A stretch of DNA of 64,000 nt from contig NZ_CP012600.1 of assembly GCF_001278705.1 (NCBI RefSeq), positions 496,190-560,189 on the forward strand, given 5' to 3'. The notes under the pieces were generated by a model. That model worked only from the letters and a program-made list of their open reading frames with translations, was not told the DNA's origin and made no database searches. Position numbers and translations under genes: made by a program. This document shows, in pieces, positions 1-64,000 of this stretch; the first letter of the stretch is position 1, and every line of letters begins with the position of its first letter. The DNA is from Bacillus gobiensis (GTDB lineage Bacteria > Bacillota > Bacilli > Bacillales > Bacillaceae).

Positions 1-174
1 ATGACATCTCAACACTTTATTGAAGAGTCGTCTGAAGCGAATAAAATGATTCTCAAAATACAAGGCATGACAAAAGGAGTTCATTCTGTCTATTATGCAG
101 CTCTGGTTTTTGCTGTTGTTTCTTTCTTATTAGCACTTACTTTAAAGAGAGAGAAACAGGTTGAAACTAAGTAA
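1..174 (+). CDS. MFS-type transporter, C-terminal end (partial)
   Basis: The window opens inside a reading frame that ends with TAA at 172-174; 57 residues are visible. They contain an amphipathic stretch, then one clear membrane helix (about residues 32-49, rich in A, V, L and F) and a short charged tail (KREKQVETK). This is how the last helix of a 14-helix drug:H+ antiporter of the major facilitator superfamily usually looks, but the fragment is too short to prove the family. The ATG at position 1 is probably an internal codon, since no ribosome binding site is visible. A terminator hairpin follows about 125 bases downstream, which fits the end of a transcription unit. Confidence 0.5.
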   Translation: MTSQHFIEESSEANKMILKIQGMTKGVHSVYYAALVFAVVSFLLALTLKREKQVETK

Positions 175-298
175 TTGTTGTATTGAAAAGAACTTATGTG
201 AATAAGCATAACTTCTCCAGCAACTTGACGTTAACGACTAACTCTCTAGAAGAAAACAATGTGATAATCTCTTAACATGTCAATTTAGCTAAATCATG

Positions 299-321
299 AG
301 GCCCTTTAAGGGTCTTTTTTT
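299..321 (+). terminator. Rho-independent terminator
   Basis: A short GC-containing stem (AGGCCCT pairing with AGGGTCT, one G-T wobble) is followed by a run of T. It ends the transcript of the upstream transporter fragment. Confidence 0.75.
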
Positions 322-539
322 ATTCTATCGATGGGATGAATAAATAATGACAACCGTGTTAGTCCGTATTCTATAGTTCCATTGCCAGCATGACGAAAAT
401 CGCAGAAAATCTGGAGCTTGAAAGATTAGTTTTTCATCAAATCTCTCGAATCTTCCGTCTCATTTAGAGGACATCCCCATAATCATGTGGAAGAAGAAAA
501 GGAAGAAAAATCGGACAGGCTATTAAAAGGGGGATTTTT
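322..539 (+). other. Intergenic region upstream of the sugar dehydrogenase
   Basis: No convincing gene is present. The only small ORF of note is a 13-codon, lysine/arginine-rich frame (MWKKKRKKNRTGY, 484-525) that ends just before the AAAAGGGGG ribosome binding site of the next gene. It lacks a well-placed ribosome binding site of its own and may be chance. No clear sigma-A promoter was found. Confidence 0.4.
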
Positions 540-1598
540 TTGTATAAGAAGCTGTCGTTACTCTTATTGTTGCTGCTTATGACGGGCTGTTCCCAAAATG
601 AACCGGATGAGGAGCCCCGTGAAACAACCGCACCAGGAGTTGAATCACCGGATAACGAGGTTATTGCCGAGCATTTAGATATCCCGTGGAATATTGCTGG
701 ATTCAATGGCACATTTTATTTAACGGAGAGAAATGGATCGATATCTTCGGTTATCGATGGTCAAGTTGAACAAATGCAGCTTCAGCTTAAGGAAGAGGTT
801 CATGCAGTAGGGGAAGGCGGACTTTTAGGATTCGTGCTTCATCCAGACTTTGGTGAAAACCGTGAAGCTTTTATTTATCATAGCTACTTGGATAACAATG
901 AAATGAAGAACAGAGTGGTTAAAGTAAAGCTTGAGGATCGAACTTGGACGGAAACGGAAACCATTATGGCTGATATTCCGGGAGCTACATTTCACAATGG
1001 AGGCAGGCTTGCAATTGGACCTGATGAAAAGCTCTATATTACAACCGGGGATGCAGGTGTTCCGGATTCAGCACAAGCCCCCGGCAATGTGGCAGGAAAG
1101 ATTCTTCGTGTTGAGTTAAACGGAGACATCCCGGCGGATAATCCATTTTCCGGAAACCCGGTATACAGCTATGGCCATCGCAATCCTCAAGGGTTGGCAT
1201 GGATCGGTAATGATCTTTACAGTTCGGAGCATGGTCAATCTGCTCACGACGAAATCAACAAAATCGAACCTGGTAAAAATTACGGCTGGCCGTTAATAGA
1301 AGGAGACGAAACACAAGAAGGAATGCAGGCTCCGCTTGTCCAATCGGGTGAAACGACTTGGGCTCCATCAGGAATCGAGGCAGATGCTAATACCATATAT
1401 ATGTCCGCTCTTAGAGGAGAAGGGATCTATACCATTGATCCGAAAACAGCTGAAGTTTCCAAATGGCTGGATGGCTATGGAAGGATCAGAGATGTAAAAA
1501 TCATAGATGATCATCTTTATTTTATTACAAACAATGGAGATGGAAGAGGAACAAAGGGTGAAACAGATGACCGCCTCGTTCGGGTTGCATTGCCATAA
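540..1598 (+). CDS. PQQ-dependent-type sugar dehydrogenase lipoprotein
   Basis: This 352-residue protein belongs to the glucose/sorbosone dehydrogenase (GSDH, YliI-like) beta-propeller family, whose members oxidise aldoses outside the membrane. It starts with TTG at 540, set 7 bases behind a strong AGGGGG site. The N-terminus is a lipoprotein signal (KK, hydrophobic core, lipobox LMTGC), so the mature protein should begin at lipid-modified Cys17. Family motifs include HNGGRLAIGPDEKLYITTGD, YGHRNPQG and SSEHG, which hold the conserved His, Arg and Asp/Gly residues of the propeller centre. Whether PQQ is really the cofactor is unknown, since no PQQ synthesis genes are in the window. It lies 139 bases before the yhcR-like gene on the same strand; co-transcription is possible because no strong terminator separates them. 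Confidence 0.85.
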   Translation: MYKKLSLLLLLLLMTGCSQNEPDEEPRETTAPGVESPDNEVIAEHLDIPWNIAGFNGTFYLTERNGSISSVIDGQVEQMQLQLKEEVHAVGEGGLLGFVLHPDFGENREAFIYHSYLDNNEMKNRVVKVKLEDRTWTETETIMADIPGATFHNGGRLAIGPDEKLYITTGDAGVPDSAQAPGNVAGKILRVELNGDIPADNPFSGNPVYSYGHRNPQGLAWIGNDLYSSEHGQSAHDEINKIEPGKNYGWPLIEGDETQEGMQAPLVQSGETTWAPSGIEADANTIYMSALRGEGIYTIDPKTAEVSKWLDGYGRIRDVKIIDDHLYFITNNGDGRGTKGETDDRLVRVALP

Positions 1599-1736
1599 AT
1601 GTAATCCGCTTTTTTTGCCAAAAATAAGTGTCATTAGTCTCTTTTTTTCAAAATAACTTTATTTTTACAATTAAAATACTATTTCTACACAATTCGATGA
1701 TATTTTTTATTTGTATGAAAAAAAGGGAGGAAAAAC

Positions 1737-4700
1737 ATGAAGAGGCTGACGAAATTGCCTGTTGTAAGGCTGCTATTGGTTCTGGCATTAATTGTACCGG
1801 GGACTCTTTCTTATGTTGTACCTGCGGCAAATGCAGAGGTACAATCGGAAACATCCTTATCAGTTGCCGATGCAATAGGCAATAATCAAGGGGAAGGAAC
1901 TGTTGAAGGCTATATTGTTGGGTATACGGTAAGTAAAACAACGATTCAAAAGGATCCGCCATTTAAAGACAATTATAATCTTGCCATTGCAGATAGCAAA
2001 GACGAAACGGACACTGCAAGGATTCTTCCGGTTCAGCTTACTGCAGGATATAGAGATCAATTCGGGCTAGCAGCAAATCCGGGTAATATTGGGAAAAAAG
2101 TGAAAATTACCGGGAAGTTAGAGCCGTATTTTACAATTCCCGGTTTGAAAAGTCCGTCTGCGATAGAATTTGTAGATGACGGGGGAGAAGCGCCGCCTCC
2201 TGAAACCGGTATCACTAATATTGACGAGGCTAAAACAAAGCAAAACCAAACGGTTCAAGTGCAGGGGATTGTAACGACTGATTCAAAAGCCATCGGAAAT
2301 ACGGGTCAATATACCTCTTACATACAGGACAAAACCGGCGGAATAAACGTGTTCAATTTATCCCAAGGGACTTTTCCTGAATTAAAAGAAGGGATGAAGG
2401 TTAACGTTTCCGGAAAGATCACCGAGTATAATAAACTGACTGAAATCGTTCCGGAATCAGTAGAGGTTATTTCAAGCGGAAACGCACTTCCGGCACCAGT
2501 TTCACTACCCATTCATGATCTTTTGGCAAGTGAAACTGCCGAGCCATATGAAGGCAAGCTTATTAAAGTCAGGGGCTATGTCGATAAAAAACCATCTTCT
2601 GCAGCAGGTGGAGGATACAGCGTTGCAATTATCAATGATCAATTAGAGGGTATTACCTTGAGAATTATGCAAGGTACCGGAGCCATTGATTCAATCGAGG
2701 AAGGCAAGTGGTATGATTTCACCGGTATTTTAGGACAATACAATTCGTATCAAGTATTGCCGAGAAAGGCCGGGGACATTGAGCTTTTGGCTGAACAACC
2801 CGAACCTCCGGGACCTGATGATAATTATCAAGCAGTGGTAGAACGTGTTGTTGACGGAGATACGATCAAGCTGCAAACTCCTGTTTTAGGAGCGGATACA
2901 GTCAGATATGTAAATGTTGATACACCTGAAACCTATCACACTCCTAAAAATGAAATGGATGAGAATCAGCTGCGCCACGGAAATCAGGCAAAGGATTATT
3001 TGAATTCCATTCTCAAACCTGGTGATGAAGTTTCCCTTAAAGTAGGGAAAGAAACAAAGGATGACTACGGCAGGCTGCTCGCCCAGGTTATCCGGAAAAG
3101 CGACGGATTAAACACGAACTTAGACCTAGTCAAAAAAGGGAAAGCTGTTTCTTACTTTATATGGCCGGTAGATAACGAAGAGGATTACAAGCTCTATCAA
3201 GATGCAGTGAAAGAAGCAAAAGAAAATAAGCTTGGAATCTGGAATTCTGAAGATCCTTTGCAGGAGCTGCCGTTTGAATTCAGAGCGAGGGAACAAGGGA
3301 AAGGCCTCTTACGATATGTGGGCGATTCTTCCACAAAGACATATGTTAAGCCGGAACAATTTAAAGAAGTAGCAGTCGAAACCCGCGTGTTTTTTGCTTC
3401 GTCACAGGAGGCTGAAGGTGCAGGCTACAAGGCAAAACAAGACCAGCCTGAAGATGATAATGTCCCTTTAAGACTCTTAAGTATGAACGATCTTCATGGA
3501 AAAATTGATCAGGTGTTTAAGGATCCGGTGATCAACGGAAATCCTCTTCCTGGAACCTTTGGGCGGATGGATTATACAGCGGCATATCTTAAGAAAAGGG
3601 AAGCAGAGCAAAAGAATACGCTGATCGTTCATACAGGAGATATGATTGGCGGAAGCTCACCCGTTTCATCATTGTTTCAGGATGAACCGACCGTTGAAAT
3701 TATGGAAGAAATCGGATTTGACGTAGGGACAGTAGGAAACCATGAATTTGACGAAGGCACAAATGAGCTTTTGCGGATGCTTAATGGAGGAGAGCATCCT
3801 GAAGGCAAGGGGACTAAAGGATATGACGGGCAAAATTTCCCGCTTGTTTGTGCCAACTGTAAGTATAAGGACACAGGAGAGGATTATCTGCCGCCTTATA
3901 AAATTATTCAAGTTGATGGGATTCCAGTCGCCTTTATCGGGGTCGTTACACAGTCCGCTGCCGGAATGGTGATGCCAGAGGAAATAAAAAATTTTCAATT
4001 CACTGACGAAGCTGCAGCAATCAATGAATCTGTCAATGAATTAAAAGGACAGGGAGTTGAAGCGATTGCCGTTTTAGCCCATATGACTGCTAAGCAAAAT
4101 GGGAATGAGATCGTGGGTGAGTCTGCTGATTTGGCGAGAAGCGTTAACGATGAGGTAGATGTCATTTTTGGCGGACATGACCATATGGTGGCGAATGGCC
4201 TCGTCGATGGCAAACTCATCGTGCAAGCGAATGAGTATGGGAAAGCAATCGGAATTACTGATTTAGAATTGGATCCTGCAACAAAAGATATCGTGAAGAA
4301 GCAAGCAGAAATTGAATTTGTCAACCAGTCAAAAATCGAACCGGATCCAGCAGTTGCAAGTATTCTTGAAAACTATGGAAAACAGGTTGAGCCAATCATT
4401 AATGAGGTGGTAGGTACGACAGACATTGGGATGTCAGGCGGTTATTCCAATGACGGTGATAATGCTTTAGGGAACTTTATTGCCGACGGAATGCGCTGGC
4501 AAATGAATTCTGACTTTGCGCTGATGAATGGTGGAGGAATCCGTCAAAACATTGACAAAGGTGACATTACATGGGGAGAACTCTTTAATGTTCAGCCATT
4601 TAACAACGTGCTCGTTAAGCTGGAGATAAAAGGTAAGGACCTTACTGAGATTATGAATGCGCAAATCTCGCCACAGTATGGCCCTGACTACAGCATTAGC

Positions 4701-5267
4701 GGATTTAAATACAAATGGAGCACGGTTACTGGAAAAGTAACGGAAATCACTATGCCGAATGGAGACCCGATTGATCCTGAAAAGACATATACTGTAACAG
4801 TAAATAACTTTATGCAAACAGCAACAGGCTCTAAGTATCTTCCAATCGGCCAGCTCGGAAAAAATCCTGTAACTGGTCCTGAAGATATAGAGGCTACAGT
4901 GAATTTTGCAAAAAGCTTTACAGGACCGATTAATTATAAGGCTGAAGGCAGAATCGTTAAATTGACAACCTGTGGCTGTGATCCAGATCCGAAGCCAGAT
5001 CCAGATCCGCAGCCAGGCCCGGATCCACAGCCAGGCCCGGATCCACAGCCAGGCCCGGATCCGCAGCCAGGCCCGGATCCGCAGCCAGGCCCGGATCCGA
5101 AGCCAGGCCCGAATCCGCAGCCAGACCCGGAACCAGTGGGGGCGAATTCAGGAAATAATCAGAATGAGTTACCTGATACAGCAACTGAAACCTATCACTT
5201 TATCTTACTAGGACTTCTATTAGCAGGTGGCGGATCTATTTTACTAATAAGAAGAAAGACATCTTAA
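1737..5267 (+). CDS. yhcR: Cell-wall-anchored multidomain nuclease / 5'-nucleotidase (YhcR type)
   Basis: This 1176-residue surface protein has the domain order of B. subtilis YhcR. It starts with a signal peptide (about 1-33), a DUF6359-like and two OB-fold nucleic-acid-binding regions (about 40-350), then a staphylococcal-nuclease domain (about 363-505). The catalytic trio of the nuclease is conserved (Arg390, Glu398 in DTPE, Arg446 in DDYGR). A calcineurin-like metallophosphatase follows (about 577-820) with MNDLHG, HTGD, GNHEFD, His782 and GGHDH metal ligands. Next is a 5'-nucleotidase C-terminal domain (about 885-1070, NGGGIR), a PGPDPQ repeat stalk, and an LPDTA sorting signal (1145-1149) with a membrane helix and RRK tail. 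Inferred role: recovery of phosphate and nucleosides from extracellular nucleic acid. The start is set by AGGGAGG five bases upstream. The cognate class D sortase (YhcS) is not in this window. Confidence 0.93.
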   Translation: MKRLTKLPVVRLLLVLALIVPGTLSYVVPAANAEVQSETSLSVADAIGNNQGEGTVEGYIVGYTVSKTTIQKDPPFKDNYNLAIADSKDETDTARILPVQLTAGYRDQFGLAANPGNIGKKVKITGKLEPYFTIPGLKSPSAIEFVDDGGEAPPPETGITNIDEAKTKQNQTVQVQGIVTTDSKAIGNTGQYTSYIQDKTGGINVFNLSQGTFPELKEGMKVNVSGKITEYNKLTEIVPESVEVISSGNALPAPVSLPIHDLLASETAEPYEGKLIKVRGYVDKKPSSAAGGGYSVAIINDQLEGITLRIMQGTGAIDSIEEGKWYDFTGILGQYNSYQVLPRKAGDIELLAEQPEPPGPDDNYQAVVERVVDGDTIKLQTPVLGADTVRYVNVDTPETYHTPKNEMDENQLRHGNQAKDYLNSILKPGDEVSLKVGKETKDDYGRLLAQVIRKSDGLNTNLDLVKKGKAVSYFIWPVDNEEDYKLYQDAVKEAKENKLGIWNSEDPLQELPFEFRAREQGKGLLRYVGDSSTKTYVKPEQFKEVAVETRVFFASSQEAEGAGYKAKQDQPEDDNVPLRLLSMNDLHGKIDQVFKDPVINGNPLPGTFGRMDYTAAYLKKREAEQKNTLIVHTGDMIGGSSPVSSLFQDEPTVEIMEEIGFDVGTVGNHEFDEGTNELLRMLNGGEHPEGKGTKGYDGQNFPLVCANCKYKDTGEDYLPPYKIIQVDGIPVAFIGVVTQSAAGMVMPEEIKNFQFTDEAAAINESVNELKGQGVEAIAVLAHMTAKQNGNEIVGESADLARSVNDEVDVIFGGHDHMVANGLVDGKLIVQANEYGKAIGITDLELDPATKDIVKKQAEIEFVNQSKIEPDPAVASILENYGKQVEPIINEVVGTTDIGMSGGYSNDGDNALGNFIADGMRWQMNSDFALMNGGGIRQNIDKGDITWGELFNVQPFNNVLVKLEIKGKDLTEIMNAQISPQYGPDYSISGFKYKWSTVTGKVTEITMPNGDPIDPEKTYTVTVNNFMQTATGSKYLPIGQLGKNPVTGPEDIEATVNFAKSFTGPINYKAEGRIVKLTTCGCDPDPKPDPDPQPGPDPQPGPDPQPGPDPQPGPDPQPGPDPKPGPNPQPDPEPVGANSGNNQNELPDTATETYHFILLGLLLAGGGSILLIRRKTS
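5009..5122 (+). repeat. 18-bp coding tandem repeat (PGPDPQ wall-spanning stalk)
   Basis: About six near-identical 18-bp units (CAGCCAGGCCCGGATCCA with A/G changes at the wobble position) encode the PGPDPQ repeats between the nucleotidase domain and the LPDTA anchor of the YhcR-like protein. The units are almost identical in DNA, which suggests recent expansion by slippage. The strand-opposite ORFs here are by-products of the repeat. Confidence 0.9.
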
Positions 5268-5276
5268 GTTATTTTC

Positions 5277-5310
5277 ATGCTCCGGACTGGACCGGTATCC
5301 TCCGGAGCAT
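5277..5310 (+). terminator. Hairpin terminator after yhcR
   Basis: A perfect 10-bp inverted repeat (ATGCTCCGGA / TCCGGAGCAT) with a 14-base loop begins 9 bases after the stop codon. The T-run is poor (TTCT), so it may act as an mRNA-stabilising hairpin or as a weak terminator serving the convergent gene too. Confidence 0.6.
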
Positions 5311-5332
5311 TTCTAATCATCGTGAATTTCAC

Positions 5333-5830
5333 TTAATTAGTCCTTTCTTTTAGCTGGTGAATTTTCGCAGTGATTTCTTTTCTTTCAATACCTGCAAATG
5401 CAGTAATCGTTGGCGGTGCAGGGAGATCAAACTGTACGTGCGAGTGAGAGATCTCAAAAATAATAGTGCCGATCTTATTTTTCTGTTTGTTCTGAATGAC
5501 AATCCAAAATACACGCATTTCATGATCTGGTGTTCCCCACTTGGCTTTTTCAATTGAATTCCTAAAGTTTAAGCAGCCAGCAATTACAAAATCATTTTCT
5601 TTAACTTCTTCTGCAGAATGAAAGCCGTTTTTCGCCAGCTCATTCCAAACTGGCGGGATAAGCTTATCTAAATACATGCCATACGTTGCGTCTTCATATT
5701 CAGGAAATAGTGATTTGAACTCATCGATATTTTCCTCCAGGACTTTTTTCCAGTGTTCTTCTATATAACCAGATAGCTCTCGTCCCAGCTCTTCAATTGA
5801 CATCTCAGGCTTAATATTTACTATTGTCAT
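5333..5830 (-). CDS. Conserved-looking hypothetical protein
   Basis: I do not recognise this 165-residue soluble protein. It has no signal peptide or membrane helix. The N-terminal half is helical and acidic (ELGRELSGYIEEHWKKVLEEN), and the C-terminal half looks like a beta-sheet (MRVFWIVIQNKQ, GTIIFEISHSHVQFDLPAPPTITAF). A good GGAGGG site lies 7 bases ahead of the ATG at 5830, so it is probably translated. It is a single-gene unit, convergent with yhcR and divergent from the MerR-type gene. No function is proposed. Confidence 0.7.
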   Translation of the reverse strand: MTIVNIKPEMSIEELGRELSGYIEEHWKKVLEENIDEFKSLFPEYEDATYGMYLDKLIPPVWNELAKNGFHSAEEVKENDFVIAGCLNFRNSIEKAKWGTPDHEMRVFWIVIQNKQKNKIGTIIFEISHSHVQFDLPAPPTITAFAGIERKEITAKIHQLKERTN

Positions 5831-5939
5831 ATGTATCCCTCCGTCATTTTTTTACATTACATACCAATCGTACAACATTAAAGCAAATGCTAAAGTTTTG
5901 AAAAATATCCATTGAAATAATAGTCATGTATATAGAAAA

Positions 5940-5951
5940 CTTTATATAAAG
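5940..5951. promoter_or_regulatory. Palindrome in front of the MerR-type gene (possible operator)
   Basis: CTTTATATAAAG is a perfect 12-bp palindrome 28 bases upstream of the start of the double-MerR gene. MerR proteins bind dyads in promoter spacers, so autoregulation is possible. No confident -35/-10 pair could be fitted around it. Confidence 0.3.
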
Positions 5952-5979
5952 GTATTCATAATCGAGGGGAGGGCAGTGA

Positions 5980-6684
5980 ATGTCAAATAAATTAAGGCCG
6001 GCTGATATAGCAAAAAGGCTGAAAATAAGCACAAGTTCTTTACGAAATTACGAAGCACGGGGAATGGTTCCTCCTCCCAAAAGATTATCCACTGGTTATC
6101 GCGTTTATACTGAGGAACACGTTGCATATTTTGAATGTATTGTGGCTATGTCTCCTGGATTTGGAATGGAGATTACATCTATTGTGCTTAAAAGCATACA
6201 ACTGAAAGATCTGGACTCTGCTCTCTGGATCATTAATAAAGCCCAAGCAGCTATTTACGAGGACAAAAAAACAACAGAAAAAGCAATAACTATGTTGGAA
6301 AATATGATTAAAGAACAGTTCAGAATGGAAAAGTATATGACAATTGGCAGCATATCCACCAAAACACAAATTCCTGCTTCCACTCTGAGGTATTGGGAAA
6401 AAGAGGGCTTGATCACTTCAATACGGGACAAAAATAATAACTATCGGTTATTTGACAGGTTTCAAATGATCAAAATTTTATTAATGAAAACGACGAAAAA
6501 CGCTGTTTATTCCCAAGAGATTATGCAGTTAAAAAAAGCAATGAAAAACTTGGATGGAGGGGATTTTAATAAAGCGAAAATAATTGTTTCTGATATTCAA
6601 AAGCAATTGAATAAGCGTAATCAGGAACAATTATATGGACTGTTTCATTTCTATCGTTTATGTGAAATGCTAAATTTGTATTAG
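5980..6684 (+). CDS. Transcription regulator with two MerR-type helix-turn-helix domains
   Basis: The 234-residue protein contains two MerR-like DNA-binding units in one chain. The first is at about residues 5-75 (ADIAKRLKISTSSLRNYEARGMVPPP and GYRVYTEEH). The second is at about 117-185 (GSISTKTQIPASTLRYWEKEGLI and NNYRLFDRFQ). No cysteine-rich metal site or drug-binding domain follows either unit, so the inducer, if any, is unknown. A tandem arrangement suggests that a single chain contacts both halves of a dyad, or that monomers bridge two sites. The start is supported by GAGGGGAGGG about 6 bases upstream. It is convergent with yhdK across a shared terminator. Confidence 0.85.
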   Translation: MSNKLRPADIAKRLKISTSSLRNYEARGMVPPPKRLSTGYRVYTEEHVAYFECIVAMSPGFGMEITSIVLKSIQLKDLDSALWIINKAQAAIYEDKKTTEKAITMLENMIKEQFRMEKYMTIGSISTKTQIPASTLRYWEKEGLITSIRDKNNNYRLFDRFQMIKILLMKTTKNAVYSQEIMQLKKAMKNLDGGDFNKAKIIVSDIQKQLNKRNQEQLYGLFHFYRLCEMLNLY

Positions 6685-6703
6685 CAATACGAAATTTAGG
6701 AAT

Positions 6704-6740
6704 GAAAAAAGAGAGAGATGCGAAATCCCTCTCTTTTTGC
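6704..6740. terminator. Bidirectional terminator between MerR-type gene and yhdK
   Basis: AAAAGAGAGAGAT pairs imperfectly with CCCTCTCTTTTT around a short loop. A-tract and T-tract on the two sides allow termination from both directions. Confidence 0.75.
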
Positions 6741-7030
6741 TAAAAAGTTAGATTTAAATTAATGTTTATCGAAGCGATCGTATATATGCAAGCAATAACA
6801 AATACGTTCAGAATTATGCCTAAGATACCGGGGCCAGTTCTTCCTTTTTTTATAATTAGTTCGATTATGCCTAATGGAATGGCTGCCATGGAGAATGGCA
6901 TCGCTTGAAATGTATAGTAGGTGACGTCACTTAAAATGGCCAAATTCAATAGCAGCAGGGAAATGACTGCTGTACCGCAGGATATCCAGCCAAATACATT
7001 ATGTTCTTTAAATATTTTTACTAATTCCAT
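6740..7030 (-). CDS. yhdK: SigM anti-sigma partner, small membrane protein YhdK
   Basis: This is a 96-residue protein, the same length as B. subtilis YhdK, with three hydrophobic segments (about 10-30, 35-58 and 68-92). It is the last gene of the sigM operon and overlaps the end of yhdL by 10 bases, so translation is probably coupled. In B. subtilis YhdK acts with YhdL to hold the sigma factor SigM inactive at the membrane; that role is inferred here from size, topology and position. No motif beyond the membrane helices can be identified by eye. Confidence 0.88.
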   Translation of the reverse strand: MELVKIFKEHNVFGWISCGTAVISLLLLNLAILSDVTYYTFQAMPFSMAAIPLGIIELIIKKGRTGPGILGIILNVFVIACIYTIASININLNLTF

Positions 7031-8100
7031 AATTCCACCTCACCCAATTTCGCTGCATTTATAGGCTCTGACTGGATTAAATGCTCGATTTCTCTAGTTG
7101 GGCCTGTAACAACCACTCCGTAGACATTAACTCCGTTTTGTTTAATGTAAGAAAGCCGTTCACTCAAGATTAAGTCTTTGCGGTCAGCTATTGATTCCGC
7201 CCATTTATGGTGTTCTGTTATATAAGCAAGAGCACTTTCGAATTGCTGATCCTCTGATTGTGATACCTGATTGGTCATTGTTGTTATAGCGGCAGAATCT
7301 TTTCCAGGAAAACCAATGGGCCTTGAATAAGGTCGGTCCTGCGAATTGGCTTCTGTTTCGATTGCTTTCCAGATCACCCGGATGTCATACTTTTTTAGCT
7401 TCTCATATATTTCTTTTGTCGAGTATGCTTGGTCAAATGATAGGAAAGCCTCTGATACCGTTCCATCTGGCAGTTGTTTTAAAATGGATTCTGCGTTTCT
7501 TACAGCATTTTTTTCTTTTTTCGATGGGTGAATGAAAATCCGGTCATTATCATTAATTTCTTGATAATAAAAGCTTTTATTCGGCTTCTTGATTCGATTT
7601 AACAGCAGTGCTATTTCTTCATGGCCTGCTGCTTTCTGCTCATTCCCGACTTGCCTTTGCAAAGGGAAATCTGCCTTCATACCAAACAGCTCTACTCTGC
7701 TCTTAATATTTGCAGTATCAATTTGGAGATTTGGCTCGGTAAGTGAAAGGGTAATCGCTGCAGTATGAATAAATTCACTGCCTTTGCTGGAATTGCCTCC
7801 AAGACCATAGTACAGATAGCTGCCCAACGTGCATACAGGAAGAATCATTAATGTTGTAATAATGGCAAGTACGGAAATACGTAAATATGATTTGTTTTTT
7901 CCATATTGAAGAATTGCTCTTTGTTTCTCTGGACTGATGGAAGCTTCGTTTGGATCATCAAACATTTCTTCGTCCAGAAGCATTTGATAGGTTTCCAGCT
8001 TTTCAAGCTCGCCTTCAAATTCAACCATTTCTTCTTCTGTCATTTCGCCATTTTTGTATTTGTCAAATCGTGCTTTTAACTCTTCATTCATCATGAACAC
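7021..8100 (-). CDS. yhdL: Anti-sigma-M factor YhdL
   Basis: This 359-residue protein (B. subtilis YhdL has 358) binds and inhibits the ECF sigma factor SigM. An N-terminal cytoplasmic region (1-72) includes the helical sigma-binding segment (ELKARFDKYKNGEMTEEEMVEFEGELEKL). One membrane helix follows (about 74-98), then a large extracytoplasmic part with the sigma-regulator C-terminal domain (about 165-355). The gene overlaps sigM by 17 bases and yhdK by 10, showing a compact co-translated operon. The start could be either of two nearby Met codons (MFMMNEEL); the difference is only a few residues. Confidence 0.93.
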   Translation of the reverse strand: MFMMNEELKARFDKYKNGEMTEEEMVEFEGELEKLETYQMLLDEEMFDDPNEASISPEKQRAILQYGKNKSYLRISVLAIITTLMILPVCTLGSYLYYGLGGNSSKGSEFIHTAAITLSLTEPNLQIDTANIKSRVELFGMKADFPLQRQVGNEQKAAGHEEIALLLNRIKKPNKSFYYQEINDNDRIFIHPSKKEKNAVRNAESILKQLPDGTVSEAFLSFDQAYSTKEIYEKLKKYDIRVIWKAIETEANSQDRPYSRPIGFPGKDSAAITTMTNQVSQSEDQQFESALAYITEHHKWAESIADRKDLILSERLSYIKQNGVNVYGVVVTGPTREIEHLIQSEPINAAKLGEVELWN

Positions 8101-8575
8101 CTCTGTTGTATAATGCTTTCAGCCTTTGTCTTGCCCGGAATAATATACTTTTAAAGTTGGCTTCTGTTATGTTCATAACATTTGATGCCTCTTTATAATT
8201 TAATTCTTTTAAATAATACAAGTCCAAGGCTTTCCTATAATTCTGAGGCAATTCGGCCATATACATTGTCAAAACTTCCTTTAGTTCAATTTCATGTGCC
8301 GGGCTCTTAACGGCGGTTTGAAACAGGCTGGAAATAATGTCATCAGAAAGGGTAACCTCTTTTTTATGTTTTCTTACATAATCGATAAAGGCATTTCTTG
8401 CAACCTGAAAAAGCCAAGGCTTTACCTTGCTGTGGTCATAAGAGTGAATATGTATATAAGCTCTTATAAAGGTTTCCTGTAATAAGTCTTCTGCTAAATG
8501 TTTATCTTTGGTCATGGAGAGCAGGAAACGGTAAACATCGTTCATATAAAGTTGATAAATCTCATCGATCGTCAC
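8084..8575 (-). CDS. sigM: ECF RNA polymerase sigma factor SigM
   Basis: This 163-residue protein is the same length as B. subtilis SigM and very close to it in sequence. Sigma region 2 covers about residues 5-70 (DVYRFLLSMTKDKHLAEDLLQETFIRAY, KPWLFQVARNAFIDYVRK). Region 4 covers about 105-158 (LPQNYRKALDLYYLKELNYKEASNVMNITEANFKSILFRARQRL). SigM directs envelope-stress genes in response to cell-wall antibiotics, acid and salt. The start is GTG at 8575, placed after GGGGAGACAAGGCA. It heads the sigM-yhdL-yhdK operon, with a candidate ECF promoter just upstream (8600-8626) consistent with autoregulation. Confidence 0.97.
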   Translation of the reverse strand: MTIDEIYQLYMNDVYRFLLSMTKDKHLAEDLLQETFIRAYIHIHSYDHSKVKPWLFQVARNAFIDYVRKHKKEVTLSDDIISSLFQTAVKSPAHEIELKEVLTMYMAELPQNYRKALDLYYLKELNYKEASNVMNITEANFKSILFRARQRLKALYNRGVHDE

Positions 8576-8599
8576 TGCCTTGTCTCCCCTCTCTTAATA

Positions 8600-8626
8600 C
8601 ACGCTTAAGGAAGGCACGAAGTTGCA
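8600..8626 (-). promoter_or_regulatory. Candidate ECF-type (SigM autoregulatory) promoter
   Basis: Reading the minus strand, TGCAAC (8626-8621) is followed after 17 bases by CGTG (8603-8600), which resembles the AAC/CGT core of SigM-type promoters. It lies 25 bases upstream of the sigM start codon, as expected for an autoregulated operon. Confidence 0.65.
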
Positions 8627-8734
8627 CCTGAATAAAGATTTTTAAGCCGAATTTTATTATAATATCAAATGGCATGAAAGAAAAATGAAGTCCATTTAAA
8701 TTTTTAATTTTTTTAGTACCAGGTATTAAATATT

Positions 8735-8743
8735 TGTTATAAT
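8735..8743 (+). promoter_or_regulatory. Extended -10 promoter for yhdO
   Basis: TGTTATAAT fits an extended -10 element (TGnTATAAT) about 50 bases upstream of the yhdO start. No good -35 hexamer is visible, which extended -10 promoters tolerate. Confidence 0.5.
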
Positions 8744-8792
8744 ATGAATGGGAATTTATCAAACGATGAATCTTATAAAAAGGACGTGCATT

Positions 8793-9392
8793 ATGTATAA
8801 ATTCTGTGTCTATGCTTTAAAGCTAATCCTAGGATTACGCGGAGGCATTAAAGTATATCAAAAAGAAAATTTACCCACAGATTCAGGCTTTGTCATCTCA
8901 TGTACACATTCCGGCTGGGTAGATGTCATAGCACTGGGGGTTGGCATTATACCCTATGAAATTCACTATATGGCAAAAAAAGAGCTTTTTGCTAAAAGTC
9001 TAATCGGAAATTTTCTTAAGAGTATACATGCGTTCCCGGTGGATCGGGAAAATCCCGGACCGAGCAGCATTAAAACCCCGATTCAGCTTTTAAAAAAGGG
9101 AGAGGTAGTAGGCATTTTTCCCAGTGGAACGAGAACATCAGAGGACGTTCCGTTAAAAAGAGGAGCCGTTACGATTGCCCAGCTTGGCAAAAGTCCGCTC
9201 GTTCCGGCAGCTTACAGCGGCCCTTCGAATGAAAAAGACTTATTCAAAAAAGGGAAAATGCAACTGATTATTGGAGAACCAATTTATCCGGAAGATTTTG
9301 CGGAATATAAGCAAAAAGAAAAGCTATCAATGATGACGGATGTTTTAAATGAGAGAATAAAGGAGCTTGAGAAAAAGCTTCAACAAATGTAG
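8793..9392 (+). CDS. yhdO: 1-acyl-glycerol-3-phosphate acyltransferase (PlsC family, YhdO)
   Basis: This enzyme transfers an acyl chain to lysophosphatidic acid to make phosphatidic acid at the inner membrane face. The catalytic HX4D motif is present as HSGWVD, and the substrate motif as FPSGTRTSEDVPLKRGA. The chosen start (MYKFC, 8793) has AAAAGGACG upstream and gives 199 residues, the length of B. subtilis YhdO; an in-frame ATG at 8748 would add 15 residues without a ribosome binding site. It is divergent from sigM and convergent with mpfA. Confidence 0.93.
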   Translation: MYKFCVYALKLILGLRGGIKVYQKENLPTDSGFVISCTHSGWVDVIALGVGIIPYEIHYMAKKELFAKSLIGNFLKSIHAFPVDRENPGPSSIKTPIQLLKKGEVVGIFPSGTRTSEDVPLKRGAVTIAQLGKSPLVPAAYSGPSNEKDLFKKGKMQLIIGEPIYPEDFAEYKQKEKLSMMTDVLNERIKELEKKLQQM

Positions 9393-9420
9393 AAAAAGAC
9401 ACCTGTAACGGTGTCTTTTT
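9393..9420. terminator. Bidirectional terminator between yhdO and mpfA
   Basis: A perfect 11-bp stem (AAAAAGACACC / GGTGTCTTTTT) with a 6-base loop is flanked by A and T tracts. It starts directly after the yhdO stop codon. Confidence 0.9.
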
Positions 9421-9425
9421 CTACA

Positions 9426-10781
9426 TTAAGCTTCTTGTTCACGCGCTTTTATATATTCTTCTTTCTTTGTTTCGATTTCATCATCTTCAGAATGCTTTTT
9501 TACCTCTACATAAGCGACATGATGTCCGTCAATCTCGGCTATAATGAATTCAAATCCTTGCTCACTAATGGAGTCACCTTTAGTCACATCATATTTTTGG
9601 GTTAAGAACCAGCCGCCTATCGTGTCTACTTCTTCATTTTCAAGCTCAATTCCTAATAATTCGTTGACTTGATTAATTAAAACTTTTCCATCAAGGATAT
9701 AATGTCCGTCTTCAATCTTGCGAATTTCATTGATCTCATCAATATCAAATTCGTCCCGGATTTCACCAACAATTTCTTCGATGATATCTTCCACGGTCAC
9801 AAGGCCTGCTGTTCCTCCGTATTCATCCGTCAATATTGCCATATGAAGATGTTCTTTTTGCATGCGGAGAAGCAGCTCATGAATTGGCACCGTTTCAATG
9901 ACATGAATAATCGGATTGATAAAACTCGAGATAGAGTCTTCTTTCGATGCATCGCCGTTGATACATGCCGTTAATACCTCTTTTATATTAATGATGCCAA
10001 TAATGTTATCCTTATCGCCATCCTCGATCGGATAGCGGGTATATCCTTCTTCCTTAATTAGAGACATCATTTCTTCTATTGATATTTCCTTTGAAAGACT
10101 GCTGATTTCCGTTCTCGGAATCATAATTTCTTTGGCAAGCCTGTCATCAAATTCAAATATTTTGTTTACATATTTAAATTCAGATTGGTTGATCTCGCCG
10201 CTTTTATAGCTTTCAGACAATATGATGCGAAGTTCCTCTTCTGAGTGTGCGATGTCGTTTTCTGAAACAGGCTTTAATCCGAAAGCCCTCGATAACAAAC
10301 GAGCTGAACCATTCAATATCCAAATAAAAGGAAAGGCGATTCTGTAAAACCAAATCAATGGTTTTGCAAACACAAGAGTCAGCTGTTCCGCTTTTTGGAT
10401 GGCAAGCGTTTTAGGCGCCAGTTCACCGACGACAACATGCAAAAATGTCATGCTGCCAAAAGCGATAGCGAACGAAATAATATGCGAAACAGATTCTGGT
10501 AAATGCCAATGCTCAAATAACGGCAAAAGCATTCGTTCAATTGTCGGTTCCCCGAGCCATCCTAGACCCATAGCAGTAACCGTAATGCCTAATTGGCATG
10601 CAGATAAATACTCGTCAAGATGAGTCGTTACGTGCTTGGCTGCAATTGCCTGTTTGTTACCTTCTGCTATCAGCTGATCGATTCTGGAGCTTCTCAATTT
10701 AACAATCGCGAATTCAGAAGATACGAAAAACGCAGTAAAAGCTATAAGTATAGCGACTATTATCAAATTAACTATTTCCAA
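9426..10781 (-). CDS. mpfA: Magnesium exporter MpfA (YhdP), CNNM/CBS/CorC protein
   Basis: This 451-residue protein is close to B. subtilis YhdP/MpfA, which exports Mg2+. A CNNM/DUF21 membrane domain (about 1-195, with SSEFA and LGWLGEPT) is followed by a CBS pair (about 205-330, IPRTEI and YTRYPI, then [23 protein letters not shown]). A CorC/HlyC domain ends it (about 345-435). The start is TTG at 10781, forced by an in-frame TAA immediately upstream and matching the conserved N-terminus (M-D/E-IVNL). The only strong Shine-Dalgarno sequence lies 36 bases away, behind a 10-bp hairpin. The gene is preceded by an unusually long leader. A paralog, yhdT, diverges from the same region. Confidence 0.95.
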
Positions 10782-10824
10782 TTAGTGCCTTCATTCTTTA
10801 GTCAGAATGAAGGAAACACCTCCT
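10779..10824 (-). promoter_or_regulatory. Shine-Dalgarno / hairpin / TTG start arrangement of mpfA
   Basis: On the minus strand AGGAGGTG (10824-10817) is followed by TTT and then by a perfect 10-bp stem (CCTTCATTCT 10813-10804 region with its complement, loop 6 bases, together spanning 10788-10813). CACTAA and the TTG start codon (10781-10779) follow. Linear spacing from AGGAGG to TTG is 37 bases; with the hairpin folded it is about 11, near optimal. Confidence 0.75.
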
Positions 10825-11273
10825 GTTTAATGAAAGATTAAAAATCATTTGCCTTAAACAGCGGTATAAAAATTGAATGGCCGATGTATATAGAAGAAAG
10901 CTTCATTTGTCTTTCTTCCGTTGAAATCGAATATGAATAGATCTAAAAAAGCTATTAGTTGAATTGCGATCAATTTCATCTTAATTGAGTTGAGAAGATT
11001 TGGCACCTCACCCTCAATTTGAATTCGGACGGGGCCATTCACTGCTGCTTGCGGCAAACAACAAATTGAAGCTGTTTAAAGCAAATTTTTCCCGTAGTAG
11101 CAGCTTAGTAAACATGCTGCCAGTTACTAAGAATACAAGATTAGACAATTGCTGTATTTTGCTTTCTTTTGTCAGCCTGCCGAAACGATATTTCTCAGCC
11201 CCACCTGAATCCCTCCTTATCCGAACAACGTGATAGTTATGAGAATAGTTTAATATATTGTAATGAGATTATA
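10825..11273 (-). promoter_or_regulatory. Long structured 5' leader region of mpfA
   Basis: This stretch without a gene reads on the minus strand from a TATAAT (11273-11268, weak -35) to the mpfA ribosome binding site, implying a leader of about 480 bases. It holds several inverted repeats: 11104-11111 with 11124-11131 (8 bp perfect), AATTGAG / CTCAATT near 10984-11021, and GAATTG-type repeats followed by a T-rich stretch near 10945-10980. It does not match the M-box magnesium riboswitch that I remember. Small ORFs in it are not convincing. Confidence 0.45.
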
Positions 11274-11362
11274 CAAGAGAACAGTTTTAAAAAAAGATCA
11301 TAAAAAAGTAAATATCCATAATGTCTATATCCGCCAGCCGTACATAAAGTTAAATTAAAAAC

Positions 11363-11390
11363 TTAATATTCTGAAATTTTGTGCTAAAAT
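11363..11390 (+). promoter_or_regulatory. Candidate promoter of yhdT
   Basis: TGCTAAAAT (11382-11390) is an extended -10 element, with a weak TTAATA 16 bases upstream. It would give a leader of about 165 bases before the yhdT start. Confidence 0.45.
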
Positions 11391-11425
11391 ATAAGGAATA
11401 GCTTTAGATATTGATTGGAGCTTTT

Positions 11426-11473
11426 ATGTACATATTTTGTCTTGGAGGTGGTACGATGGGGCCCTCTGGATAA
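11426..11473 (+). CDS. 15-residue upstream ORF in the yhdT leader
   Basis: The frame MYIFCLGGGTMGPSG starts 5 bases after TTGGAG and ends about 85 bases before yhdT. It contains a second Shine-Dalgarno-like GGAGGTGG in front of an internal in-frame ATG (MGPSG). A role as a leader peptide is speculative; no homolog is known to me. Confidence 0.35.
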   Translation: MYIFCLGGGTMGPSG

Positions 11474-11524
11474 CAATATTACCAGAAACGGGACATCTGC
11501 TTTTTGGGAGAATGGAATTCCTTT

Positions 11525-11562
11525 AGGAGGTGGCGATTTATCCATCCGGATAAGACGAAATG
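11525..11562 (+). promoter_or_regulatory. Shine-Dalgarno / hairpin / ATG arrangement of yhdT
   Basis: AGGAGGTGG (11525-11533) is separated from the ATG at 11560 by a 6-bp hairpin (TTATCC, loop ATCC, GGATAA; 11538-11553). Linear spacing from AGGAGG to ATG is 29 bases; with the hairpin closed it is about 13. The paralog mpfA has the same layout with an unrelated hairpin sequence. Confidence 0.7.
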
Positions 11563-12777
11563 GACGATATAGATAATCTGATTTATATTGGCATTCTAAT
11601 TGCTTTAACAGCTTTCTTTGTCGCATCAGAATTTGCAATTGTTAGAGTAAGAGGTTCCAAGATCGATCAGCTCGTTACAAAAGGCAATAAGCAGGCAGTA
11701 CTTGCAAAGAAAATAACGAAGGATTCGGATCAATATTTGTCAGTCTGCCAGCTTGGAATTACCATCACAGCATTAGGCCTTGGCTGGCTGGGTGAGCCTA
11801 CCTTTGAAAGATTGCTTCGTCCTTTATTTGGTTACATGAACCTTCCGGATTCGCTTGTCAGCATTATTACCTTTGGAACAGCTTTTGGCGCGATTACATT
11901 TTTACATGTCGTGATTGGTGAGCTGGCACCAAAAACGCTTGCGATTCAAAAATCAGAGAAGCTTACTTTATGGTTTTCTCGTCCGCTTCATTTTTTTTAT
12001 ATCATGATGTACCCTGTCATTTTGGTGTTAAACGGGTCTGCCAGGCTCTTAACAGGAATATTCGGTTTGAAGATGGTTTCTGAGCATGAAGCCCATAGCG
12101 AGGAAGAATTAAAATTAATTCTATCCGAGAGCTTAAAAAGCGGGGAAATTAATCCATCTGAATATAAATTCGTAAATAAAATATTTGAGTTCGATAAGCA
12201 AATTGCAAAAGATATCATGATACCTAGAACGAAATTGATTGCCGTTAAAAATGATATGTCCATAATTGATGTTTTGAAAACTGTTTCGCATCAGAAGTTC
12301 ACAAGATATCCTGTTGAAAATGGTGATAAGGATCATATTATCGGAATGCTGAATACGAAGCAGCTTTTTATCGATTTAATGTTTATGAGCGATGATGAAG
12401 TCAGCAGGCTTTCTGTAAAAGATTATACACGTCCTGTCATCGAAGCTAACGAACACATACCTCTTCGTGAATTATTAAAAAGGATGCAGCGGGAACGTAT
12501 TCCAATGGCCATCTTAATTGATGAATACGGAGGAACGGCGGGACTTGTTACGATCGAGGATATACTCGAAGAAATTGTTGGCGATAGCAGTAATGAATTT
12601 AATAAGAACGAAGAATTGTTAACTAAGAAACAAACAGATGATTCTTTCATCTTAGATGGCACAATTGAGTCTCAGCCGAATTTTATAGAAGAAGAGCATA
12701 ATGCAATTGGAGGTTTGATGTTAAATCAGCGAAATTCAAGAAGCCGGGTGAATCTATCCCGTATGAACGAGCAGTAA
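11560..12777 (+). CDS. yhdT: CNNM/CBS-domain transporter, MpfA paralog YhdT
   Basis: This 405-residue protein belongs to the same hemolysin/CorC-related family as MpfA and is probably involved in divalent-cation efflux. It has the CNNM membrane domain (1-195, SEFAIVRVRGSKIDQL and [21 protein letters not shown]) and a CBS pair (about 205-330, [35 protein letters not shown]). The C-terminal CorC/HlyC domain is short: after the CBS pair only about 60 residues follow instead of about 110, and the end (NSRSRVNLSRMNEQ) does not look like the family. B. subtilis YhdT is about 461 residues, so the tail may be truncated by a frameshift or early stop. The start MDDIDNL agrees with the family. Confidence 0.88.
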   Translation: MDDIDNLIYIGILIALTAFFVASEFAIVRVRGSKIDQLVTKGNKQAVLAKKITKDSDQYLSVCQLGITITALGLGWLGEPTFERLLRPLFGYMNLPDSLVSIITFGTAFGAITFLHVVIGELAPKTLAIQKSEKLTLWFSRPLHFFYIMMYPVILVLNGSARLLTGIFGLKMVSEHEAHSEEELKLILSESLKSGEINPSEYKFVNKIFEFDKQIAKDIMIPRTKLIAVKNDMSIIDVLKTVSHQKFTRYPVENGDKDHIIGMLNTKQLFIDLMFMSDDEVSRLSVKDYTRPVIEANEHIPLRELLKRMQRERIPMAILIDEYGGTAGLVTIEDILEEIVGDSSNEFNKNEELLTKKQTDDSFILDGTIESQPNFIEEEHNAIGGLMLNQRNSRSRVNLSRMNEQ

Positions 12778-12807
12778 GCATAAATTGACCCTTAAAGACC
12801 ATACTCG

Positions 12808-12839
12808 TCCCGGAACAAAAAATAAGCCCGGGCTTTTTT
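12808..12839 (+). terminator. Terminator after yhdT
   Basis: CCCGG pairs with CCGGG across a 14-base loop, followed by CTTTTTTC. The stem is short but GC-only, and the T-run is good. Confidence 0.55.
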
Positions 12840-12888
12840 CCGTGAACTCGCTTCACCAAGCTGAAACTTCGGGTATAGACATTTTCAA

Positions 12889-13266
12889 CTACGCTCCGCT
12901 TAGAGGTAAGATTAGGTAAATAGAAAAACCAGCTGCATAAGCAAGCAAACAGCCGAAAACAGATAGGAGAATATAAACGAACGCTTCCTTTACCTTATGA
13001 TCCATGAAGAGCTGGATTGCTTCCACACTGAAGGTTGAGAATGTAGTGAACGCACCAAAAAAACCGGTTGAAATAATGGTTATAAGAGCGGGATGCGTCA
13101 TTTGTAAATATGTAAAAATGCCGAGGCCAAAGGATCCGAGTACATTAATAAGTAAAATCGCAATCGGAATTTGTGTATAGTATTTTTTTGAAGAAATGAG
13201 CTGACCCAGCCAAAATCTTAAAGCTGAACCCAAGCCGCCAGCTGCCATCACAGCCAAAATCATCAT
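12889..13266 (-). CDS. fluC: Fluoride channel subunit FluC/CrcB (second copy)
   Basis: This is a 125-residue, four-helix protein of the Fluc family, which exports fluoride as a dual-topology dimer. The family signatures LINVLGSFGLG and GFFGAFTTFSTFSVEAI are present. The ATG at 13266 overlaps the stop codon of the preceding fluC gene (ATGA), with GGAG upstream, so I place the start there; the frame is open 183 bases further but that is out-of-frame fluC1 sequence. Two adjacent and divergent copies usually form a heterodimer. This corresponds to B. subtilis yhdU/yhdV. Confidence 0.9.
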   Translation of the reverse strand: MMILAVMAAGGLGSALRFWLGQLISSKKYYTQIPIAILLINVLGSFGLGIFTYLQMTHPALITIISTGFFGAFTTFSTFSVEAIQLFMDHKVKEAFVYILLSVFGCLLAYAAGFSIYLILPLSGA

Positions 13267-13655
13267 GGAGTAATCCGCTCCTTTCGCTTGCTTGCAAAGT
13301 TTCTTCCAATCAAAATGCCAAGCAATGCCGCAAGCAGCCCAAAAGTGACAGTGGCGGCCATATATCCGGCGGCAAGCATTGGAGAACCTGAATACATTAA
13401 ATGGAGAGTCTCCTTCGCAAAGGCTGACATCGTCGTAAATCCTCCGCAAAATCCTGCTCCCAAAAACGCATAAAGGGCTGTTTTTTTAGAGTGAAAAAGA
13501 TAAAAACCTGTTACTATACCTAAAATAAGGCTGCCTGCTGTATTCTCCAGCCAGCTCCAATAAGGAATCGGAAATGGAATTGCTTGTTCATTGAGTAAAA
13601 ATCGGAATAATGTGCCTAGCGCACCTCCGAAAAAAACCGCAGCAAATTGTTTCAT
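13263..13655 (-). CDS. fluC: Fluoride channel subunit FluC/CrcB (first copy)
   Basis: The 130-residue Fluc-family subunit has four hydrophobic helices and the signatures WLENTAGSLILG and GFCGGFTTMSAFAKETL. Its C-terminus is rich in positive charge (FASKRKERI), while its partner is not, which fits opposite membrane orientations of the two subunits. It overlaps yhdW upstream and the second fluC downstream by ATGA, so all three are likely translated from one message. No fluoride riboswitch was recognised upstream of yhdW. Confidence 0.9.
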   Translation of the reverse strand: MKQFAAVFFGGALGTLFRFLLNEQAIPFPIPYWSWLENTAGSLILGIVTGFYLFHSKKTALYAFLGAGFCGGFTTMSAFAKETLHLMYSGSPMLAAGYMAATVTFGLLAALLGILIGRNFASKRKERITP

Positions 13656-14377
13656 CTTCGCCCATCTCTTCCTATAAAATAATCGGGGTAATCCGTAATC
13701 ACTCCATCAATGGGAAGTTTACTGATTCGCTCGATTGCTTTTTTGCTTCGTAACGTCCAGACGAATGATTTCAGTCCGGCCTGATGAATCGCTCTAATCA
13801 AATTCGGATTTACAAGGGTGTATTTTGGGTTTACATAGCCGACAAATGACTTGTAGCTTCGAAGTCTTTTTTTCGAAATCATTCCAAACCTAGGTCTCAC
13901 TAATAAAGCTGTAGGTATCGAAGGGAACATGCTGTTGAACAAGTGAATGACAGATCGATGAAAAGATTGCACTACTGTATGTGAGTTGAACGGAAACAAT
14001 TCTATAGCCTTTCCGATAGACACAAGCAAATCATGCGGAAGAGCTGAGTCCTTGATTTCTATGAGCATCCCGATCTTACCCGAATATCGTGTGAGCACAG
14101 CTTCAAGCTGATGAATTGTTTCTCCGGAAAAGGCGCTTCCGAACCAGCTCCCGGCATCGAGCTGCGAAAGCTCACTCATTGTAAAATCTTTCACAAATCC
14201 AGAACCGTTAGTTATTCGATCTACTGTATCATCATGGATAACAGCAAGCTGAAAATCCTTTGTCATTCGAATATCAAATTCGATAAAATCAGCACCCATT
14301 TCTACAGCAAGATCAAACGCAGCAAATGTATTCTCAGGAGCGTACCCCGATGCCCCCCGATGGGCAATAATCTTCAT
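13652..14377 (-). CDS. yhdW: Glycerophosphodiester phosphodiesterase YhdW
   Basis: This 241-residue GDPD-family TIM-barrel enzyme hydrolyses glycerophosphodiesters to glycerol-3-phosphate and an alcohol. The catalytic set is visible: His6-Arg7 in AHRGASGYAPENT, Glu33 and Asp35 in FIEFDIR, and His48 in IHDDTVDR. The C-terminal part carries the usual VWTLR and DGVITDYP motifs. There is no signal peptide, so the enzyme is cytoplasmic. It leads the yhdW-fluC-fluC operon. Confidence 0.93.
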   Translation of the reverse strand: MKIIAHRGASGYAPENTFAAFDLAVEMGADFIEFDIRMTKDFQLAVIHDDTVDRITNGSGFVKDFTMSELSQLDAGSWFGSAFSGETIHQLEAVLTRYSGKIGMLIEIKDSALPHDLLVSIGKAIELFPFNSHTVVQSFHRSVIHLFNSMFPSIPTALLVRPRFGMISKKRLRSYKSFVGYVNPKYTLVNPNLIRAIHQAGLKSFVWTLRSKKAIERISKLPIDGVITDYPDYFIGRDGRR

Positions 14378-14545
14378 TCTTAATTTTCTCCCTTGCTATA
14401 GGATCTTTTTAATCATAACAGATTAGCCGGGGAGGATGCGATTTTGATTTTTTCTTGAAAGAATAGTCCGTGCTTAATACACGTAATATGAATTACATCA
14501 AAAATGCAGTCGCTGTAAGGACAGAAAAATAGTCCTTTTGCATCA

Positions 14546-14573
14546 TTTACAAAATATTCTGATATTTTATAAT
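14546..14573 (+). promoter_or_regulatory. Sigma-A-type promoter of yhdX
   Basis: TTTACA and TATAAT are separated by 16 bases, and the -10 ends 21 bases before the yhdX start codon. A small hairpin (14517-14537, AAGGAC / GTCCTT) lies just upstream. Confidence 0.6.
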
Positions 14574-14594
14574 GTCAGAAAAGGAGGCGAGATA

Positions 14595-14702
14595 ATGGGA
14601 AAAGGGAGAATTAAAGTGGAGGAAAGGATTAAGGCTGAAACTGACGCTGAAATGTTTAAAGCGACTCTCCTAGAACAAACACAGACCAAGAAAAAGGATT
14701 AG
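14595..14702 (+). CDS. yhdX: Small protein YhdX
   Basis: This 35-residue, strongly charged peptide (MGKGRIKVEERIKAETDAEM and a TKKKD tail) has the length and position of B. subtilis YhdX, between yhdW and yhdY. It is preceded by AAGGAGG seven bases from the ATG, has its own promoter and is followed by a strong terminator, so it forms a complete single-gene unit. Its function is unknown. Confidence 0.85.
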   Translation: MGKGRIKVEERIKAETDAEMFKATLLEQTQTKKKD

Positions 14703-14740
14703 TGTTTCCCGTATGATGTCTCACCCGTAAAACGTGAACG

Positions 14741-14774
14741 AAAACTCTGGAGCCCCCCGGAGTTTTCTTTTTTT
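14741..14774 (+). terminator. Terminator after yhdX
   Basis: AAAACTCTGG pairs with CCGGAGTTTT (one T-G wobble) around a C-rich loop, followed by a T-rich run. Confidence 0.85.
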
Positions 14775-15052
14775 GTCGGTGATCCCCAAGGTAGTTAATA
14801 TGGATCATCCCCGCTTATTTCAATGATTTTTTCCGAATTGCTTCCAGAATACCTTAAAATGCCATAGAAGAAGTCCAGGCGGGACAACAAACAATCAATA
14901 AACCCTCAGTCGCTGCAACGCTTCATCAAATATCCTCTGAGCCCTTATGTCAAAGAAACCTCCGTATAAGTTTCAATAGACTATTAAAAGAAGCATTCAA
15001 TCGTAAAATTTAGTATAATGAAAACCTGAAACAATATAAAGGAGAGTTTCAA
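14775..15052. other. Intergenic region before the MscS-type channel gene
   Basis: No gene or strong repeat is visible. A TATAAT at about 15014 is followed by AAAGGAGAG in front of the next gene, but no convincing -35 hexamer was found. Confidence 0.5.
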
Positions 15053-16153
15053 ATGTTTGATAACATTTTGACGTGGGATAATACAGTGCAGGTAGGCATC
15101 AGTCTACTAATCTTGCTGGTATTTTTACTATTACGTAAATTGTTTACGAAATATTTGTTTAGTTTTATCGTAAAGCTGACAGGCAAATCGAAAAGAACCA
15201 TATTTGTTAATCATGTTGTCCTTGCTTTTGAGAAGCCGGTCCGGTGGTTTTTTGTCATCCTAGGTATTTATTTGGCAGTGCAATATGCCCCATTTATTGA
15301 CGGGCAAACGACTTTAATTTCTCGATTGTTCCGCTCCTCGATCATTGTATTGCTGACTTGGGGCTTATTTAATTTCGTATCGACATCTTCTTTTATTTTT
15401 TCAAAATTTAATAGGCGATCTGATTCTGAAATGGAAGATATATTGACACCCTTTTTATCAAGAATCACTCGTTTTATTCTTGTGGCATTAAGCTTAAGTA
15501 TCATTGCACAGGAGTTTGATTATGATGTAAATGGGTTTGTAGCCGGGCTTGGTATTGGTGGTCTTGCTTTTGCGCTCGCCGCTCAGGATTCGATTGCCAA
15601 CTTTTTTGGCGGCGTCATTATTATTACGGAAAAGCCGTTCAATATTGGCGATTATATTTCCACTCCGAGTGTTGAAGGGTCAGTGGAAGACATTTCGTTC
15701 CGAAGTACAAGGATTCGTACCGGTGCAATGTCACTCGTAACCGTTCCTAATAAAACGTTAGCGAATGAACCGATTACAAACATTTCGAAAATGGGCAAAC
15801 GGCAGATTACATTTTCGTTACTTATCGACTTTGAAACTCCTAAAGAAAATATGACAAGTGCAATTAAGAGGATAAAGGAAATGCTTGATGCTCATGATGG
15901 CATACACGATGAACTGATTATGGTTCATTTTAATCAATTTCAGGACGGAAATTTAAATTTGTTTTTCAACTTTTATACGAAGACAACTGCCTGGGTGGAG
16001 CATTTGAATATCAGGCAGGATGTGAATTATAAAATCATTGAGATTTTGGCGGAAGAACAGGTGGAGCTTGCTTATCCGAGCCAGACATTATTTATTAAGC
16101 AAGAAGAAGGCGAGCCCTTTGAGATTCAAGGCCGGCAAAAAGAATACAGCTAG
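15053..16153 (+). CDS. yhdY: MscS-family mechanosensitive channel (YhdY)
   Basis: This 366-residue small-conductance mechanosensitive channel homolog releases solutes when membrane tension rises. Membrane helices lie at about 13-35, 65-80, 95-115 and 135-155. The pore helix is at about 165-185 (GFVAGLGIGGLAFALAAQDSIANFFGG), with the Gly/Ala packing typical of MscS TM3. A beta domain (ITEKPFNIGDYISTPSVEGSVEDISFRSTRIRTGAMSLVTVPN) and an alpha/beta C-terminal domain follow. AAAGGAGAG lies 8 bases before the ATG. The gene is followed by srtN after 24 bases and is probably co-transcribed with it. Confidence 0.93.
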   Translation: MFDNILTWDNTVQVGISLLILLVFLLLRKLFTKYLFSFIVKLTGKSKRTIFVNHVVLAFEKPVRWFFVILGIYLAVQYAPFIDGQTTLISRLFRSSIIVLLTWGLFNFVSTSSFIFSKFNRRSDSEMEDILTPFLSRITRFILVALSLSIIAQEFDYDVNGFVAGLGIGGLAFALAAQDSIANFFGGVIIITEKPFNIGDYISTPSVEGSVEDISFRSTRIRTGAMSLVTVPNKTLANEPITNISKMGKRQITFSLLIDFETPKENMTSAIKRIKEMLDAHDGIHDELIMVHFNQFQDGNLNLFFNFYTKTTAWVEHLNIRQDVNYKIIEILAEEQVELAYPSQTLFIKQEEGEPFEIQGRQKEYS

Positions 16154-16177
16154 ATCGAAAAATAGGAGGGAATACGG

Positions 16178-16939
16178 ATGAAAGATCTGAGAAGTGTCTT
16201 TCAGTCTTTCGTTCATCAGGCAGATCATATTACTGTCTTAACAGGCGCAGGCATGAGCACCGAATCCGGGATTCCTGATTTTAGGTCTGCAGGCGGCATC
16301 TGGGCTGAAGATATGTCGAGAATGGAAGCGATGAGCAGGAGCTATTTTGAACAATATCCGAAACGATTTTGGCCTAAATTTAAAGGTCTTTTTCAGATGA
16401 AAGCAAGCGGAAATCATGAGCCGAACAAGGGGCATCTGTACTTGGCAGAGCTTGAGAAACAGGGGAAAAGCATTGAGATTTTTACCCAAAACATCGATGG
16501 CCTGCACAAAAAGGCAGGTAGCCGGTATGTGTACGAACTGCATGGATCAATCCAAACCGGTACTTGCCCAAAGTGCCAAACCAAATATGATCTTTCCCAT
16601 CTGCTTAAAGAGGATGTCCCGAGATGTACAAGGATAAATGAGAAGGGGACAGAGTGCGGATTTATTGTAAAGACAGACGTTGTTCTCTTTGGAGACATGG
16701 TTCATCATTTGGATACGCTTTTCCAAACGATCGAAAAAACCGATCTTCTCCTTGTGATAGGTACTTCTCTTGAGGTCGCTCCCGTAAACCTTGTTCCCCA
16801 GGAAGCGCATTACATTCAGGGATTGAATAAGGCATTGGTTAATCTGGAACCTACCGCTTACGATGATCTGTTTGATCTTGTCATTCACGAAAAAATCGGG
16901 GAGCTCGTTAGCGACATGAAAAGGAAAGAAGGCACCTGA
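16178..16939 (+). CDS. srtN: NAD-dependent protein deacetylase (sirtuin SrtN)
   Basis: This 253-residue Sir2-family protein removes acetyl groups from lysines using NAD+. The NAD-binding motif GAGMSTESGIPDFRS is at 23-37, TQNIDGLH at 103-110, the catalytic His122 in ELHGS, and a zinc site from Cys130, Cys133, Cys150 and Cys160. GTSLEVAPVN closes the NAD pocket. All catalytic features are intact. The ribosome binding site is TAGGAGGGAATACGG. It corresponds to B. subtilis YhdZ and ends in a strong terminator shared with the convergent deacetylase gene. Confidence 0.95.
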   Translation: MKDLRSVFQSFVHQADHITVLTGAGMSTESGIPDFRSAGGIWAEDMSRMEAMSRSYFEQYPKRFWPKFKGLFQMKASGNHEPNKGHLYLAELEKQGKSIEIFTQNIDGLHKKAGSRYVYELHGSIQTGTCPKCQTKYDLSHLLKEDVPRCTRINEKGTECGFIVKTDVVLFGDMVHHLDTLFQTIEKTDLLLVIGTSLEVAPVNLVPQEAHYIQGLNKALVNLEPTAYDDLFDLVIHEKIGELVSDMKRKEGT

Positions 16940-16960
16940 TTTGATGAGTCAGGTGCCTTC
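16928..16960. terminator. Bidirectional terminator srtN / yheN
   Basis: A perfect 12-bp stem (GAAGGCACCTGA / TCAGGTGCCTTC) with a 9-base loop; the srtN stop codon lies in the left arm. Confidence 0.85.
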
Positions 16961-16965
16961 TTCAT

Positions 16966-17862
16966 TTAACGAAAAGAAAAAACATCCACTTTCTTTTCAT
17001 CAAGGGTATCAAAAGAGTAGCCTTTTTCCTTTAATCGATTGATTAGCGATTGAAGGGAGTTGACTGTTTCAGGGCGGTCGTGCAGTAAAATAATATTAGG
17101 AAGGTTGAGATGCTCGGCTTCCTTCGTTTCCAGCTGCATTATCACTTCATTTACATAACGTGAGTCTCTGAATTTCCAATCGTAGCTATCAATACACCAA
17201 TCCCAAATGGAAAATCCTGCTTCTTCAAGGTTATCTCTTTGTGTTTCGGTTAACGAGGGCTTGCTGCCAAATGGCGTTCGAACGAAAGTGGTGTTTACAC
17301 CAGTTATTGATTTTAAGGTATTTTGCGCTTGCTTCATCTCAAGAAGCGGTGAATCGCTTGTTTTATAAAATTTTTTCTGGCTGTGGGTAACGCCGTGCAA
17401 GCCTAACGCATTGCCGTTTTCCTTCAAGGCTAGGAGCGATTTTTTATACTCTTTCATGTTAGGCTCCAGCATGAAAAAAGTGGCATTGACATCGTTTGCG
17501 TTAAGTACATCATTCAGCTTCTGAGTATATGGAGAAGGTCCGTCGTCAAAGGTTAAATATACCGTTTTTTTGTTTAGTTCATTATGTTTCTTTCGGATGG
17601 CATCTTCTTTTTGTTGTATTTCTTCTTTCGTTTGCATATGTAAAGCGAGCTGCTTATGCTGAATTTTTTTGAGTAAATCATTTTTTTGAGTCTCGCGGAT
17701 GGAACCATTATCCGTTGGAATGACAGCCTTTTCTTGCTGCCCGTTTTTTGCGGAACTGCTGCTCCACGTTCCAAGTAATACAAGACATAGTCCCAAAAGA
17801 AAAGCCGTTTTTACTAATAAATAACCAGCAGATGGTTGCAGTTTTTTTCGCTTTTGAAGCAT
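16966..17862 (-). CDS. yheN: Polysaccharide deacetylase family protein (YheN)
   Basis: The protein is a membrane-anchored NodB-homology deacetylase that probably acts on cell-wall glycan. It starts with a signal anchor (about 10-35 from the start), a variable coiled linker and then the NodB domain. That domain carries the catalytic TFDDGPS and the metal-binding HGVTHS, followed by FVRTPFG, WDWCIDSYDW and ILLHDRPET. I choose the ATG at 17862 (MLQKRKKL, 298 residues) because GGAGAG lies 6 bases upstream; the longer frame starting at 17898 has no ribosome binding site. It matches B. subtilis yheN by position next to srtN. Confidence 0.88.
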   Translation of the reverse strand: MLQKRKKLQPSAGYLLVKTAFLLGLCLVLLGTWSSSSAKNGQQEKAVIPTDNGSIRETQKNDLLKKIQHKQLALHMQTKEEIQQKEDAIRKKHNELNKKTVYLTFDDGPSPYTQKLNDVLNANDVNATFFMLEPNMKEYKKSLLALKENGNALGLHGVTHSQKKFYKTSDSPLLEMKQAQNTLKSITGVNTTFVRTPFGSKPSLTETQRDNLEEAGFSIWDWCIDSYDWKFRDSRYVNEVIMQLETKEAEHLNLPNIILLHDRPETVNSLQSLINRLKEKGYSFDTLDEKKVDVFSFR

Positions 17863-18016
17863 CCCAATCTCTCCATTTGCCGTAATGATTTTTTTCATAC
17901 CCGTATCAATTAGGTATCACAGTTTAAAAGTATACAGGAAAAATAGGAAAAAAGAAGGGAAATTTATCAATTAAATTTCCGATTTTTTTGTAACTTTTTG
18001 AACACTTTTTCGACAG

Positions 18017-18048
18017 AGAAAAATAACCTGCCAGTTTGGCAGGTTATT
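18017..18048 (-). terminator. Terminator after nrdF
   Basis: On the minus strand AATAACCTGCCA pairs with TGGCAGGTTATT around a 3-base loop and is followed by TTTTTC. The stem begins a few bases after the nrdF stop codon. Confidence 0.88.
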
Positions 18049-18052
18049 TAGA

Positions 18053-19099
18053 TTACAATTCGTCAAAGCCGTTATCTGCATGATTTACTTTTGTATATTG
18101 TCTTGATTTTTGCTCGAAGAAATCAGATTTTCCAAGATCCACTTCTTCATAAGCCTTGATCCATTTAAGCGGGTTCTGGCGGTAGCCCTCAAACGGACGA
18201 TCAAATCCCAGCTGATTGCACCGCACATTTGCATAAAATTTAATATACGCTTCAAGATCGGAGAGATTAAGCCCGTCCACTTTGTTCCCTATAATAAAAC
18301 GTGCCCACTCGATTTCAAGCTCAGCTGCTTGCTTAAAAGTCGCCTGGACAAATTCTTCAAGCTCTTTTGTCCGCAGATCGGGATACTCGGATAAAACCTC
18401 TTTGAAAATTTTCACGAATAGGTCAACATGAATTTGTTCATCTCGATTAATGTAATTAATCATCGTACTTGAGGATACCATTTTTTGATTTCTCGCCAAG
18501 TTGTAAAAAAAGGCAAATCCGGAGTAAAAGAACAACCCCTCTAAAATCACATCGTAAACGATCGATTTCAATAAATTTTCTACACTTGGAGATTCGGCAA
18601 AATCCTTATAGCCTTCGGTGACAAAGTCATTTCGTTTTCGAAGAATCGGTTCGCTTCTCCAATATTCAAACACTTCTTCTTGAACATGCTTTGGTACAAT
18701 GCTTGATAGCACATAAGAATAAGAGTGATTGTGGATAACCTCCTGCTGGGCAAGGATAATCATCAGAGCATTCACGCTTGAGTCAGTAAGATAATCGGCG
18801 ACCTTCCCGGCATAATCCGTTTGAATGCTGTCGAGAAGAGCGAGGAGTCCGATGATTTTTAAAAAGGCATCCTTCTCCTCTTCTGCTAGGGCAGGGAATT
18901 GTTTAATATCCTGAGACATATTGATTTCAAATGGCGTCCAAAAATTAGCCAGCATCTTTTTATATTTTGGATAAGCCCAGCTGTATCTGACATCGTCCCA
19001 ATTTAGAACATTTGAACTGCTGCCGTTCACAATCGAGGTTGATCGGTTTGGGGCATCTGCGTCCATGAGTACCCGTGCTTTTAATTCGTAGCCAGACAT
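18053..19099 (-). CDS. nrdF: Class I ribonucleotide reductase, beta (radical) subunit
   Basis: This 348-residue subunit carries the di-metal/tyrosyl-radical cofactor of ribonucleotide reductase. All ligands are present: Asp90 (LLDSIQ), Glu120 and His123 (QQEVIH), Glu187, Glu221 and His224 (DEQIH). The radical tyrosine is Tyr127 (HSYSY). It follows nrdE by 23 bases with its own AAAGGAGAG, so the pair is an operon. The symbol nrdF is used for the class Ib-like partner; nrdB would apply if this is class Ia. No nrdI (the flavodoxin needed for Mn activation in class Ib) is adjacent. Confidence 0.93.
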   Translation of the reverse strand: MSGYELKARVLMDADAPNRSTSIVNGSSSNVLNWDDVRYSWAYPKYKKMLANFWTPFEINMSQDIKQFPALAEEEKDAFLKIIGLLALLDSIQTDYAGKVADYLTDSSVNALMIILAQQEVIHNHSYSYVLSSIVPKHVQEEVFEYWRSEPILRKRNDFVTEGYKDFAESPSVENLLKSIVYDVILEGLFFYSGFAFFYNLARNQKMVSSSTMINYINRDEQIHVDLFVKIFKEVLSEYPDLRTKELEEFVQATFKQAAELEIEWARFIIGNKVDGLNLSDLEAYIKFYANVRCNQLGFDRPFEGYRQNPLKWIKAYEEVDLGKSDFFEQKSRQYTKVNHADNGFDEL

Positions 19100-19122
19100 T
19101 TACTTCTCTCCTTTTTTAAACT

Positions 19123-21405
19123 CTAGCTTGCACATGAGTCACAATCCACAATTTCACTTGAGGTGGACCGGACATAATAGGTTGTTTTCATCTTTGAATT
19201 CCAGGCGGAAAGATGGATATCCAACAAGTCCTTTGCCTTAACTGTATTCAAAACGTAAATATTAAAAGAGACAGCTTGGTCAATATGGCGTTGTCTCGCG
19301 GCATTTTGCGCAATGCTTGCATGCTGGTCAACAAAATAAGCCGATTTATAATACCAGGTCGTTTCTGCATTTAAGTCTGGAACGGTAACCGGAATTTTGT
19401 AATCTTTTTTCTCTTCGGAATACACCTTTTGAAACACTGGGTCGATGCTTGCGGTGCTTCCGGCAATAATGGATGTGCTGGCATTAGGAGCAACAGCCAT
19501 TAAGTAGCCGTTTCTCATTCCGTGTTCGCGTACCTCCTCCTGTAAGGAATTCCAGTCTAGACGGCCGTTTTCCCCGGTATATCCCCGTTTGGAAAAATAA
19601 CGGCCGTTTTCCCAATCGGAGCCATTAAACAGCTGATAGCTTCCTTTTTCCTTGGCAAGCTCATTGCTCGCTTGAATTGTATAATAAGCTATTGATTCAT
19701 ATAACTCATCGGCAAATTGAACGGCTTCCTCCGTTTCCCACCCAATTTGCTTGAGAGCGAGCAGATGATGCCAGCCGAAGGTGCCAAGCCCGATTGCCCG
19801 GTATTTTTGGTTTGTCAGTTTTGCCTGCAGGACAGGAATATCATTCAAATCAATGACATTGTCCAGCATCCGTACCTGGATTGGAATCAGGCGGGACAGC
19901 ACATCTTCAGATACGGCACGGGCCAAGTTAATAGAAGAAAGGTTACAGACGACGAAATCTCCGGGTGTTTTTACTGTTATGATTTTTCCATCCTCTGTAT
20001 ACTGTTCGTCCACTGTCGTTGGGCTTTGGTTTTGGGTAATTTCTGTGCAAAGATTGCTGCAATAAATCATGCCGTTATGGGAATTTGGATTTTGCCTGTT
20101 TACTTCATCCCGGTAAAACATAAACGGCGTTCCGGCTTCTAGCTGGCTGATCATGATCCGCTTCATAATATCAATAGCTGAGACTTTTTCTTTTCTCAAT
20201 GCAGGATGGTCGACGCACTCTTGGTACTTTTCTCTGAAACTTCCTTTTCCTTTTTCTTCATCAAAATAGTCTTCAAGGCTGTAGCCCATAATCGTCCGTA
20301 CCTCGTGAGGGTCAAACAAATACCAGTCTCCCCGTGCTTCTACTTGTTCCATAAAGATATCGGGAATACAGACGCCGGTAAATAAATCGTGCGTCCGCAG
20401 CCGTTCGTCGCCGTTGTTTAATTTCGCATCAAGAAAGGAATAAATATCTCTGTGCCAAACATCGAGGTAAACTGCAATCGCACCTTTGCGCTGGCCCAGC
20501 TGATCGACGCTGACTGCTGTATTATTCAACTGCTTCATCCAAGGAATGACCCCGGAAGAAACCCCTTTAAAGCCTTTAATATCACTGCCGCGGCTTCTGA
20601 TTTTTCCGAGATAAGCTCCGATTCCGCCTCCTGACTTTGAGAGGTTGGCAATATCAGTATTGCTGTCATAAATTCCTTGCAGGCTGTCATCAATCGTATC
20701 AATAAAACAGCTGGAAAGCTGTCCGTACGATTTTCCGCTATTCGCCAAGGTTGGCGTGGCGACTGTCATATACAAATTGCTTAATGCCCAGTAGGCTTCC
20801 TTAATAAGAGAAAAACGGCGTTCTTTCTTTTCATGAATCATCAGGGTCATCGCAATTATTAAAAAGCGTTCCTGCGGAAGCTCGAATGTCTTTTTCTCGT
20901 AATCTCTTGCCAAATAGCGATCTGAGAGAGTTCTAAGTCCAATATAAGTAAACAGTTTATCTTTTTCTGGATTTAATAATCCTTCTAATTTATGAATTTC
21001 TTCTTTAGAATAGGAGTCAAGGAGCTGTCTGCTGTAAATTCCTTCTTCATATAAATGCGTCAGCAGCCCGTAAAACGACTTGTAGGGTTTATTTGTGGAA
21101 CGGTTTCGGGAGCTCTCCCTATAAAGCTGGTCTAAATAGATACGTGCACAGAAAAAAGTCCAATCAGGTTCGAGATCGCTAATGTTTGCCAATCCTTCGA
21201 GAATGAGAAGATTAGTCAGCTGTTTTGTTGAAAAATGATCTCTTGCTTCGATTGTAGTTTGCAGTCGAGTGAGGTATTGGTCAGTGTCAAGATGGGGGAA
21301 ATCCTTTGCTGATTGTTCTACATAATGCTGCAGTTTTTCAAATGAAAATGTTTCTTTTCTTCCGTTTTCGTCAGTAATTTCTGTCGTGATCATATTTGTA
21401 GTCAT
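19123..21405 (-). CDS. nrdE: Class I ribonucleotide reductase, alpha (catalytic) subunit
   Basis: This 760-residue subunit reduces ribonucleoside diphosphates. Key sites are Cys233 (SSCFID), the radical-site cluster Asn451-Cys453-Glu455 (NLCTE), the radical-relay pair Tyr743-Tyr744, and the C-terminal redox pair Cys755/Cys758 (CDSC). The first 90 residues resemble an ATP-cone-like allosteric region, in part degenerate. At 760 residues it is longer than the 700-residue NrdE of B. subtilis and closer to NrdA, so the subclass is uncertain. AAAGGGAGG lies before the ATG. Two NrdR boxes lie upstream. Confidence 0.93.
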   Translation of the reverse strand: MTTNMITTEITDENGRKETFSFEKLQHYVEQSAKDFPHLDTDQYLTRLQTTIEARDHFSTKQLTNLLILEGLANISDLEPDWTFFCARIYLDQLYRESSRNRSTNKPYKSFYGLLTHLYEEGIYSRQLLDSYSKEEIHKLEGLLNPEKDKLFTYIGLRTLSDRYLARDYEKKTFELPQERFLIIAMTLMIHEKKERRFSLIKEAYWALSNLYMTVATPTLANSGKSYGQLSSCFIDTIDDSLQGIYDSNTDIANLSKSGGGIGAYLGKIRSRGSDIKGFKGVSSGVIPWMKQLNNTAVSVDQLGQRKGAIAVYLDVWHRDIYSFLDAKLNNGDERLRTHDLFTGVCIPDIFMEQVEARGDWYLFDPHEVRTIMGYSLEDYFDEEKGKGSFREKYQECVDHPALRKEKVSAIDIMKRIMISQLEAGTPFMFYRDEVNRQNPNSHNGMIYCSNLCTEITQNQSPTTVDEQYTEDGKIITVKTPGDFVVCNLSSINLARAVSEDVLSRLIPIQVRMLDNVIDLNDIPVLQAKLTNQKYRAIGLGTFGWHHLLALKQIGWETEEAVQFADELYESIAYYTIQASNELAKEKGSYQLFNGSDWENGRYFSKRGYTGENGRLDWNSLQEEVREHGMRNGYLMAVAPNASTSIIAGSTASIDPVFQKVYSEEKKDYKIPVTVPDLNAETTWYYKSAYFVDQHASIAQNAARQRHIDQAVSFNIYVLNTVKAKDLLDIHLSAWNSKMKTTYYVRSTSSEIVDCDSCAS

Positions 21406-21446
21406 CGAATAGCCTCCCTTTTAAATTACCCAATGGAACCGGAGAA

Positions 21447-21462
21447 TTTCAATATATTGTGT
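21447..21462 (-). promoter_or_regulatory. NrdR box (proximal)
   Basis: On the minus strand this reads ACACAATATATTGAAA, matching 13 of 16 positions of the NrdR consensus ACACWATATATWGTGT. It lies 42 bases upstream of nrdE. Confidence 0.8.
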
Positions 21463-21478
21463 TCTATTTTCGTTGTTA

Positions 21479-21494
21479 TATCTATATGTAGTGT
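21479..21494 (-). promoter_or_regulatory. NrdR box (distal)
   Basis: On the minus strand this reads ACACTACATATAGATA, 13 of 16 matches to the NrdR consensus. It is offset 32 bp (three helical turns) from the proximal box, the usual NrdR arrangement for dNTP-dependent repression. Confidence 0.8.
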
Positions 21495-21685
21495 TTATCT
21501 ACTTTTATAATAAAGGAGCGTCCTGCAATTTTCAAGAAATAAAAATATGTTTTTTTGAAATGGCTATTAATCTTTTTCCACAAAGATAGATTAGCAAACT
21601 AGCAATTGCCGGCATTGATTCTATCATAATTATCGGATAAGATTGCATCATGCTGAAGTACAAAGAGGAGAGAGGTTGGTAAAAT

Positions 21686-22537
21686 ATGAAGGTACTTTGG
21701 AATGGCAGTATTATGGATCGTTCAGAAAGCAAGGTTGATATTGAGGACAGGGGATACCAGTTTGGAGACGGAGTATATGAAGTCATTCGCATCTACAATG
21801 GAGAGATGTTTGCGCAAAAAGAGCATATAGATCGTCTGTTTAATAGCGCAAATGAGATTGGTATTGAGCTTGCATTTGAAAAAAAAGATCTGGAACAGCA
21901 GTTTAACGAGCTTATTCAGGAAAATCAAGTAAGCGAGGGCGGAATTTATTTTCAAATTTCCCGAGGTGTTGCCCCTAGGAAGCATCAATATAAAAAAGAT
22001 ATTCAGCCGCAAACAGTCGGGTATACTTTTTCATTGAAAAAGCCCGAAGAGGAGCAAACGAATGGTGTTGCGGCAATTACAGCACAAGATATGCGCTGGC
22101 TTAGATGCGATATTAAGAGCCTCAACCTGCTTTATAACGTTATGACAAAGCAGAAAGCAAGCGAGCAAGGTGCTTTTGAGGCTGTATTGATCAGAGACGG
22201 CTATGTGACTGAAGGAACATCTTCCAATATTTTTGCTGTAAAGGATGGAGAGGTTTATACTCATCCAGTCAATCATCTCATATTAAATGGCATTACCCGC
22301 AGAGAGCTTTTGAACATATTTGAAAACGAACATATTCCATTTGAAGAAAAAGCAATCACCGAGGAAGAGCTGGGATCTGTTGATGAGCTGTTCATGGCTT
22401 CAACGACGGCAGAGGTTATTCCGATCATAACCCTTGACGGAAAAGACGTTGGAAGCGGAAAACCCGGAAATGTAACGAGAAAAGTGCAGGAAGCGTTTCA
22501 AAAAAGAATCGTGCCTGCTAATATAGTAAAGCAATAA
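21686..22537 (+). CDS. dat: D-alanine aminotransferase
   Basis: This 283-residue PLP enzyme of fold type IV converts D-alanine and 2-oxoglutarate to pyruvate and D-glutamate, supplying D-amino acids for peptidoglycan. It is near the 282 residues of B. subtilis Dat (YheM). Visible features are [18 protein letters not shown], the PLP lysine Lys144 (CDIKSLNLL), [10 protein letters not shown] and the phosphate-binding [22 protein letters not shown] lies upstream of the ATG. It is a monocistronic gene divergent from nrdE. Confidence 0.95.
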
Positions 22538-22616
22538 AGTGAACCTTCAATCTGTGGGGGGCGAGGCATAGGATATGATAGTGAACGCGCCCGCACAGAA
22601 CGCCTGAGCAATTAGT

Positions 22617-22745
22617 TTTCTACATTCACCCCTACCGATTTTCAGGTGAAGCTACCCCTAGCTTTTACGGGCAGCCCGTCCCCATCTAACTTCTCTAGGA
22701 GACCTAAAGTCTTCGAGGTAGGGGTCTTACTGCCCGTAAATGCGG
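22617..22745. mobile_element. GC-rich nested-palindrome element, possible transposon-end remnant
   Basis: About 130 bases of dense secondary structure lie between dat and the broken response regulator, with no ORF. Paired segments are 22664-22674 with 22730-22740 (11 bp perfect, TTTACGGGCAG), 22629-22636 with 22717-22724 (CCCCTACC / GGTAGGGG), AGACC / GGTCT at 22700 and 22723, GCTA-CCCC-TAGC at 22651, and TTCACC / GGTGAA at 22625 and 22645. The style resembles the 3' end (and guide-RNA region) of IS200/IS605-type elements, read on the minus strand. Family assignment is inference only; no transposase is present. Confidence 0.4.
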
Positions 22746-22754
22746 GATAAAGAA

Positions 22755-22778
22755 AAGCTGCCGATTTTAGGGCAGCTT
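22755..22778. terminator. Bidirectional terminator
   Basis: AAGCTGCC / GGCAGCTT, 8-bp perfect stem with an 8-base loop; TTTTCTTT follows on the minus strand. It closes the response-regulator pseudogene and may serve dat. Confidence 0.8.
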
Positions 22779-22780
22779 AT

Positions 22781-23372
22781 TTATATCCAGCCTTTTTCCT
22801 CTGCGATTTTGATTGCTTCCATACGGTTTTTTGCGTGCAACTTGCCAAATATTTCAGAGAGATAGTTTCGAACAGTACCGGGAGATAAAAACAGTGATTT
22901 GCTTATTTTCCTGATGCTTTTTCCCTCGGCAACCAGCTTAATAATTTCTCGCTCGCGCGGCTTTAATGGGTTTGTCTCTTGAATGGTTTCAAATATGAGA
23001 GCAGGAGCAATCTCACATTTCCCCTTCATCACATTGCAAATGGCTTCTGCAAGGTCCGTCCTTTAATAAATATCCGTGAACTCCCGCCTTAACCGCCCGT
23101 TCGAAATAGCCGGGCCTTGCAAAGGTAGTTAGAATAACAACCCGGCAAGCAGACTTGAGTGTATGTAATTTCTAAGCTACCTCAAGGCCGCTTTTTATCG
23201 GCATTTCAATATCGATTAAACAAATATCAGGCAGCAGCTGATCGATAAGCGAGAGGGCTTCTTCACCGTTTGCTGCCTGCCCGACGACTTCTATGTCATC
23301 TTCAAGATCAAGAAGCGAGCCAAGTGCGCCGCGAAGCATTCGTTGATCTTCAGCAATAATAATTCTTATCAT
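22781..23372 (-). pseudogene. DesR/YvfU-type response regulator, inactivated
   Basis: Two fragments of one NarL-family response regulator are visible. The N-terminal receiver (MIRIIIAEDQRMLRGALGSL, then DICLIDIEMP with the phospho-accepting Asp) stops at an in-frame TAG at 23172-23174. Reading through it continues the family sequence ([39 protein letters not shown]) until a frameshift at about 23057. The other frame then gives the LuxR-type HTH (LKPREREIIKLVAEGKSIRKISKSLFLSPGTVRNYLSEIF), which ends normally in EEKGWI. Thus one nonsense mutation (probably GAG to TAG) and one frameshift separate it from a functional gene of about 200 residues. It overlaps the kinase gene by ATGA, the usual layout. 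Confidence 0.88.
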
Positions 23373-24505
23373 AAATCAGCCGCATCCTGTCTTTGCTTCA
23401 CAATAAAAGGTACTTCGATCATCAAGCTGGTTCCCTTGTCTGAAGTTAACGTAAGACTCCCGTCGACAAGGGAAAGCCGCTCATCAATCCCTTTCAATCC
23501 ATTTCCAAAAGCACGATCTTTCATGAAATCGACCCCAATTCCATTATCTGAAACCTCCAGTTTAATCCCGGCTTTTCCCTTCTTGATCCGAACGAGACAC
23601 TGTGTTGCCCGGCTGTGCTTGACTACATTTGTCGTTGCTTCACGCAGGCACAGGCACATTGTGTTTTGGGTCAAGTGTGATATGTCAGAAAACTTCTTAT
23701 CGCCTTCATAACGAAAAGAGATGCCGGTTGATTGTAAAAACGCTTTCATATGGACAAGCTCTTCTTCCAGCGTTAGCGTTCGCATACCGGAAACCAGCTC
23801 TCTAACCTGCTGCAATGCTGTGCGGGAAGTAATTTCAATTTCCTTTGCTTCTTTTTCGGCTTTTTCAGGATTTTTGGCAATCAACTTTCCGACCAATTGG
23901 CTTTTTATAGTAATGAGTGATAGCGTATGGCCCAGCGTATCATGCAAATCTCGTGAAATCCGCATTCGTTCCTCCTGCTTGACCAGCTCTTCGATTCGCT
24001 CGTTTGCTTGGGCAAGCTGCTGTTCTATTTTATTCCGTTTATCGATTGATCTGAATCCAAAAGGGATGGCAAACATAATAATTAGAAAAGGGATTAAGGT
24101 TAGAAAATCAATTGTCTCAAGCTGGTGTGAGATACTTGCGATCGCCAACGCATTGGAGACAATAAACCCAGCCCATGCAATAAAAAAATGCTTGTTCTCA
24201 GAATACCAGCCGATAAAATGGGCCGTGAAAAAACCGATGAACAAATTATATGGATGATAAAAGATAATCAGGCTAAAAACAATCAGTAATTGCAGAACTA
24301 ACCAAAACGAAAAGCCTTTTTCCACAGTGACATATAATTGGCGGTAGGTGACTACAAAAAGGAAAAGCAAGATATAACCAACGACCTTTTTGGCACCTTC
24401 CGCATACGACATATAAACTATCGGCATCAATAAATAAATGAGAAAAACATAGGGCATAATTCCATATTTTTTTGGGAATAATCGAAATTTTTTAATCGCT
24501 GCCAT
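23369..24505 (-). CDS. Sensor histidine kinase, DesK/YvfT type
   Basis: This 378-residue kinase belongs to the HisKA_3 (NarL-partner) class. Four to five membrane helices occupy residues 15-150. A linker coiled coil leads to the phospho-accepting His188 in MRISRDLHDTLGHTLSLI. The ATPase domain has EATTNVVKHS (N-box), DNGIGVD and GNGLKGIDERL (G-boxes), so the frame appears intact. Its cognate response regulator is a pseudogene and the neighbouring permease is broken, so the protein may lack an output. No strong ribosome binding site precedes the ATG at 24505 (AGGAAGCGG is about 22 bases away). Sequence is closest to DesK; context is closer to YvfT. Confidence 0.82.
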   Translation of the reverse strand: MAAIKKFRLFPKKYGIMPYVFLIYLLMPIVYMSYAEGAKKVVGYILLFLFVVTYRQLYVTVEKGFSFWLVLQLLIVFSLIIFYHPYNLFIGFFTAHFIGWYSENKHFFIAWAGFIVSNALAIASISHQLETIDFLTLIPFLIIMFAIPFGFRSIDKRNKIEQQLAQANERIEELVKQEERMRISRDLHDTLGHTLSLITIKSQLVGKLIAKNPEKAEKEAKEIEITSRTALQQVRELVSGMRTLTLEEELVHMKAFLQSTGISFRYEGDKKFSDISHLTQNTMCLCLREATTNVVKHSRATQCLVRIKKGKAGIKLEVSDNGIGVDFMKDRAFGNGLKGIDERLSLVDGSLTLTSDKGTSLMIEVPFIVKQRQDAADL

Positions 24506-24515
24506 GTAACTTGTT

Positions 24516-25070
24516 CTACACCGCTTCCTGTTTTTTTCTTATATAGCTTGATAGTATCATAAATACGACCATGTAGCCGATAAGAATCAGGATATTTCTG
24601 ACTTCAGGCGTTTTTCCGGCAACGATCTGCCAGGCTCCATTCCCGAAGCTGTAAGATGGCAGCCATTTTCCGATCGCTCGCATGACTTCAGGAAGAATCT
24701 CCAGCGGCATCCACATCCCGCCGGTGAATGCCAGGCCAAGATAAAGAATATTGCTTACGCCTGCAGCGGTATCGACTCTTTTCAACGTGCCAATCAAGGT
24801 GCCTAAAGCCATGAAGGAGAATGAAGCTGCAAATATCCAGCTTCCGCTCATGATCCATACTGAGATAGGTAAAGAAATCCCGTGATGAATATCCCAGCTA
24901 AAAAAATGACGATGATCGACAAAGCGTGAATCACCGATTGCGCAACCATTTTGCCAAAGAAATAATAGGAGCCGGGAAGCGGAGTAACGCGCATAAACTC
25001 CGCCCAGCCCTGCGTTCGCTCTTGAACGTTACGAATTCCCAGCGTGAAAATTGCTGATCCCATCACACTA
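24516..25070 (-). pseudogene. ABC-2 permease remnant (YvfS type)
   Basis: Two frames encode consecutive parts of an ABC-2 membrane permease: GIRNVQERTQGWAEFMRVTPL (25066 downward) and GGMWMPLEILPEV to the end at 24516. A single-base frameshift at about 24875 joins them (FLAGIFITG then ISLPISVWIMSGSW). The first 50-60 residues of the family are absent, as is the ATP-binding gene that normally precedes it; the remnant stops abruptly about 150 bases from the divergently oriented HemD-like gene. This is a 5'-deleted, frameshifted gene of a YvfRSTU-like locus. Confidence 0.82.
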
Positions 25071-25228
25071 GTCTATTACTTTTTGGAAATGAAAGTTATT
25101 CCAAATTGTCACTGTTTTTATATGATAAATGTCATGAATTAATGAGGTATGTATCGGAGGACAAGTTTGTGGTAAGCTTAAAAGATATTAAAAACAAGAA
25201 CTTATACGTAATGTTTGGGGGGAAAGAC

Positions 25229-26044
25229 GTGAAACGGTTAGAGGGAATAAGAATTGCATTGGCTGGAAAGCGCAAATCGGAGGATTTGAGCAAGCTTGTC
25301 AAAAACCTTGGCGGAATACCGCTTATTCGGCCGGCTCAAGGAACAGTGTTTTTAGACGATTCAAACCTGGAAAAAGATGTTCGTCATCTCGTAAAAGGAA
25401 GCTATGATTGGTTTATTTTGACGACAGGGGTTGGGACGGAGACACTGTATAAAACAGCAGAAAAACTGGGGTTAGCCGATGAATTTATACAAGCGATTTC
25501 GAGGGCAAAGGTAGCTGCACGCGGATATAAAACGGTTAACATGTTGAAAAGGTTTGGGATTGCACCTGACGTCAGAGATGATGATGGGAGTACGGCCGGC
25601 TTGGTTAGAGCTTTATCCTCTCATGATCTAAAGGGCGCTAAAGTGGCACTCCAATTGCATGGTGATCCGGCGCCGAAGCTTGTTCATTTTTTGGAGGAGC
25701 AACAGGCCGAATATAAAGAAGTGCTTCCCTATCAGCATATTCCGCCGGAACCTGAGGTTTTGGAGCAGCTTCTCGACGAAATTCTGAATGGCAAGGTAGA
25801 TGCTGTAAATTTTACGAGTGCTCCGCAAGGCAGATTTCTTTTTTCCTTTGCGAAGGAAAAAGGCGTCTTTCAAGAGCTGATGGATGCTTTTTCAAAAGAT
25901 GTTGTTGCTGTAGCAGTAGGTAAAGTAACAGCTGCTGCATTAAAAGATGAGGGAATCGAACGTATCGTCATCCCGCAGGAAGAACGAATGGGCAGTGCTA
26001 TTATTGCCTTGGAGCACTACTATAAAGAAAAAACTACAAAATAA
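25229..26044 (+). CDS. Uroporphyrinogen-III synthase (HemD) family protein
   Basis: The protein has the two-lobed HemD fold signatures: GIRIALAGKRKSEDLSKLVKNLGG, DWFILTTGVGTETLY, AARGYKTVNMLKRFGIAPDV, then LQLHGDPAPKLVHFLEEQ, VNFTSAPQGRFLFSF and VAVGKVTAAALKDEGI. True HemD closes the tetrapyrrole ring, but this gene is away from any hem operon and may have another role. I choose the GTG at 25229 (271 residues), which follows GGGGGGAAAGA; the frame is open to an ATG at 25106, which lacks a ribosome binding site and lies next to the deletion endpoint of the permease remnant. Confidence 0.8.
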   Translation: MKRLEGIRIALAGKRKSEDLSKLVKNLGGIPLIRPAQGTVFLDDSNLEKDVRHLVKGSYDWFILTTGVGTETLYKTAEKLGLADEFIQAISRAKVAARGYKTVNMLKRFGIAPDVRDDDGSTAGLVRALSSHDLKGAKVALQLHGDPAPKLVHFLEEQQAEYKEVLPYQHIPPEPEVLEQLLDEILNGKVDAVNFTSAPQGRFLFSFAKEKGVFQELMDAFSKDVVAVAVGKVTAAALKDEGIERIVIPQEERMGSAIIALEHYYKEKTTK

Positions 26045-26152
26045 ATAAAGTATTATATTGCAAAAAGTCATTCTAGTGTCAGTGATCTATAAAGGCTTTA
26101 ATTTTTGATTTATCTGAAATCAAGATCGAAGGAATACTAAAACAGGCATTAA

Positions 26153-26187
26153 AAAACTCGCTCTTTCCAACTAAGGGAGCGAGTTTT
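26153..26187. terminator. Bidirectional terminator HemD-like gene / nhaX
   Basis: AAAACTCGCTC pairs perfectly with GAGCGAGTTTT (11 bp) around a 13-base loop. Confidence 0.88.
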
Positions 26188-26198
26188 ACTATTCATAA

Positions 26199-26693
26199 TT
26201 ATTTCACGATCAAAACCGGGATTTCCGATTCGGAGGAAAGCTTCTCACTGACGCTTCCAAATAATAATTTGCTCAGTCTGTTTTGATCTCTGCTCCCCAT
26301 AACGATCAAATCTGCAGATATTTCTTCGGCATACTCAAGTATGGCATCTGCGGGCTCTCCTTCGAGAACCTTGATGTTTCCTTCATAATGATTTTCATCA
26401 AGTATCATTCGGGCATTTGCCATCACTTCCTCCGACCCGTCATCGTATATCAATGGCTCATCCGGCTCATGGTTTACATTAGGGATCGGAATATTTGCCG
26501 TACCACCCGAGACATAACCTGCTGCTCCGTATGGACGGGGAGGCTCGCCCGGATCAATTCTCCTGTCTTCATGAGCATGGGCGATGGATAAATTCGAATC
26601 TAGTTTTTTTGAAAGGTCTATAGCTTTTTTAAGAGCTTTTTTGCTGTCATCACTGCCGTCAAATGCGACGAGGATTCGATCAGCTGAAAACAT
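26199..26693 (-). CDS. nhaX: Universal stress protein NhaX
   Basis: This 164-residue UspA-family protein is very similar to B. subtilis NhaX (YheK), including an insertion of about 45 residues (PPRPYGAAGYVSGGTANIPI) between beta-2 and alpha-2. It begins with ILVAFDGSDDSKKAL and ends with the nucleotide-binding VMGSRDQNRLSKLLFGSVSEKL and PVLIVK. USPs bind ATP or other nucleotides and appear under starvation and other stress. The Na+/H+ antiporter nhaC, adjacent in B. subtilis, is missing here. GAAAGGAAGG precedes the ATG. Confidence 0.93.
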   Translation of the reverse strand: MFSADRILVAFDGSDDSKKALKKAIDLSKKLDSNLSIAHAHEDRRIDPGEPPRPYGAAGYVSGGTANIPIPNVNHEPDEPLIYDDGSEEVMANARMILDENHYEGNIKVLEGEPADAILEYAEEISADLIVMGSRDQNRLSKLLFGSVSEKLSSESEIPVLIVK

Positions 26694-26755
26694 TCTATAT
26701 CCTTCCTTTCTTAAAGGTTATTTTTACTTTACCCGGCGGTGATGCGAATTAAACA

Positions 26756-26784
26756 TTGCTTTATTAATCTAATTAGATTATAAT
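26756..26784 (+). promoter_or_regulatory. Sigma-A promoter of the ArsR/DUF2087 gene
   Basis: TTGCTT and TATAAT with an exact 17-base spacer. The spacer and the region after the -10 are occupied by operator repeats. Confidence 0.75.
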
Positions 26785-26804
26785 CTAATTAGATATACAT
26801 CTAA
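26767..26804 (+). promoter_or_regulatory. Operator: three 16-bp-spaced ATCTAATTAGAT repeats
   Basis: Two perfect 12-bp palindromes ATCTAATTAGAT (26767-26778 and 26783-26794) and a half copy ATCTAA (26799-26804) recur every 16 bp. The first fills the promoter spacer, the second overlaps the -10 and the start point. Binding by the HTH protein encoded next would shut its own promoter. Confidence 0.75.
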
Positions 26805-26817
26805 CAGGAGGAAGGAT

Positions 26818-27381
26818 ATGCAGCTGAATCGAGTTATTCAATTTCATAAAACGCTGGGAGATGAAACAAGGCTGAAAATCATTGCCCTATTAAGATCCGG
26901 TCCCCTTCACGGTCAGGCGTTATCAGGGAAGCTGGGCTTAAAACCCCCTACCATCACCCATCATATCGGTAAATTAAAAGAAGTTGGACTAATAAAAGAG
27001 CGACGTGAAAAAAACACAGTCTATTTTTATTTCATAGAAAGTGAATTGGAAAAGAGTTTACATGTGACGAAAGAAATAGGAAAAAAACAAAAATTGAAAG
27101 TCACATTAGAAGAAAGGCATACGATTGAAAAAAACTTCTTTTCTCCAGATGGAAAACTGATGCAAATTCCTGCCCAGCAAAAAAAGAAAATTATTATTCT
27201 CGGGAAGCTGGCTGAAGGATTGGAAGCGAATAAAGTGTATTCCGAACGGGAAATCAGCGACTATTTAAAGAGATATCATAATGACTATGCTACGCTGCGA
27301 AGAGAGCTGATTATTCATGAATTTGCTTATCGGAAAAATAATGAGTACGTTGTCCAGCCATCAGAACTATGGATTATTTGA
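26818..27381 (+). CDS. ArsR-family regulator with DUF2087 domain
   Basis: This 187-residue protein has an ArsR-type winged helix at about residues 8-75 (LGDETRLKIIALLRSGPLHGQALSGKLGLKPPTITHHIGKLKEVGLI). A DUF2087 domain follows (about 110-187, KKIIILGKLAEGLEANKVYSEREISDYLKRYHNDYATLRRELI). No metal-binding cysteines are visible, so the signal is probably not arsenic. The likely role is an autorepressor: the promoter carries three operator repeats. It lies immediately upstream of the bmr multidrug operon on the same strand, but a separate promoter with TTGACA starts that operon. AGGAGGAAGGAT precedes the ATG. Confidence 0.88.
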   Translation: MQLNRVIQFHKTLGDETRLKIIALLRSGPLHGQALSGKLGLKPPTITHHIGKLKEVGLIKERREKNTVYFYFIESELEKSLHVTKEIGKKQKLKVTLEERHTIEKNFFSPDGKLMQIPAQQKKKIIILGKLAEGLEANKVYSEREISDYLKRYHNDYATLRRELIIHEFAYRKNNEYVVQPSELWII

Positions 27382-27399
27382 TTTTTTCTAAACAAAAGT

Positions 27400-27415
27400 T
27401 TGGAATTTTTTCCAA
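27400..27415. promoter_or_regulatory. Palindrome upstream of the bmr promoter
   Basis: TTGGAATTTTTTCCAA is a 6+6-bp inverted repeat ending 8 bases before the -35 hexamer of the bmr promoter. It could be a regulator site or part of the end of the preceding gene; it has no T-run. Confidence 0.4.
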
Positions 27416-27423
27416 CAAATCAA

Positions 27424-27452
27424 TTGACAATGAATCTGGGGCGATTTATGAT
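27424..27452 (+). promoter_or_regulatory. Sigma-A promoter of the bmr operon
   Basis: TTGACA and TATGAT with a 17-base spacer, a near-consensus promoter; transcription should begin near 27459 and read the leader-peptide ORF. Confidence 0.8.
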
Positions 27453-27485
27453 TAGAATGAGAAAAAGCGAACGGAGGTTTGTGTC

Positions 27486-27584
27486 ATGATTAATCAAGCA
27501 GTTCTTTCATACATACAGCTGAATATTCATGTGACTCAAACAAACGTTTCCGCTGCTTTGTCGATAGACATTTTTGTGAATTGA
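27486..27584 (+). CDS. bmrB: Leader peptide controlling bmrCD (BmrB-like)
   Basis: This 32-residue ORF (MINQAVLSYIQLNIHVTQTN and then VSAALSIDIFVN) follows ACGGAGG and is placed between the bmr promoter and a strong terminator. That is the layout of B. subtilis bmrB (yheJ), where antibiotic-stalled ribosomes on the leader ORF prevent the terminator and switch on bmrCD. The B. subtilis leader is longer (about 54 residues). The stop codon lies 15 bases before the terminator stem, so translation can influence folding. Confidence 0.78.
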   Translation: MINQAVLSYIQLNIHVTQTNVSAALSIDIFVN

Positions 27585-27598
27585 ATATAAGCGATATA

Positions 27599-27640
27599 GG
27601 GGCGCATGTCACGAAAACGTGAATTTGCGCCCTTTTTGTG
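27599..27640 (+). terminator. Attenuator terminator of the bmr operon
   Basis: GGGCGCA / TGCGCCC form an outer stem with an inner TCACG-AAAA-CGTGA stem, followed by TTTTTGTGTC. A strong terminator this early in the operon means read-through must be regulated. ACGTTT inside the leader ORF (27544-27549) can pair with AAACGT in the terminator (27615-27620), a possible part of an antiterminator. Confidence 0.85.
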
Positions 27641-27680
27641 TCTTTTTGGGTGTTAGCTTATCAAAAGCTTAACCATAAAT

Positions 27681-27704
27681 GAAAATTCTCCAAGTAGAAT
27701 TTTC
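27681..27704 (+). promoter_or_regulatory. Second hairpin in the bmr leader
   Basis: A perfect 9-bp stem (GAAAATTCT / AGAATTTTC, 6-base loop) lies between the attenuator and the second small ORF. It has no T-run, so it is more likely a translation-control or stability hairpin. Confidence 0.5.
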
Positions 27705-27735
27705 GAAAATCTAAGAATATTAAGGAGGAATTCAT

Positions 27736-27792
27736 ATGTTGGAAAGAAAAATTGACGAAATCATTTGCGGGGATAAACTCGAAGGCGGCTAA
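27736..27792 (+). CDS. 18-residue ORF between attenuator and bmrC
   Basis: MLERKIDEIICGDKLEGG has a consensus TAAGGAGGAATTCAT start region and ends 24 bases before bmrC. Its ribosome binding site is better than that of bmrC (AGGAGATGACAAGAG). It may be a second leader ORF that couples translation into bmrC. No relative is known to me. Confidence 0.55.
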   Translation: MLERKIDEIICGDKLEGG

Positions 27793-27816
27793 CAAAAGAA
27801 TAGGAGATGACAAGAG

Positions 27817-29574
27817 ATGTTTTCAGTGTTATTCAAATTAAAATGGTTTTTTAAAAAATATTGGCTTCGGTACACGATTGCAATCGTACTTTTATTAGTC
27901 GTAAACGTTTTAGAAATGTTTCCGCCAAAGCTTTTGGGAAATGCGATTGATGATATGCAATCCGGCGCCATTACATTTAACGGAATTGTTTACTACATCG
28001 GGATATATCTCGCATTGGGTGTAATCGTTTATACGATTTCATACGTTTGGATGTATCAGCTGTTTGGCGGGGCGATTGTGATCGAAAAAATACTCAGGTC
28101 AAAACTGATGGGACATTTGTTAAAGATGACGCCAAGATTTTATGAGACGAACCGAACAGGTGACTTAATGGCAAGAGCAACAAATGACCTGAAATCCGTA
28201 TCCATGACCGCAGGCTTTGGAATCCTTACACTGGTCGATTCAACGATGTTTATGATGACCATATTGGTTACGATGGGATTTATTATCAGCTGGAAGCTGA
28301 CAATAGCCGCGATACTGCCGCTCCCGATTATGGCTGTTGCAATCAGTGTGTACGGCAAAAAAATTCACGAGCGATTTACGGAAGCACAGGACGCGTTTGG
28401 CGACCTGAACGACCGAGTGCTTGAATCCGTTTCCGGAGTGCGTGTCATCAGGGCCTACGTTCAGGAAAAAAATGATGTCAGCAGGTTTAACAAGATGACG
28501 GCAGACGTATACGAAAAAAATATGAAGGTAGCATTAATCGATTCTCTCTTTGAACCAACAGTCAAGCTGCTCGTAGGCTTAAGTTATCTTATCGGTCTTG
28601 GCTACGGAGCCTACATGGTGTTCCAAAATCAGATTACGATAGGTGAGCTCGTTTCGTTTAACGTGTATCTTGGAATGCTCATTTGGCCAATGTTTGCGAT
28701 CGGAGAGCTAATTAATGTTATGCAAAGAGGAAATGCATCGCTTGATCGGGTAAACGAAACACTTAGTTATGAGCCTGATGTAAAGGAAGCTGCGCAGCCC
28801 CTGGCAGCAGAGTATTCAGGTGATATTGCCTTTCAACAAGTAACGTTTTCATATCCAAGCTCTACCCATAACAATTTGGATAAAATCTCATTTACGGTTC
28901 GTAAAGGGCAGACAGTCGGCATTGTCGGCAAAACGGGAAGCGGAAAATCAACCATTGTGAAGCAGCTGTTGAGGCAATACCCCGAAGGCGCGGGTGAGGT
29001 GAGTATTTCGGGAATTCCTATTCAGAAATTATCTCTTGACAAGCTCCACAGCTGGATCGGTTATGTTCCGCAGGATCACGTGCTGTTTTCACGAACGGTG
29101 AAAGAAAATATGCTGATCGGCAAGATGGAAGCTACTGATCAAGATATCCGGGAAGCTATTCAAAATGCCCATTTTGAAAAGGATCTGGAAAATTTGCCAG
29201 AAGGACTGTCTACATTAGTAGGAGAAAAAGGCGTGGCCTTATCCGGAGGGCAGAAGCAGAGGATTTCGATTGCCCGGGCACTGCTAGCGAATCCGGAAAT
29301 TTTGATTTTGGATGATTCGTTATCTGCGGTTGATGCAAAAACAGAAACGGCGATTATTAATAATATTAAAAAAAATCGCAAAGGGAAAACGACGTTTATC
29401 ACTGCACACAGGCTATCTGCGGTTGAGCATGCCGATTTAATTATCGTCATGGAAGACGGGAAAATACTGGAACGCGGAACACATAGGGAACTGCTAGAAA
29501 AAGATGGCTGGTACAATGAGCAGTATCAAAGACAGCAGCTTTCCTCTCCAGAAGAAGGGGGGACTGTAGCGTGA
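27817..29574 (+). CDS. bmrC: Multidrug ABC exporter subunit BmrC
   Basis: This 585-residue half-transporter has the exact length of B. subtilis BmrC (YheI). Six membrane helices (about 15-310) precede an ATPase domain with Walker A GKTGSGKST, signature ALSGGQKQR and Walker B LILDDSLSAVD. The catalytic Glu after Walker B is replaced by Asp (LDDS), so this subunit provides the degenerate nucleotide site of the BmrCD heterodimer. It overlaps bmrD by GTGA. Known role: drug and dye export across the cell membrane in late exponential phase or under ribosome-targeting antibiotics. Confidence 0.95.
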   Translation: MFSVLFKLKWFFKKYWLRYTIAIVLLLVVNVLEMFPPKLLGNAIDDMQSGAITFNGIVYYIGIYLALGVIVYTISYVWMYQLFGGAIVIEKILRSKLMGHLLKMTPRFYETNRTGDLMARATNDLKSVSMTAGFGILTLVDSTMFMMTILVTMGFIISWKLTIAAILPLPIMAVAISVYGKKIHERFTEAQDAFGDLNDRVLESVSGVRVIRAYVQEKNDVSRFNKMTADVYEKNMKVALIDSLFEPTVKLLVGLSYLIGLGYGAYMVFQNQITIGELVSFNVYLGMLIWPMFAIGELINVMQRGNASLDRVNETLSYEPDVKEAAQPLAAEYSGDIAFQQVTFSYPSSTHNNLDKISFTVRKGQTVGIVGKTGSGKSTIVKQLLRQYPEGAGEVSISGIPIQKLSLDKLHSWIGYVPQDHVLFSRTVKENMLIGKMEATDQDIREAIQNAHFEKDLENLPEGLSTLVGEKGVALSGGQKQRISIARALLANPEILILDDSLSAVDAKTETAIINNIKKNRKGKTTFITAHRLSAVEHADLIIVMEDGKILERGTHRELLEKDGWYNEQYQRQQLSSPEEGGTVA

Positions 29575-31592
29575 AAACAGGAAAACGGCTTTTTGCTTAT
29601 GCCATGCTTTATCGAAAAACGCTGATGCTGGCGATTCTTATGCTGGTAGTCGCCGTGGCAGCCGAATTGACAGGTCCTTTTATCGCGAAAAAGATGATCG
29701 ACGGGCATATCCTCGGAATTGAAACGCCGTGGTATGAAGTGGACGGCGGAGAACACGCCGTTTCCTACAATAATGGAAAGACATATGCCAGAGAGGCGTA
29801 TTTGGATCCTGCAGATGAGCGGGGAAAGGAAGTCAGGATATTCCAAATTGGAATGGACTATTACTTTATAGATGGCGCTGTTTCATTTGATGGAGACAGG
29901 TCCGTTTCAAACGGGAAGTTGACAATAACAAACGGAAGCCGCTCGGAAACCTATGACGCTGTTCAGCTGTCAAAGGATGAAATATTGGCGTTTTACGAGC
30001 CGGAAATTAGCGGAATCGTCACGTTAAGCTTTATGTTTCTCGGCTTGCTTATCGTCTCGATATTCTTCCATTACGGCCAGCATTATTTGCTGCAGGCCAG
30101 TGCAAACAGGGTTATCCAAAGAATGAGAGAGGACGTTTTCTCCCATATTCAAACACTTCCAGTAAAATACTTTGATAATCTCCCCGCCGGTAAGGTGGTC
30201 GCAAGAATAACTAATGATACAGAAGCGATCCGGGATCTTTACGTGACGGTGCTTTCTCAATTCGTGACGAGCTTTATCTATTTGGCTGGAATCTATACGG
30301 CGATGTTTTTGCTGGATCCGCGGCTTGCGGCGATATGTCTGGCACTTGTTCCTGTGTTAATTATTTGGATGTTCGTATATCGAAAATTTGCATCAGGCTT
30401 TAACCATAAAATTCGTTCAATTAACAGTGATATCAACGCGAAAATCAATGAATCCATTCAAGGTATGACAATCATTCAAGCGTTCCGCAATCAGAAGGAA
30501 ACTAAAAAGGAATTTGAAGAGTTGAATGATACACATTTTCGTTATCAGAACAAAATGCTGAATCTAAATTCGCTTCTGTCCCATAACCTTGTCAATTTTC
30601 TGCGGAACTTGGTCTTTGTCGGGCTTATATGGTATTTTGGCGGAGCTTCTCTAAATGCGGCTGGCATGATTTCTTTAGGTGTCTTGTACGCTTTTGTTGA
30701 TTACTTAAACCGCTTGTTCCAGCCGATTACCGGTATCGTTAATCAATTTGCACAGCTTGAGCTTGCCAGGGTTTCGGCTGAACGGGTTTTCAGGCTGTTG
30801 GACGAAAAAGGAACCGAAGTAGATGAGAAGGAGTCTGCACGTTACGAAGGGAATGTGGTCTTTGATGATGTCTCCTTTGCGTATAACGATAAAGATTTTG
30901 TATTAAAGAACATTTCATTTGAGGCCAAAAAAGGAGAAACGGTGGCACTTGTCGGTCACACCGGTTCCGGAAAAAGCTCCATCATGAATGTGCTGTTCCG
31001 CTTTTATGATATTCAAAAAGGGAAGGTTACCATCGACGGTAAAAGCATATATGAAATGTCGAGGCAGGAGGTCAGAAGGCATATGGGGATTGTGCTGCAA
31101 GATCCATACCTGTTTACTGGAACGATCGCTTCCAATGTCAGCCTTGACAATGAAAAGATTTCAAGAGAAAAGGTCGAGAATGCCTTAAAGCAGGTGGGGG
31201 CGGATGAGCTGTTCAATCATCTTCCTGACGGCTTTGACGAGCCAGTTGTTGAAAAAGGCAGCACATTATCTTCCGGCCAAAGACAGCTGATATCATTCGC
31301 GAGAGCTCTGTCTTACGATCCAGCGATCCTGATTTTGGATGAAGCGACGGCAAACATTGATACAGAAACAGAAGCTGTTATTCAACGCGCGCTCGATGTT
31401 GTGAAAAAAGGAAGGACGACTTTTGTCATTGCTCACCGGCTTTCAACAATTAGGAACGCCGACCAAATTCTTGTCTTAGATAAGGGGCAGATTATTGAAC
31501 AAGGGAACCATGACGAGCTAATGAAAGAAAAAGGACAATATTATCAAATGTACGAATTGCAAAAAGGGAAACAAGAAACACTTGCGGGCTAA
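29571..31592 (+). CDS. bmrD: Multidrug ABC exporter subunit BmrD
   Basis: The 673-residue partner of BmrC has the same length as B. subtilis BmrD (YheH). A distinctive extracellular insertion of about 100 residues lies between the first two membrane helices (about 45-150, TPWYEVDGGEHAVSYNNGKT and on). The ATPase domain has Walker A GHTGSGKSS, signature TLSSGQRQL and Walker B LILDEATANID with an intact catalytic Glu. GTG at 29571 overlaps the bmrC stop, so translation is coupled. A strong terminator follows. Confidence 0.95.
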   Translation: MKTGKRLFAYAMLYRKTLMLAILMLVVAVAAELTGPFIAKKMIDGHILGIETPWYEVDGGEHAVSYNNGKTYAREAYLDPADERGKEVRIFQIGMDYYFIDGAVSFDGDRSVSNGKLTITNGSRSETYDAVQLSKDEILAFYEPEISGIVTLSFMFLGLLIVSIFFHYGQHYLLQASANRVIQRMREDVFSHIQTLPVKYFDNLPAGKVVARITNDTEAIRDLYVTVLSQFVTSFIYLAGIYTAMFLLDPRLAAICLALVPVLIIWMFVYRKFASGFNHKIRSINSDINAKINESIQGMTIIQAFRNQKETKKEFEELNDTHFRYQNKMLNLNSLLSHNLVNFLRNLVFVGLIWYFGGASLNAAGMISLGVLYAFVDYLNRLFQPITGIVNQFAQLELARVSAERVFRLLDEKGTEVDEKESARYEGNVVFDDVSFAYNDKDFVLKNISFEAKKGETVALVGHTGSGKSSIMNVLFRFYDIQKGKVTIDGKSIYEMSRQEVRRHMGIVLQDPYLFTGTIASNVSLDNEKISREKVENALKQVGADELFNHLPDGFDEPVVEKGSTLSSGQRQLISFARALSYDPAILILDEATANIDTETEAVIQRALDVVKKGRTTFVIAHRLSTIRNADQILVLDKGQIIEQGNHDELMKEKGQYYQMYELQKGKQETLAG

Positions 31593-31596
31593 ATAG

Positions 31597-31635
31597 AGCC
31601 AGACGAATCACTTTTCGGATTCGTCTGGCTTTTTT
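31597..31635 (+). terminator. Terminator after bmrD
   Basis: A perfect 13-bp stem (AGCCAGACGAATC / GATTCGTCTGGCT), 8-base loop and T6 run. Confidence 0.93.
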
Positions 31636-31645
31636 ATTCTTGAAC

Positions 31646-31676
31646 GAAAAAAGAAGGCGCTATGGCAGCACCTTCT
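31646..31676 (-). terminator. Terminator after sspB
   Basis: On the minus strand AGAAGGTGCT pairs with AGCGCCTTCT (one wobble) and is followed by TTTTT, 11 bases after the sspB stop. Confidence 0.85.
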
Positions 31677-31687
31677 TTAAGCCATTA

Positions 31688-31885
31688 TTATTGAATTTTT
31701 CCACCGAATGATTGTTGGGCTGCAGCAACTAAACGCTTCGTGATTTCTCCACCTACAGAACCATTTGCACGAGAAGTCGTTTCTGCTCCAAGGTTTACGC
31801 CAAATTCAGAAGCGATTTCAAACTTCATTTGGTCAACTGCTTTTTCTGCACCTGGAACGACAAGGTTATTTCTATTGTTTGGCAT
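31688..31885 (-). CDS. sspB: Alpha/beta-type small acid-soluble spore protein
   Basis: This 65-residue spore DNA-binding protein starts [20 protein letters not shown] and contains the germination-protease site (KFEIASEFG) and the conserved [21 protein letters not shown] block. SASPs coat forespore DNA in an A-like form and give UV resistance. I start it at the ATG at 31885 after AAAGGAGC, dropping 31 upstream residues that come from the leader. A sigma-G promoter lies at 31997-32026. Position next to yheE-yheD and bmrD matches sspB of B. subtilis. Confidence 0.95.
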
Positions 31886-31910
31886 AGTAAAAGCTCCTTT
31901 TTCGTTTTTT

Positions 31911-31977
31911 TGCTGGGTGAGCTGGAATTGAACCAGCATCTGAGTTAGCAATACCCAGTACCTCTTGGCATCACCCA
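31911..31977 (-). ncRNA. tRNA-like sequence in the sspB leader
   Basis: On the minus strand a perfect 7-bp acceptor stem (TGGGTGA / TCACCCA) and a perfect T-arm (GCTGG, loop TTCAATT, CCAGC) are joined directly, as in a real tRNA. The 3' end is GCA rather than N-CCA. The middle part (33 bases) is too short for normal D and anticodon arms: one fold gives TGGGT / ACTCA with loop ATTGCTA (anticodon UGC), leaving a collapsed D-arm. It resembles a shortened tRNA-Gln or other pseudo-tRNA and lies inside the sspB transcript. Confidence 0.6.
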
Positions 31978-31996
31978 ATGATTAAATTGTATGAAT

Positions 31997-32026
31997 TAGT
32001 ATGGGGTTCATTTTGAGAATCATGCA
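31997..32026 (-). promoter_or_regulatory. Sigma-G promoter of sspB
   Basis: On the minus strand TGCATG (32026-32021) is followed after 17 bases by CATACTA (32003-31997), matching forespore sigma-G promoters (TGMATA / CATACTA). Confidence 0.85.
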
Positions 32027-32103
32027 CAGAGTATGTTGGTAAATAATGAAAAATGAAAACAGGGCTGTCCGAAAAGGACAAACCCGATAAAATTTAAAAT
32101 TCA

Positions 32104-32127
32104 AGAATGTTGATATATCAATATTCT
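32104..32127. repeat. 24-bp near-perfect palindrome
   Basis: AGAATGTTGATATATCAATATTCT is self-complementary except for one G-T pair. It lies between the msmX terminator and the sspB promoter, with a GTCC-GAAAA-GGAC hairpin nearby (about 32067-32080). Purpose unknown. Confidence 0.55.
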
Positions 32128-32137
32128 CGTATTTGAA

Positions 32138-32181
32138 AAAGGGCTTCCAAAAATCGAAAAATCGACTTTGGGAAGCCCTTT
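32138..32181 (-). terminator. Terminator after msmX
   Basis: AAAGGGCTTCC / GGAAGCCCTTT, an 11-bp perfect stem with a 22-base loop, followed on the minus strand by TTTTTC. Confidence 0.85.
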
Positions 32182-32197
32182 GGTTTTTTGGAATGCT

Positions 32198-33295
32198 TTA
32201 ACGAATTCTGCTTTCTGAATCTTTATCAAAAAAGTGTGCTTTGTTCATATCCAAGGCTAAAGTTAATATATGCCCTGCCTCTACGTCCGTTCGCGAATCG
32301 ACCCTTGCGATAAACTCCTGACCATCCACTTGAGAGTAAAGCATCGTTTCAGCTCCCATTAGCTCGGAAACTTCAATTTTTGCATTAATTTGTGTGTCTT
32401 TTGATGCATCTAAAAATACAGGCTCATCGTGAATGTCTTCCGGACGAATGCCAAGAATCAGTTCTTTTCCTTCGTATCCATTTGTTCTAAGCGTTTTCAG
32501 TTTTCCTTCTGGAATGGCAACTGTCGTTTCGGCAAATTTAAACTTGTTACCAATCAAAGTGCCAGAAAAGAAATTCATTGCGGGAGAACCTATGAAACCG
32601 CCTACAAAAACGTTTTCCGGTTTTTCATATACTTCTTTTGGCGATCCAACCTGCTGAATGAGACCATTCTTCATGACCACTAGCCGAGTTGCCATAGTCA
32701 TCGCTTCTGTCTGGTCGTGTGTAACATAGATGGTCGTCGTTTGCAGGCGTTGATGAAGCTTTGAGATTTCCGCCCTCATTTGCACACGGAGCTTCGCATC
32801 CAGATTGGACAGCGGCTCATCCATTAAAAACACTTTCGCATCACGAACAATGGCACGTCCTAAAGCCACCCTTTGTCTTTGCCCCCCGGACAACGCTTTT
32901 GGCTTTCTATCCAAATATTCCTCAAGCCCGAGAATCTTTGCCGCATTTTTTACTCTTTGTTCTATTTCACTTTTAGGAAATTTTCTCAGCTTTAAACCGA
33001 ACGCCATATTGTCATATACGTTCATATGTGGGTAGAGGGCATAATTCTGGAATACCATGGCGATATCTCGATCCTTAGGAGCGACATCATTCATCCGTTT
33101 CCCGTCAATAATAAAATCCCCGCTTGTGATTTCCTCAAGCCCGGCAATCATTCTGAGAGTGGTCGATTTGCCGCAGCCGGAAGGACCAACAAACACAATG
33201 AATTCCTTATCCTCAATATGAAGATTGAAATTTTCAACTGCTGTCACCTTGTTATCATATTGTTTGTAGATTTCTTGTAGCATGATCTCAGCCAT
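32198..33295 (-). CDS. msmX: Sugar ABC transporter ATPase MsmX
   Basis: This 365-residue ATPase energises several carbohydrate importers (multitask MsmX/UgpC type). Walker A GPSGCGKST, Q-loop VFQNYALYPHM, signature LSGGQRQRVALGRAI, Walker B FLMDEPLSNLD and the H-loop YVTHDQTEAMTMA are all intact. The C-terminal TOBE-like regulatory domain (about 240-365) contains GIRPEDIHDE. The start is the ATG at 33295 after GGGGAGGAAAAACGA, giving exactly the B. subtilis MsmX length. A cre-like site lies just upstream, suggesting CcpA control. No permease or binding protein is adjacent, which is normal for MsmX. Confidence 0.96.
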   Translation of the reverse strand: MAEIMLQEIYKQYDNKVTAVENFNLHIEDKEFIVFVGPSGCGKSTTLRMIAGLEEITSGDFIIDGKRMNDVAPKDRDIAMVFQNYALYPHMNVYDNMAFGLKLRKFPKSEIEQRVKNAAKILGLEEYLDRKPKALSGGQRQRVALGRAIVRDAKVFLMDEPLSNLDAKLRVQMRAEISKLHQRLQTTTIYVTHDQTEAMTMATRLVVMKNGLIQQVGSPKEVYEKPENVFVGGFIGSPAMNFFSGTLIGNKFKFAETTVAIPEGKLKTLRTNGYEGKELILGIRPEDIHDEPVFLDASKDTQINAKIEVSELMGAETMLYSQVDGQEFIARVDSRTDVEAGHILTLALDMNKAHFFDKDSESRIR

Positions 33296-33314
33296 TCGTT
33301 TTTCCTCCCCTTTT

Positions 33315-33328
33315 TGTAAGCGCTTTAT
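33315..33328. promoter_or_regulatory. Candidate cre site upstream of msmX
   Basis: Minus strand ATAAAGCGCTTACA matches the CcpA consensus TGWAANCGNTNWCA at 12 of 14 positions, 19 bases before the msmX start. Confidence 0.6.
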
Positions 33329-33412
33329 TTCATATCCATAGTGTAGTAAAGCAGTTCGATTATGTAAATGGGCAACCTGCACAAAAAATACCTGCCAAAA
33401 AAGGCAATGTGA

Positions 33413-34315
33413 TTAAGAAAGCCGGCTTGTAAGGAGTATGCTTTGAATCATTTGGACGGCTGCAGCCTCTTGAAAGTGGCGAATATCGATTCCGGTTTTT
33501 TCAATAAATTTATCAATCCGGTACTGAAGACTATTGCGGTGGATAAATAGTTTTTTGGCGGCTAGTGATGCGTTTAAATCGCATTCGAAGTAAGTTCTGA
33601 TCGTTCGCAGAATTTCCTTATCCGCAAGCGCTTCAACTACTAACTCTGAAAGAGCTTCAGCAGAAACGGTGTGTGGAGCAGCAGAAATGAGCAGCGGCAG
33701 AGAATGATAAAAGGAACTTGGATTGTTATTGAATAATGGTAAATTTCCGAGCCATTTAAATATCATTTGTTCAGCTTGGATTTTTACTTTTACATGGTTG
33801 TCTAATTTATGAAGCTGGCCGGAATATAAAAAACAATTCACAAGGAAATCGCCGGTAATCGCATCTGTAAGCTCTTTTCTATCAGCACCCGAAAGAGGTT
33901 CGATTGGATCTGGCTGCAGGATTAGAATTTGCTGGTTATCTGTCCATAAAATGACTGCATCTTCAAAAAAGCCCTTAATTGCTGATTTTAATTCGTCCTG
34001 TTCTTCGATTGAATGTGACAGCCTGAGGAAATGAGGTTGAACAGAAATTGAATGCTTTGCATTTCGCAAAGGCTGATCACGGAATAAATACCCGTACCAA
34101 TTCATTTCAGCTGATGAAAGCTCCTTTTGTTCCGGCAGGAATATCCGGTGAAAAAGGGTCGATAATAGTTTTTTTTCTTGATCGGTTATTGCTGATCGCA
34201 ACAGGCCGAATGTTTCCTTTTGATCGGTTTGGAACCAAATATAATCCTTTGATGATCCGGCAGGAATTGATGTAATGAATGAGCTGCCATATGTTTTCTT
34301 TAACCTTTTCAGCAT
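33413..34315 (-). CDS. PucR/CdaR-type helix-turn-helix regulator
   Basis: The last 60 residues of this 300-residue protein form the PucR C-terminal HTH (LRTIRTYFECDLNASLAAKKLFIHRNSLQYRIDKFIEKTGIDI), with the family's SLQYRI recognition helix. The N-terminal 230 residues are a poorly conserved sensory region (WFQTDQKETFGLLR, ILWTDNQQILILQPDP); I cannot name its ligand. It stands between msmX and yheE on the same strand and may regulate a nearby or remote carbon-source gene. No obvious ribosome binding site is strong: GGAGGAGCTTTGAC precedes the ATG. Confidence 0.8.
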   Translation of the reverse strand: MLKRLKKTYGSSFITSIPAGSSKDYIWFQTDQKETFGLLRSAITDQEKKLLSTLFHRIFLPEQKELSSAEMNWYGYLFRDQPLRNAKHSISVQPHFLRLSHSIEEQDELKSAIKGFFEDAVILWTDNQQILILQPDPIEPLSGADRKELTDAITGDFLVNCFLYSGQLHKLDNHVKVKIQAEQMIFKWLGNLPLFNNNPSSFYHSLPLLISAAPHTVSAEALSELVVEALADKEILRTIRTYFECDLNASLAAKKLFIHRNSLQYRIDKFIEKTGIDIRHFQEAAAVQMIQSILLTSRLS

Positions 34316-34338
34316 GTCAAAGCTCCTCCAAAAACGGT

Positions 34339-34548
34339 TTACTCGTAAATATGAAATAGCATAAGCTCGTGGATATCGTTTTTAAGTTCAGGCTCGTCAT
34401 CATGGGGAGGATACGTTCTTCCCCATTCAATATCGCCGGTTTTATGGTAAATCCCTTCATAGTGAGTTCCCTTATAATAAAAAGAAATTTTCCAACCTGG
34501 CAGTCTTTCTTTTTTGAATAGCGGCTTCCATTGAAAATGAGAAATCAT
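34339..34548 (-). CDS. yheE: YheE family protein
   Basis: A 69-residue soluble protein (MISHFQWKPLFKKERLPGWK, HYEGIYHKTGDIEWG) similar in size and position to B. subtilis YheE. It follows the ATP-grasp gene with a one-base overlap, so it ends the four-gene YheC/D operon. Function unknown; probably linked to the sporulation role of its neighbours. Confidence 0.85.
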   Translation of the reverse strand: MISHFQWKPLFKKERLPGWKISFYYKGTHYEGIYHKTGDIEWGRTYPPHDDEPELKNDIHELMLFHIYE

Positions 34549-35579
34549 CAGTAATCACTCCTTACCTGATTTTCATCTAACAAATTAATAAGCTTCTCTA
34601 CCCTCTTTAATTGTATCTCATTCTCATCAAAGATCATAGGCTTGCTATTTGCTTCAAAGATAATCGGGCGCGAATGACGAAAGCCAATATCCATGGAAAA
34701 CTCTCCAATAAACCCGTAGGTACGTGATAAAAGATCCCCTGTATGGGAAACAATCGCTTCAAGCTCTGAATTGTTAATGTCAGAGGATATGGAGTCATAA
34801 GGGATAACAAAACCGCCGTTCGGAACGTGAGTAACAATTTGGCCGGAATTTGCTGCCCGCACGCCAATTCCGGTAATGGAATGGCGTTTTCCAGCATAGT
34901 TCGCAAGAACACGCAGATCAAAGCGATAGCCGTTTCGTTCATCACAGTCAACTGCTTCCTGAATAAGGGAGTCCCGCGCAACGGAAAAAAAATACAATTG
35001 ATCAAGAAGCCTATCAAAAGTAAGATGTTTGAATTCTTCATGAGGAGTTTTTAACAGGTAACCTCCGTCTTTTTTTACAATAAAAAAAATCCCGTTTCCT
35101 TTACTGCCATTCGAATCCTTAATATAGATGCTGGAGTGTGTTTCAAGCATAGAAAACAAACCGTCTGAGGAAAAGCCGATTTTCGTATTCGGCAAAAAGC
35201 CCCTGAGAACAGGGTGATCCTCAAGCAGCTTATGCACAACACTTTTGTTGAAAAATTGGCGATTGAAAATGGGGATGTTCTTTTTCGCAAAAAATAGCCG
35301 CCAAGATGGACAGACCTCTTCTTCGCGGCGGGGCAGGCGATTATAAACCAGGTTAGGAAAAGAAACTTCCTTTGTCAGCCATTTATGAGCGTGAAAATCG
35401 AAATAAAAACCTTTCAGATATGAATCAAAAATCCCGTTCAAAGTAAATACATAGCATAAAATTCCCCGGCTGTTTGCGTGCATTTGCAGATGTTTAAAAA
35501 ATTTACTGTCTCCTTTAAAGGTATTCCCTTTTTTCGGTTTGCCTGATAGCACGCCTAGGCATTTGTTTATCATGTCCAA
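34548..35579 (-). CDS. YheC/YheD-family ATP-grasp protein (fourth in operon)
   Basis: This 343-residue member of the endospore-coat-associated YheC/D ATP-grasp family is the shortest of the four. It lacks the 95-residue N-terminal domain found in YheD. The ATP-grasp core includes SIYIKDSNGSKGNGIFFI (phosphate loop region), YRFDLRVLANYAGK and GEFSMDIGFRHSRPIIFEANSKP (metal-binding Glu and Asn). The start overlaps yheD by 10 bases. The substrate ligated by this family is unknown. Confidence 0.88.
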   Translation of the reverse strand: MDMINKCLGVLSGKPKKGNTFKGDSKFFKHLQMHANSRGILCYVFTLNGIFDSYLKGFYFDFHAHKWLTKEVSFPNLVYNRLPRREEEVCPSWRLFFAKKNIPIFNRQFFNKSVVHKLLEDHPVLRGFLPNTKIGFSSDGLFSMLETHSSIYIKDSNGSKGNGIFFIVKKDGGYLLKTPHEEFKHLTFDRLLDQLYFFSVARDSLIQEAVDCDERNGYRFDLRVLANYAGKRHSITGIGVRAANSGQIVTHVPNGGFVIPYDSISSDINNSELEAIVSHTGDLLSRTYGFIGEFSMDIGFRHSRPIIFEANSKPMIFDENEIQLKRVEKLINLLDENQVRSDY

Positions 35580-36931
35580 AGACGGTCAGGCGAAAGAATG
35601 GACTGTTCGGATAAATATGCGGCATATTCAAAATTTCTTCGTTTCGTCAGCTGTTCGACTGTTCTGAGCCCCGGATGAGAGAAAATTCCTCTACCGGGCC
35701 TGGAATTGGCTTCGAATAACCAAAGCTTGTCGTCAGTATCAATTCCTAAGTCAAATCCGATTTCCCCGACGAAGCCGTCTATGTGCTCATCAATGACCTG
35801 GCTTAATAGCAAGGCAGCTGATGACAGTTTTCTAATGACCATAATTCTTTCTTTTGGATCATCATATATCTCTGCAAGAGTACGGATCACTCCGCCTTTG
35901 CTAATATGAGTCGTAATGCTGTTTTCGCCTGCAATTTTTGCTGCGATGGCGGTAACTGTCCATTCGCCCTTATCATTTTTATTGGTGTGTACTCGAAAAT
36001 CGACCGGGTGATGATTAATTTCTAGTAAAGTAATTTTCTGCTGAATGATGAATGATCTTGAGTCCGAATTTTGGAAATGGTTGTTTAAAAACTCTTTCAC
36101 CGATGAATATATCGCTTCAACCGGGGACTCCTGTTCGTAAATAGAATGCTTAACGATGAACTCTTGTCCAGAGCTTGTAATCTGAAATATCCCGTGGCCG
36201 AGACTTCCGTTTGCCGGTTTAATATAGATGCTTTTGTAGCTGTTCAGAAACCATTCCAGCTTTTCTTCTGTCGGATGAACAGCTGTATCCGGCAAAAAAT
36301 CAGAAACTCGGAGGTCATGCAGCAACGATTCGTGAATATCCCATTTGTTAAAAAAGGAAGGATTAAACCATGGGATTTGATATTCTTTTATTAATCGGTC
36401 CTTCGTTTCCTTTAAAATAGAATAATGCTCGGATTTCCGATTAGGAAGCCGGTCGTACACGACATCCGGAAGAGGGACAACGGCTTCTTCCCAGCCATTT
36501 TCTTGGAATATCAGTGCCTTAACTGTTCCTTCGTCCCATTGTATTTGATGGGAACCAAACACGTAGCAAAATCCCCCCATGCCAAAGTTGGTCGTAAGCA
36601 GCTTTGAAAAAAACATCGAACGCTCCCCAATCGGCCGATGGAGCGATTTAGTAAAGCCTGCTGTAAAAATCCCGATTAACGGCCCGATAAAGGCGGTTTC
36701 TTCATGAAAAAGAAGCCGCGATTTACCGCGGTAGGGAATATGAAGATTCTTATAGATATTTTCTGATAAAAAGATGGTTTCTTTATGGGTACTATTAAAG
36801 GAAATGTGGCATCTCTCTACTTTTGTTCCAAAGGCAACATACAGTAAATTGTCTTTTTTTAGATTGGGAGGGAGAAGAACTGTATTATCTACATCCCGGA
36901 GTATACCGATGTGGTATAAACGGTCAGTCAT
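35570..36931 (-). CDS. yheD: Endospore coat-associated ATP-grasp protein YheD
   Basis: At 453 residues this equals B. subtilis YheD. An N-terminal all-beta domain (about 1-90, GTKVERCHISFNST) is followed by the central domain (VVYDRLPNRKSEHY) and the ATP-grasp core (SIYIKPANGSLGHGIFQI, HPVDFRVHTNK, GEIGFDLGIDTDDKLWLFEANSRPG). YheD of B. subtilis is expressed in the mother cell and locates around the forespore. It overlaps both neighbours (10 and 8 bases), indicating coupled translation. Confidence 0.93.
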   Translation of the reverse strand: MTDRLYHIGILRDVDNTVLLPPNLKKDNLLYVAFGTKVERCHISFNSTHKETIFLSENIYKNLHIPYRGKSRLLFHEETAFIGPLIGIFTAGFTKSLHRPIGERSMFFSKLLTTNFGMGGFCYVFGSHQIQWDEGTVKALIFQENGWEEAVVPLPDVVYDRLPNRKSEHYSILKETKDRLIKEYQIPWFNPSFFNKWDIHESLLHDLRVSDFLPDTAVHPTEEKLEWFLNSYKSIYIKPANGSLGHGIFQITSSGQEFIVKHSIYEQESPVEAIYSSVKEFLNNHFQNSDSRSFIIQQKITLLEINHHPVDFRVHTNKNDKGEWTVTAIAAKIAGENSITTHISKGGVIRTLAEIYDDPKERIMVIRKLSSAALLLSQVIDEHIDGFVGEIGFDLGIDTDDKLWLFEANSRPGRGIFSHPGLRTVEQLTKRRNFEYAAYLSEQSILSPDRLWT

Positions 36932-38009
36932 GTTGAATCACTCCTCCAGCTTCAGGCGTCATGAGATAGGTGCAATAATTAAAAGGGCTTTCATATAAAA
37001 AATCCTTTGTGTTTGGCTCGGCAGAAAGGATGGACTTCCTGCCCGGCTTGCTATTTACATCAAAAAGCCACACTTTCCCGTCATTTGCTAAACAAATATC
37101 TAAACCAAGCTCGAAAAGCGGGCCGTGCTTCTCCTCAAGAACCTGCGGAACATGTGTTGAGATCGTATCAATATCATCTAACAGGAGGGCTTGCTGCATT
37201 TTGGGAAGCGAACGAAACCACTCGTCAAATTTGAGGATTTCTGCACCGCCGTTCAAATTGGACAAAAATCCATATTGATAGCCTTTTCTTACAGCTTTTC
37301 CCACAGATGCCCACTTCCCGTTTTTCGTTTTCTGCAGAAGTATTCTTATATCACAAGGATAGCCATTTTTGTCCTGAATGGAAAGGTAGGGCTGAATCAT
37401 ATAGGAATGTAGCAGAACTTTTTTTGTCCAAAGTTCTAAGGCGTTTAATGAAGCAAAACGTTTGATTTGCTTATTTTTTCCGAAATGGTAAGTAGCTTTT
37501 GTCGTCTTGTCTCTGAATTCCAAAAGGATGACACCACGACCACCGCCCCCTGATACAGGTTTAAGAACGCAGGCTTTTTCCTTCATCAGAAGGTCAGCAA
37601 TATGAGAAAAACCGGAAACTAAAGAGGTGTCAGGAAGATAAGCTTTTAAGTCAGCATGTGATTGAAGATAATTTTGAATCGTCCATTTATCCGCTAATCC
37701 GTATCCTAGAAAAGTTGTTTTAGGATATTTTTTTAACCAGTCGACAATTGGTTTTGCTTTTTTAGAGAGAGAGTCTCTTCCGTAAAAGCAACGATCATAA
37801 ATAAACTCCGGAATTTCAATGGTGGAATCATTCCACTGGCCGGATGGTGTATGATACGACAATGCATTGATTAGCATTGAGTCAGGGGATAGATCAAATG
37901 GAGTAAAGCGGACAAATTGAATCTGATGTGCTTCTGTCCGGCTGGCTAGCTCAGCAGCATATCCTTGTTCATGAGAAGTTGAAAGGGACATAAAACCAAG
38001 AGTTACCAT
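36924..38009 (-). CDS. yheC: Endospore coat-associated ATP-grasp protein YheC
   Basis: This 361-residue protein aligns from the first residue with B. subtilis YheC (MVTLGFMSLSTSHEQGYAAE). The ATP-grasp core is ACVLKPVSGGGGRGVILLEF, YPCDIRILLQKTKNGKW and ELGLDICLANDGKVWLFDVNSKPGRKS. I set the start at 38009 after GAGGAGGAGTG, which removes 35 residues of out-of-family upstream frame. It overlaps yheD by 8 bases and follows the first ATP-grasp gene after 22 bases. Confidence 0.93.
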   Translation of the reverse strand: MVTLGFMSLSTSHEQGYAAELASRTEAHQIQFVRFTPFDLSPDSMLINALSYHTPSGQWNDSTIEIPEFIYDRCFYGRDSLSKKAKPIVDWLKKYPKTTFLGYGLADKWTIQNYLQSHADLKAYLPDTSLVSGFSHIADLLMKEKACVLKPVSGGGGRGVILLEFRDKTTKATYHFGKNKQIKRFASLNALELWTKKVLLHSYMIQPYLSIQDKNGYPCDIRILLQKTKNGKWASVGKAVRKGYQYGFLSNLNGGAEILKFDEWFRSLPKMQQALLLDDIDTISTHVPQVLEEKHGPLFELGLDICLANDGKVWLFDVNSKPGRKSILSAEPNTKDFLYESPFNYCTYLMTPEAGGVIQHD

Positions 38010-38031
38010 TGATGCACTCCTCCTCGAATAG

Positions 38032-39390
38032 TTAAGCTTTACTTTTGTTGAAAAAACCGCAGTAGTCCATGCATATCCTTGCGATAGACAGAACGGATGG
38101 GGGAACGGCTGCATCTGCGTCCAAATCCCTTTTTGAAGGCTTAGTATTTACTTCAAGGACCCATGGGCGCCCGTTTATGTCAAGCGCCATATCAATCGCA
38201 AACTCTGCAAAAACTCCATCGAGCATTGCGGACAGGCTATCCGACACGTGAATCGCTGCCTCATACATGAACTTTTTTAAATGATAGGCTTCCCTTCTGT
38301 CAAATAAGTCCTCAAGCACCAGGAAAACCGGAAACAATTTTCCTCCTTGAGCTAGATTTGTAACAAAAGTATGTTCACCCGTCATTCTTGCAACCGAAGA
38401 GGAAACCTGCCATTTTCCCTTCGCTGAACGATAGCAGAGCAGTCGAAAATCGATAGGCTTTCCATAATAACAAAGCAGTGGAATGGCCTGTTGTATAAGG
38501 TAAGGCTCTTTGGTTATCAGCTTTTTTATTTCATTGTACATTTCCTCAAAGTCTGAATATTCGATTGTCTTCCCGGATTTGGAGGAAGAGTAATTGACTT
38601 TCACGGTCCCTTCATGACGGTCTAATTTAAATATTCGTTTGCCTTGGCTGCCGTGAACCGGTTTTAAGAATAGTTCATTTTTAGCTATCAGGTAATCCTT
38701 CAACTGATTTTTTTCTGCAAACAGCATCGTTTCTGGCAGATAGGGATGAAGATGAGGAAAGGATTGCAACAGCTGGTGAGTTAACCATTTATCGAGATAA
38801 TGGTCATTGAAGATTGGAATTTGTTCGGTTCTCAACCCTCGTTTTATGGATTGAAAAACTTCTGATTGTTCATTTTTTCTAATATGGATCCGGTTGTGGA
38901 TCATGTCAGGAAGCGGGGCGGGTTGCTTATGCCAATCACCTGAGCTGTAAAAATAACCTGTAGCCGTTTCAGTACAAAAGTCTTTGATCGAACTTACATA
39001 GAATATTGCATGCTTTTTTTGAAATTCCAAGGCAAGCAGCCTGCAAAAGGCTTGAACGGAGCCGAATTTGGGCTCGGTTTCCTGGATTTCCGTCAACAGG
39101 CAAATGACTGGCCCGACAGTCCATTCATCTGCCTTCTTTTTGATATGCAGAGCCACCGGAAAATCCACAGGTAAACACAAGGTAGAAAAAAGATCAGCAG
39201 ACATTCGTGCATGCATACCTTCTTCATTCATTATTACGACTCTGGCTTTGGCCTTATTCCTGCCACAGGAAATTATTATATCGTCCGGACTGTCGCCAGC
39301 CTTTAAATATTCGGCAGCATCCTGGCTGATTTCAATCGTTTCGGCAGGGGACAGGGTACTTGATTCAAGTGTCAGTTTTGAATAATCCAC
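38032..39390 (-). CDS. YheC/YheD-family ATP-grasp protein (first in operon)
   Basis: This 452-residue paralog heads the operon. It has the same two-domain plan as YheD: an N-terminal beta domain (about 1-95, SPAETIEISQDAAEYLKAGD and VRVVIMNEEGMHARMSADLF-like strands) and an ATP-grasp core (ELFLKPVHGSQGKRIFKL, KPIDFRLLCYRSAKGKWQV, FAEFAIDMALDINGRPWVLEVNTKPSK). B. subtilis has only yheC and yheD at this place, so this and the fourth gene are extra copies. Convergence with no other gene; yheB diverges 110 bases upstream. Confidence 0.9.
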   Translation of the reverse strand: MDYSKLTLESSTLSPAETIEISQDAAEYLKAGDSPDDIIISCGRNKAKARVVIMNEEGMHARMSADLFSTLCLPVDFPVALHIKKKADEWTVGPVICLLTEIQETEPKFGSVQAFCRLLALEFQKKHAIFYVSSIKDFCTETATGYFYSSGDWHKQPAPLPDMIHNRIHIRKNEQSEVFQSIKRGLRTEQIPIFNDHYLDKWLTHQLLQSFPHLHPYLPETMLFAEKNQLKDYLIAKNELFLKPVHGSQGKRIFKLDRHEGTVKVNYSSSKSGKTIEYSDFEEMYNEIKKLITKEPYLIQQAIPLLCYYGKPIDFRLLCYRSAKGKWQVSSSVARMTGEHTFVTNLAQGGKLFPVFLVLEDLFDRREAYHLKKFMYEAAIHVSDSLSAMLDGVFAEFAIDMALDINGRPWVLEVNTKPSKRDLDADAAVPPSVLSIARICMDYCGFFNKSKA

Positions 39391-39500
39391 AGCATTTCCC
39401 TCATTTGCTAAGGCTTCTGGTTAGACGCTATAATGGTCTATAGGCATTTTCCTAACATAGCTTATGTAGCAAGAAGATTACAGGTGAAAATAGGAGGCAA

Positions 39501-40643
39501 ATGAACACAGTGGGTGTACTTGGAACATTTATATTTATGATCGTGATAGGTGCCGCAATAGGCGCTGTTACCAACCATTTAGCAATAAAAATGCTATTTC
39601 GCCCGTACAGGCCGATTTATTTATTCGGAAAACGGCTGCCGTTTACCCCGGGACTTATTCCGAAAAGACGGGATGATTTGGCTAAGCAAATGGGATTAAC
39701 GGTCGTCAATCATTTGCTGACCCCTGAGGGTTTGAAGAAAAGATTAAATTCTGAGCTCTTTAAGAGCAATGTCATCAAATGGATTGAAGTGTTTATAGAA
39801 GAGACAAGCCAATCTTCTATGAAGATCAATGAGGTTTTAGGGAAAATAGGAATAAAAAATACTCATGAAAAAATTGATTCCTGGCTCAACAACTGGACAG
39901 ACGAAAAACTGGATGAATTTTTGCAAAACCATCAAAATGAACCCATCAAAAATATGCTGCCGGAAGAAACGCATCAAAAGCTGACAAGCGGAATCCCGGT
40001 TGTGTCTGACTACATATTAAAAGTGAGCATCGGTTACTTTGAAAGCGAAGAAGGAAGAGACAGGCTGGAGAGGATGATCGATGATTTTTTCAAGGAGCGG
40101 GGCAAGCTCGGCAGCATGATTCAAATGTTTCTTGGCAACAGCAGCTTAGTGGATCGAATTCGCCCTGAATTAATCAAATTTCTAAACAATACAGAAACGA
40201 GGCAGCTGCTAACGGATTTGCTGAGGAACGAGTGGGCGAAGCTAAGAGAGTATACGTTCGAGGAAATAAATCAGACGTGGGAAGCAGAAACGATGATTAA
40301 AACGACGAAGCAGAAGATAATGAAGAGATTTTCTACTAAACCTATATTGGAAAAAAGGATTGGAGAAGCTGTTAAGCCTTTTAAAGAAGACATTACACAA
40401 ACCTATCTTCCGGCTGCTTTTGATTGGTGTGTTAACGCACTTAATAATCATATGGACGATTTATTTAGGCGCATGAAGCTTGAAGAAATTGTAAAAGAAC
40501 AAGTGGAGGATTTCCCGGTAGAACGATTAGAGGAAATGGTTCTTTCCATTTCAAAAAAAGAATTTAAGATGATAACCTATTTAGGAGGATTTCTCGGAGG
40601 AATCATTGGAGCCATTCAAGCTCTCTTTGTCATGCTTTTTTAA
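39501..40643 (+). CDS. yheB: DUF445 family membrane protein YheB
   Basis: A 380-residue protein (377 in B. subtilis) with one N-terminal helix (about 4-24, [26 protein letters not shown]) and one C-terminal helix (about 360-378). The amphipathic region between is rich in helices and charge. The conserved N-terminal motif [25 protein letters not shown] defines the family. Function unknown. AATAGGAGGCAA precedes the ATG. The next gene yheA follows after 122 bases. Confidence 0.93.
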
Positions 40644-40765
40644 TCCTGGCTATGGAGGCGTGTCTGGCATTCACCTTCTGTTTGGGTATTCGTATACTAT
40701 GTTTAAATCGGCTGAAGTCTGTTATAGTGAGGGGAGTCTTTTTACTAAGAAAGGAGTTTTTCTAA

Positions 40766-41119
40766 ATGACAAACAATTATTATGACGTGGCCTATGATCT
40801 TGAAAAAGCGTTGCGCCAAAGTAATGAATATGCGGAATTAAAAAAACTTTATGATGAAGTGAATGGTGATCCTTCTTCGAAGAGCATGTTTGAAAATTTT
40901 CGCGACATTCAATTAAAGCTGCAGCAAAAACAAATGCAAGGCGAGGAAATTACCCAAGAGGAAGTCGAACAAGCGCAAAAATCAGTTGCTCTTGTACAGC
41001 AGCATGACAAAATTTCCAAGCTGATGGAATCAGAGCAGCGCATGAGCATGATGATCCAAGAGCTTAACAAAATCATTATGAAGCCGCTGGAAGAATTATA
41101 CGGAAGTACTGAACAGTAA
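40766..41119 (+). CDS. yheA: YlbF/YmcA family protein YheA
   Basis: A 117-residue helical protein of the Com_YlbF family (YDVAYDLEKALRQSNEYAELKKLYDEV, VNGDPSSKSMFENFRDIQLKLQQKQMQGEEIT). Relatives YlbF and YmcA form the Y-complex that guides RNase Y; the role of YheA itself is not known. A good AGAAAGGAG site and a strong downstream terminator frame the gene. Confidence 0.92.
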   Translation: MTNNYYDVAYDLEKALRQSNEYAELKKLYDEVNGDPSSKSMFENFRDIQLKLQQKQMQGEEITQEEVEQAQKSVALVQQHDKISKLMESEQRMSMMIQELNKIIMKPLEELYGSTEQ

Positions 41120-41131
41120 TTGATCGTAAAT

Positions 41132-41167
41132 AGCTGACCCGAAAATTTTTCGGGTCGGCTTTTTTTG
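41132..41167 (+). terminator. Terminator after yheA
   Basis: CTGACCCGAA pairs with TTCGGGTCGG and is followed by CTTTTTTT. Confidence 0.88.
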
Positions 41168-41228
41168 GCAAATCGGAGCGACAACAGTAAGAAATGTAAA
41201 TACTTCGAATAATCCTATGACTTCTATT

Positions 41229-41963
41229 TTACCAGGTCCAGGAATACCTCATATCGGCATGCCAGCCATTGTTGGGAAAATAATTGTGGATGATATAAGC
41301 GGGACCCATGCCTTTGGCAAAAATGTTGTCTCTTTCGATCCTCAACTCCATCGGTCCCCCGATCTTCCCATTGTCGTTGTTGTCCTTCCACACCTCATAC
41401 TGTTTATTACAGGTTTTGTCCTGGTGATACATATTATCACACCAAGGGCCGGACGGTCCGAACCAGACCTGCTTGTGATAAAAATCGACATCGGGAGCGT
41501 TCGGGTTGATGATTTGCCCCCATGCTTCAAGACAAAAGGGTTCAGACTGAATATCCCATTTCACGTAATGCTGTTTTCCTCCTTCAACCTTCTGAAGGGG
41601 CTTCATATTCCGGCAGCTGACATCCCCGATCTGTTCTTTCGTCACACGCTGTTTAAGAAAACTTGTATTACTGCCAAATCCATCAAGTAAAATCCACTTT
41701 CCGTCATCACTTTTCTCAAATTTTTCATAGTTTGCCGGCGGCCATTGATCAGGGTCTCCCCACTTAATATAAGATACCCCACCGCCTTGGGGCTCCCATG
41801 CCCACTGATTACGCCAATTGCCGGACCAGAATTGTCCCGCGCTCTTTTCGAACATGCGGGAGTAATCACCATACGTTCCAAGAGATTGTGCCTGAGCAAT
41901 TCCAGTACAAAGACTTATTGTGATTAAAGCAAATATTCCTGTGACAATTACTTTCATCCTCAT
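41229..41963 (-). CDS. Trp-rich secreted protein of unknown function
   Basis: I do not recognise this 244-residue protein. A classical signal peptide (MRMKVIVTGIFALITISLCT, cleavage near AQAQS) is followed by an aromatic-rich body with about 14 Trp, many Asn/Gly and four Cys (SCRNM, PFCLEAW, PWCDN, KTCNK) that could form two disulfides. Motifs such as YIKWGDPDQWPPANYEK and HYVKWDIQSEPFCLEAW look like a beta-rich lectin or toxin-like secreted domain, but no family can be named. It sits alone between yheA and yhaX, where B. subtilis has other genes, so it may be acquired. A ribosome binding site GGAGGCCTTTGA precedes the start. Confidence 0.75.
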   Translation of the reverse strand: MRMKVIVTGIFALITISLCTGIAQAQSLGTYGDYSRMFEKSAGQFWSGNWRNQWAWEPQGGGVSYIKWGDPDQWPPANYEKFEKSDDGKWILLDGFGSNTSFLKQRVTKEQIGDVSCRNMKPLQKVEGGKQHYVKWDIQSEPFCLEAWGQIINPNAPDVDFYHKQVWFGPSGPWCDNMYHQDKTCNKQYEVWKDNNDNGKIGGPMELRIERDNIFAKGMGPAYIIHNYFPNNGWHADMRYSWTW

Positions 41964-42450
41964 TCTTCAAAGGCCTCCTCATTTTCACACAAAATATTAT
42001 AACTTATCGGAATAAGTGAGAAATAACGGAATTGCAGGAAAAACTAAAAACCCAGTCTAAATTACGGATCTTTAGTCAAGCTCACTACAATAGCTTGTTA
42101 ATAAAAAATAATTTTATTTAAAAAAACTGCTTGTATTTTCCGTATGAAGCTGAGATAATATTTATGAAAATGCTTACATTTTAATTTTTTTCGGAATACA
42201 ATCAGTTTGGTATATTTGTAGTTTAAGTTTTACTGTGAAATAAAGGGGATATTGAATAGATTCTTTCATATAAGTGTGTTCGGGATCACACAGGGGGAAA
42301 ATGGGAGAAATGCCATATGGTTGTATTCCGAAAGATAAAAGTCCAAAAATTTTGGGCTTTTTATTTTGCGCAAACAGGCTGTTCTAAACCTCGTAATAAG
42401 GACATATTCTCTATAGGAGAACAGTCATCTTTAGAAGGGGGATTTCAGCT
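41964..42450. other. Intergenic region between the Trp-rich gene and yhaX
   Basis: A plausible plus-strand promoter (TTGTAT, 17 bases, GATAAT; 42131-42159) starts a transcript that ends in the hairpin AAAGTCCAAAA / TTTTGGGCTTT with a following T-run (42337-42366). A short ORF (42301-42387, 28 codons, after GGGGGAAA) overlaps this hairpin. A GTGTG-TTCGGGAT-CACAC stem is at about 42277-42294. The interval could encode a small RNA of about 200 bases or a leader. Confidence 0.4.
42337..42366 (+). terminator. Hairpin terminator upstream of yhaX
   Basis: AAAGTCCAAAA / TTTTGGGCTTT with one G-T pair, followed by TTATTTT. No annotated gene ends just before it, so it may end a small RNA or attenuate yhaX. 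Confidence 0.6.
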
Positions 42451-43317
42451 GTGTCAACTCGCATGTTAGCTTTAAATATTGACGGTACGCTGCTTCGTTC
42501 CAACGGACGCCTCCATCCGGCAACGAAAGAAGCGATAGAATATGTAGTGAATAAAGGCGTGTATGTCACACTTGTTACGAATCGGCATTTTCGTTCTGCA
42601 CAGAAAATAGCCAAAGCACTTAAGCTCTCTTCAAGAATTATAGCTCATAGCGGCGCATTCATTGCAGACAAAGTCGATAAGCCTTGGTTTGAAAAAAGAA
42701 TATCAGAAGAAAATACCTTTGCAATCACCCAAATCGTTGAAAGCTATAATGCAAACATTCGAATTTTGCATGAAAATTTTTCAATTGGAAACAAAAAGGC
42801 GATTAACAGTTCGTTAATTGGGAAAACTTTGATTCACCCGTCAGATCCTATTTTTTATCCTGTTCAATTTGTTGAATCGTTGAGCGATATGCTAATTGAT
42901 GAACCAGTACGTGCGCCTGTGATCGAGATTTATCCTTCACCTGAGAATAAGAATGAAATCCGATCTATCATCGAAAAATCATTTTCAAATGTAATCCTTC
43001 GAGAAGTATCAGAGGATAAGATGATCGTAGTCGAAAAAGGGGTAAGTAAGGAAAATGCCCTTAGCCTATTAATATCGGATTTAGACTTGAGTATAGAAGA
43101 TGTGGTCGCGATCGGATATGGAGTCGATGATCTTGCAATGATTGAACTGGCCGGATTGGGTGTTGCGATGGGGAATTCGCCAAACTCTGTGAAGCAGAAG
43201 GCGGATTGGGTGACCCGTACAAACGATGATCAAGGGGTCGCCTATATGATCAAAGAGCATTTTCGCAAGCAGCACAGCGATAACTTCATGAAAAAATATA
43301 TCGTGAAAAAAAGATAA
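42451..43317 (+). CDS. yhaX: HAD-superfamily Cof-type protein YhaX with altered catalytic residues
   Basis: A 288-residue protein with the fold and length of B. subtilis YhaX (Cof/type IIB HAD phosphatase). Motif I reads LNIDGTLL: the nucleophilic Asp is Asn9, while the acid Asp11 remains. Motif IV near 220 reads GYGVDD in place of GDxxND, losing the first metal-binding Asp. Phosphatase activity is therefore unlikely; a binding or structural role is more plausible. It starts with GTG at 42451 after AGAAGGGGG. YhaX in B. subtilis is a sporulation gene of the mother cell. Confidence 0.88.
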   Translation: MSTRMLALNIDGTLLRSNGRLHPATKEAIEYVVNKGVYVTLVTNRHFRSAQKIAKALKLSSRIIAHSGAFIADKVDKPWFEKRISEENTFAITQIVESYNANIRILHENFSIGNKKAINSSLIGKTLIHPSDPIFYPVQFVESLSDMLIDEPVRAPVIEIYPSPENKNEIRSIIEKSFSNVILREVSEDKMIVVEKGVSKENALSLLISDLDLSIEDVVAIGYGVDDLAMIELAGLGVAMGNSPNSVKQKADWVTRTNDDQGVAYMIKEHFRKQHSDNFMKKYIVKKR

Positions 43318-43323
43318 CAAAAG

Positions 43324-43361
43324 CCGCACGAGAGAGCTCACATGACTCTCGTGCGGTTTTT
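43324..43361. terminator. Bidirectional terminator yhaX / khtU
   Basis: CCGCACGAGAG / CTCTCGTGCGG, 11-bp perfect stem with an 11-base loop, followed by TTTTTC. Confidence 0.92.
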
Positions 43362-43384
43362 CACAAACCCAGATCATACATCTA

Positions 43385-44596
43385 CTACGCTTTTTGTTTT
43401 TCTCCCTCTTTTTTCCATTTAAACACTTTGTTAAGCAGAGTATAGATTTTTCTCGACTCTTTTGTCAGTAAAGGTCCTAAAATCGCCAGAATTAAAACAT
43501 AAAGGGCGGCAAAAGGGGTTAAAATGCTTGATAAACCGCCGCTTATGCCGAGACCGGCTACAATTATGGAAAATTCACCTCGGGACACAATTGTCAAGCC
43601 AATGTTTGACGATGCCCGATGAGAAAGTCCTGCCCGTCTTCCGGCAATCATACCTGCTGTAAAGTTTCCGAGCAAAGTTAAAACAACTGCACCCAGAGCG
43701 AGCCAGATTGCATCTCCTAATGTGAACGGGTCGATGCTTAAGCCAAAGCTGAAAAAGAACATTGCTCCGAAAAAGTCGCGGAAAGGAACAACGAGTTGCT
43801 CGATTCGATCGGAATGCTCTGTTTCAGAGAAAACGAGTCCTAATAATAATGCACCGATTGCCTCTGCGACGTGGATTGTTTCTGAAAAACCGGCAATAAA
43901 AAACAGCGCGGCAAAAATTGAAATAATAAACACTTCGTTGGAACGAATATCAAAAATTTTGTTTAAGAGCCAAGGAAGCTTTCTGGCAATGATAAAGAAC
44001 AGCAGCATGTACCCTAATGCAGTAAGAATCGAGATCAGTGCACTGCCGACCGAGGTGGCATCGCCCAGCACCAATCCTGATACGACGGATAAATAAACCG
44101 CTAAAAAGATATCTTCAAACATGATGATACCGAGAATAAGCTCGGTTTCCGGATTTGCCGTACGCTTTAGGTCGACAAGCACTTTTGCTACAATCGCACT
44201 TGAGGAGATTGTAATAATTCCGGCTACAATGAGTATTTCTAAAAACTCAAACTTCATAATAAACCCGTAAAAGATCCCCAGGCTGAAGTTGATCAAAATA
44301 TATATTGATCCACCGACTGCAATCGATCTGCCTGACTTGATCAGCTTTTTGACAGAAAACTCCAGTCCGAGATAAAATAAAAGAAACAGGACTCCCATTC
44401 TGCCGAAAAAGTCAATAATCTCTGCGCTTTCGATAAATCGTAAATCAATGATCCCAAGCTTAGGAGCATGGGGACCCACAATCATTCCTAAAATAATTAA
44501 AAAAGGAATAATTGAAAATTTAATTCTGCTGGCGATAGCTGCAGCGATAGCTATTAAGACTAAAGCGGTACCGATTTCGAACACTAGATGATCCAT
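43385..44596 (-). CDS. khtU: K+/H+ antiporter membrane subunit KhtU
   Basis: A 403-residue CPA2-family antiporter with about 12 membrane helices (LVLIAIAAAIASRIKFSIIPFLIILGMIVGPHAP, FLLFYLGLEFSVKKL). It matches B. subtilis KhtU (YhaU). It exports K+ (and NH4+) in exchange for protons, protecting against high pH and toxic electrophiles. The C-terminus is short and charged (KVFKWKKEGEKQKA), because the RCK-type regulator is a separate gene, khtT, six bases upstream. The khtSTU operon order is conserved. Confidence 0.95.
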   Translation of the reverse strand: MDHLVFEIGTALVLIAIAAAIASRIKFSIIPFLIILGMIVGPHAPKLGIIDLRFIESAEIIDFFGRMGVLFLLFYLGLEFSVKKLIKSGRSIAVGGSIYILINFSLGIFYGFIMKFEFLEILIVAGIITISSSAIVAKVLVDLKRTANPETELILGIIMFEDIFLAVYLSVVSGLVLGDATSVGSALISILTALGYMLLFFIIARKLPWLLNKIFDIRSNEVFIISIFAALFFIAGFSETIHVAEAIGALLLGLVFSETEHSDRIEQLVVPFRDFFGAMFFFSFGLSIDPFTLGDAIWLALGAVVLTLLGNFTAGMIAGRRAGLSHRASSNIGLTIVSRGEFSIIVAGLGISGGLSSILTPFAALYVLILAILGPLLTKESRKIYTLLNKVFKWKKEGEKQKA

Positions 44597-44602
44597 AATT
44601 TA

Positions 44603-45106
44603 TCACTCTCCCGCTCTAAGAAAATCATGTGTCATCAGCTTTAACGATTTTCTTTCTCCGGAAAGGACAAGTGTATCGCCTTCTTCAATAATGCTGTCAG
44701 CTCCCGGGTTCAGCAGTTTGTCTTGATTCTTTTTAATAATTGCAATGACAGTGACGTCATAATTTTGCCTGACGTCCAGCTCTCCCAGTGTACGTCCTAT
44801 TGCCTTAGCCGATTTTTCGATCTTATACCACTCAATAATTAAGTCATTAAAAGCCATTTCAATCGACTCGAGAGCCTGTGGCTTATAGACCATCCCCCCG
44901 AGAATAGCTGCGATTTGTCTGGCTTCATTGTCATTTAATGAAATACTTGAAATGATTTCATCTGGATCATTTTCATCCATCCGGTAGATTTCTCTTCGTC
45001 CGTCATCATGAATGATAACCGTCATTTTTTCTTGGTTTTTAGTTACAAATTCAAACTTTTTTCCTATTCCTGGAAGATCGCTTTCTTTAATATTCAACCT
45101 CATCAC
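44603..45106 (-). CDS. khtT: KhtT, RCK_C regulatory subunit of the antiporter
   Basis: A 167-residue cytoplasmic protein with a C-terminal TrkA-C (RCK_C) domain (about 85-165, VTVIAIIKKNQDKLLNPGADSIIEEGDTLVLSG). The N-terminal part (1-75) binds KhtU. In B. subtilis KhtT responds to pH and cyclic di-AMP. The gene precedes khtU by six bases. The start follows AATGGAGTGATGAGG. Confidence 0.93.
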   Translation of the reverse strand: MMRLNIKESDLPGIGKKFEFVTKNQEKMTVIIHDDGRREIYRMDENDPDEIISSISLNDNEARQIAAILGGMVYKPQALESIEMAFNDLIIEWYKIEKSAKAIGRTLGELDVRQNYDVTVIAIIKKNQDKLLNPGADSIIEEGDTLVLSGERKSLKLMTHDFLRAGE

Positions 45107-45155
45107 TCCATTATGATAAAAATATCTGCTAATTAGTGCTGCTCTATACGTTATT

Positions 45156-45500
45156 TCAGGTAATTTCTTTAAATGACGGATTGAAAGCAGCGAGGTAATT
45201 TGATTGGTATTTTATTGGGGTGGCACATTTTCGATCAAGGAAGCAACGCTCTGTCAAATGTACCATTACTTCTTCCCGAGGCTGTTCTGGGCCGGATAGA
45301 TTGAGAGGACGCCCATCACGAAGAGAGACACCAGCTATTTTAATGGCTGGGGGCTTTGCTGCAGTGTGGGAAGCATTTCCTTCCATATGAGGAGAAATTT
45401 GTTCCTCAATGCTTAAATCTTCTGAGGCAGTTATATACTGCGCATAAGGAGAAATAGCAAATAATACACATAAAAACGCTCTCAAAAACATTTTTTCCAT
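45156..45500 (-). CDS. khtS: Secreted or membrane-anchored small protein at the khtS position
   Basis: This 114-residue protein has an N-terminal hydrophobic segment (MFLRAFLCVLFAISPYAQYI) and then a soluble tail of about 90 residues with two Cys (ERCFLDRKCAT). It occupies the place of khtS (112 residues in B. subtilis) in front of khtT, 49 bases away. I give the symbol by position and length only; similarity to KhtS was not verified. GGAGGG precedes the start. Confidence 0.5.
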   Translation of the reverse strand: MEKMFLRAFLCVLFAISPYAQYITASEDLSIEEQISPHMEGNASHTAAKPPAIKIAGVSLRDGRPLNLSGPEQPREEVMVHLTERCFLDRKCATPIKYQSNYLAAFNPSFKEIT

Positions 45501-45677
45501 TCTTCCCTCCTTTCCTAACTATATCAACTATATACTAAAGATAGATAATCTTTCAATTAAAAAGACTTTTTCAGTATCATATGATCTTATAATTTAATGG
45601 TCGGAACAGATTTCATCATGTGTGATAACCTATAAAATAGGGAATATAGAAGTAAAAACGATAAAAAAGAGGGTGAA

Positions 45678-46730
45678 ATGATGATTAATGCGGCCATTGT
45701 TGCTTATGGATTATCAGGAAGAGTTTTCCACGCTCCGTTTCTACATACTCATCCAAAATTTAATCTTACAAAAGTTGTGGAAAGAAACAAGGAAGAGTCT
45801 GTAAAAAGGTATCCTTATGTGGATATCGTACGTTCAATTGATGAGCTGCTTACAGACGAAATGCTTGATCTGGTGGTTATTACTTCTCCAAATACCACTC
45901 ATTATGAATTTGCAAAACAAGCCCTGGAAGCAGGCAAGCATGTTGTGATTGAAAAGCCGTTTACCGTTACGTCTCAGGAAGCGAAAGAACTCGGCAGATT
46001 GGCTGACAAGAAAGGGAAAATTCTTTCTGTTTATCAAAACAGAAGATGGGATGGAGATTTTTTAACTGTTAAACACATCGTGAAGAATAAAATGTTGGGA
46101 GATTTAGTCGATTTTGAATCCCACTTTGACCGGTTTCAACCATTACAGGCAGACCAGTGGAGGGAAAAAAACCTTCCGGGCTCTGGCGTCTTATATGATT
46201 TGGGCGCCCATCTAATCGACCAGACGATAGATTTATTTGGCTTGCCGCATTCGTTGACAGCAGAGATAAAAAGTCAGAGAGAGAAGGCTGAAGTTGATGA
46301 TTTCTTTGATATTCGCCTTCATTATAGAACTCATACCGCTACACTAAAATCGAGCATGATCGTTAAGACGCTTGGGCCGCGATTCGTGCTTCATGGAACA
46401 AAGGGAAGCTATAAAAAATACGGCATTGATCCGCAAGAGGAGCTGCTTGATTCGGGTGAATTTCCTGATTCTCCTGCGTACAAAAAAGCCATTGAAAGCG
46501 ATCAGTGGGGACAGATTGAAACCGAATGGAACGGTATGGCCATCAAAGGAAAGATTCAAAACGTTTATGGAAATTACACCTCTTATTATGATGACATTTA
46601 CCAAGCAATCAAAGAGAATAAAAAACCGATAGTGACAGCCGATCAAGCATACAAAACCATCTGGCTCATTGAACAGATGCAAAAAAGCTCTGAAGAAAAA
46701 CGAACGATTTTTCTGGAGGGCATAGATTGA
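45678..46730 (+). CDS. Gfo/Idh/MocA oxidoreductase, scyllo-inositol dehydrogenase-like
   Basis: A 350-residue NAD(P)-dependent dehydrogenase. The Rossmann domain is MMINAAIVAYGLSGRVFHAP (glycine-rich loop AYGLSGRVFH), then VVITSPNTTHYEFAKQALEAGKHVVIEKPF with the catalytic Lys of EKP. The second domain has QNRRWDGDFLT and VLYDLGAHLIDQTIDLFG with the active-site His. It resembles the IolW/YvaA and YdgJ branch, which interconvert scyllo-inosose and scyllo-inositol. Substrate is inferred. B. subtilis has no such gene here, so the gene is an insertion relative to it. AGAGGGTGAA precedes the start. Confidence 0.85.
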   Translation: MMINAAIVAYGLSGRVFHAPFLHTHPKFNLTKVVERNKEESVKRYPYVDIVRSIDELLTDEMLDLVVITSPNTTHYEFAKQALEAGKHVVIEKPFTVTSQEAKELGRLADKKGKILSVYQNRRWDGDFLTVKHIVKNKMLGDLVDFESHFDRFQPLQADQWREKNLPGSGVLYDLGAHLIDQTIDLFGLPHSLTAEIKSQREKAEVDDFFDIRLHYRTHTATLKSSMIVKTLGPRFVLHGTKGSYKKYGIDPQEELLDSGEFPDSPAYKKAIESDQWGQIETEWNGMAIKGKIQNVYGNYTSYYDDIYQAIKENKKPIVTADQAYKTIWLIEQMQKSSEEKRTIFLEGID

Positions 46731-46768
46731 TTTCAACTTTATTTAAACACTTACTTACTCGTTATGAA

Positions 46769-46805
46769 GGCGGAGCGATAATTTTCAGAATGCTCCGTCT
46801 CTTTT
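46769..46805 (+). terminator. Terminator after the oxidoreductase gene
   Basis: GGCGGAGC pairs with GCTCCGTC (one wobble) across a 15-base loop and is followed by TCTTTT. Confidence 0.75.
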
Positions 46806-46939
46806 AATTAATTATGAATCCTAACTTGATTAACTATCCTTTATTCCTGATTTTTAGGAAGACTACATATATTTCTATATCCTGATAAAAAAATTTGATT
46901 TCAAAAAAAGTCTTGAATAATGCACAAGAATGTATTACT

Positions 46940-46959
46940 GTGTATATAGATATAAACAC
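46940..46959. promoter_or_regulatory. Dyad upstream of the yhaQP operon
   Basis: GTGTATATAGATATAAACAC is a 20-bp imperfect dyad (8 of 10 pairs). It is similar in style to GntR/YtrA-type operators that control ABC transporters. No regulator gene is next to it. Confidence 0.45.
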
Positions 46960-46984
46960 ATAAACAATTTGGAGGGTAAAACGA

Positions 46985-47128
46985 ATGGCGATTCAATGTC
47001 AGCTGCTGAGGCAAGCTCTGCAGCAGAACCGTTTTGTAATGGCCGGCATTAGCGCTTCTTCTATTTTTCGAATCTTTTCATTTGTTTTGTCGTATGAACT
47101 AGTAAGGAGAGGAGAAGTTGCATGCTGA
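46985..47128 (+). CDS. 47-residue ORF preceding yhaQ
   Basis: MAIQCQLLRQALQQNRFVMA and on is a small frame with GGAGGG 8 bases before the ATG. It ends 7 bases inside yhaQ (GCATGCTGA), so its translation would lead ribosomes into yhaQ. It looks like a translational-coupling leader rather than a functional protein. No relative recognised. Confidence 0.5.
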   Translation: MAIQCQLLRQALQQNRFVMAGISASSIFRIFSFVLSYELVRRGEVAC

Positions 47129-48018
47129 AAATAAGTCAAGTTACGAAGCGGTTTGGTAAGCATACAGCCGTAGATCATTTAGAATTGGATATTCCTGAGC
47201 AAGAAATGTTTGGGCTTCTGGGTGCGAACGGAGCGGGGAAAACGACAACGTTTCGAATGATTTTAGGTCTCTTGCAGCCTACTGAAGGTAAGATTACATG
47301 GAAAGATAAGCCGATCGATTATAGCGTCAGCCACTCCATCGGCTATTTGCCCGAGGAGCGGGGGCTGTATCCAAAGCTGAAAGTAAAGGAACAGCTAGTC
47401 TATCTGGGCAGACTTAAAGGGATGAACAAGAAAGAAGCAGAAATGGAACTCTCCAGGTGGCTTGAGCGCTTTAATATTGTGGAATACGCTGATAAAAAAG
47501 TAGAAGAACTCTCAAAAGGAAACCAGCAAAAAATACAATTTATCACTTCCATCCTTCATAAGCCGAAGCTGCTGATTCTAGATGAACCCTTCAGCGGCTT
47601 GGATCCTGTAAATGTTGAATTGTTGAAGGACGCAGTCACTTCCTTAAAAGAAGAGGGGACATCGATCATTTTTTCAAGCCACAGGATGGAGCATGTTGAA
47701 GAGCTTTGCCAGCACCTTTGCATTCTTCAAAGAGGGAAGCCCGTTGTGCAAGGGGAGCTTCGCCAAATCAAACGAGCCTTTGGCAAGAAAAATGTAACGA
47801 TTCATGCTGACTACGATTTGGACTTTTTGAAAAATCATTCTGGCGTCGTCAAGTGGAAGGAAACGATGGAAGGCATTAAGCTGCAGGTAGAAAATGAAGA
47901 AATTTCGCAAAATATTTTTTCCAAGCTTTCAGGAAGAGGATTTCTGCGAAAGTTTGAGCTTGAAGAGCCTTCCTTGAATGACATCTTTATCGAAAAGGCG
48001 GGTGCTTCTTATGAATAG
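47122..48018 (+). CDS. yhaQ: ABC transporter ATPase YhaQ
   Basis: A 298-residue ABC ATPase of the NatA type, same length as B. subtilis YhaQ. Walker A GANGAGKTT, signature LSKGNQQKIQF (divergent LSGGQ), Walker B LLILDEPFSGLD and the H-loop FSSHRME are intact. The C-terminal DUF4162-like part (about 215-298) is typical. It pairs with the permease YhaP, which overlaps it by 8 bases. Substrate unknown; NatAB relatives export Na+ or antimicrobials. Confidence 0.93.
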   Translation: MLKISQVTKRFGKHTAVDHLELDIPEQEMFGLLGANGAGKTTTFRMILGLLQPTEGKITWKDKPIDYSVSHSIGYLPEERGLYPKLKVKEQLVYLGRLKGMNKKEAEMELSRWLERFNIVEYADKKVEELSKGNQQKIQFITSILHKPKLLILDEPFSGLDPVNVELLKDAVTSLKEEGTSIIFSSHRMEHVEELCQHLCILQRGKPVVQGELRQIKRAFGKKNVTIHADYDLDFLKNHSGVVKWKETMEGIKLQVENEEISQNIFSKLSGRGFLRKFELEEPSLNDIFIEKAGASYE

Positions 48019-49258
48019 ATTTATGATTATGCTTTTTCATACTTATAAATCTAAAATTCTATCAAAATCTTTTTTAATCTCAACCATGGTTACGGTCCTT
48101 TTTTTAGTAGGATTTACGAATATGAACTCAATCATTTCAGCTTTCAACTCCGATGACAAAGAAAAAGAGGTCGCTGTCGTCGATGAGACAGACCAATACT
48201 TCGAGCTTTTTTCTACCCAGCTTAAGCAAGCAGACCGTGACATTACCGTTACGAAAGTGGATGATGAGACGCAAGCGGAAAAAGAAGTGAAAGATGAAAA
48301 ATCGGATGGGGTTTTTATTCTTTCCGGAGCTGAAGGTGAAAAATTAACAGGGACATTAAAAGCGATGGATTTTTCAGATTCAGAATTAGCATCAAAATTC
48401 GAGCAGGCCTTGCAGCAAACGAATATGGCTCTGCAGACCGCACAGCTGAACCTCAGCCAGGAAGAGCTGAATTCCTTGTTTGAACCTGCTTCTATTGAAA
48501 GAGTCGCTTTGGAGGAAACGGCAAAATCCGAAGAAGAGCTTAATCAGGCAAGAGGACTGGTTTATATCATTCTCTTCGTTATTTATATTTCAGTATTGAT
48601 GTATGCTTCCATGATTGCGACGGAGGTCGCTACTGAAAAATCATCACGTGTTATGGAAATTCTTATTTCGAGTGTCTCCCCAGTGCAGCAAATGTTTGCC
48701 AAGCTTTTCGGAGTTGCTTTAGTCGGCGTCACTCAATTTCTGATTTTTGGATTGATTGGCTATGCTTCGTTTATGAGAAATGCAAATGACAGCTTATCTC
48801 CTGTCAGCGGCTTTTTTGATTTTTCAAATATTCAAATCTCTACTGTGATTTATGCCATCGTCTTTTTCTTGCTCGGATATTTTCTATATGCGACGCTGGC
48901 AGCTTTTCTCGGCAGTATCGTGAGCAGAATTGAGGACGTGCAGCAAACGGTAGCGCCGATGACCTTTTTAGTTATTGCAGGCTTTATGATCGCTATTTTC
49001 GGGCTGAGCACACCGGATGCACCATTTGTTACGATTACTTCATTCATCCCGTTTTTTGCGCCGATGATCATGTTTTTAAGAGTCGGAATGCTTAATGTTC
49101 CTTTTTGGGAAGTTGCCTTATGCATCGGGATTCTGCTTGCCACGATCGCCGCATTAGCTGTAATTGGAGCGCGAGTATACAAAGGCGGAGTACTGATTTA
49201 TGGAAAATCGAGTCCGTTAAAGGATATTAGAAGGGCGCTTCATTTGTCTAAAGAGTAA
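48011..49258 (+). CDS. yhaP: ABC transporter permease YhaP
   Basis: A 415-residue ABC-2 permease. It has an N-terminal helix (about 20-40), a large extracellular loop (about 45-180, charged and Gln/Glu-rich, SDDKEKEVAVVDETDQYFEL) and five more helices (about 185-400). The start is taken at MNRFMIMLFHTYK (48011), inside the end of yhaQ, in agreement with the 419 residues of B. subtilis YhaP. The ribosome binding site (GGCGGGTG) is modest, consistent with coupling to yhaQ. Confidence 0.92.
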   Translation: MNRFMIMLFHTYKSKILSKSFLISTMVTVLFLVGFTNMNSIISAFNSDDKEKEVAVVDETDQYFELFSTQLKQADRDITVTKVDDETQAEKEVKDEKSDGVFILSGAEGEKLTGTLKAMDFSDSELASKFEQALQQTNMALQTAQLNLSQEELNSLFEPASIERVALEETAKSEEELNQARGLVYIILFVIYISVLMYASMIATEVATEKSSRVMEILISSVSPVQQMFAKLFGVALVGVTQFLIFGLIGYASFMRNANDSLSPVSGFFDFSNIQISTVIYAIVFFLLGYFLYATLAAFLGSIVSRIEDVQQTVAPMTFLVIAGFMIAIFGLSTPDAPFVTITSFIPFFAPMIMFLRVGMLNVPFWEVALCIGILLATIAALAVIGARVYKGGVLIYGKSSPLKDIRRALHLSKE

Positions 49259-49288
49259 ATCAAATAAAAATTAAGTGTTAAAAAGAGT

Positions 49289-49331
49289 GAGTATTCTTCA
49301 TGAAGCAAGATGGATGAATACTCGTTTTTTT
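49289..49331 (+). terminator. Terminator after yhaP
   Basis: GAGTATTC / GAATACTC with a 19-base loop, followed by GTTTTTTTT. Confidence 0.85.
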
Positions 49332-49393
49332 TGACTGATGGAATATTGCCTAATTTGCAAGGTGTAAAAACGGCCAAAGGGAAGGGATAAAAT

Positions 49394-49462
49394 ATGTATA
49401 TGGTGATGAGTCTGTGTGACAGGAATATGAGTCAGGAGGAGACAAATATTCGTTCTTATTAA
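49394..49462 (+). CDS. 22-residue ORF (uncertain)
   Basis: MYMVMSLCDRNMSQEETNIR with GGAAGGGAT in front of the ATG. It is one of several short frames in a row (see 49489-49557 and 49579-49842). Expression is uncertain. Confidence 0.3.
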   Translation: MYMVMSLCDRNMSQEETNIRSY

Positions 49463-49488
49463 TCAATAATGTATTATTATGGAAGGTG

Positions 49489-49557
49489 ATGTTGTGCAAT
49501 AAAATAGGTAGTGATGATTCAGTTCATTTTATTGAAAGTTTAGAATGGGAATTTTAA
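49489..49557 (+). CDS. 22-residue ORF (uncertain)
   Basis: MLCNKIGSDDSVHFIESLEW, preceded by GGAAGGTG, ends 22 bases before the secreted-protein gene. The alternative TTG start one codon downstream gives better spacing. Uncertain. Confidence 0.3.
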   Translation: MLCNKIGSDDSVHFIESLEWEF

Positions 49558-49578
49558 GAAAGAGAGGTGAAGTAGCTG

Positions 49579-49842
49579 ATGAAAAAATGGCTGATTTTAA
49601 GCGCATTAATTATCACGGGATTTTTTGCAACAGGAGTTAGTAGTGACATTGTTGAGGCTGAAGACCAGGATCTTGATCCAATAGGGGATAAAATTGGTTG
49701 GGAAGATGGCCGTAGTGATGTAGAAGATCCTGTTGTTGCAAATGATGGTTTCGAAGATGGAGTAGATAATTCTATGGTGCAACCGAAGATTACCAAAGTA
49801 TCAGATGATATAGATCTTTTACCTTCAGAATTTGGAGAGTGA
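49579..49842 (+). CDS. Small acidic secreted protein
   Basis: An 87-residue protein with a signal peptide (MKKWLILSALIITGFFATGV, likely cut near VEA-ED) and a very acidic mature part (about 60 residues, 20 Asp/Glu, only 4 Arg/Lys). GAGAGGTGAAG precedes the ATG by 9 bases. It has no relative that I know. The layout of a small exported acidic peptide after short ORFs recalls Phr-type or immunity peptides, but there is no Rap-like partner nearby. Confidence 0.65.
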   Translation: MKKWLILSALIITGFFATGVSSDIVEAEDQDLDPIGDKIGWEDGRSDVEDPVVANDGFEDGVDNSMVQPKITKVSDDIDLLPSEFGE

Positions 49843-49910
49843 GATGACTTAGGAACCTCGACATTTAAGTCGCCATAAAAAACGTTATATTCTGAGATTT
49901 GAACATTTCT

Positions 49911-50183
49911 TTAAATCTGATCATCCATTTTATTATTCGTATTTCTAATATACCTTGCAAAGACGATTGCAAGTGATGAAATAGCTGCTATAAACAAAAT
50001 CATCCATATGACAGGATAATTTCTTGTGAAAAGACAGTAAACAACTCCAATTAAACTAATGATAAGAACTAACTTCAAATTAAATATTGGGACAAAATAG
50101 TGGAGATAGCCACTAATCAATAATACGATTAAAATAAACATGACAAGTTGAATTGTTCCAAATAATAAATTCCATGTCGTCAC
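49911..50183 (-). CDS. Small membrane protein
   Basis: A 90-residue protein with three hydrophobic helices (about 8-28, 36-52, 60-80) and a charged tail (YIRNTNNKMDDQI). It starts with GTG at 50183 after AGGAGAGA; ATG three codons downstream is an alternative. It is convergent with the acidic secreted protein and alone between two non-coding stretches. Function unknown. Confidence 0.65.
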   Translation of the reverse strand: MTTWNLLFGTIQLVMFILIVLLISGYLHYFVPIFNLKLVLIISLIGVVYCLFTRNYPVIWMILFIAAISSLAIVFARYIRNTNNKMDDQI

Positions 50184-50445
50184 CTCTCTCCTAGCGAACT
50201 CTAATGCTACTACTCTTAACCATGCTTTCAGCTCCGTATTGAGATTTTATGTTTTTTACTAAATTCTATGTTCTTTTGGGGCTTTCCTTCTTAATTAATT
50301 ATTAAAACCTATTCTTTTTCAATTGATTGAAAATGTTATAGTTCGACAGCTGCAAAACGCAGCTGTTTTTGTTATTTCCAGAACGTGCATTCGTATTTCA
50401 AGAATGGTAAAATATTAGGTATATTACAGCAGAGGAGTATGAATT

Positions 50446-51687
50446 TTGAGTGATCTAACGTTTATCCATGCTGCTGATTTGCATTTGGACAGTCCGTTTC
50501 TTGGAGTGAGCCAGCTTCCGGAAACGATTTTTAAGCGTTTGAAAGAAAGCACCTTTAAGAGCGTAATCAACTTAATTGATATCTGCATTGCGAAAAAGAT
50601 CGATTTTCTTTTGCTATCGGGGGATCTGTTTGACGAAGCGAACCGGAGCTTAAAGGCGCAATTTTTCTTAAGAAATCAATTTATCCGGCTTGAAACAGCG
50701 GGAATTCATGTTTATGTCATTTACGGAAATCATGATCATTTAAGCGGTGAATGGACGCCGGTCGAATGGCCGGAAAATGTTCATGTGTTTTCAGCAGAAG
50801 CTGTTGAAGAAAAATCATATTACCGGGGAACAAACCGGCTCGCGAGTATCTATGGCAGCAGCTATAAGAAGAGAGAGCAATTTGACAATCAAGCGGCAGA
50901 TTTTAAGCGGAGTACAGATGCAAAATACCATATTGCCATGCTTCACGGTACGTATGCAGGGGAAAAAGAGCACAATCCTTACAGCCCTTTTCTTTTGAAT
51001 GACCTCATTCAAGCTGATATGGATTACTGGGCACTGGGGCATATACATAAGAGGCAGGTAATTTCAGCTGAGCATCCTGCCGCGATTTATGCCGGCAATT
51101 TACAAGCACGGCACCAGAAAGAAACAGGCGAAAAAGGCTGTTATGTTGTTAGGCTGACAGAGCACGAGGCATCCTATGAATTCATCCCGGTTGCAGACGT
51201 ATTGTGGCTGAAACTCCATGTTGACGTTTCGGATACAAACAGTGTCACAGAGCTGCACGGCAGGATCGAAGAAAAATTCGACTCGATAAGACATAAAGAC
51301 CGGGCAGTATGTGTTAGGCTTTCTCTAACTGGTGCCGTACCTGAATTTATGCGGGAAGCCCGGGAAGGAACGTTTGAGGAAATCGTTGACGTATTTCGTG
51401 AGCAGGAGGAAGAAGAGGAATCCTTCGTTTGGCTTCTCGGTATCGAAGATCATATGAACAGGCAAACTGCACACACTGAAGAAGGCTTGCTGAAGGAGCT
51501 TACAGAGGAAATGGATCACATTCAATTGGAAGATGGAATGTTTTCTTCACTGGAAAGCAATCCCTTCTATCGTAGGTACGCTTCTCAATTGAATGAAGCG
51601 GACTTGATGGAAATGAAAGCAGAGGCAAAGGTGTTACTGGCCGATCAGTTTGCCGCGTTTGAAAGGAGCGGAGGTGGACGAGCTTGA
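50446..51687 (+). CDS. yhaO: Metallophosphoesterase YhaO (SbcD/Mre11-like)
   Basis: A 413-residue exonuclease-like protein (408 in B. subtilis). Phosphoesterase motifs are FIHAADLHLDSP, LLSGDLFDEAN, YGNHDH, LHGTYAG and GHIHKRQ, giving all metal-binding Asp/His/Asn residues. It starts with TTG at 50446 after GAGGAG. YhaO and YhaN together form an SbcCD-like pair suggested to process DNA ends. TTG of yhaN overlaps its stop codon. Confidence 0.94.
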   Translation: MSDLTFIHAADLHLDSPFLGVSQLPETIFKRLKESTFKSVINLIDICIAKKIDFLLLSGDLFDEANRSLKAQFFLRNQFIRLETAGIHVYVIYGNHDHLSGEWTPVEWPENVHVFSAEAVEEKSYYRGTNRLASIYGSSYKKREQFDNQAADFKRSTDAKYHIAMLHGTYAGEKEHNPYSPFLLNDLIQADMDYWALGHIHKRQVISAEHPAAIYAGNLQARHQKETGEKGCYVVRLTEHEASYEFIPVADVLWLKLHVDVSDTNSVTELHGRIEEKFDSIRHKDRAVCVRLSLTGAVPEFMREAREGTFEEIVDVFREQEEEEESFVWLLGIEDHMNRQTAHTEEGLLKELTEEMDHIQLEDGMFSSLESNPFYRRYASQLNEADLMEMKAEAKVLLADQFAAFERSGGGRA

Positions 51688-54626
51688 AGATCGCGTCGCT
51701 GCACATATATGGATATGGAAAATTTATCAACAAGACGTTTCGTTTTTCTTCTTCGCGGATTCAAATTATTTACGGAATCAATGAATCGGGAAAAACAACG
51801 CTGATGAATTTCATCGAGGATATGTTATTCGGATTTAAGAAGCAGAGCCAGTATAAGCCGAAACGCGGTGGTACTTATGGCGGAATGCTGGTGATCGATC
51901 ATGAGGAGCTGGGCGAAGTCAAAATTGAACGAACCGGTATTAAAAATGAAGACGTCCGGGTCCTGCTCCAAGATGGAAGGGTGGAAAACGGGGACTTTTT
52001 GGACAAGCTTTTGCATCATATGGATCGCTCTCTGTTTAAATCGATCTACTCATTTGACGTGTTTGGCTTGCAGGAGGTGCATAAGCTGAATCGAGAAAAA
52101 ATCGGCCAATTTTTATTTTTCTCAAGCTTATTCGGATCAGACGCGATTGCGAATATAGACAGTCATTTGAAAAAACAGCAGGATGCCTTGTTTAAGCCAA
52201 ACGGGCGTAAACCTGAATTGAACCGTTCACTCGAGGAACTGAAAAAAACGGTTTTCGAACATAAAAAAGCAAAAAGCCAGTCACAAGAATACCAATCGAT
52301 CATTGAAAACCAGCAGAAAAGCAATAATGAGCTACTGCAATGTGAAGAAAAGTTGCAAACTCTGCAGACGGAAATGGACCAAATCAACCGAAGTATTCAA
52401 ATGAAGCCTAAATTAGAAGATGAAGCCAAACTTCGTCGAGAGATTGAAAGCGAAAAAAGCAGGCGTTACGAATTTTTTCCTGAGGACGGGCTGCACCTTT
52501 TGGAAAAATATGAATCACATCTTCATCCCAAAGCGGCCCAGCTTGCAGCAATACGCGATTCGGAGAAAAAGCTGCAAGCAAAAATCGATGAATTATCAGG
52601 TCAAAGCGAGCTTCTTAAGAAGGAAGAAGAGGTTGCCCAGCTCTTGTCATCTCATCCAATCTATGAATCTCATTTGGAGAGACTAACAGCGATTGAGCAG
52701 CAAACCGAGCGTTATCGAAGCGAATTTTTTAGCGGACTCCAAAAGCTAAATGGAACAACTGAAGAAGATGTAGCAATCGTTGATTGTACCTATGAATATG
52801 AATGGAAGCTCAAAGAAGAGGTTCAAGCCTATCTTCAGCTGCAGCAAAAGAAAAAAGAACTGGACGAGCAATTTAATCTGGCAAGAGCGGATTTAGACGA
52901 AGCAGAAAAATCATATGCTTTTACAAAGGAGTCTATATTAAACGACGAGCTGCGCAAGCAAAAAGAAGAGGCGCTTTATGACCTGGAACAAAAACAAAAT
53001 TCAAAAGTAAACTCCGCTGCGAAAAGAGATGAAGCGGAAAAGCAGCTTGCTGCATTACGCTTGGAGGAGAAAGGCCGAAAAAAAAGACATATTGCCATAT
53101 TTTCGGCTTTGGCTGTATTTTGTATCGCCGCTTCTGTTGTTTGCTATGTTATGGAACAGCGTCTTGCCGCAATCTGCTTACTCCCGGCAGCAATTGTTTT
53201 GCTGTATTTCGGATGGAAATCCCCCAGAGCTTCAGCGGTTGTGGCAATGATGGAAAAACAGCTGGCTGACATGAAAAAGGAACAGCCGCCCTCTAAAAGA
53301 GACTGGGAGGCGGTCCAAACCTTAAAAGAAGAGCTGTGGCTCGACGACCATACTAAACAGAGGCTAATGGCCGAAAATCATGCGCTTGTGCAAAGAGAAG
53401 CCGCTTATGAAAGAGTCATCACAGGATTTGAAGAATGGGAAACCAGGATGCGCCCCGTTGAAGAGGGTGTGCGCGGCTATTTAAAATCACTCAAGCTTTC
53501 AATAGATCCTGTTTATCTGCTTGATGCCTACTCCTTGATGAAACAGCTTAATGATCAATTGCAGCAAATTAAAAAATTAGAAACGGATAAAAAAGATCTT
53601 GAGCGCCTTATTCGTTCATTTGAAGAGCAGCTTGCTCAATTGCAGGAGGAAAAAGGATATGGGAATGTTGCAGAACAGATTTACAGGCTGAAAAAAGGTC
53701 TTCAAGAGCAAAAGCAAGCCAATAAAAAAAGAGAAGAAGCAGCACTTTCACTGCAGCATGCTCGTGATCAAACCGAAAGCTTGCAAAAAGAGATGAATTA
53801 TTTTAAAACCCAAATAGAGCATCTTTTTCAAAACATCGAGGTAACGAATGAACAGGAATTTAGATCATATGCCAAAGCTCACGACAGGCGAGAAAAAATC
53901 AAACAAGAGCATAGCCGCTTGACACAGGAGCTGATATTCATTGATGATCGCGTACGAGAGCTCGCAGCACATTACAGCGTCGATGAGCTTGAGGCTAAAG
54001 CTGCAGATATAAATCAACAGTTAAAAGAAGGACGGGCTAACCTGAAAAAGATCCAAGAACGTATTGCATATCTTCAAATGAAACAGCAAGAAATCGAGAA
54101 ATCCGGTATGGAATCAGAGCTGGCGCATAAAGTGACGTTACAAAGGAATGAAAGCAAAGAGCTGGCGAAAAAATGGGGAGCTATCCAGCTTGCCAGAGAA
54201 GTCATTCGCCGAAGGATTGATTATCATCAAAAGGTGCGCCTTCCTTCGCTTTTGAGAAAAGCCGAAGAGCTAATCGATCCATTAACGGACGGAAGATATG
54301 TAGAATTGTATTTTTCCGAAGTGGATCAAACGCTTATGGTGAGGAGAAAGGATGGGCTTATCTTTTATGCCCACGAGCTGTCGCAGGCCACGTGTGAGCA
54401 GCTGTATACAGCAATCCGCTTTTCATTGGCTCTTTCTCACGTAAATGGACTGCGTATGCCGTTTTTAATGGATGACAGCTTTGTTCATTTTGACAAGCAA
54501 AGACTGCTAAAAGTGACATCGGTCATCGAAAAATGGGTGGATACGGATCAGCAAGTCCTGTTGTTTACCTGTCATGGACATATTAAAGAAACCTTTTCAA
54601 CTGGGGAGGTAACGTCGCTTTCGTAA
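51684..54626 (+). CDS. yhaN: SMC/Rad50-like ATPase YhaN with a central membrane hairpin
   Basis: A 980-residue AAA/SMC-like ATPase (963 in B. subtilis). Walker A is GINESGKTT (31-39); Walker B is FLMDDSFVHFD near the C-terminus, with signature-like LSQATCEQL. Long coiled coils fill residues 175-465 and 530-880. At the centre (about 468-512) two hydrophobic helices (HIAIFSALAVFCIAASVVCY and AAICLLPAAIVLLYFGW) separated by MEQRL replace the Cys zinc hook of Rad50/SbcC. It thus looks membrane-tethered through the apex. TTG start overlaps yhaO (TTGA). Confidence 0.93.
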   Translation: MKIASLHIYGYGKFINKTFRFSSSRIQIIYGINESGKTTLMNFIEDMLFGFKKQSQYKPKRGGTYGGMLVIDHEELGEVKIERTGIKNEDVRVLLQDGRVENGDFLDKLLHHMDRSLFKSIYSFDVFGLQEVHKLNREKIGQFLFFSSLFGSDAIANIDSHLKKQQDALFKPNGRKPELNRSLEELKKTVFEHKKAKSQSQEYQSIIENQQKSNNELLQCEEKLQTLQTEMDQINRSIQMKPKLEDEAKLRREIESEKSRRYEFFPEDGLHLLEKYESHLHPKAAQLAAIRDSEKKLQAKIDELSGQSELLKKEEEVAQLLSSHPIYESHLERLTAIEQQTERYRSEFFSGLQKLNGTTEEDVAIVDCTYEYEWKLKEEVQAYLQLQQKKKELDEQFNLARADLDEAEKSYAFTKESILNDELRKQKEEALYDLEQKQNSKVNSAAKRDEAEKQLAALRLEEKGRKKRHIAIFSALAVFCIAASVVCYVMEQRLAAICLLPAAIVLLYFGWKSPRASAVVAMMEKQLADMKKEQPPSKRDWEAVQTLKEELWLDDHTKQRLMAENHALVQREAAYERVITGFEEWETRMRPVEEGVRGYLKSLKLSIDPVYLLDAYSLMKQLNDQLQQIKKLETDKKDLERLIRSFEEQLAQLQEEKGYGNVAEQIYRLKKGLQEQKQANKKREEAALSLQHARDQTESLQKEMNYFKTQIEHLFQNIEVTNEQEFRSYAKAHDRREKIKQEHSRLTQELIFIDDRVRELAAHYSVDELEAKAADINQQLKEGRANLKKIQERIAYLQMKQQEIEKSGMESELAHKVTLQRNESKELAKKWGAIQLAREVIRRRIDYHQKVRLPSLLRKAEELIDPLTDGRYVELYFSEVDQTLMVRRKDGLIFYAHELSQATCEQLYTAIRFSLALSHVNGLRMPFLMDDSFVHFDKQRLLKVTSVIEKWVDTDQQVLLFTCHGHIKETFSTGEVTSLS

Positions 54627-54694
54627 AGCGGAAAATCCTGCCGGAAAATCAAATATGATATACTAAAATGTATAATTTAGAGGGAGCTGGGAAC

Positions 54695-55639
54695 ATGGTA
54701 AAAGGAATATTACTGCATGACGTAGGAGAGCAGTTTGATTCATATCTGCTGATTAAATCGTCAGCGAAAGGGATTGCAAGCAATGGCAAGCCTTTTTTAA
54801 CTCTGATGCTGCAGGACCAATCCGGAGATATTGAAGCAAAGCTTTGGGATGCCAAGCCAAATGATGAAACTACATACGGTCCGCAGACGATTGTAAAGGT
54901 AACCGGAGATATTCATCATTATCGGGGAAGAAACCAGCTGAAGCTAAGAAACATCAGACCGGTTGAGCCTACGGAAACGATGAAGCCGGAAGACTTTCTG
55001 GAAACTGCGCCGCTTCCAAAACAGGAAATGTCTGACATCGTAACCCAATATATTTTTGAAATGAATAACCCAAATATACAGCGGATCACTAGGTATCTGC
55101 TTAAAAAATACGGCACTGAATTTTTCGACTATCCGGCCGCAACGAAAAATCATCACGAATTTGTATCAGGGCTAGCGTACCACGTTGTTTCTATGCTGAA
55201 GCTGGCAAAGTCCGTTGCGGAGCTTTATCCGAGCTTGGATAAGGACTTGCTCTATGCAGGGGTCATTCTTCATGATCTTGGGAAGGTCAAGGAGCTTTCC
55301 GGTCCAATCTCTACTGCATACACAGTAGAAGGGAATCTTTTAGGCCACATCTCGATTATGGTAACAGAGATTTCCAAAGCGGCAGAGGAATTGGAAATAG
55401 ACGCTGAAGAGGTCTTGATTCTTCAGCATCTCATCTTAAGCCACCATGGAAAAGCCGAGTGGGGAAGCCCTAAGCCGCCAATGATAAAAGAAGCTGAAAT
55501 TCTGCATTACATTGATAATTTGGATGCCAAAATGAATATGATGGACCGTGCATTAGAAAGAGTAAAGCCGGGAGAATATACCGAACGGGTATTTGCGCTT
55601 GATAACAGGATGTTCTACAAGCCTGCGTTTCATAAATAG
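54695..55639 (+). CDS. yhaM: 3'-5' exoribonuclease YhaM
   Basis: A 314-residue RNase, exactly the length of B. subtilis YhaM. The OB-fold nucleic-acid domain (about 20-100, [22 protein letters not shown]) is followed by an HD hydrolase domain ([36 protein letters not shown]). It degrades RNA processively from the 3' end. The start is the ATG at 54695 after AGAGGGAG; the frame is open 27 bases further upstream without a site. It follows yhaN by 68 bases. Confidence 0.96.
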
Positions 55640-55704
55640 TAGCATAACTTGTCTTTTACCAGCATAACGTTGTAATAAACGATATATAGCTGGGAGGGAG
55701 AACC

Positions 55705-55890
55705 TTGCTACTATTGCCTTGGTGGGTGTACTTATGCATTATTGGGATTATTTTCTGCCTTTACAAGGTCATTACGACAACTAAGGAAGAGGAACAGATT
55801 GATCAATCCTTTATTGAAAAAGAAGGGCAAATCTTTATGGAACGAATCAAAAAAGAAAAAGAGCGCAGAATCGAATTGAAAAAAGATTAA
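55705..55890 (+). CDS. yhaL: Sporulation membrane protein YhaL
   Basis: A 61-residue protein with one N-terminal membrane helix (LPWWVYLCIIGIIFCLYKVI) and a charged coiled tail (EEEQIDQSFIEKEGQIFMERIKKEKERRIEL). It starts with TTG at 55705 after GGGAGGGAG. Position between yhaM and prsA matches the sporulation-specific yhaL of B. subtilis (about 70 residues there). Confidence 0.88.
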   Translation: MLLLPWWVYLCIIGIIFCLYKVITTTKEEEQIDQSFIEKEGQIFMERIKKEKERRIELKKD

Positions 55891-55900
55891 AGATATACAT

Positions 55901-55938
55901 AAAAAGCGTTGGCCTATCAAAAGAGGCCAACGCTTTTT
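55901..55938. terminator. Bidirectional terminator yhaL / prsA
   Basis: AAAAAGCGTTGGCCT / AGGCCAACGCTTTTT, a perfect 15-bp stem with an 8-base loop. Confidence 0.95.
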
Positions 55939-55962
55939 ATTCTGTACTAACTCACTGATTTA

Positions 55963-56838
55963 TTATGATCCCTGTGGTGCCTGCGGTGCCTGTGGAGCAG
56001 CATCTTTGTTAAATGTTTCTTTTAAATCCTTGTCCTTTACATCAACCTTGGCATCTTGAACCATTTTATCGACGATTCCCTGAACAGTTGCCTGGTCAGC
56101 TGTCTTTTGCTTTTTAACATCTTCCGTAAGCTCTTTCTTCATATCCTCATACTTGCCGCGTTCTGCTGTCTTTTTGATGATATGATAGCCGTATTGTGTT
56201 TTAACAGGCGCGCTTACTTCACCGACTTTTAATTTATAAGCGGCGTCGCTGAATTCTTTAACCATTTGTCCATCTTTTGCGAAAAAGCCCAAGTCTCCGC
56301 CTTGTTGAGCAGTGCCGTCTGTTGAGTATTCCTTCGCTAAATCTTCAAATTTTTCGCCGTCTTTTAGTTTTTTCTCAACTTCTTTAGCTTTGTTCTCATC
56401 CGTAACTAAAATATGGCTGGCGCGGATTTGTCCTTCCAGGCTGTCATAATATTTTTTTACTTCGTCATCCGTTACTTTTGCTTGATCTTCAGCAGCTTTT
56501 GTTGTCAGCAGCTCGAATTTGACTTGCTGCTTGACATAGTCTTCCCCTTGCTGCTGGATCATTTGTTCAATCTGGGCACCCATTTGTCCCTTGCGGTACT
56601 CTTCTAATTTCGCATCTATTTCTTCATCAGTTACATCATATTTTTCATCCAGTACTTTTTCTTGAACCATCATAGTGAGGATCTGTGATCCTGCTGCACT
56701 TTTTAGATTCGAGTAAAATTCATCTTTTGTCACATTTCCGGCATCTGACTGTGCAATAACTTCAGAATCGCCGCTGTTGCATGCGCTAAGGACTAGCAAG
56801 CTAGTTGCGGTAATTGCCGCAGCTGTAATCTTTTTCAT
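55963..56838 (-). CDS. prsA: Foldase lipoprotein PrsA
   Basis: A 291-residue lipoprotein (292 in B. subtilis) that folds secreted proteins on the outer face of the membrane. The lipobox LSAC makes Cys20 the lipid-modified residue. A parvulin-type peptidyl-prolyl isomerase domain lies in the middle (about 132-225, IRASHILVTDENKA, FEDLAKEYSTDGTAQQGGDLGFFA, VGEVSAPVKTQYGYHIIK). The tail has a PQAPQAPQG extension. Substrates would include secreted enzymes and penicillin-binding proteins. Target of ScoC-type regulation is plausible since scoC is next door. Confidence 0.96.
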   Translation of the reverse strand: MKKITAAAITATSLLVLSACNSGDSEVIAQSDAGNVTKDEFYSNLKSAAGSQILTMMVQEKVLDEKYDVTDEEIDAKLEEYRKGQMGAQIEQMIQQQGEDYVKQQVKFELLTTKAAEDQAKVTDDEVKKYYDSLEGQIRASHILVTDENKAKEVEKKLKDGEKFEDLAKEYSTDGTAQQGGDLGFFAKDGQMVKEFSDAAYKLKVGEVSAPVKTQYGYHIIKKTAERGKYEDMKKELTEDVKKQKTADQATVQGIVDKMVQDAKVDVKDKDLKETFNKDAAPQAPQAPQGS

Positions 56839-56993
56839 TTAATTCAAACACTCCTAATCATACGTATTTGCCTACGTATTGTATCATAACATATTGTGAC
56901 ACTTGAGAAAAAGATTTGTAATAGTGATATCCGTCTAGTCAATTATTTTTACCCATCATACAAATATATTGAACAAAAAAAGGAGGCTATATT

Positions 56994-57080
56994 ATGAGTG
57001 GAGGATATTCAAGCGGATTTGCATTAATCGTGGTGCTTTTTATTTTGTTGATTATCGTTGGTGCAGCATACTTGTGCTAA
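56994..57080 (+). CDS. YjcZ-family sporulation peptide
   Basis: A 28-residue hydrophobic peptide MSGGYSSGFALIVVLFILLI and VGAAYLC. The SGGYSSGFALIVVLFILLIIVG pattern is the hallmark of the YjcZ family, small coat or forespore membrane peptides made during sporulation. AAAAAGGAGG sits 7 bases before the ATG. CATACAAA at 56957-56964 may be part of a sporulation sigma promoter. A strong terminator follows directly. Confidence 0.9.
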   Translation: MSGGYSSGFALIVVLFILLIIVGAAYLC

Positions 57081-57084
57081 AAAA

Positions 57085-57116
57085 CGGCCGCCCTTTTCAT
57101 AGGGCGGCGTTTTTTT
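57085..57116 (+). terminator. Terminator after the YjcZ-like gene
   Basis: GCCGCCC / GGGCGGC with flanking ACG / CGT pairs, then TTTTTTT. Confidence 0.92.
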
Positions 57117-57142
57117 GCTTCATGGATATGCATAAAAACGAA

Positions 57143-57186
57143 AAAAAGAGCAGAGAACGTTTGGATTCGTTCTGCTGCTCTTTTTT
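57143..57186 (-). terminator. Hairpin terminator downstream of the small membrane ORF
   Basis: AAAGAGCAG-AGAACG pairs with CGTTCT-GCTGCTCTTT, leaving flanking A and T tracts. It ends the minus-strand unit containing the 57207-57377 ORF. Confidence 0.75.
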
Positions 57187-57206
57187 CATTTTCTGTTGTT
57201 TTTAGT

Positions 57207-57377
57207 TTAATTTAAAGCAAGAGAAATCTCCACAAAGGAAGAGATCAGCAATATTAAAATAAGCACGTTAATCCATCTAAATACCTTGTCCTGGCGGTCT
57301 TCAGGAATCTCTCTGACCAGGCACAACGCATTGGTGAGCTTATTTATATAGTATAGAATAAATACAGAAAAAACCAT
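57207..57377 (-). CDS. Small two-helix membrane protein, start uncertain
   Basis: A 56-residue frame MVFSVFILYYINKLTNALCL, VREIPEDRQDKVFRWINVLI and LILLISSFVEISLALN shows two membrane helices around a charged loop, the composition of a real protein. The ATG lacks a ribosome binding site; a GGGGGAT site lies upstream in front of non-standard codons (ATA/ATC/ATT), so the true start may be atypical and add about five residues. It is followed by a terminator. It may correspond to yhaK-type small proteins, unproven. Confidence 0.55.
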   Translation of the reverse strand: MVFSVFILYYINKLTNALCLVREIPEDRQDKVFRWINVLILILLISSFVEISLALN

Positions 57378-57581
57378 GAAATAGAAAATGATTATGGGAG
57401 ATCCCCCTCTCTTTTCTTCTCCATACTACATTATCAAATATTTATTAAAAAAGATAGAAAATAGACTAAATAAAGCTGTATTTTTCAGACGAAATTGGAC
57501 ACTTAGTGAAGCGGCTGCTTTCCACTTTGGCTAAGATAAGCTAAAATAGAACTAATACTCTTAGTTAAATGGGATGGTTTT

Positions 57582-57914
57582 ATGGAGGAAAGGATTTCAC
57601 GATTAGAATATTACATCACATTGCTTATGGAAAACGCTGACATGAGCAAGCATCCTTTTCATGCACTTGTGATAAGGACGGGGCTCTCAGAAGAAGAAGT
57701 ATTGGAGATTAAAAGAGTCTGCTCGGAACTGGAACAGGACTTGGACATACAAAAAACGCAAGGCTATATGAGCTTTGAAAAGCTCCTTGCGCTTTTTGCA
57801 GGACAGTTAAATGAAAAGTTAAATGTTCATGAGACAATCTATGCCCTGCGAGATCAAGGGTTATTTGTGTCACTCATGGATGAATTCATTTCCATCATAA
57901 AAAAATTTGATTAG
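57582..57914 (+). CDS. yhaI: DUF1878 family protein YhaI
   Basis: A 110-residue helical, acidic protein ([20 protein letters not shown]), close in size and sequence to B. subtilis YhaI. It overlaps the convergent scoC gene by 4 bases at the 3' end. Function unknown. The ATG follows TTTTATGG with no strong Shine-Dalgarno sequence. Confidence 0.88.
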
Positions 57915-58516
57915 TTAATCGGCTCGAGAGTTTCTTCAAAGTCCGGTGTTTCTTCAACTTTTTTCTTTTTCAATTTTCCTGAATCTGTCGTAAATTCTGT
58001 TTCGATATTGCTGAAGGATGTCTCAAAGATCTCCATAAAGTCGTCCCCGTAAATATTACGAATGATACACATCATTTCAATAATTTCGGGGAACTTTCCA
58101 TAAAGCTGTTGCAGCGGCTGTGCACCTTTGAAAACTGCGTTATGTGATGGGTCGTATTCTTCCAGCAGCTTTAAGAAAACTTCTTCGCCTTTTTCTGTCA
58201 GCTGGATATACGTATTCCGCTTGTCATTATTTTTTTTAGAAAATTGCAGATATCCTCTTTCTTCCAGCTTTTTTGAAAAGTTAAACGCTGTGGATACATG
58301 CATTACTCCGAATTTTGCGATTTCTGAAATGGAAGCACCCTTTAGCTGATAAGCAATCCAGAGAATATGATGTTCATTGATATTGAGCTCGAATGGTTTA
58401 ATCCATTGCTGCCAATCCTTTTCAATCGATTTCCAGAGTGCTTTGCTAAGCTGGGCCATTTTTTGGCTAAATAAAAGTGCCTCTTTAATAGAGTAATCTT
58501 GATCCAACTTATTCAC
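57911..58516 (-). CDS. scoC: MarR-family transition-state regulator ScoC (Hpr)
   Basis: A 201-residue winged-helix regulator (203 in B. subtilis). The MarR HTH is at about 55-125 ([61 protein letters not shown]). ScoC represses protease genes (aprE, nprE), oligopeptide permeases and sporulation genes during growth. An acidic C-terminal tail follows. AGAGCAGGTGAAG precedes the start. It is monocistronic. Confidence 0.95.
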
Positions 58517-58643
58517 TAATCTTCACCTGCTCTCTTTTTCTTGTAATTTCTATTATGCCAATAAAATAAAGATTAATAAAGATCTAAATTAACGAAATTT
58601 TTAAAAAGTAAGAGAAATAGCGGTTACACAAAGTTTTTTATAT

Positions 58644-58680
58644 TAAAAAAAGCACATATTTCAAAATATGTGCTTTTTTT
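58644..58680 (-). terminator. Terminator between yhaH and scoC
   Basis: AAAAAAAGCACATATTT / AAATATGTGCTTTTTTT, near-perfect long stem, terminating yhaH. Confidence 0.9.
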
Positions 58681-58706
58681 CCTTGAAAAAAATATTTTTA
58701 AATATA

Positions 58707-59063
58707 TTACTTTTGTAAGTTTTTCTCCAGCTGTTTAATTTTCTCTTCGATTTCAGCCAATTCTTTTTGTAAATCCTGTTGATGAGGTTTTATTTCTTCA
58801 CGCCAAGTTTTAATTGAATTTTGAAGTTCACCGCTTACTTCCTTAACCACTTCAATACCTTCCTTAGCTGTTGTAACAATTTGTTCGGTTAATGAAGATC
58901 CATCGTTTTTTAGCTTTTGCACTGTTTCTTCGAGTTTCCCGCAGTTTGATTTTAATTGCCCGCGCAGCTCTTTTCCGGATGTCGGAGCTGAAAACAATAC
59001 TGCAGCACCGCCAACAATCCCCCCTACGACAAGACCTGCTAAAAGAGAACGATTATTTGCCAT
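58707..59063 (-). CDS. yhaH: YtxH-domain protein YhaH
   Basis: A 118-residue protein, as in B. subtilis. It has one N-terminal helix (LLAGLVVGGIVGGAAVLFSAPTSGKELR, the YtxH glycine motif) and a long coiled coil (about 35-118). Start is the ATG at 59063, 8 bases behind GGAG; the longer frame begins with GTG three codons upstream. Family members are stress- or sporulation-associated, membrane-anchored and of unknown action. Confidence 0.9.
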   Translation of the reverse strand: MANNRSLLAGLVVGGIVGGAAVLFSAPTSGKELRGQLKSNCGKLEETVQKLKNDGSSLTEQIVTTAKEGIEVVKEVSGELQNSIKTWREEIKPHQQDLQKELAEIEEKIKQLEKNLQK

Positions 59064-59224
59064 TTCGATCACTCCACACTAAAGATTTGAACAGAAAATC
59101 TGATCATAGCTTGCTTTATTTTAGCATACTTTTATAGAAGAACTTAAATGTTAATATTTTATCGGAATGAAAGAGGTTAATTTTAAGGAACGGTGCTGAT
59201 ATAACCTCATTGGAGGAACTAGCT

Positions 59225-59404
59225 ATGATTCTCATTTTATCAATTATAGGTATTGTTTGCTTTGCTGGATCCCTGCGCTATTTGCACCTGCTTGGAGCAC
59301 AAGCATCCTATCCGCCTAAGCATGTGTTAAGGCAAAAAGCCACCATGTGCGCAACAGGACTATGCATTGCACTGTTACTTATCCTTTTATTAAGGTTGCT
59401 CTAA
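59225..59404 (+). CDS. Small membrane protein with two helices
   Basis: A 59-residue protein (MILILSIIGIVCFAGSLRYL, then KHVLRQKATMCATGLCIALL and LILLLRLL). GGAGGAACTAGCT gives good spacing to the ATG at 59225; a longer frame from TTG at 59210 overlaps that site and is rejected. Two helices linked by a basic loop. Function unknown. Confidence 0.7.
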   Translation: MILILSIIGIVCFAGSLRYLHLLGAQASYPPKHVLRQKATMCATGLCIALLLILLLRLL

Positions 59405-59437
59405 TAAAAAAGCCTCTTCACATAAAATGAAGAGGCT
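59404..59437. terminator. Bidirectional terminator upstream of trpP 3' end
   Basis: AGCCTCTTCA / TGAAGAGGCT, 10-bp perfect stem with a 7-base loop; TTTTTTATT follows on the minus strand (trpP side). Confidence 0.9.
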
Positions 59438-59442
59438 GTACG

Positions 59443-59967
59443 TTATTTCGCAGATTGAATGCTTCTGGACCGTTTGATGATCGATAGCACGATTGGATAT
59501 ACGATGACGGCTGCAACGGTATTAATCAAGATTGCCGGCAGCACAACCGCAACAAAGAATCCTATAAATCCAGCATTGCCGGGAAGTCCGACGATCAGCA
59601 AAGCCGAAGTCAAAAAAACTGTTCCTGAAACGAGCGTACCAACAGAAGTTAAGACAGGTGCAGTGATTTTATTGTCTTTATATTTCTTAACCATCATGAG
59701 CATCGCGAAAAACACCAAGGCTGTAACTGATTTATCAATGACATTTGGGATAAATCCGGCGGGAAACAGCGTAGTTAACCCTGAAATAAATCCAGTGACC
59801 AACCCGATCACGATGACGTTTTGTATTTTAGGAAATAAAAGAATTCCCATAAACATCATAACTAGCATCATATCCGGTTTCATACCGAATATTGGCGGGA
59901 CAACGACGTGCAATGCTGCACCAATCCCGATAAATAAAGCCATAATAATTAATTCTATTGTTTTCAT
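59443..59967 (-). CDS. trpP: Tryptophan transporter TrpP
   Basis: A 174-residue membrane protein (172 in B. subtilis) of the TrpP/ECF-S-like group with five to six helices (IELIIMALFIGIGAALHVVVPPIFGMKPDMMLVMMFMGILLFP). It imports tryptophan. A string of (G/U)AG triplets overlaps its Shine-Dalgarno site, the layout by which TRAP, when loaded with tryptophan, blocks translation. It is a single gene between serC and the small membrane protein gene. Confidence 0.93.
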   Translation of the reverse strand: MKTIELIIMALFIGIGAALHVVVPPIFGMKPDMMLVMMFMGILLFPKIQNVIVIGLVTGFISGLTTLFPAGFIPNVIDKSVTALVFFAMLMMVKKYKDNKITAPVLTSVGTLVSGTVFLTSALLIVGLPGNAGFIGFFVAVVLPAILINTVAAVIVYPIVLSIIKRSRSIQSAK

Positions 59968-59974
59968 TTTTATA

Positions 59975-60003
59975 CTCTCCTCTTCTCTTCTAAACTATGC
60001 CTC
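59975..60003 (-). promoter_or_regulatory. TRAP-binding site overlapping the trpP ribosome binding site
   Basis: Reading the minus strand from 60003, the triplets are GAG-N3-UAG-N2-UAG-N2-GAG-N2-GAG-N0-GAG, followed by AG and the start codon seven bases after. Repeats of NAG spaced by 2-3 bases are the TRAP recognition pattern. The last two GAGs are the Shine-Dalgarno sequence itself. Confidence 0.8.
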
Positions 60004-60078
60004 CCCGATAATATGCTGGTCATTTACCGCAGGAGTTTTTAGTAGTATAACAAATCATTACTTGATTTGAGAAGGATT

Positions 60079-61158
60079 TTATTCATTTTCCTTCTGGAAT
60101 TTATTCATGAAATCAGCCAGTTTTTCACAATCCTGTAAGGATACGGCGTTATAGATTGAAGCGCGGCAGCCTCCTACAGAACGATGTCCGCCTAAACCTG
60201 ACATTCTATTTTCTTTTGCTTGCTGGATGAATTTTTTCGTTAGCTCATCATTTGAAAGATTAAATGTTACGTTCATATTCGAACGGCTGTCATTTCTTGC
60301 ATAGCCGGTGTAAAAACCTTTGCTGGAATCGATGCAATCATAAAGGACTGCAGCTTTTTCATTGTTTCTTTTTTCAATACCTTCTAGGCCGCCTTGCTCC
60401 TTCATCCATTCAAGCACAAGGGACAGCAAGTAAATCGCAAACGTAGGCGGCGTATTGTATAAGGAATTTGCTTTCGCGTGAGTCGAATATTTTAAAATTT
60501 TAGGTGCCTGAGGATTTTCTTTTTCCAGCATGTCCTTTTTAAGTATGACGACAGTCAGTCCTGATGGCCCTAAATTTTTCTGAGCTCCGGCATAAATTAA
60601 ATCAAAGTTTCCGACATCAAATTTGCGGCTTAAAATGTCACTGGACATATCCGCAATTAAAGGGATTTGTGCTTGAGGAAACTCCTTCCACTGTGTACCG
60701 AAAATCGTGTTGTTTGAGGTAAGGTGGAGATAAGCCCCTTCATTAAAAGTCAGATTGGATACATCAGGAATGTACTTGTATTTTTCATCTGCGCTTGACG
60801 CAGCCTCGATGGTATTTCCGTATACTTTTGCTTCAGCAAGCGCCTTCTCTGACCATGAGCCTGTCATAAGAAATTGGGCGGCTTGATCCTGCGGCAAAAA
60901 ATTCAATGGTATCATGGCAAATTGAAGGCTTGCACCGCCTTGAAGAAATAGAACTTCATAGTCTTCGGGAATTTGCAAAAGGTCTTTTAATAAACTGATA
61001 GCTTTTTCATGGACAGCATCATACTCAGGGCTGCGGTGAGATAGCTCCATGACGGACATCCCGGTCTGATTAAAATCAAGAAGTTCTTTTTGGGCCTTTA
61101 CCAATGCTTCAAAAGGAAGAGCTGCCGGCCCGGCATTAAAATTCGTCGTACGTTCCAT
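60079..61158 (-). CDS. serC: Phosphoserine aminotransferase
   Basis: A 359-residue PLP enzyme, same length as B. subtilis SerC, converting 3-phosphohydroxypyruvate and glutamate to phosphoserine. It has NFNAGPAALPFEALVKAQ, HRSPEYDAVHEKA, GGASLQFAMIPLNF, the PLP lysine Lys194 (GAQKNLGPSG) and GGHRSVGGCRASIYNAV. Start at 61158 after CAGGAGCG; the longer frame from 61212 has no site and an unlikely sequence. It is the first step after the dehydrogenase in serine synthesis and has no ser neighbour here. Confidence 0.95.
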   Translation of the reverse strand: MERTTNFNAGPAALPFEALVKAQKELLDFNQTGMSVMELSHRSPEYDAVHEKAISLLKDLLQIPEDYEVLFLQGGASLQFAMIPLNFLPQDQAAQFLMTGSWSEKALAEAKVYGNTIEAASSADEKYKYIPDVSNLTFNEGAYLHLTSNNTIFGTQWKEFPQAQIPLIADMSSDILSRKFDVGNFDLIYAGAQKNLGPSGLTVVILKKDMLEKENPQAPKILKYSTHAKANSLYNTPPTFAIYLLSLVLEWMKEQGGLEGIEKRNNEKAAVLYDCIDSSKGFYTGYARNDSRSNMNVTFNLSNDELTKKFIQQAKENRMSGLGGHRSVGGCRASIYNAVSLQDCEKLADFMNKFQKENE

Positions 61159-61382
61159 AATGAATCGCTCCTGTTTCTTTAAGTAGTTGTAAGTTTGGCA
61201 GAAAATATACACTCATCCTACCATAATTTCTGAATTTTATGTATCGGAAAAATATGTTCCTTATATCGATGCTTCGCAACGCAGTCTCAAGAATTCATAA
61301 ATAGGGGATGGCAAAGTGGCTGGAATAAGTTCGAAGTGGTCCGAATAAAGTCAAACTTAAACTGGATAACTCTCCAAATGGT

Positions 61383-61413
61383 TCAAAAAAAACCTCCATC
61401 TGAAATGGAGGTT
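61383..61413 (-). terminator. Terminator after hit
   Basis: AACCTCCAT / ATGGAGGTT with a 5-base loop and TTTTTTTT on the minus strand. The stop codon of hit overlaps the stem. Confidence 0.9.
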
Positions 61414-61834
61414 AAGCGAGCTGCTTATGAATAGCGGAGGCGATTTCCTGAAGCTGTCCGCTTGAGTATTCATTAGCATGAGTTTTCCATACAGCTCCGA
61501 ATCCGTCGCCTTTTCCGTAGCGGGGAATAATATGCATGTGGAAATGAAAGACAGACTGACCGGCTTTCTCGCCGTTATTATTTAAAATATTCAGGCCGAT
61601 CGGTTCAAACTCTTTTTTAATCGCTGATGCAATTTTCGGGATCGCTTCGAAATAATTTTTAGAAATTTCCGGTGTCATTTCATAGATGTTTTCTTTATGG
61701 GCCTTCGGGATAACGAGCGTGTGGCCTTTGGTTACTTGGCTGATATCAAGGAAGGCGACGACATGGTCATTTTCAAATACCTTGGCACTTGGTATGTCAC
61801 CGGACACGATTTTACAAAAAATACAGTCTGACAT
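61412..61834 (-). CDS. hit: HIT-family protein Hit
   Basis: A 140-residue histidine-triad protein with the nucleotide-binding motif HFHMHI (His-phi-His-phi-His) and the N-terminal CIFCK metal motif. Hit-type proteins hydrolyse adenosine-phosphoramidates or dinucleotides. Two ATGs are adjacent at 61837 and 61834; the second gives a 6-base gap behind AGGAGG and is chosen. The frame is open another 31 codons upstream, but without initiation signals. Confidence 0.93.
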   Translation of the reverse strand: MSDCIFCKIVSGDIPSAKVFENDHVVAFLDISQVTKGHTLVIPKAHKENIYEMTPEISKNYFEAIPKIASAIKKEFEPIGLNILNNNGEKAGQSVFHFHMHIIPRYGKGDGFGAVWKTHANEYSSGQLQEIASAIHKQLA

Positions 61835-61839
61835 CATGA

Positions 61840-62319
61840 TCCTCCTAAAAGCATTTTTTATATGTATTGTCATTATCTTACCATAAAACAAGGGTAAACA
61901 GAAAAACAGGATGAACGGACAAGCGTTCACCCTGAATATAGAAGGAAAAACTATTTAAAATAAAGGATAAACCGATATCGCCTGTTTTAGAAATCCATTT
62001 TCAGGATTCTGTGATGCTTGATCATTTTCTGCGACAAACACCTCATTTGAATTATGCCAAAGCATTGAAATCAATTTAGTGAATGAAGAAAATTTCGAGC
62101 AAAGGACAATGAGTGTATACCTTTTTGTCCAACTGATAAAAAGAAACGTTGTCTTTGACAAACACCTCGTTTGTTCAGTGGATTTTAAATCTTTATCCTT
62201 CTACAAACCTTATGATGCCCTGAAATAAATAAGATATTAGCACTTTTATGTTGGTAAAAAGTCGCAATTCCATCATAAGTTTGTTACGATTTAAGAAAAA
62301 ATGAGAAAGGAATGAAAAG
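61840..62319. other. Intergenic region between hit and ecsA with a 17-bp direct repeat
   Basis: No intact gene is visible. A direct repeat GACAAACACCTC[A/G]TTTG occurs at 62033-62049 and 62157-62173 (one mismatch, 124-base period). Read on the minus strand both copies encode NEVFV-like peptides (NSNEVFVAENDQ, TNEVFVKDNVSF) in different frames, as if a repeated coding unit were broken. No convincing ecsA promoter was found. Confidence 0.4.
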
Positions 62320-63060
62320 ATGTCTCTTTTAACTGTTCATGAACTTACAGGAGGATATACCCGAAATCCTGTACTAAGAGATGTTTCTTTCACTCTGGAA
62401 CCAAAGCAAATAGTTGGATTGATTGGTTTAAACGGAGCGGGAAAAAGCACGACCATCCGCCATATTATCGGTTTGATGGAGCCTCAAAAAGGAACAATCA
62501 AGCTGAATGGCAAAACATTTGCAGACGATGCAGAAAGCTATCGATCACACTTTACCTTTATCCCGGAAACCCCGGTATTATATGATGAGCTGACCCTAAA
62601 AGAGCATTTAGAGCTTACGGCGATGGCATATGGCTTATCGGAGGAAACCTTAAAGAAAAGGCTGCCGCCGCTGTTAAAAGAATTTCGTATGGAAAAACGG
62701 TTAAAATGGTTTCCGGCTCACTTTTCCAAAGGGATGAAGCAGAAGGTCATGATTATGTGCGCCTTTCTCGTTGAGCCTGACCTGTACATCATTGACGAGC
62801 CTTTTTTAGGCTTGGATCCTTTAGCGATCAACGCACTGCTTGAACGAATGAACGCCGCAAAACATAGCGGAGCAAGCGTCCTTATGTCGACCCACATTCT
62901 CGCGACAGCTGAAAGGTACTGCGATTCATTTATTATTTTACATAATGGACAAGTACGTGCGCTTGGAACGCTTCAAGAGCTGAGGGCCCAGTTTGAGATG
63001 AAGGATGCTTCACTCGACGACATTTATATAGAGCTGACAAAGGAAGAAATTTATGAATAG
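62320..63060 (+). CDS. ecsA: ABC transporter ATPase EcsA
   Basis: A 246-residue ABC ATPase (247 in B. subtilis). Walker A GLNGAGKST, a signature FSKGMKQKVMIMCAFLVEP (degenerate LSGGQ), Walker B LYIIDEPFLGLD and H-loop MSTHIL are intact. EcsA with EcsB influences secretion, proteolysis of membrane proteins and competence in B. subtilis. Its 3' end overlaps ecsB by 8 bases. GAAAGGAATGAAA precedes the ATG. Confidence 0.95.
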   Translation: MSLLTVHELTGGYTRNPVLRDVSFTLEPKQIVGLIGLNGAGKSTTIRHIIGLMEPQKGTIKLNGKTFADDAESYRSHFTFIPETPVLYDELTLKEHLELTAMAYGLSEETLKKRLPPLLKEFRMEKRLKWFPAHFSKGMKQKVMIMCAFLVEPDLYIIDEPFLGLDPLAINALLERMNAAKHSGASVLMSTHILATAERYCDSFIILHNGQVRALGTLQELRAQFEMKDASLDDIYIELTKEEIYE

Positions 63061-64000
63061 CATTAGAAGTATCTGGCAATCAAGGCTGGAAGACCATATT
63101 AAAGAAAGCCGCTCCTATTTAAAATACATGCTGAACGATCACCTGATGATCGTATTGATTTTTTTGTTTGCGGGAGGCGCTACCTGGTACAGCGGCTGGC
63201 TGAAAACGATGCCTGAAAATTTCCCGTCCTACTTGGTGATGGCGCTTTTGCTCGCGCTGATTCTCTCGAGCTCCTATGTTCGGACGTTTTTAAAGGAGCC
63301 TGATTTTGTCTTTTTGCTGCCGATAGAAGCAAAAATGGAGCCTTATTTAAAAAATGCATTCCGGTACAGCTTTGTTTCTCAGCTTTTTTTCCTCGTTGCT
63401 GTATCGATCATTTTTATTCCTTTGTATATAAAAGTGAGCGGGAAGCCTTTTTCGTTTCTTTTGTTTCTGCTTGTCCAGCTGCTTATCTATAAGTGGTGGA
63501 ATCTTGCCGTGGAATGGCGGGTTACGTATTTTAACGACAGTACCATGATCATACTTGATAAAATAGGCCGATTTGCCATCAATTTTGCCGGAGTCTATGT
63601 CGTTCTGCGCTCTTTATACGTTTATTCGATAATCGTTTATGTCATCATGGCTGCAGTACTCATTTGGTTTACCGCCCGAGCAAAGAAAAAATCTTTCAAA
63701 TGGGAACGGCATATTGCCAATGAAATTCAAAGGAAGCAGCGCTTTTACAGAATTGCAAATTTGTTTACTGACGTTCCTCATTTGCGCAAGCAGGCGAAAC
63801 GAAGAAAATATATGGACTGGATGTTGAAGCTGATTCCTTATGAGCAAAATAAGACGTTTCAATACATGTATGCACGAGCATTTATAAGATCCAATGATTA
63901 TTTTGGCTTAGCCATTCGGCTGACCGTTATCTCAGCTCTGATTATTCTGTATTTTTCTGCGAATCAATGGATTACGGCTGGCCTTATTGCGTTTGCCGTT
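63053..64000 (+). CDS. ecsB: ABC transporter permease EcsB (partial, runs off the window)
   Basis: The first 316 residues of the EcsB membrane component are visible. It starts MNSIRSIWQSRLEDHIKESRSYLKYMLND and shows helices at about 35-55, 60-82, 105-128, 135-150, 178-200 and 290-310, with a basic cytoplasmic loop (RAKKKSFKWERHIANEIQRKQRFY). It overlaps ecsA by 8 bases (ATGAATAG), so translation is coupled. The 3' end lies outside the window. Confidence 0.93.
   Translation, partial: MNSIRSIWQSRLEDHIKESRSYLKYMLNDHLMIVLIFLFAGGATWYSGWLKTMPENFPSYLVMALLLALILSSSYVRTFLKEPDFVFLLPIEAKMEPYLKNAFRYSFVSQLFFLVAVSIIFIPLYIKVSGKPFSFLLFLLVQLLIYKWWNLAVEWRVTYFNDSTMIILDKIGRFAINFAGVYVVLRSLYVYSIIVYVIMAAVLIWFTARAKKKSFKWERHIANEIQRKQRFYRIANLFTDVPHLRKQAKRRKYMDWMLKLIPYEQNKTFQYMYARAFIRSNDYFGLAIRLTVISALIILYFSANQWITAGLIAFAV

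Follow-up and report, generated by a model that had tools for sequence, protein, structure and literature searches.

Leaders of MpfA-type CNNM genes in Bacilli probably carry a conserved ribosome-binding site split by a hairpin, with fold-dependent initiation

The window, by which we mean the whole stretch of 64 000 nt from Bacillus gobiensis analysed here (contig NZ_CP012600.1, positions 496 190 to 560 189), contains two genes, mpfA on the minus strand and yhdT on the plus strand, that adjoin head to head. Pfam finds CNNM (PF01595), CBS (PF00571) and CorC_HlyC (PF03471) domains in mpfA and the same set without CorC_HlyC in yhdT; the two are thus identified as CNNM/CBS proteins from sequence, with Mg2+ export itself a putative function. 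Two open reading frames (ORFs) beyond yhdT (12889-13655, minus strand) resemble in their translations what we take to be a fluoride channel pair of the CrcB/FluC type. The features of the two leaders, in window coordinates, are the following:

9426-10781, minus strand: mpfA coding sequence (CNNM, CBS and CorC_HlyC domains)
10779-10781, minus strand: mpfA TTG start codon (sequence; the N-terminus aligns with relatives)
10788-10813, minus strand: mpfA bridging hairpin, a perfect 10-bp stem with a 6-nt loop (sequence and folding)
10813-10804 and 10797-10788, minus strand: 5' arm and 3' arm of the mpfA hairpin
10817-10824, minus strand: mpfA Shine-Dalgarno sequence (SD) AGGAGGTG (read from the sequence; GGAGGTG retained among relatives)
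11456-11473, plus strand: mini-ORF MGPSG-stop 5' of yhdT, with its own SD GGAGG at 11444-11448
11525-11533, plus strand: yhdT SD AGGAGGTGG (sequence)
11534-11557, plus strand: yhdT bridging hairpin (sequence; covarying stem in 24 distinct leaders of the genus)
11538-11543 with 11548-11553, plus strand: 6-bp core of the yhdT hairpin; the extended stem has 9 pairs and one mismatch
11560-11562, plus strand: yhdT ATG start codon (sequence; relatives' N-termini agree)
11560-12777, plus strand: yhdT coding sequence (CNNM and CBS domains, no CorC_HlyC match)

The original prediction had proposed that a hairpin separates the SD from the start codon in both genes. For mpfA we find the hairpin and the TTG start exactly where they had been placed, and the spacing, counted from the last G of AGGAGG, is 37 nt in linear and 11 nt in folded form, the values that had been estimated. 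A 71-mer around this hairpin folds with -19 kcal/mol (z -3.28; 1 of 200 shuffles was equally good), and the mean pair probability of the stem is 0.986 at 37°C and 0.967 at 65°C in the energy model; it is unchanged between 1 M and 0.05 M salt in a model that holds no Mg2+ term. The 6-bp hairpin of yhdT (11538-11553) and its linear spacing of 29 nt are also as described, and its stem is weaker than that of mpfA (pair probability 0.945 at 37°C, 0.722 at 65°C). In its own genome the yhdT hairpin is no better than shuffles (z 0.27 and 0.76); its support comes from relatives. The yhdT leader furthermore holds an additional 5-nt SD match, AAGGA, at ordinary spacing to one candidate start. As to the protein, the yhdT product of the window (C-terminal stretch 12600-12777, plus strand) has 405 aa, compared with 461-462 aa in two relatives, and its short length together with the missing CorC_HlyC match suggests that this gene may be decaying.

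A protein search identified five CNNM paralogues in this genome, and all five show the same bridged layout: GGAGGUG, a private stem-loop, a few nucleotides and then the start codon, which is UUG in four cases and AUG in yhdT. The hairpin of yhdT is the weakest of the five. The two stems in the window had been described as unrelated in sequence; this is right, and it is true of all five paralogues. As a control for chance occurrence we used 377 ORFs of at least 120 aa from the window and from 20 regions of 20 kb of the same genome. A first hairpin criterion selected 5 of these 377 ORFs, namely two CNNM genes and 3 others; an 8-nt SD match was present in the CNNM genes only, and the remaining 3 ORFs had 6-nt matches as well as an ordinary SD. 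Under a second, lenient rule, 6 of the 375 ORFs outside the CNNM family scored as positive, every one of them with a 6-nt SD match.

To describe the spread of this layout, CNNM leaders were gathered at genus, order and class level, together with 80 named loci. For every possible start we compared the SD match behind a predicted hairpin with that at ordinary distance, and leaders in which the former was better were assigned to class B. With a lenient folding range, 196 of 226 Bacilli CNNM leaders fell into class B compared with the 6 of 375 control ORFs, the 226 leaders not being independent (29 are yhdT leaders from a single genus, 80 rank highest among 548 loci, and the remainder were hand-picked from among the matches listed). 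A stricter folding range gave 171 of 226; by counting flanking pairs as folded it overlooked hairpins that are plain to see, and the wider range was then used for genes and controls alike. By group, class B under the lenient rule (in brackets the number under the stricter rule) comprised 5 of 5 own paralogues (4), 29 of 29 yhdT leaders of the genus (29), 21 of 22 other leaders of the genus with one tie (19), 15 of 22 at order level with one tie (12), 48 of 66 from the class search (40), 78 of 80 named loci (67) and, in two extra genomes of 5-7 Mb from family f31, 0 of 2 with one tie (0). Two leaders, L060 and L099, were left out of the counts (in L099 the locus is cut and the start misplaced). 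The SD match in front of the hairpin is at least 7 nt long in 198 of the 226 leaders, ties included.

At least one class B leader is found in 25 of the 35 families with a family label (26 with a tie). In family f31 it is seen in 0 of 6 leaders; in family f37, the home of genus g39, in 8 of 8. A tuf string taken as Staphylococcus-specific occurs with at most one mismatch in 7 of 7 tested g39 genomes and in 0 of 4 tested genomes of other genera. Among the named leaders are those of Geobacillus, Metabacillus, Priestia, Peribacillus, Neobacillus, Psychrobacillus, Rossellomorea and Cytobacillus. A search at phylum level returned one class B leader in 26 plus one tie, both with a 6-nt SD match, and an ordinary SD in 16 of 26. 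The split-site layout, as predicted from these leaders, is a trait of much of the class Bacilli. The family is also able to do without it, since 27 of the 226 Bacilli leaders were classed as ordinary or neither. In six leaders (L083, L087, L088, L091, L113 and L206) the element is longer and more complex, its hairpin including a C-rich stretch (CCCC/CCCTC...CGGG).

The strong SD mostly lies 25-40 nt from the start codon, and a variable stem-loop with kept pairing is found in between. In 175 distinct leaders, a count that, like the 182 used below, reduces kinship bias without removing it, the linear spacing ranges from 19 to 55 nt (interquartile range 30-38) and the hairpin length has an interquartile range of 20-29. 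The folded spacing is far more uniform, with a median of 10 and an interquartile range of 9-11, and it falls at 9-11 nt in 66% of the 175 leaders versus 15% of shuffles. Linear spacing and hairpin length are correlated with r 0.87; 40 sets of dinucleotide shuffles treated by the same rules reached r 0.40 on average and 0.60 at most. A first estimate with a crude hairpin finder had given a folded standard deviation of 6.1, no narrower than the linear one of 6.0, as bulged stems were cut short. With an energy-based helix and merging rules, which were written after the result of the crude finder, the folded standard deviation is 3.1; the same merging rules gave at least 6.3 in 40 of 40 sets of shuffles. 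For other genes of this genome the ordinary SD spacing is mostly 6-9 nt, and the median bridged spacing thus exceeds it by 2-3 nt. The segments between SD and start are more stable than their shuffles (mean z -3.4; z < -2 in 87% of 182 distinct leaders, three of which come from the groups 'phylum' and 'paeni'), and the upstream SD itself has a mean unpaired probability of 0.7.

The sequences of the stems vary widely, with 87 different outer 6-nt 5' arms as counted by the crude finder. The original prediction called for compensatory changes in the stems of relatives, and these were found in two of three sets. In 26 leaders from other genera, selected for one common stem register, 95.8% of cells are paired, with 19 double-sided changes in 5 pairs; 0 of 500 shuffles were as high, and slid registers gave 0-5 cells. 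In 24 distinct yhdT leaders 99.5% of cells are paired, with 8 double-sided changes in 3 pairs; here shuffles were as high in 0 of 500 cases for cells and in 22 of 500 for pairs. In the alignment of mpfA leaders from the genus, covariation did not go beyond shuffles, the sequences varying too little. Since the letters of the stem turn over while pairing is kept, it is the fold and not the sequence that would be selected, and folding very likely matters for synthesis of the putative exporter. The earlier proposal that folding sets the initiation spacing is likewise supported, as far as leader comparisons go, by the near-constant folded spacing, the length correlation, the covariation, the spread and the family specificity described below.

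The bridged site is accompanied by a weak start codon. Outside yhdT, UUG is the start codon in 146 of 151 distinct bridged leaders, compared with 16 of 134 other genes in this genome and 5 of 13 Bacilli CNNM genes with an ordinary SD; all 24 distinct yhdT leaders start with AUG. Weak start codon and bridged site go together. One could ask if the true SD is instead an AAGG- or GGAG-like 3' arm that is sequestered by the hairpin, the upstream SD being a standby or mRNA-stabilising site. In SD-sequestering RNA thermometers a hairpin in the initiation region holds the working SD paired within its stem; the CNNM leaders share the hairpin in the initiation region, but their strong SD lies outside, 5' of the stem. 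The 3' arms are in fact often AAGG-like, and an SD-like match of at least 5 nt occurs 4-13 nt from the start in 37 of 175 leaders. However, the other 138 have none, in 52 of 175 there is not even a 4-nt match within 20 nt of the start, and the 4-nt matches that do occur are mostly 3-5 nt from the start, which is too close. A sequestered SD would also leave the constant folded distance from the upstream SD unexplained, and we regard this reading as very improbable.

Specificity for the family was investigated with covariance models. The first model, R1, was built from the 26 leaders of other genera. Run on 61 genomes it returned 52 matches; all but one, which has E 0.7, stand directly 5' of a CNNM gene, and two of these 51 were checked further. 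R1 extends over the start codon and one more codon, so that its signal is coding in part. R1 had no match in the B. gobiensis genome, and a wider model (R2) was therefore built from 66 matches, including four of the own paralogues. In the own genome R2 finds the four paralogues other than yhdT at E < 0.001, all four being in the training set; its top match is the whole mpfA leader, itself a training-set member. One further match there has E 1.75, and the score of yhdT is weak (E 0.74 over the 464 kb searched). Applied to 41 genomes of the order, R2 has 36 matches at E <= 0.1, of which 34 are at CNNM genes and two, with E 0.04 and 0.07, are not; 11 of the 34 come from six genomes outside the training handles, with overlap with named records possible. 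No match was seen at those CNNM relatives in the 41 genomes whose identity does not exceed about 34%. The occurrence of matches at MpfA-type genes and their absence at distant CNNM genes suggest that the element marks the MpfA subfamily. Rfam had no match at gathering score in the whole 64-kb window, and at 10700-11700 only sub-threshold matches were seen, none over the leader hairpins.

In light of these data we consider it quite probable that MpfA-type CNNM leaders carry a conserved split ribosome-binding site on which initiation would depend on the fold. The 30S subunit would pair with the SD, with the hairpin remaining folded and looped out. About 10 nt would be left, and the start codon (in most cases a weak UUG) could thereby reach the P site. 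Loss of the fold would lead to poor initiation. Since predictions show the hairpin almost permanently folded, the default would be a modest, fold-dependent rate. Factors that unwind the hairpin, e.g. DEAD-box helicases, would tune exporter synthesis, and factors that alter how the ribosome seats the hairpin would do so likewise. The split site is the well-supported part of this picture; the regulatory step is a hypothesis.

Two further readings of the hairpin place its role elsewhere. The strong SD might serve a short ORF that starts within the hairpin, and an ATG, GTG or TTG is indeed present 5-13 nt past the SD in 32 of 175 leaders; such start codons are nevertheless rarer than expected from shuffles (18% versus 37%), with ATG in only 2, and a leader peptide of this kind is hardly credible. 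A transcription attenuator, with the hairpin as an intrinsic terminator, finds some basis in four leaders 5' of the L003-type paralogue (L064-L067), in which a T-run follows the bridging stem and ends at the TTG start, so that the element there resembles an intrinsic terminator. Neither mpfA and yhdT nor most of the listed leaders have a T-run after the stem, and a terminator scan of 10700-11620 found none, which makes attenuation extremely unlikely as the general explanation. We also considered that the site could switch between two states, with the SD captured by the 5' arm in one of them. This pairing has a mean energy of -4.17 kcal/mol versus -3.85 for shuffles; in 90 of 175 leaders its energy is below that of shuffles by more than 0.3, it is far weaker than the main hairpin (-12.2), and the switch was set aside.

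How the site could respond to Mg2+ or temperature is a separate question. The original prediction suggested that translation could depend on Mg2+ or temperature through the stability of the stem. In such a melting sensor, high Mg2+ or cold would fold the hairpin and switch translation on, and low Mg2+ or heat would unfold it and switch translation off. The genes belong to an Mg2+-efflux family, the layout makes folding matter, and S. aureus cells that lack the DEAD-box helicase CshB show, in MH, a greater excess of mpfA mRNA at 25°C than at 37°C (PMC5122736). However, the predicted stems are very stable (median -12.6 kcal/mol; 113 of 175 exceed a mean pair probability of 0.9 at 37°C and 0.15 M), and neither temperature nor salt has much effect on them. 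Because they stay folded in a model without an Mg2+ term, dependence on Mg2+ or temperature by melting is unsupported, and we think a melting sensor very unlikely.

A different, tentative idea, which we rate as possible yet rather doubtful, is that the ribosome itself is the sensor of Mg2+ (and cold), by way of the hairpin-split site and the UUG start, and that exporter synthesis would rise in Mg2+ excess without a riboswitch or protein regulator. Seating of the 30S subunit on an SD duplex packed against a hairpin and at a near-cognate start codon would depend on Mg2+ and RNA helicases far beyond ordinary initiation. According to the accessible parts of the respective reports, mpfA mRNA was up in S. 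aureus without CshB in all conditions tested, most strongly in RPMI and at 25°C, an effect that its authors regard as possibly indirect (PMC5122736), and the link between mpfA and cold was called difficult to understand (PMC6711546). The latter work also describes an mpfA mutant whose Mg2+ sensitivity was relieved once the paralogue mpfB started with AUG in place of GUG (PMC6711546), which indicates that initiation is able to limit the CNNM family. The S. aureus data, which concern mRNA and not translation, would agree with a putative hairpin that favours translation and is counteracted by a helicase, as they would with other models.

The yhdT leader might hold a second layer. A mini-ORF M-G-P-S-x with its own SD lies upstream of yhdT in 30 of 30 leaders of the genus, with the codons ATG/GTG, GGG (GGA once), CCC, TCT/TCA and a variable fifth, followed by a stop in 29; the one remaining extends to 11 codons without an early stop. 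G-P-S is invariant across the 30 leaders and the fifth codon differs, and GGGGCCCTC is absent from all other CNNM leaders, of which up to 300 nt were inspected. The mini-ORF is a possible leader peptide. In this respect yhdT resembles Salmonella Mg2+ genes with small regulatory ORFs, e.g. mgtQ, as portrayed in the accessible part of PMC8092293; in contrast to these, MGPSx has only five codons, contains no acidic residue and lies 5' of an exporter-family gene.

The closest precedent for the split site comes from phage T4, where, in the available portion of the source, structure shortens the distance between SD and start from 27 to 11 nt and from 22 to 5 nt, and destabilising mutations in genes 25 and 38 lower translation (PMC3014915). 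As in these two genes, the SD of the CNNM leaders, which are known from sequence, is too distant and an intervening structure shortens the gap; the folded spacing of about 10 nt is close to the 11 nt given for T4 gene 25 in that same portion (PMC3014915). The T4 cases are single phage genes, and the structure of gene 25 is, by the same partial account, kept in close T-even phages only (PMC3014915), whereas the CNNM split site is found in a cellular gene family, in paralogues, class-wide, with unrelated stems and mostly UUG starts. It shares with the B. subtilis mgtE M-box riboswitch (PMC6711546) the position in cis on the mRNA of an Mg2+ transport gene; the M-box serves importers, the CNNM element exporters. 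The latter is also a single short stem-loop with no aptamer-like conserved core and, in the window, no Rfam match. We found no report of this element in the literature searched, which covered few subscription papers, nor in the available text of the structured-RNA surveys PMC2864571, PMC8632094, PMC11109978 and PMC6429828. The principle is thus known from T4; its conserved, paralogue-wide cellular version at putative Mg2+-exporter genes appears to be new.

One gene family has kept a split site across much of a bacterial class despite turnover of the stem sequence, and, judged by the leaders compared here, this is strong evidence for selection on the fold rather than on the sequence. Start-site prediction that relies on linear SD spacing would go wrong for an actual group of genes. 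The split site also offers a candidate explanation of why loss of CshB raises mpfA mRNA in S. aureus and why cold aggravates the effect, and it leads to a testable idea of how Mg2+ exporters may be controlled in Bacilli.
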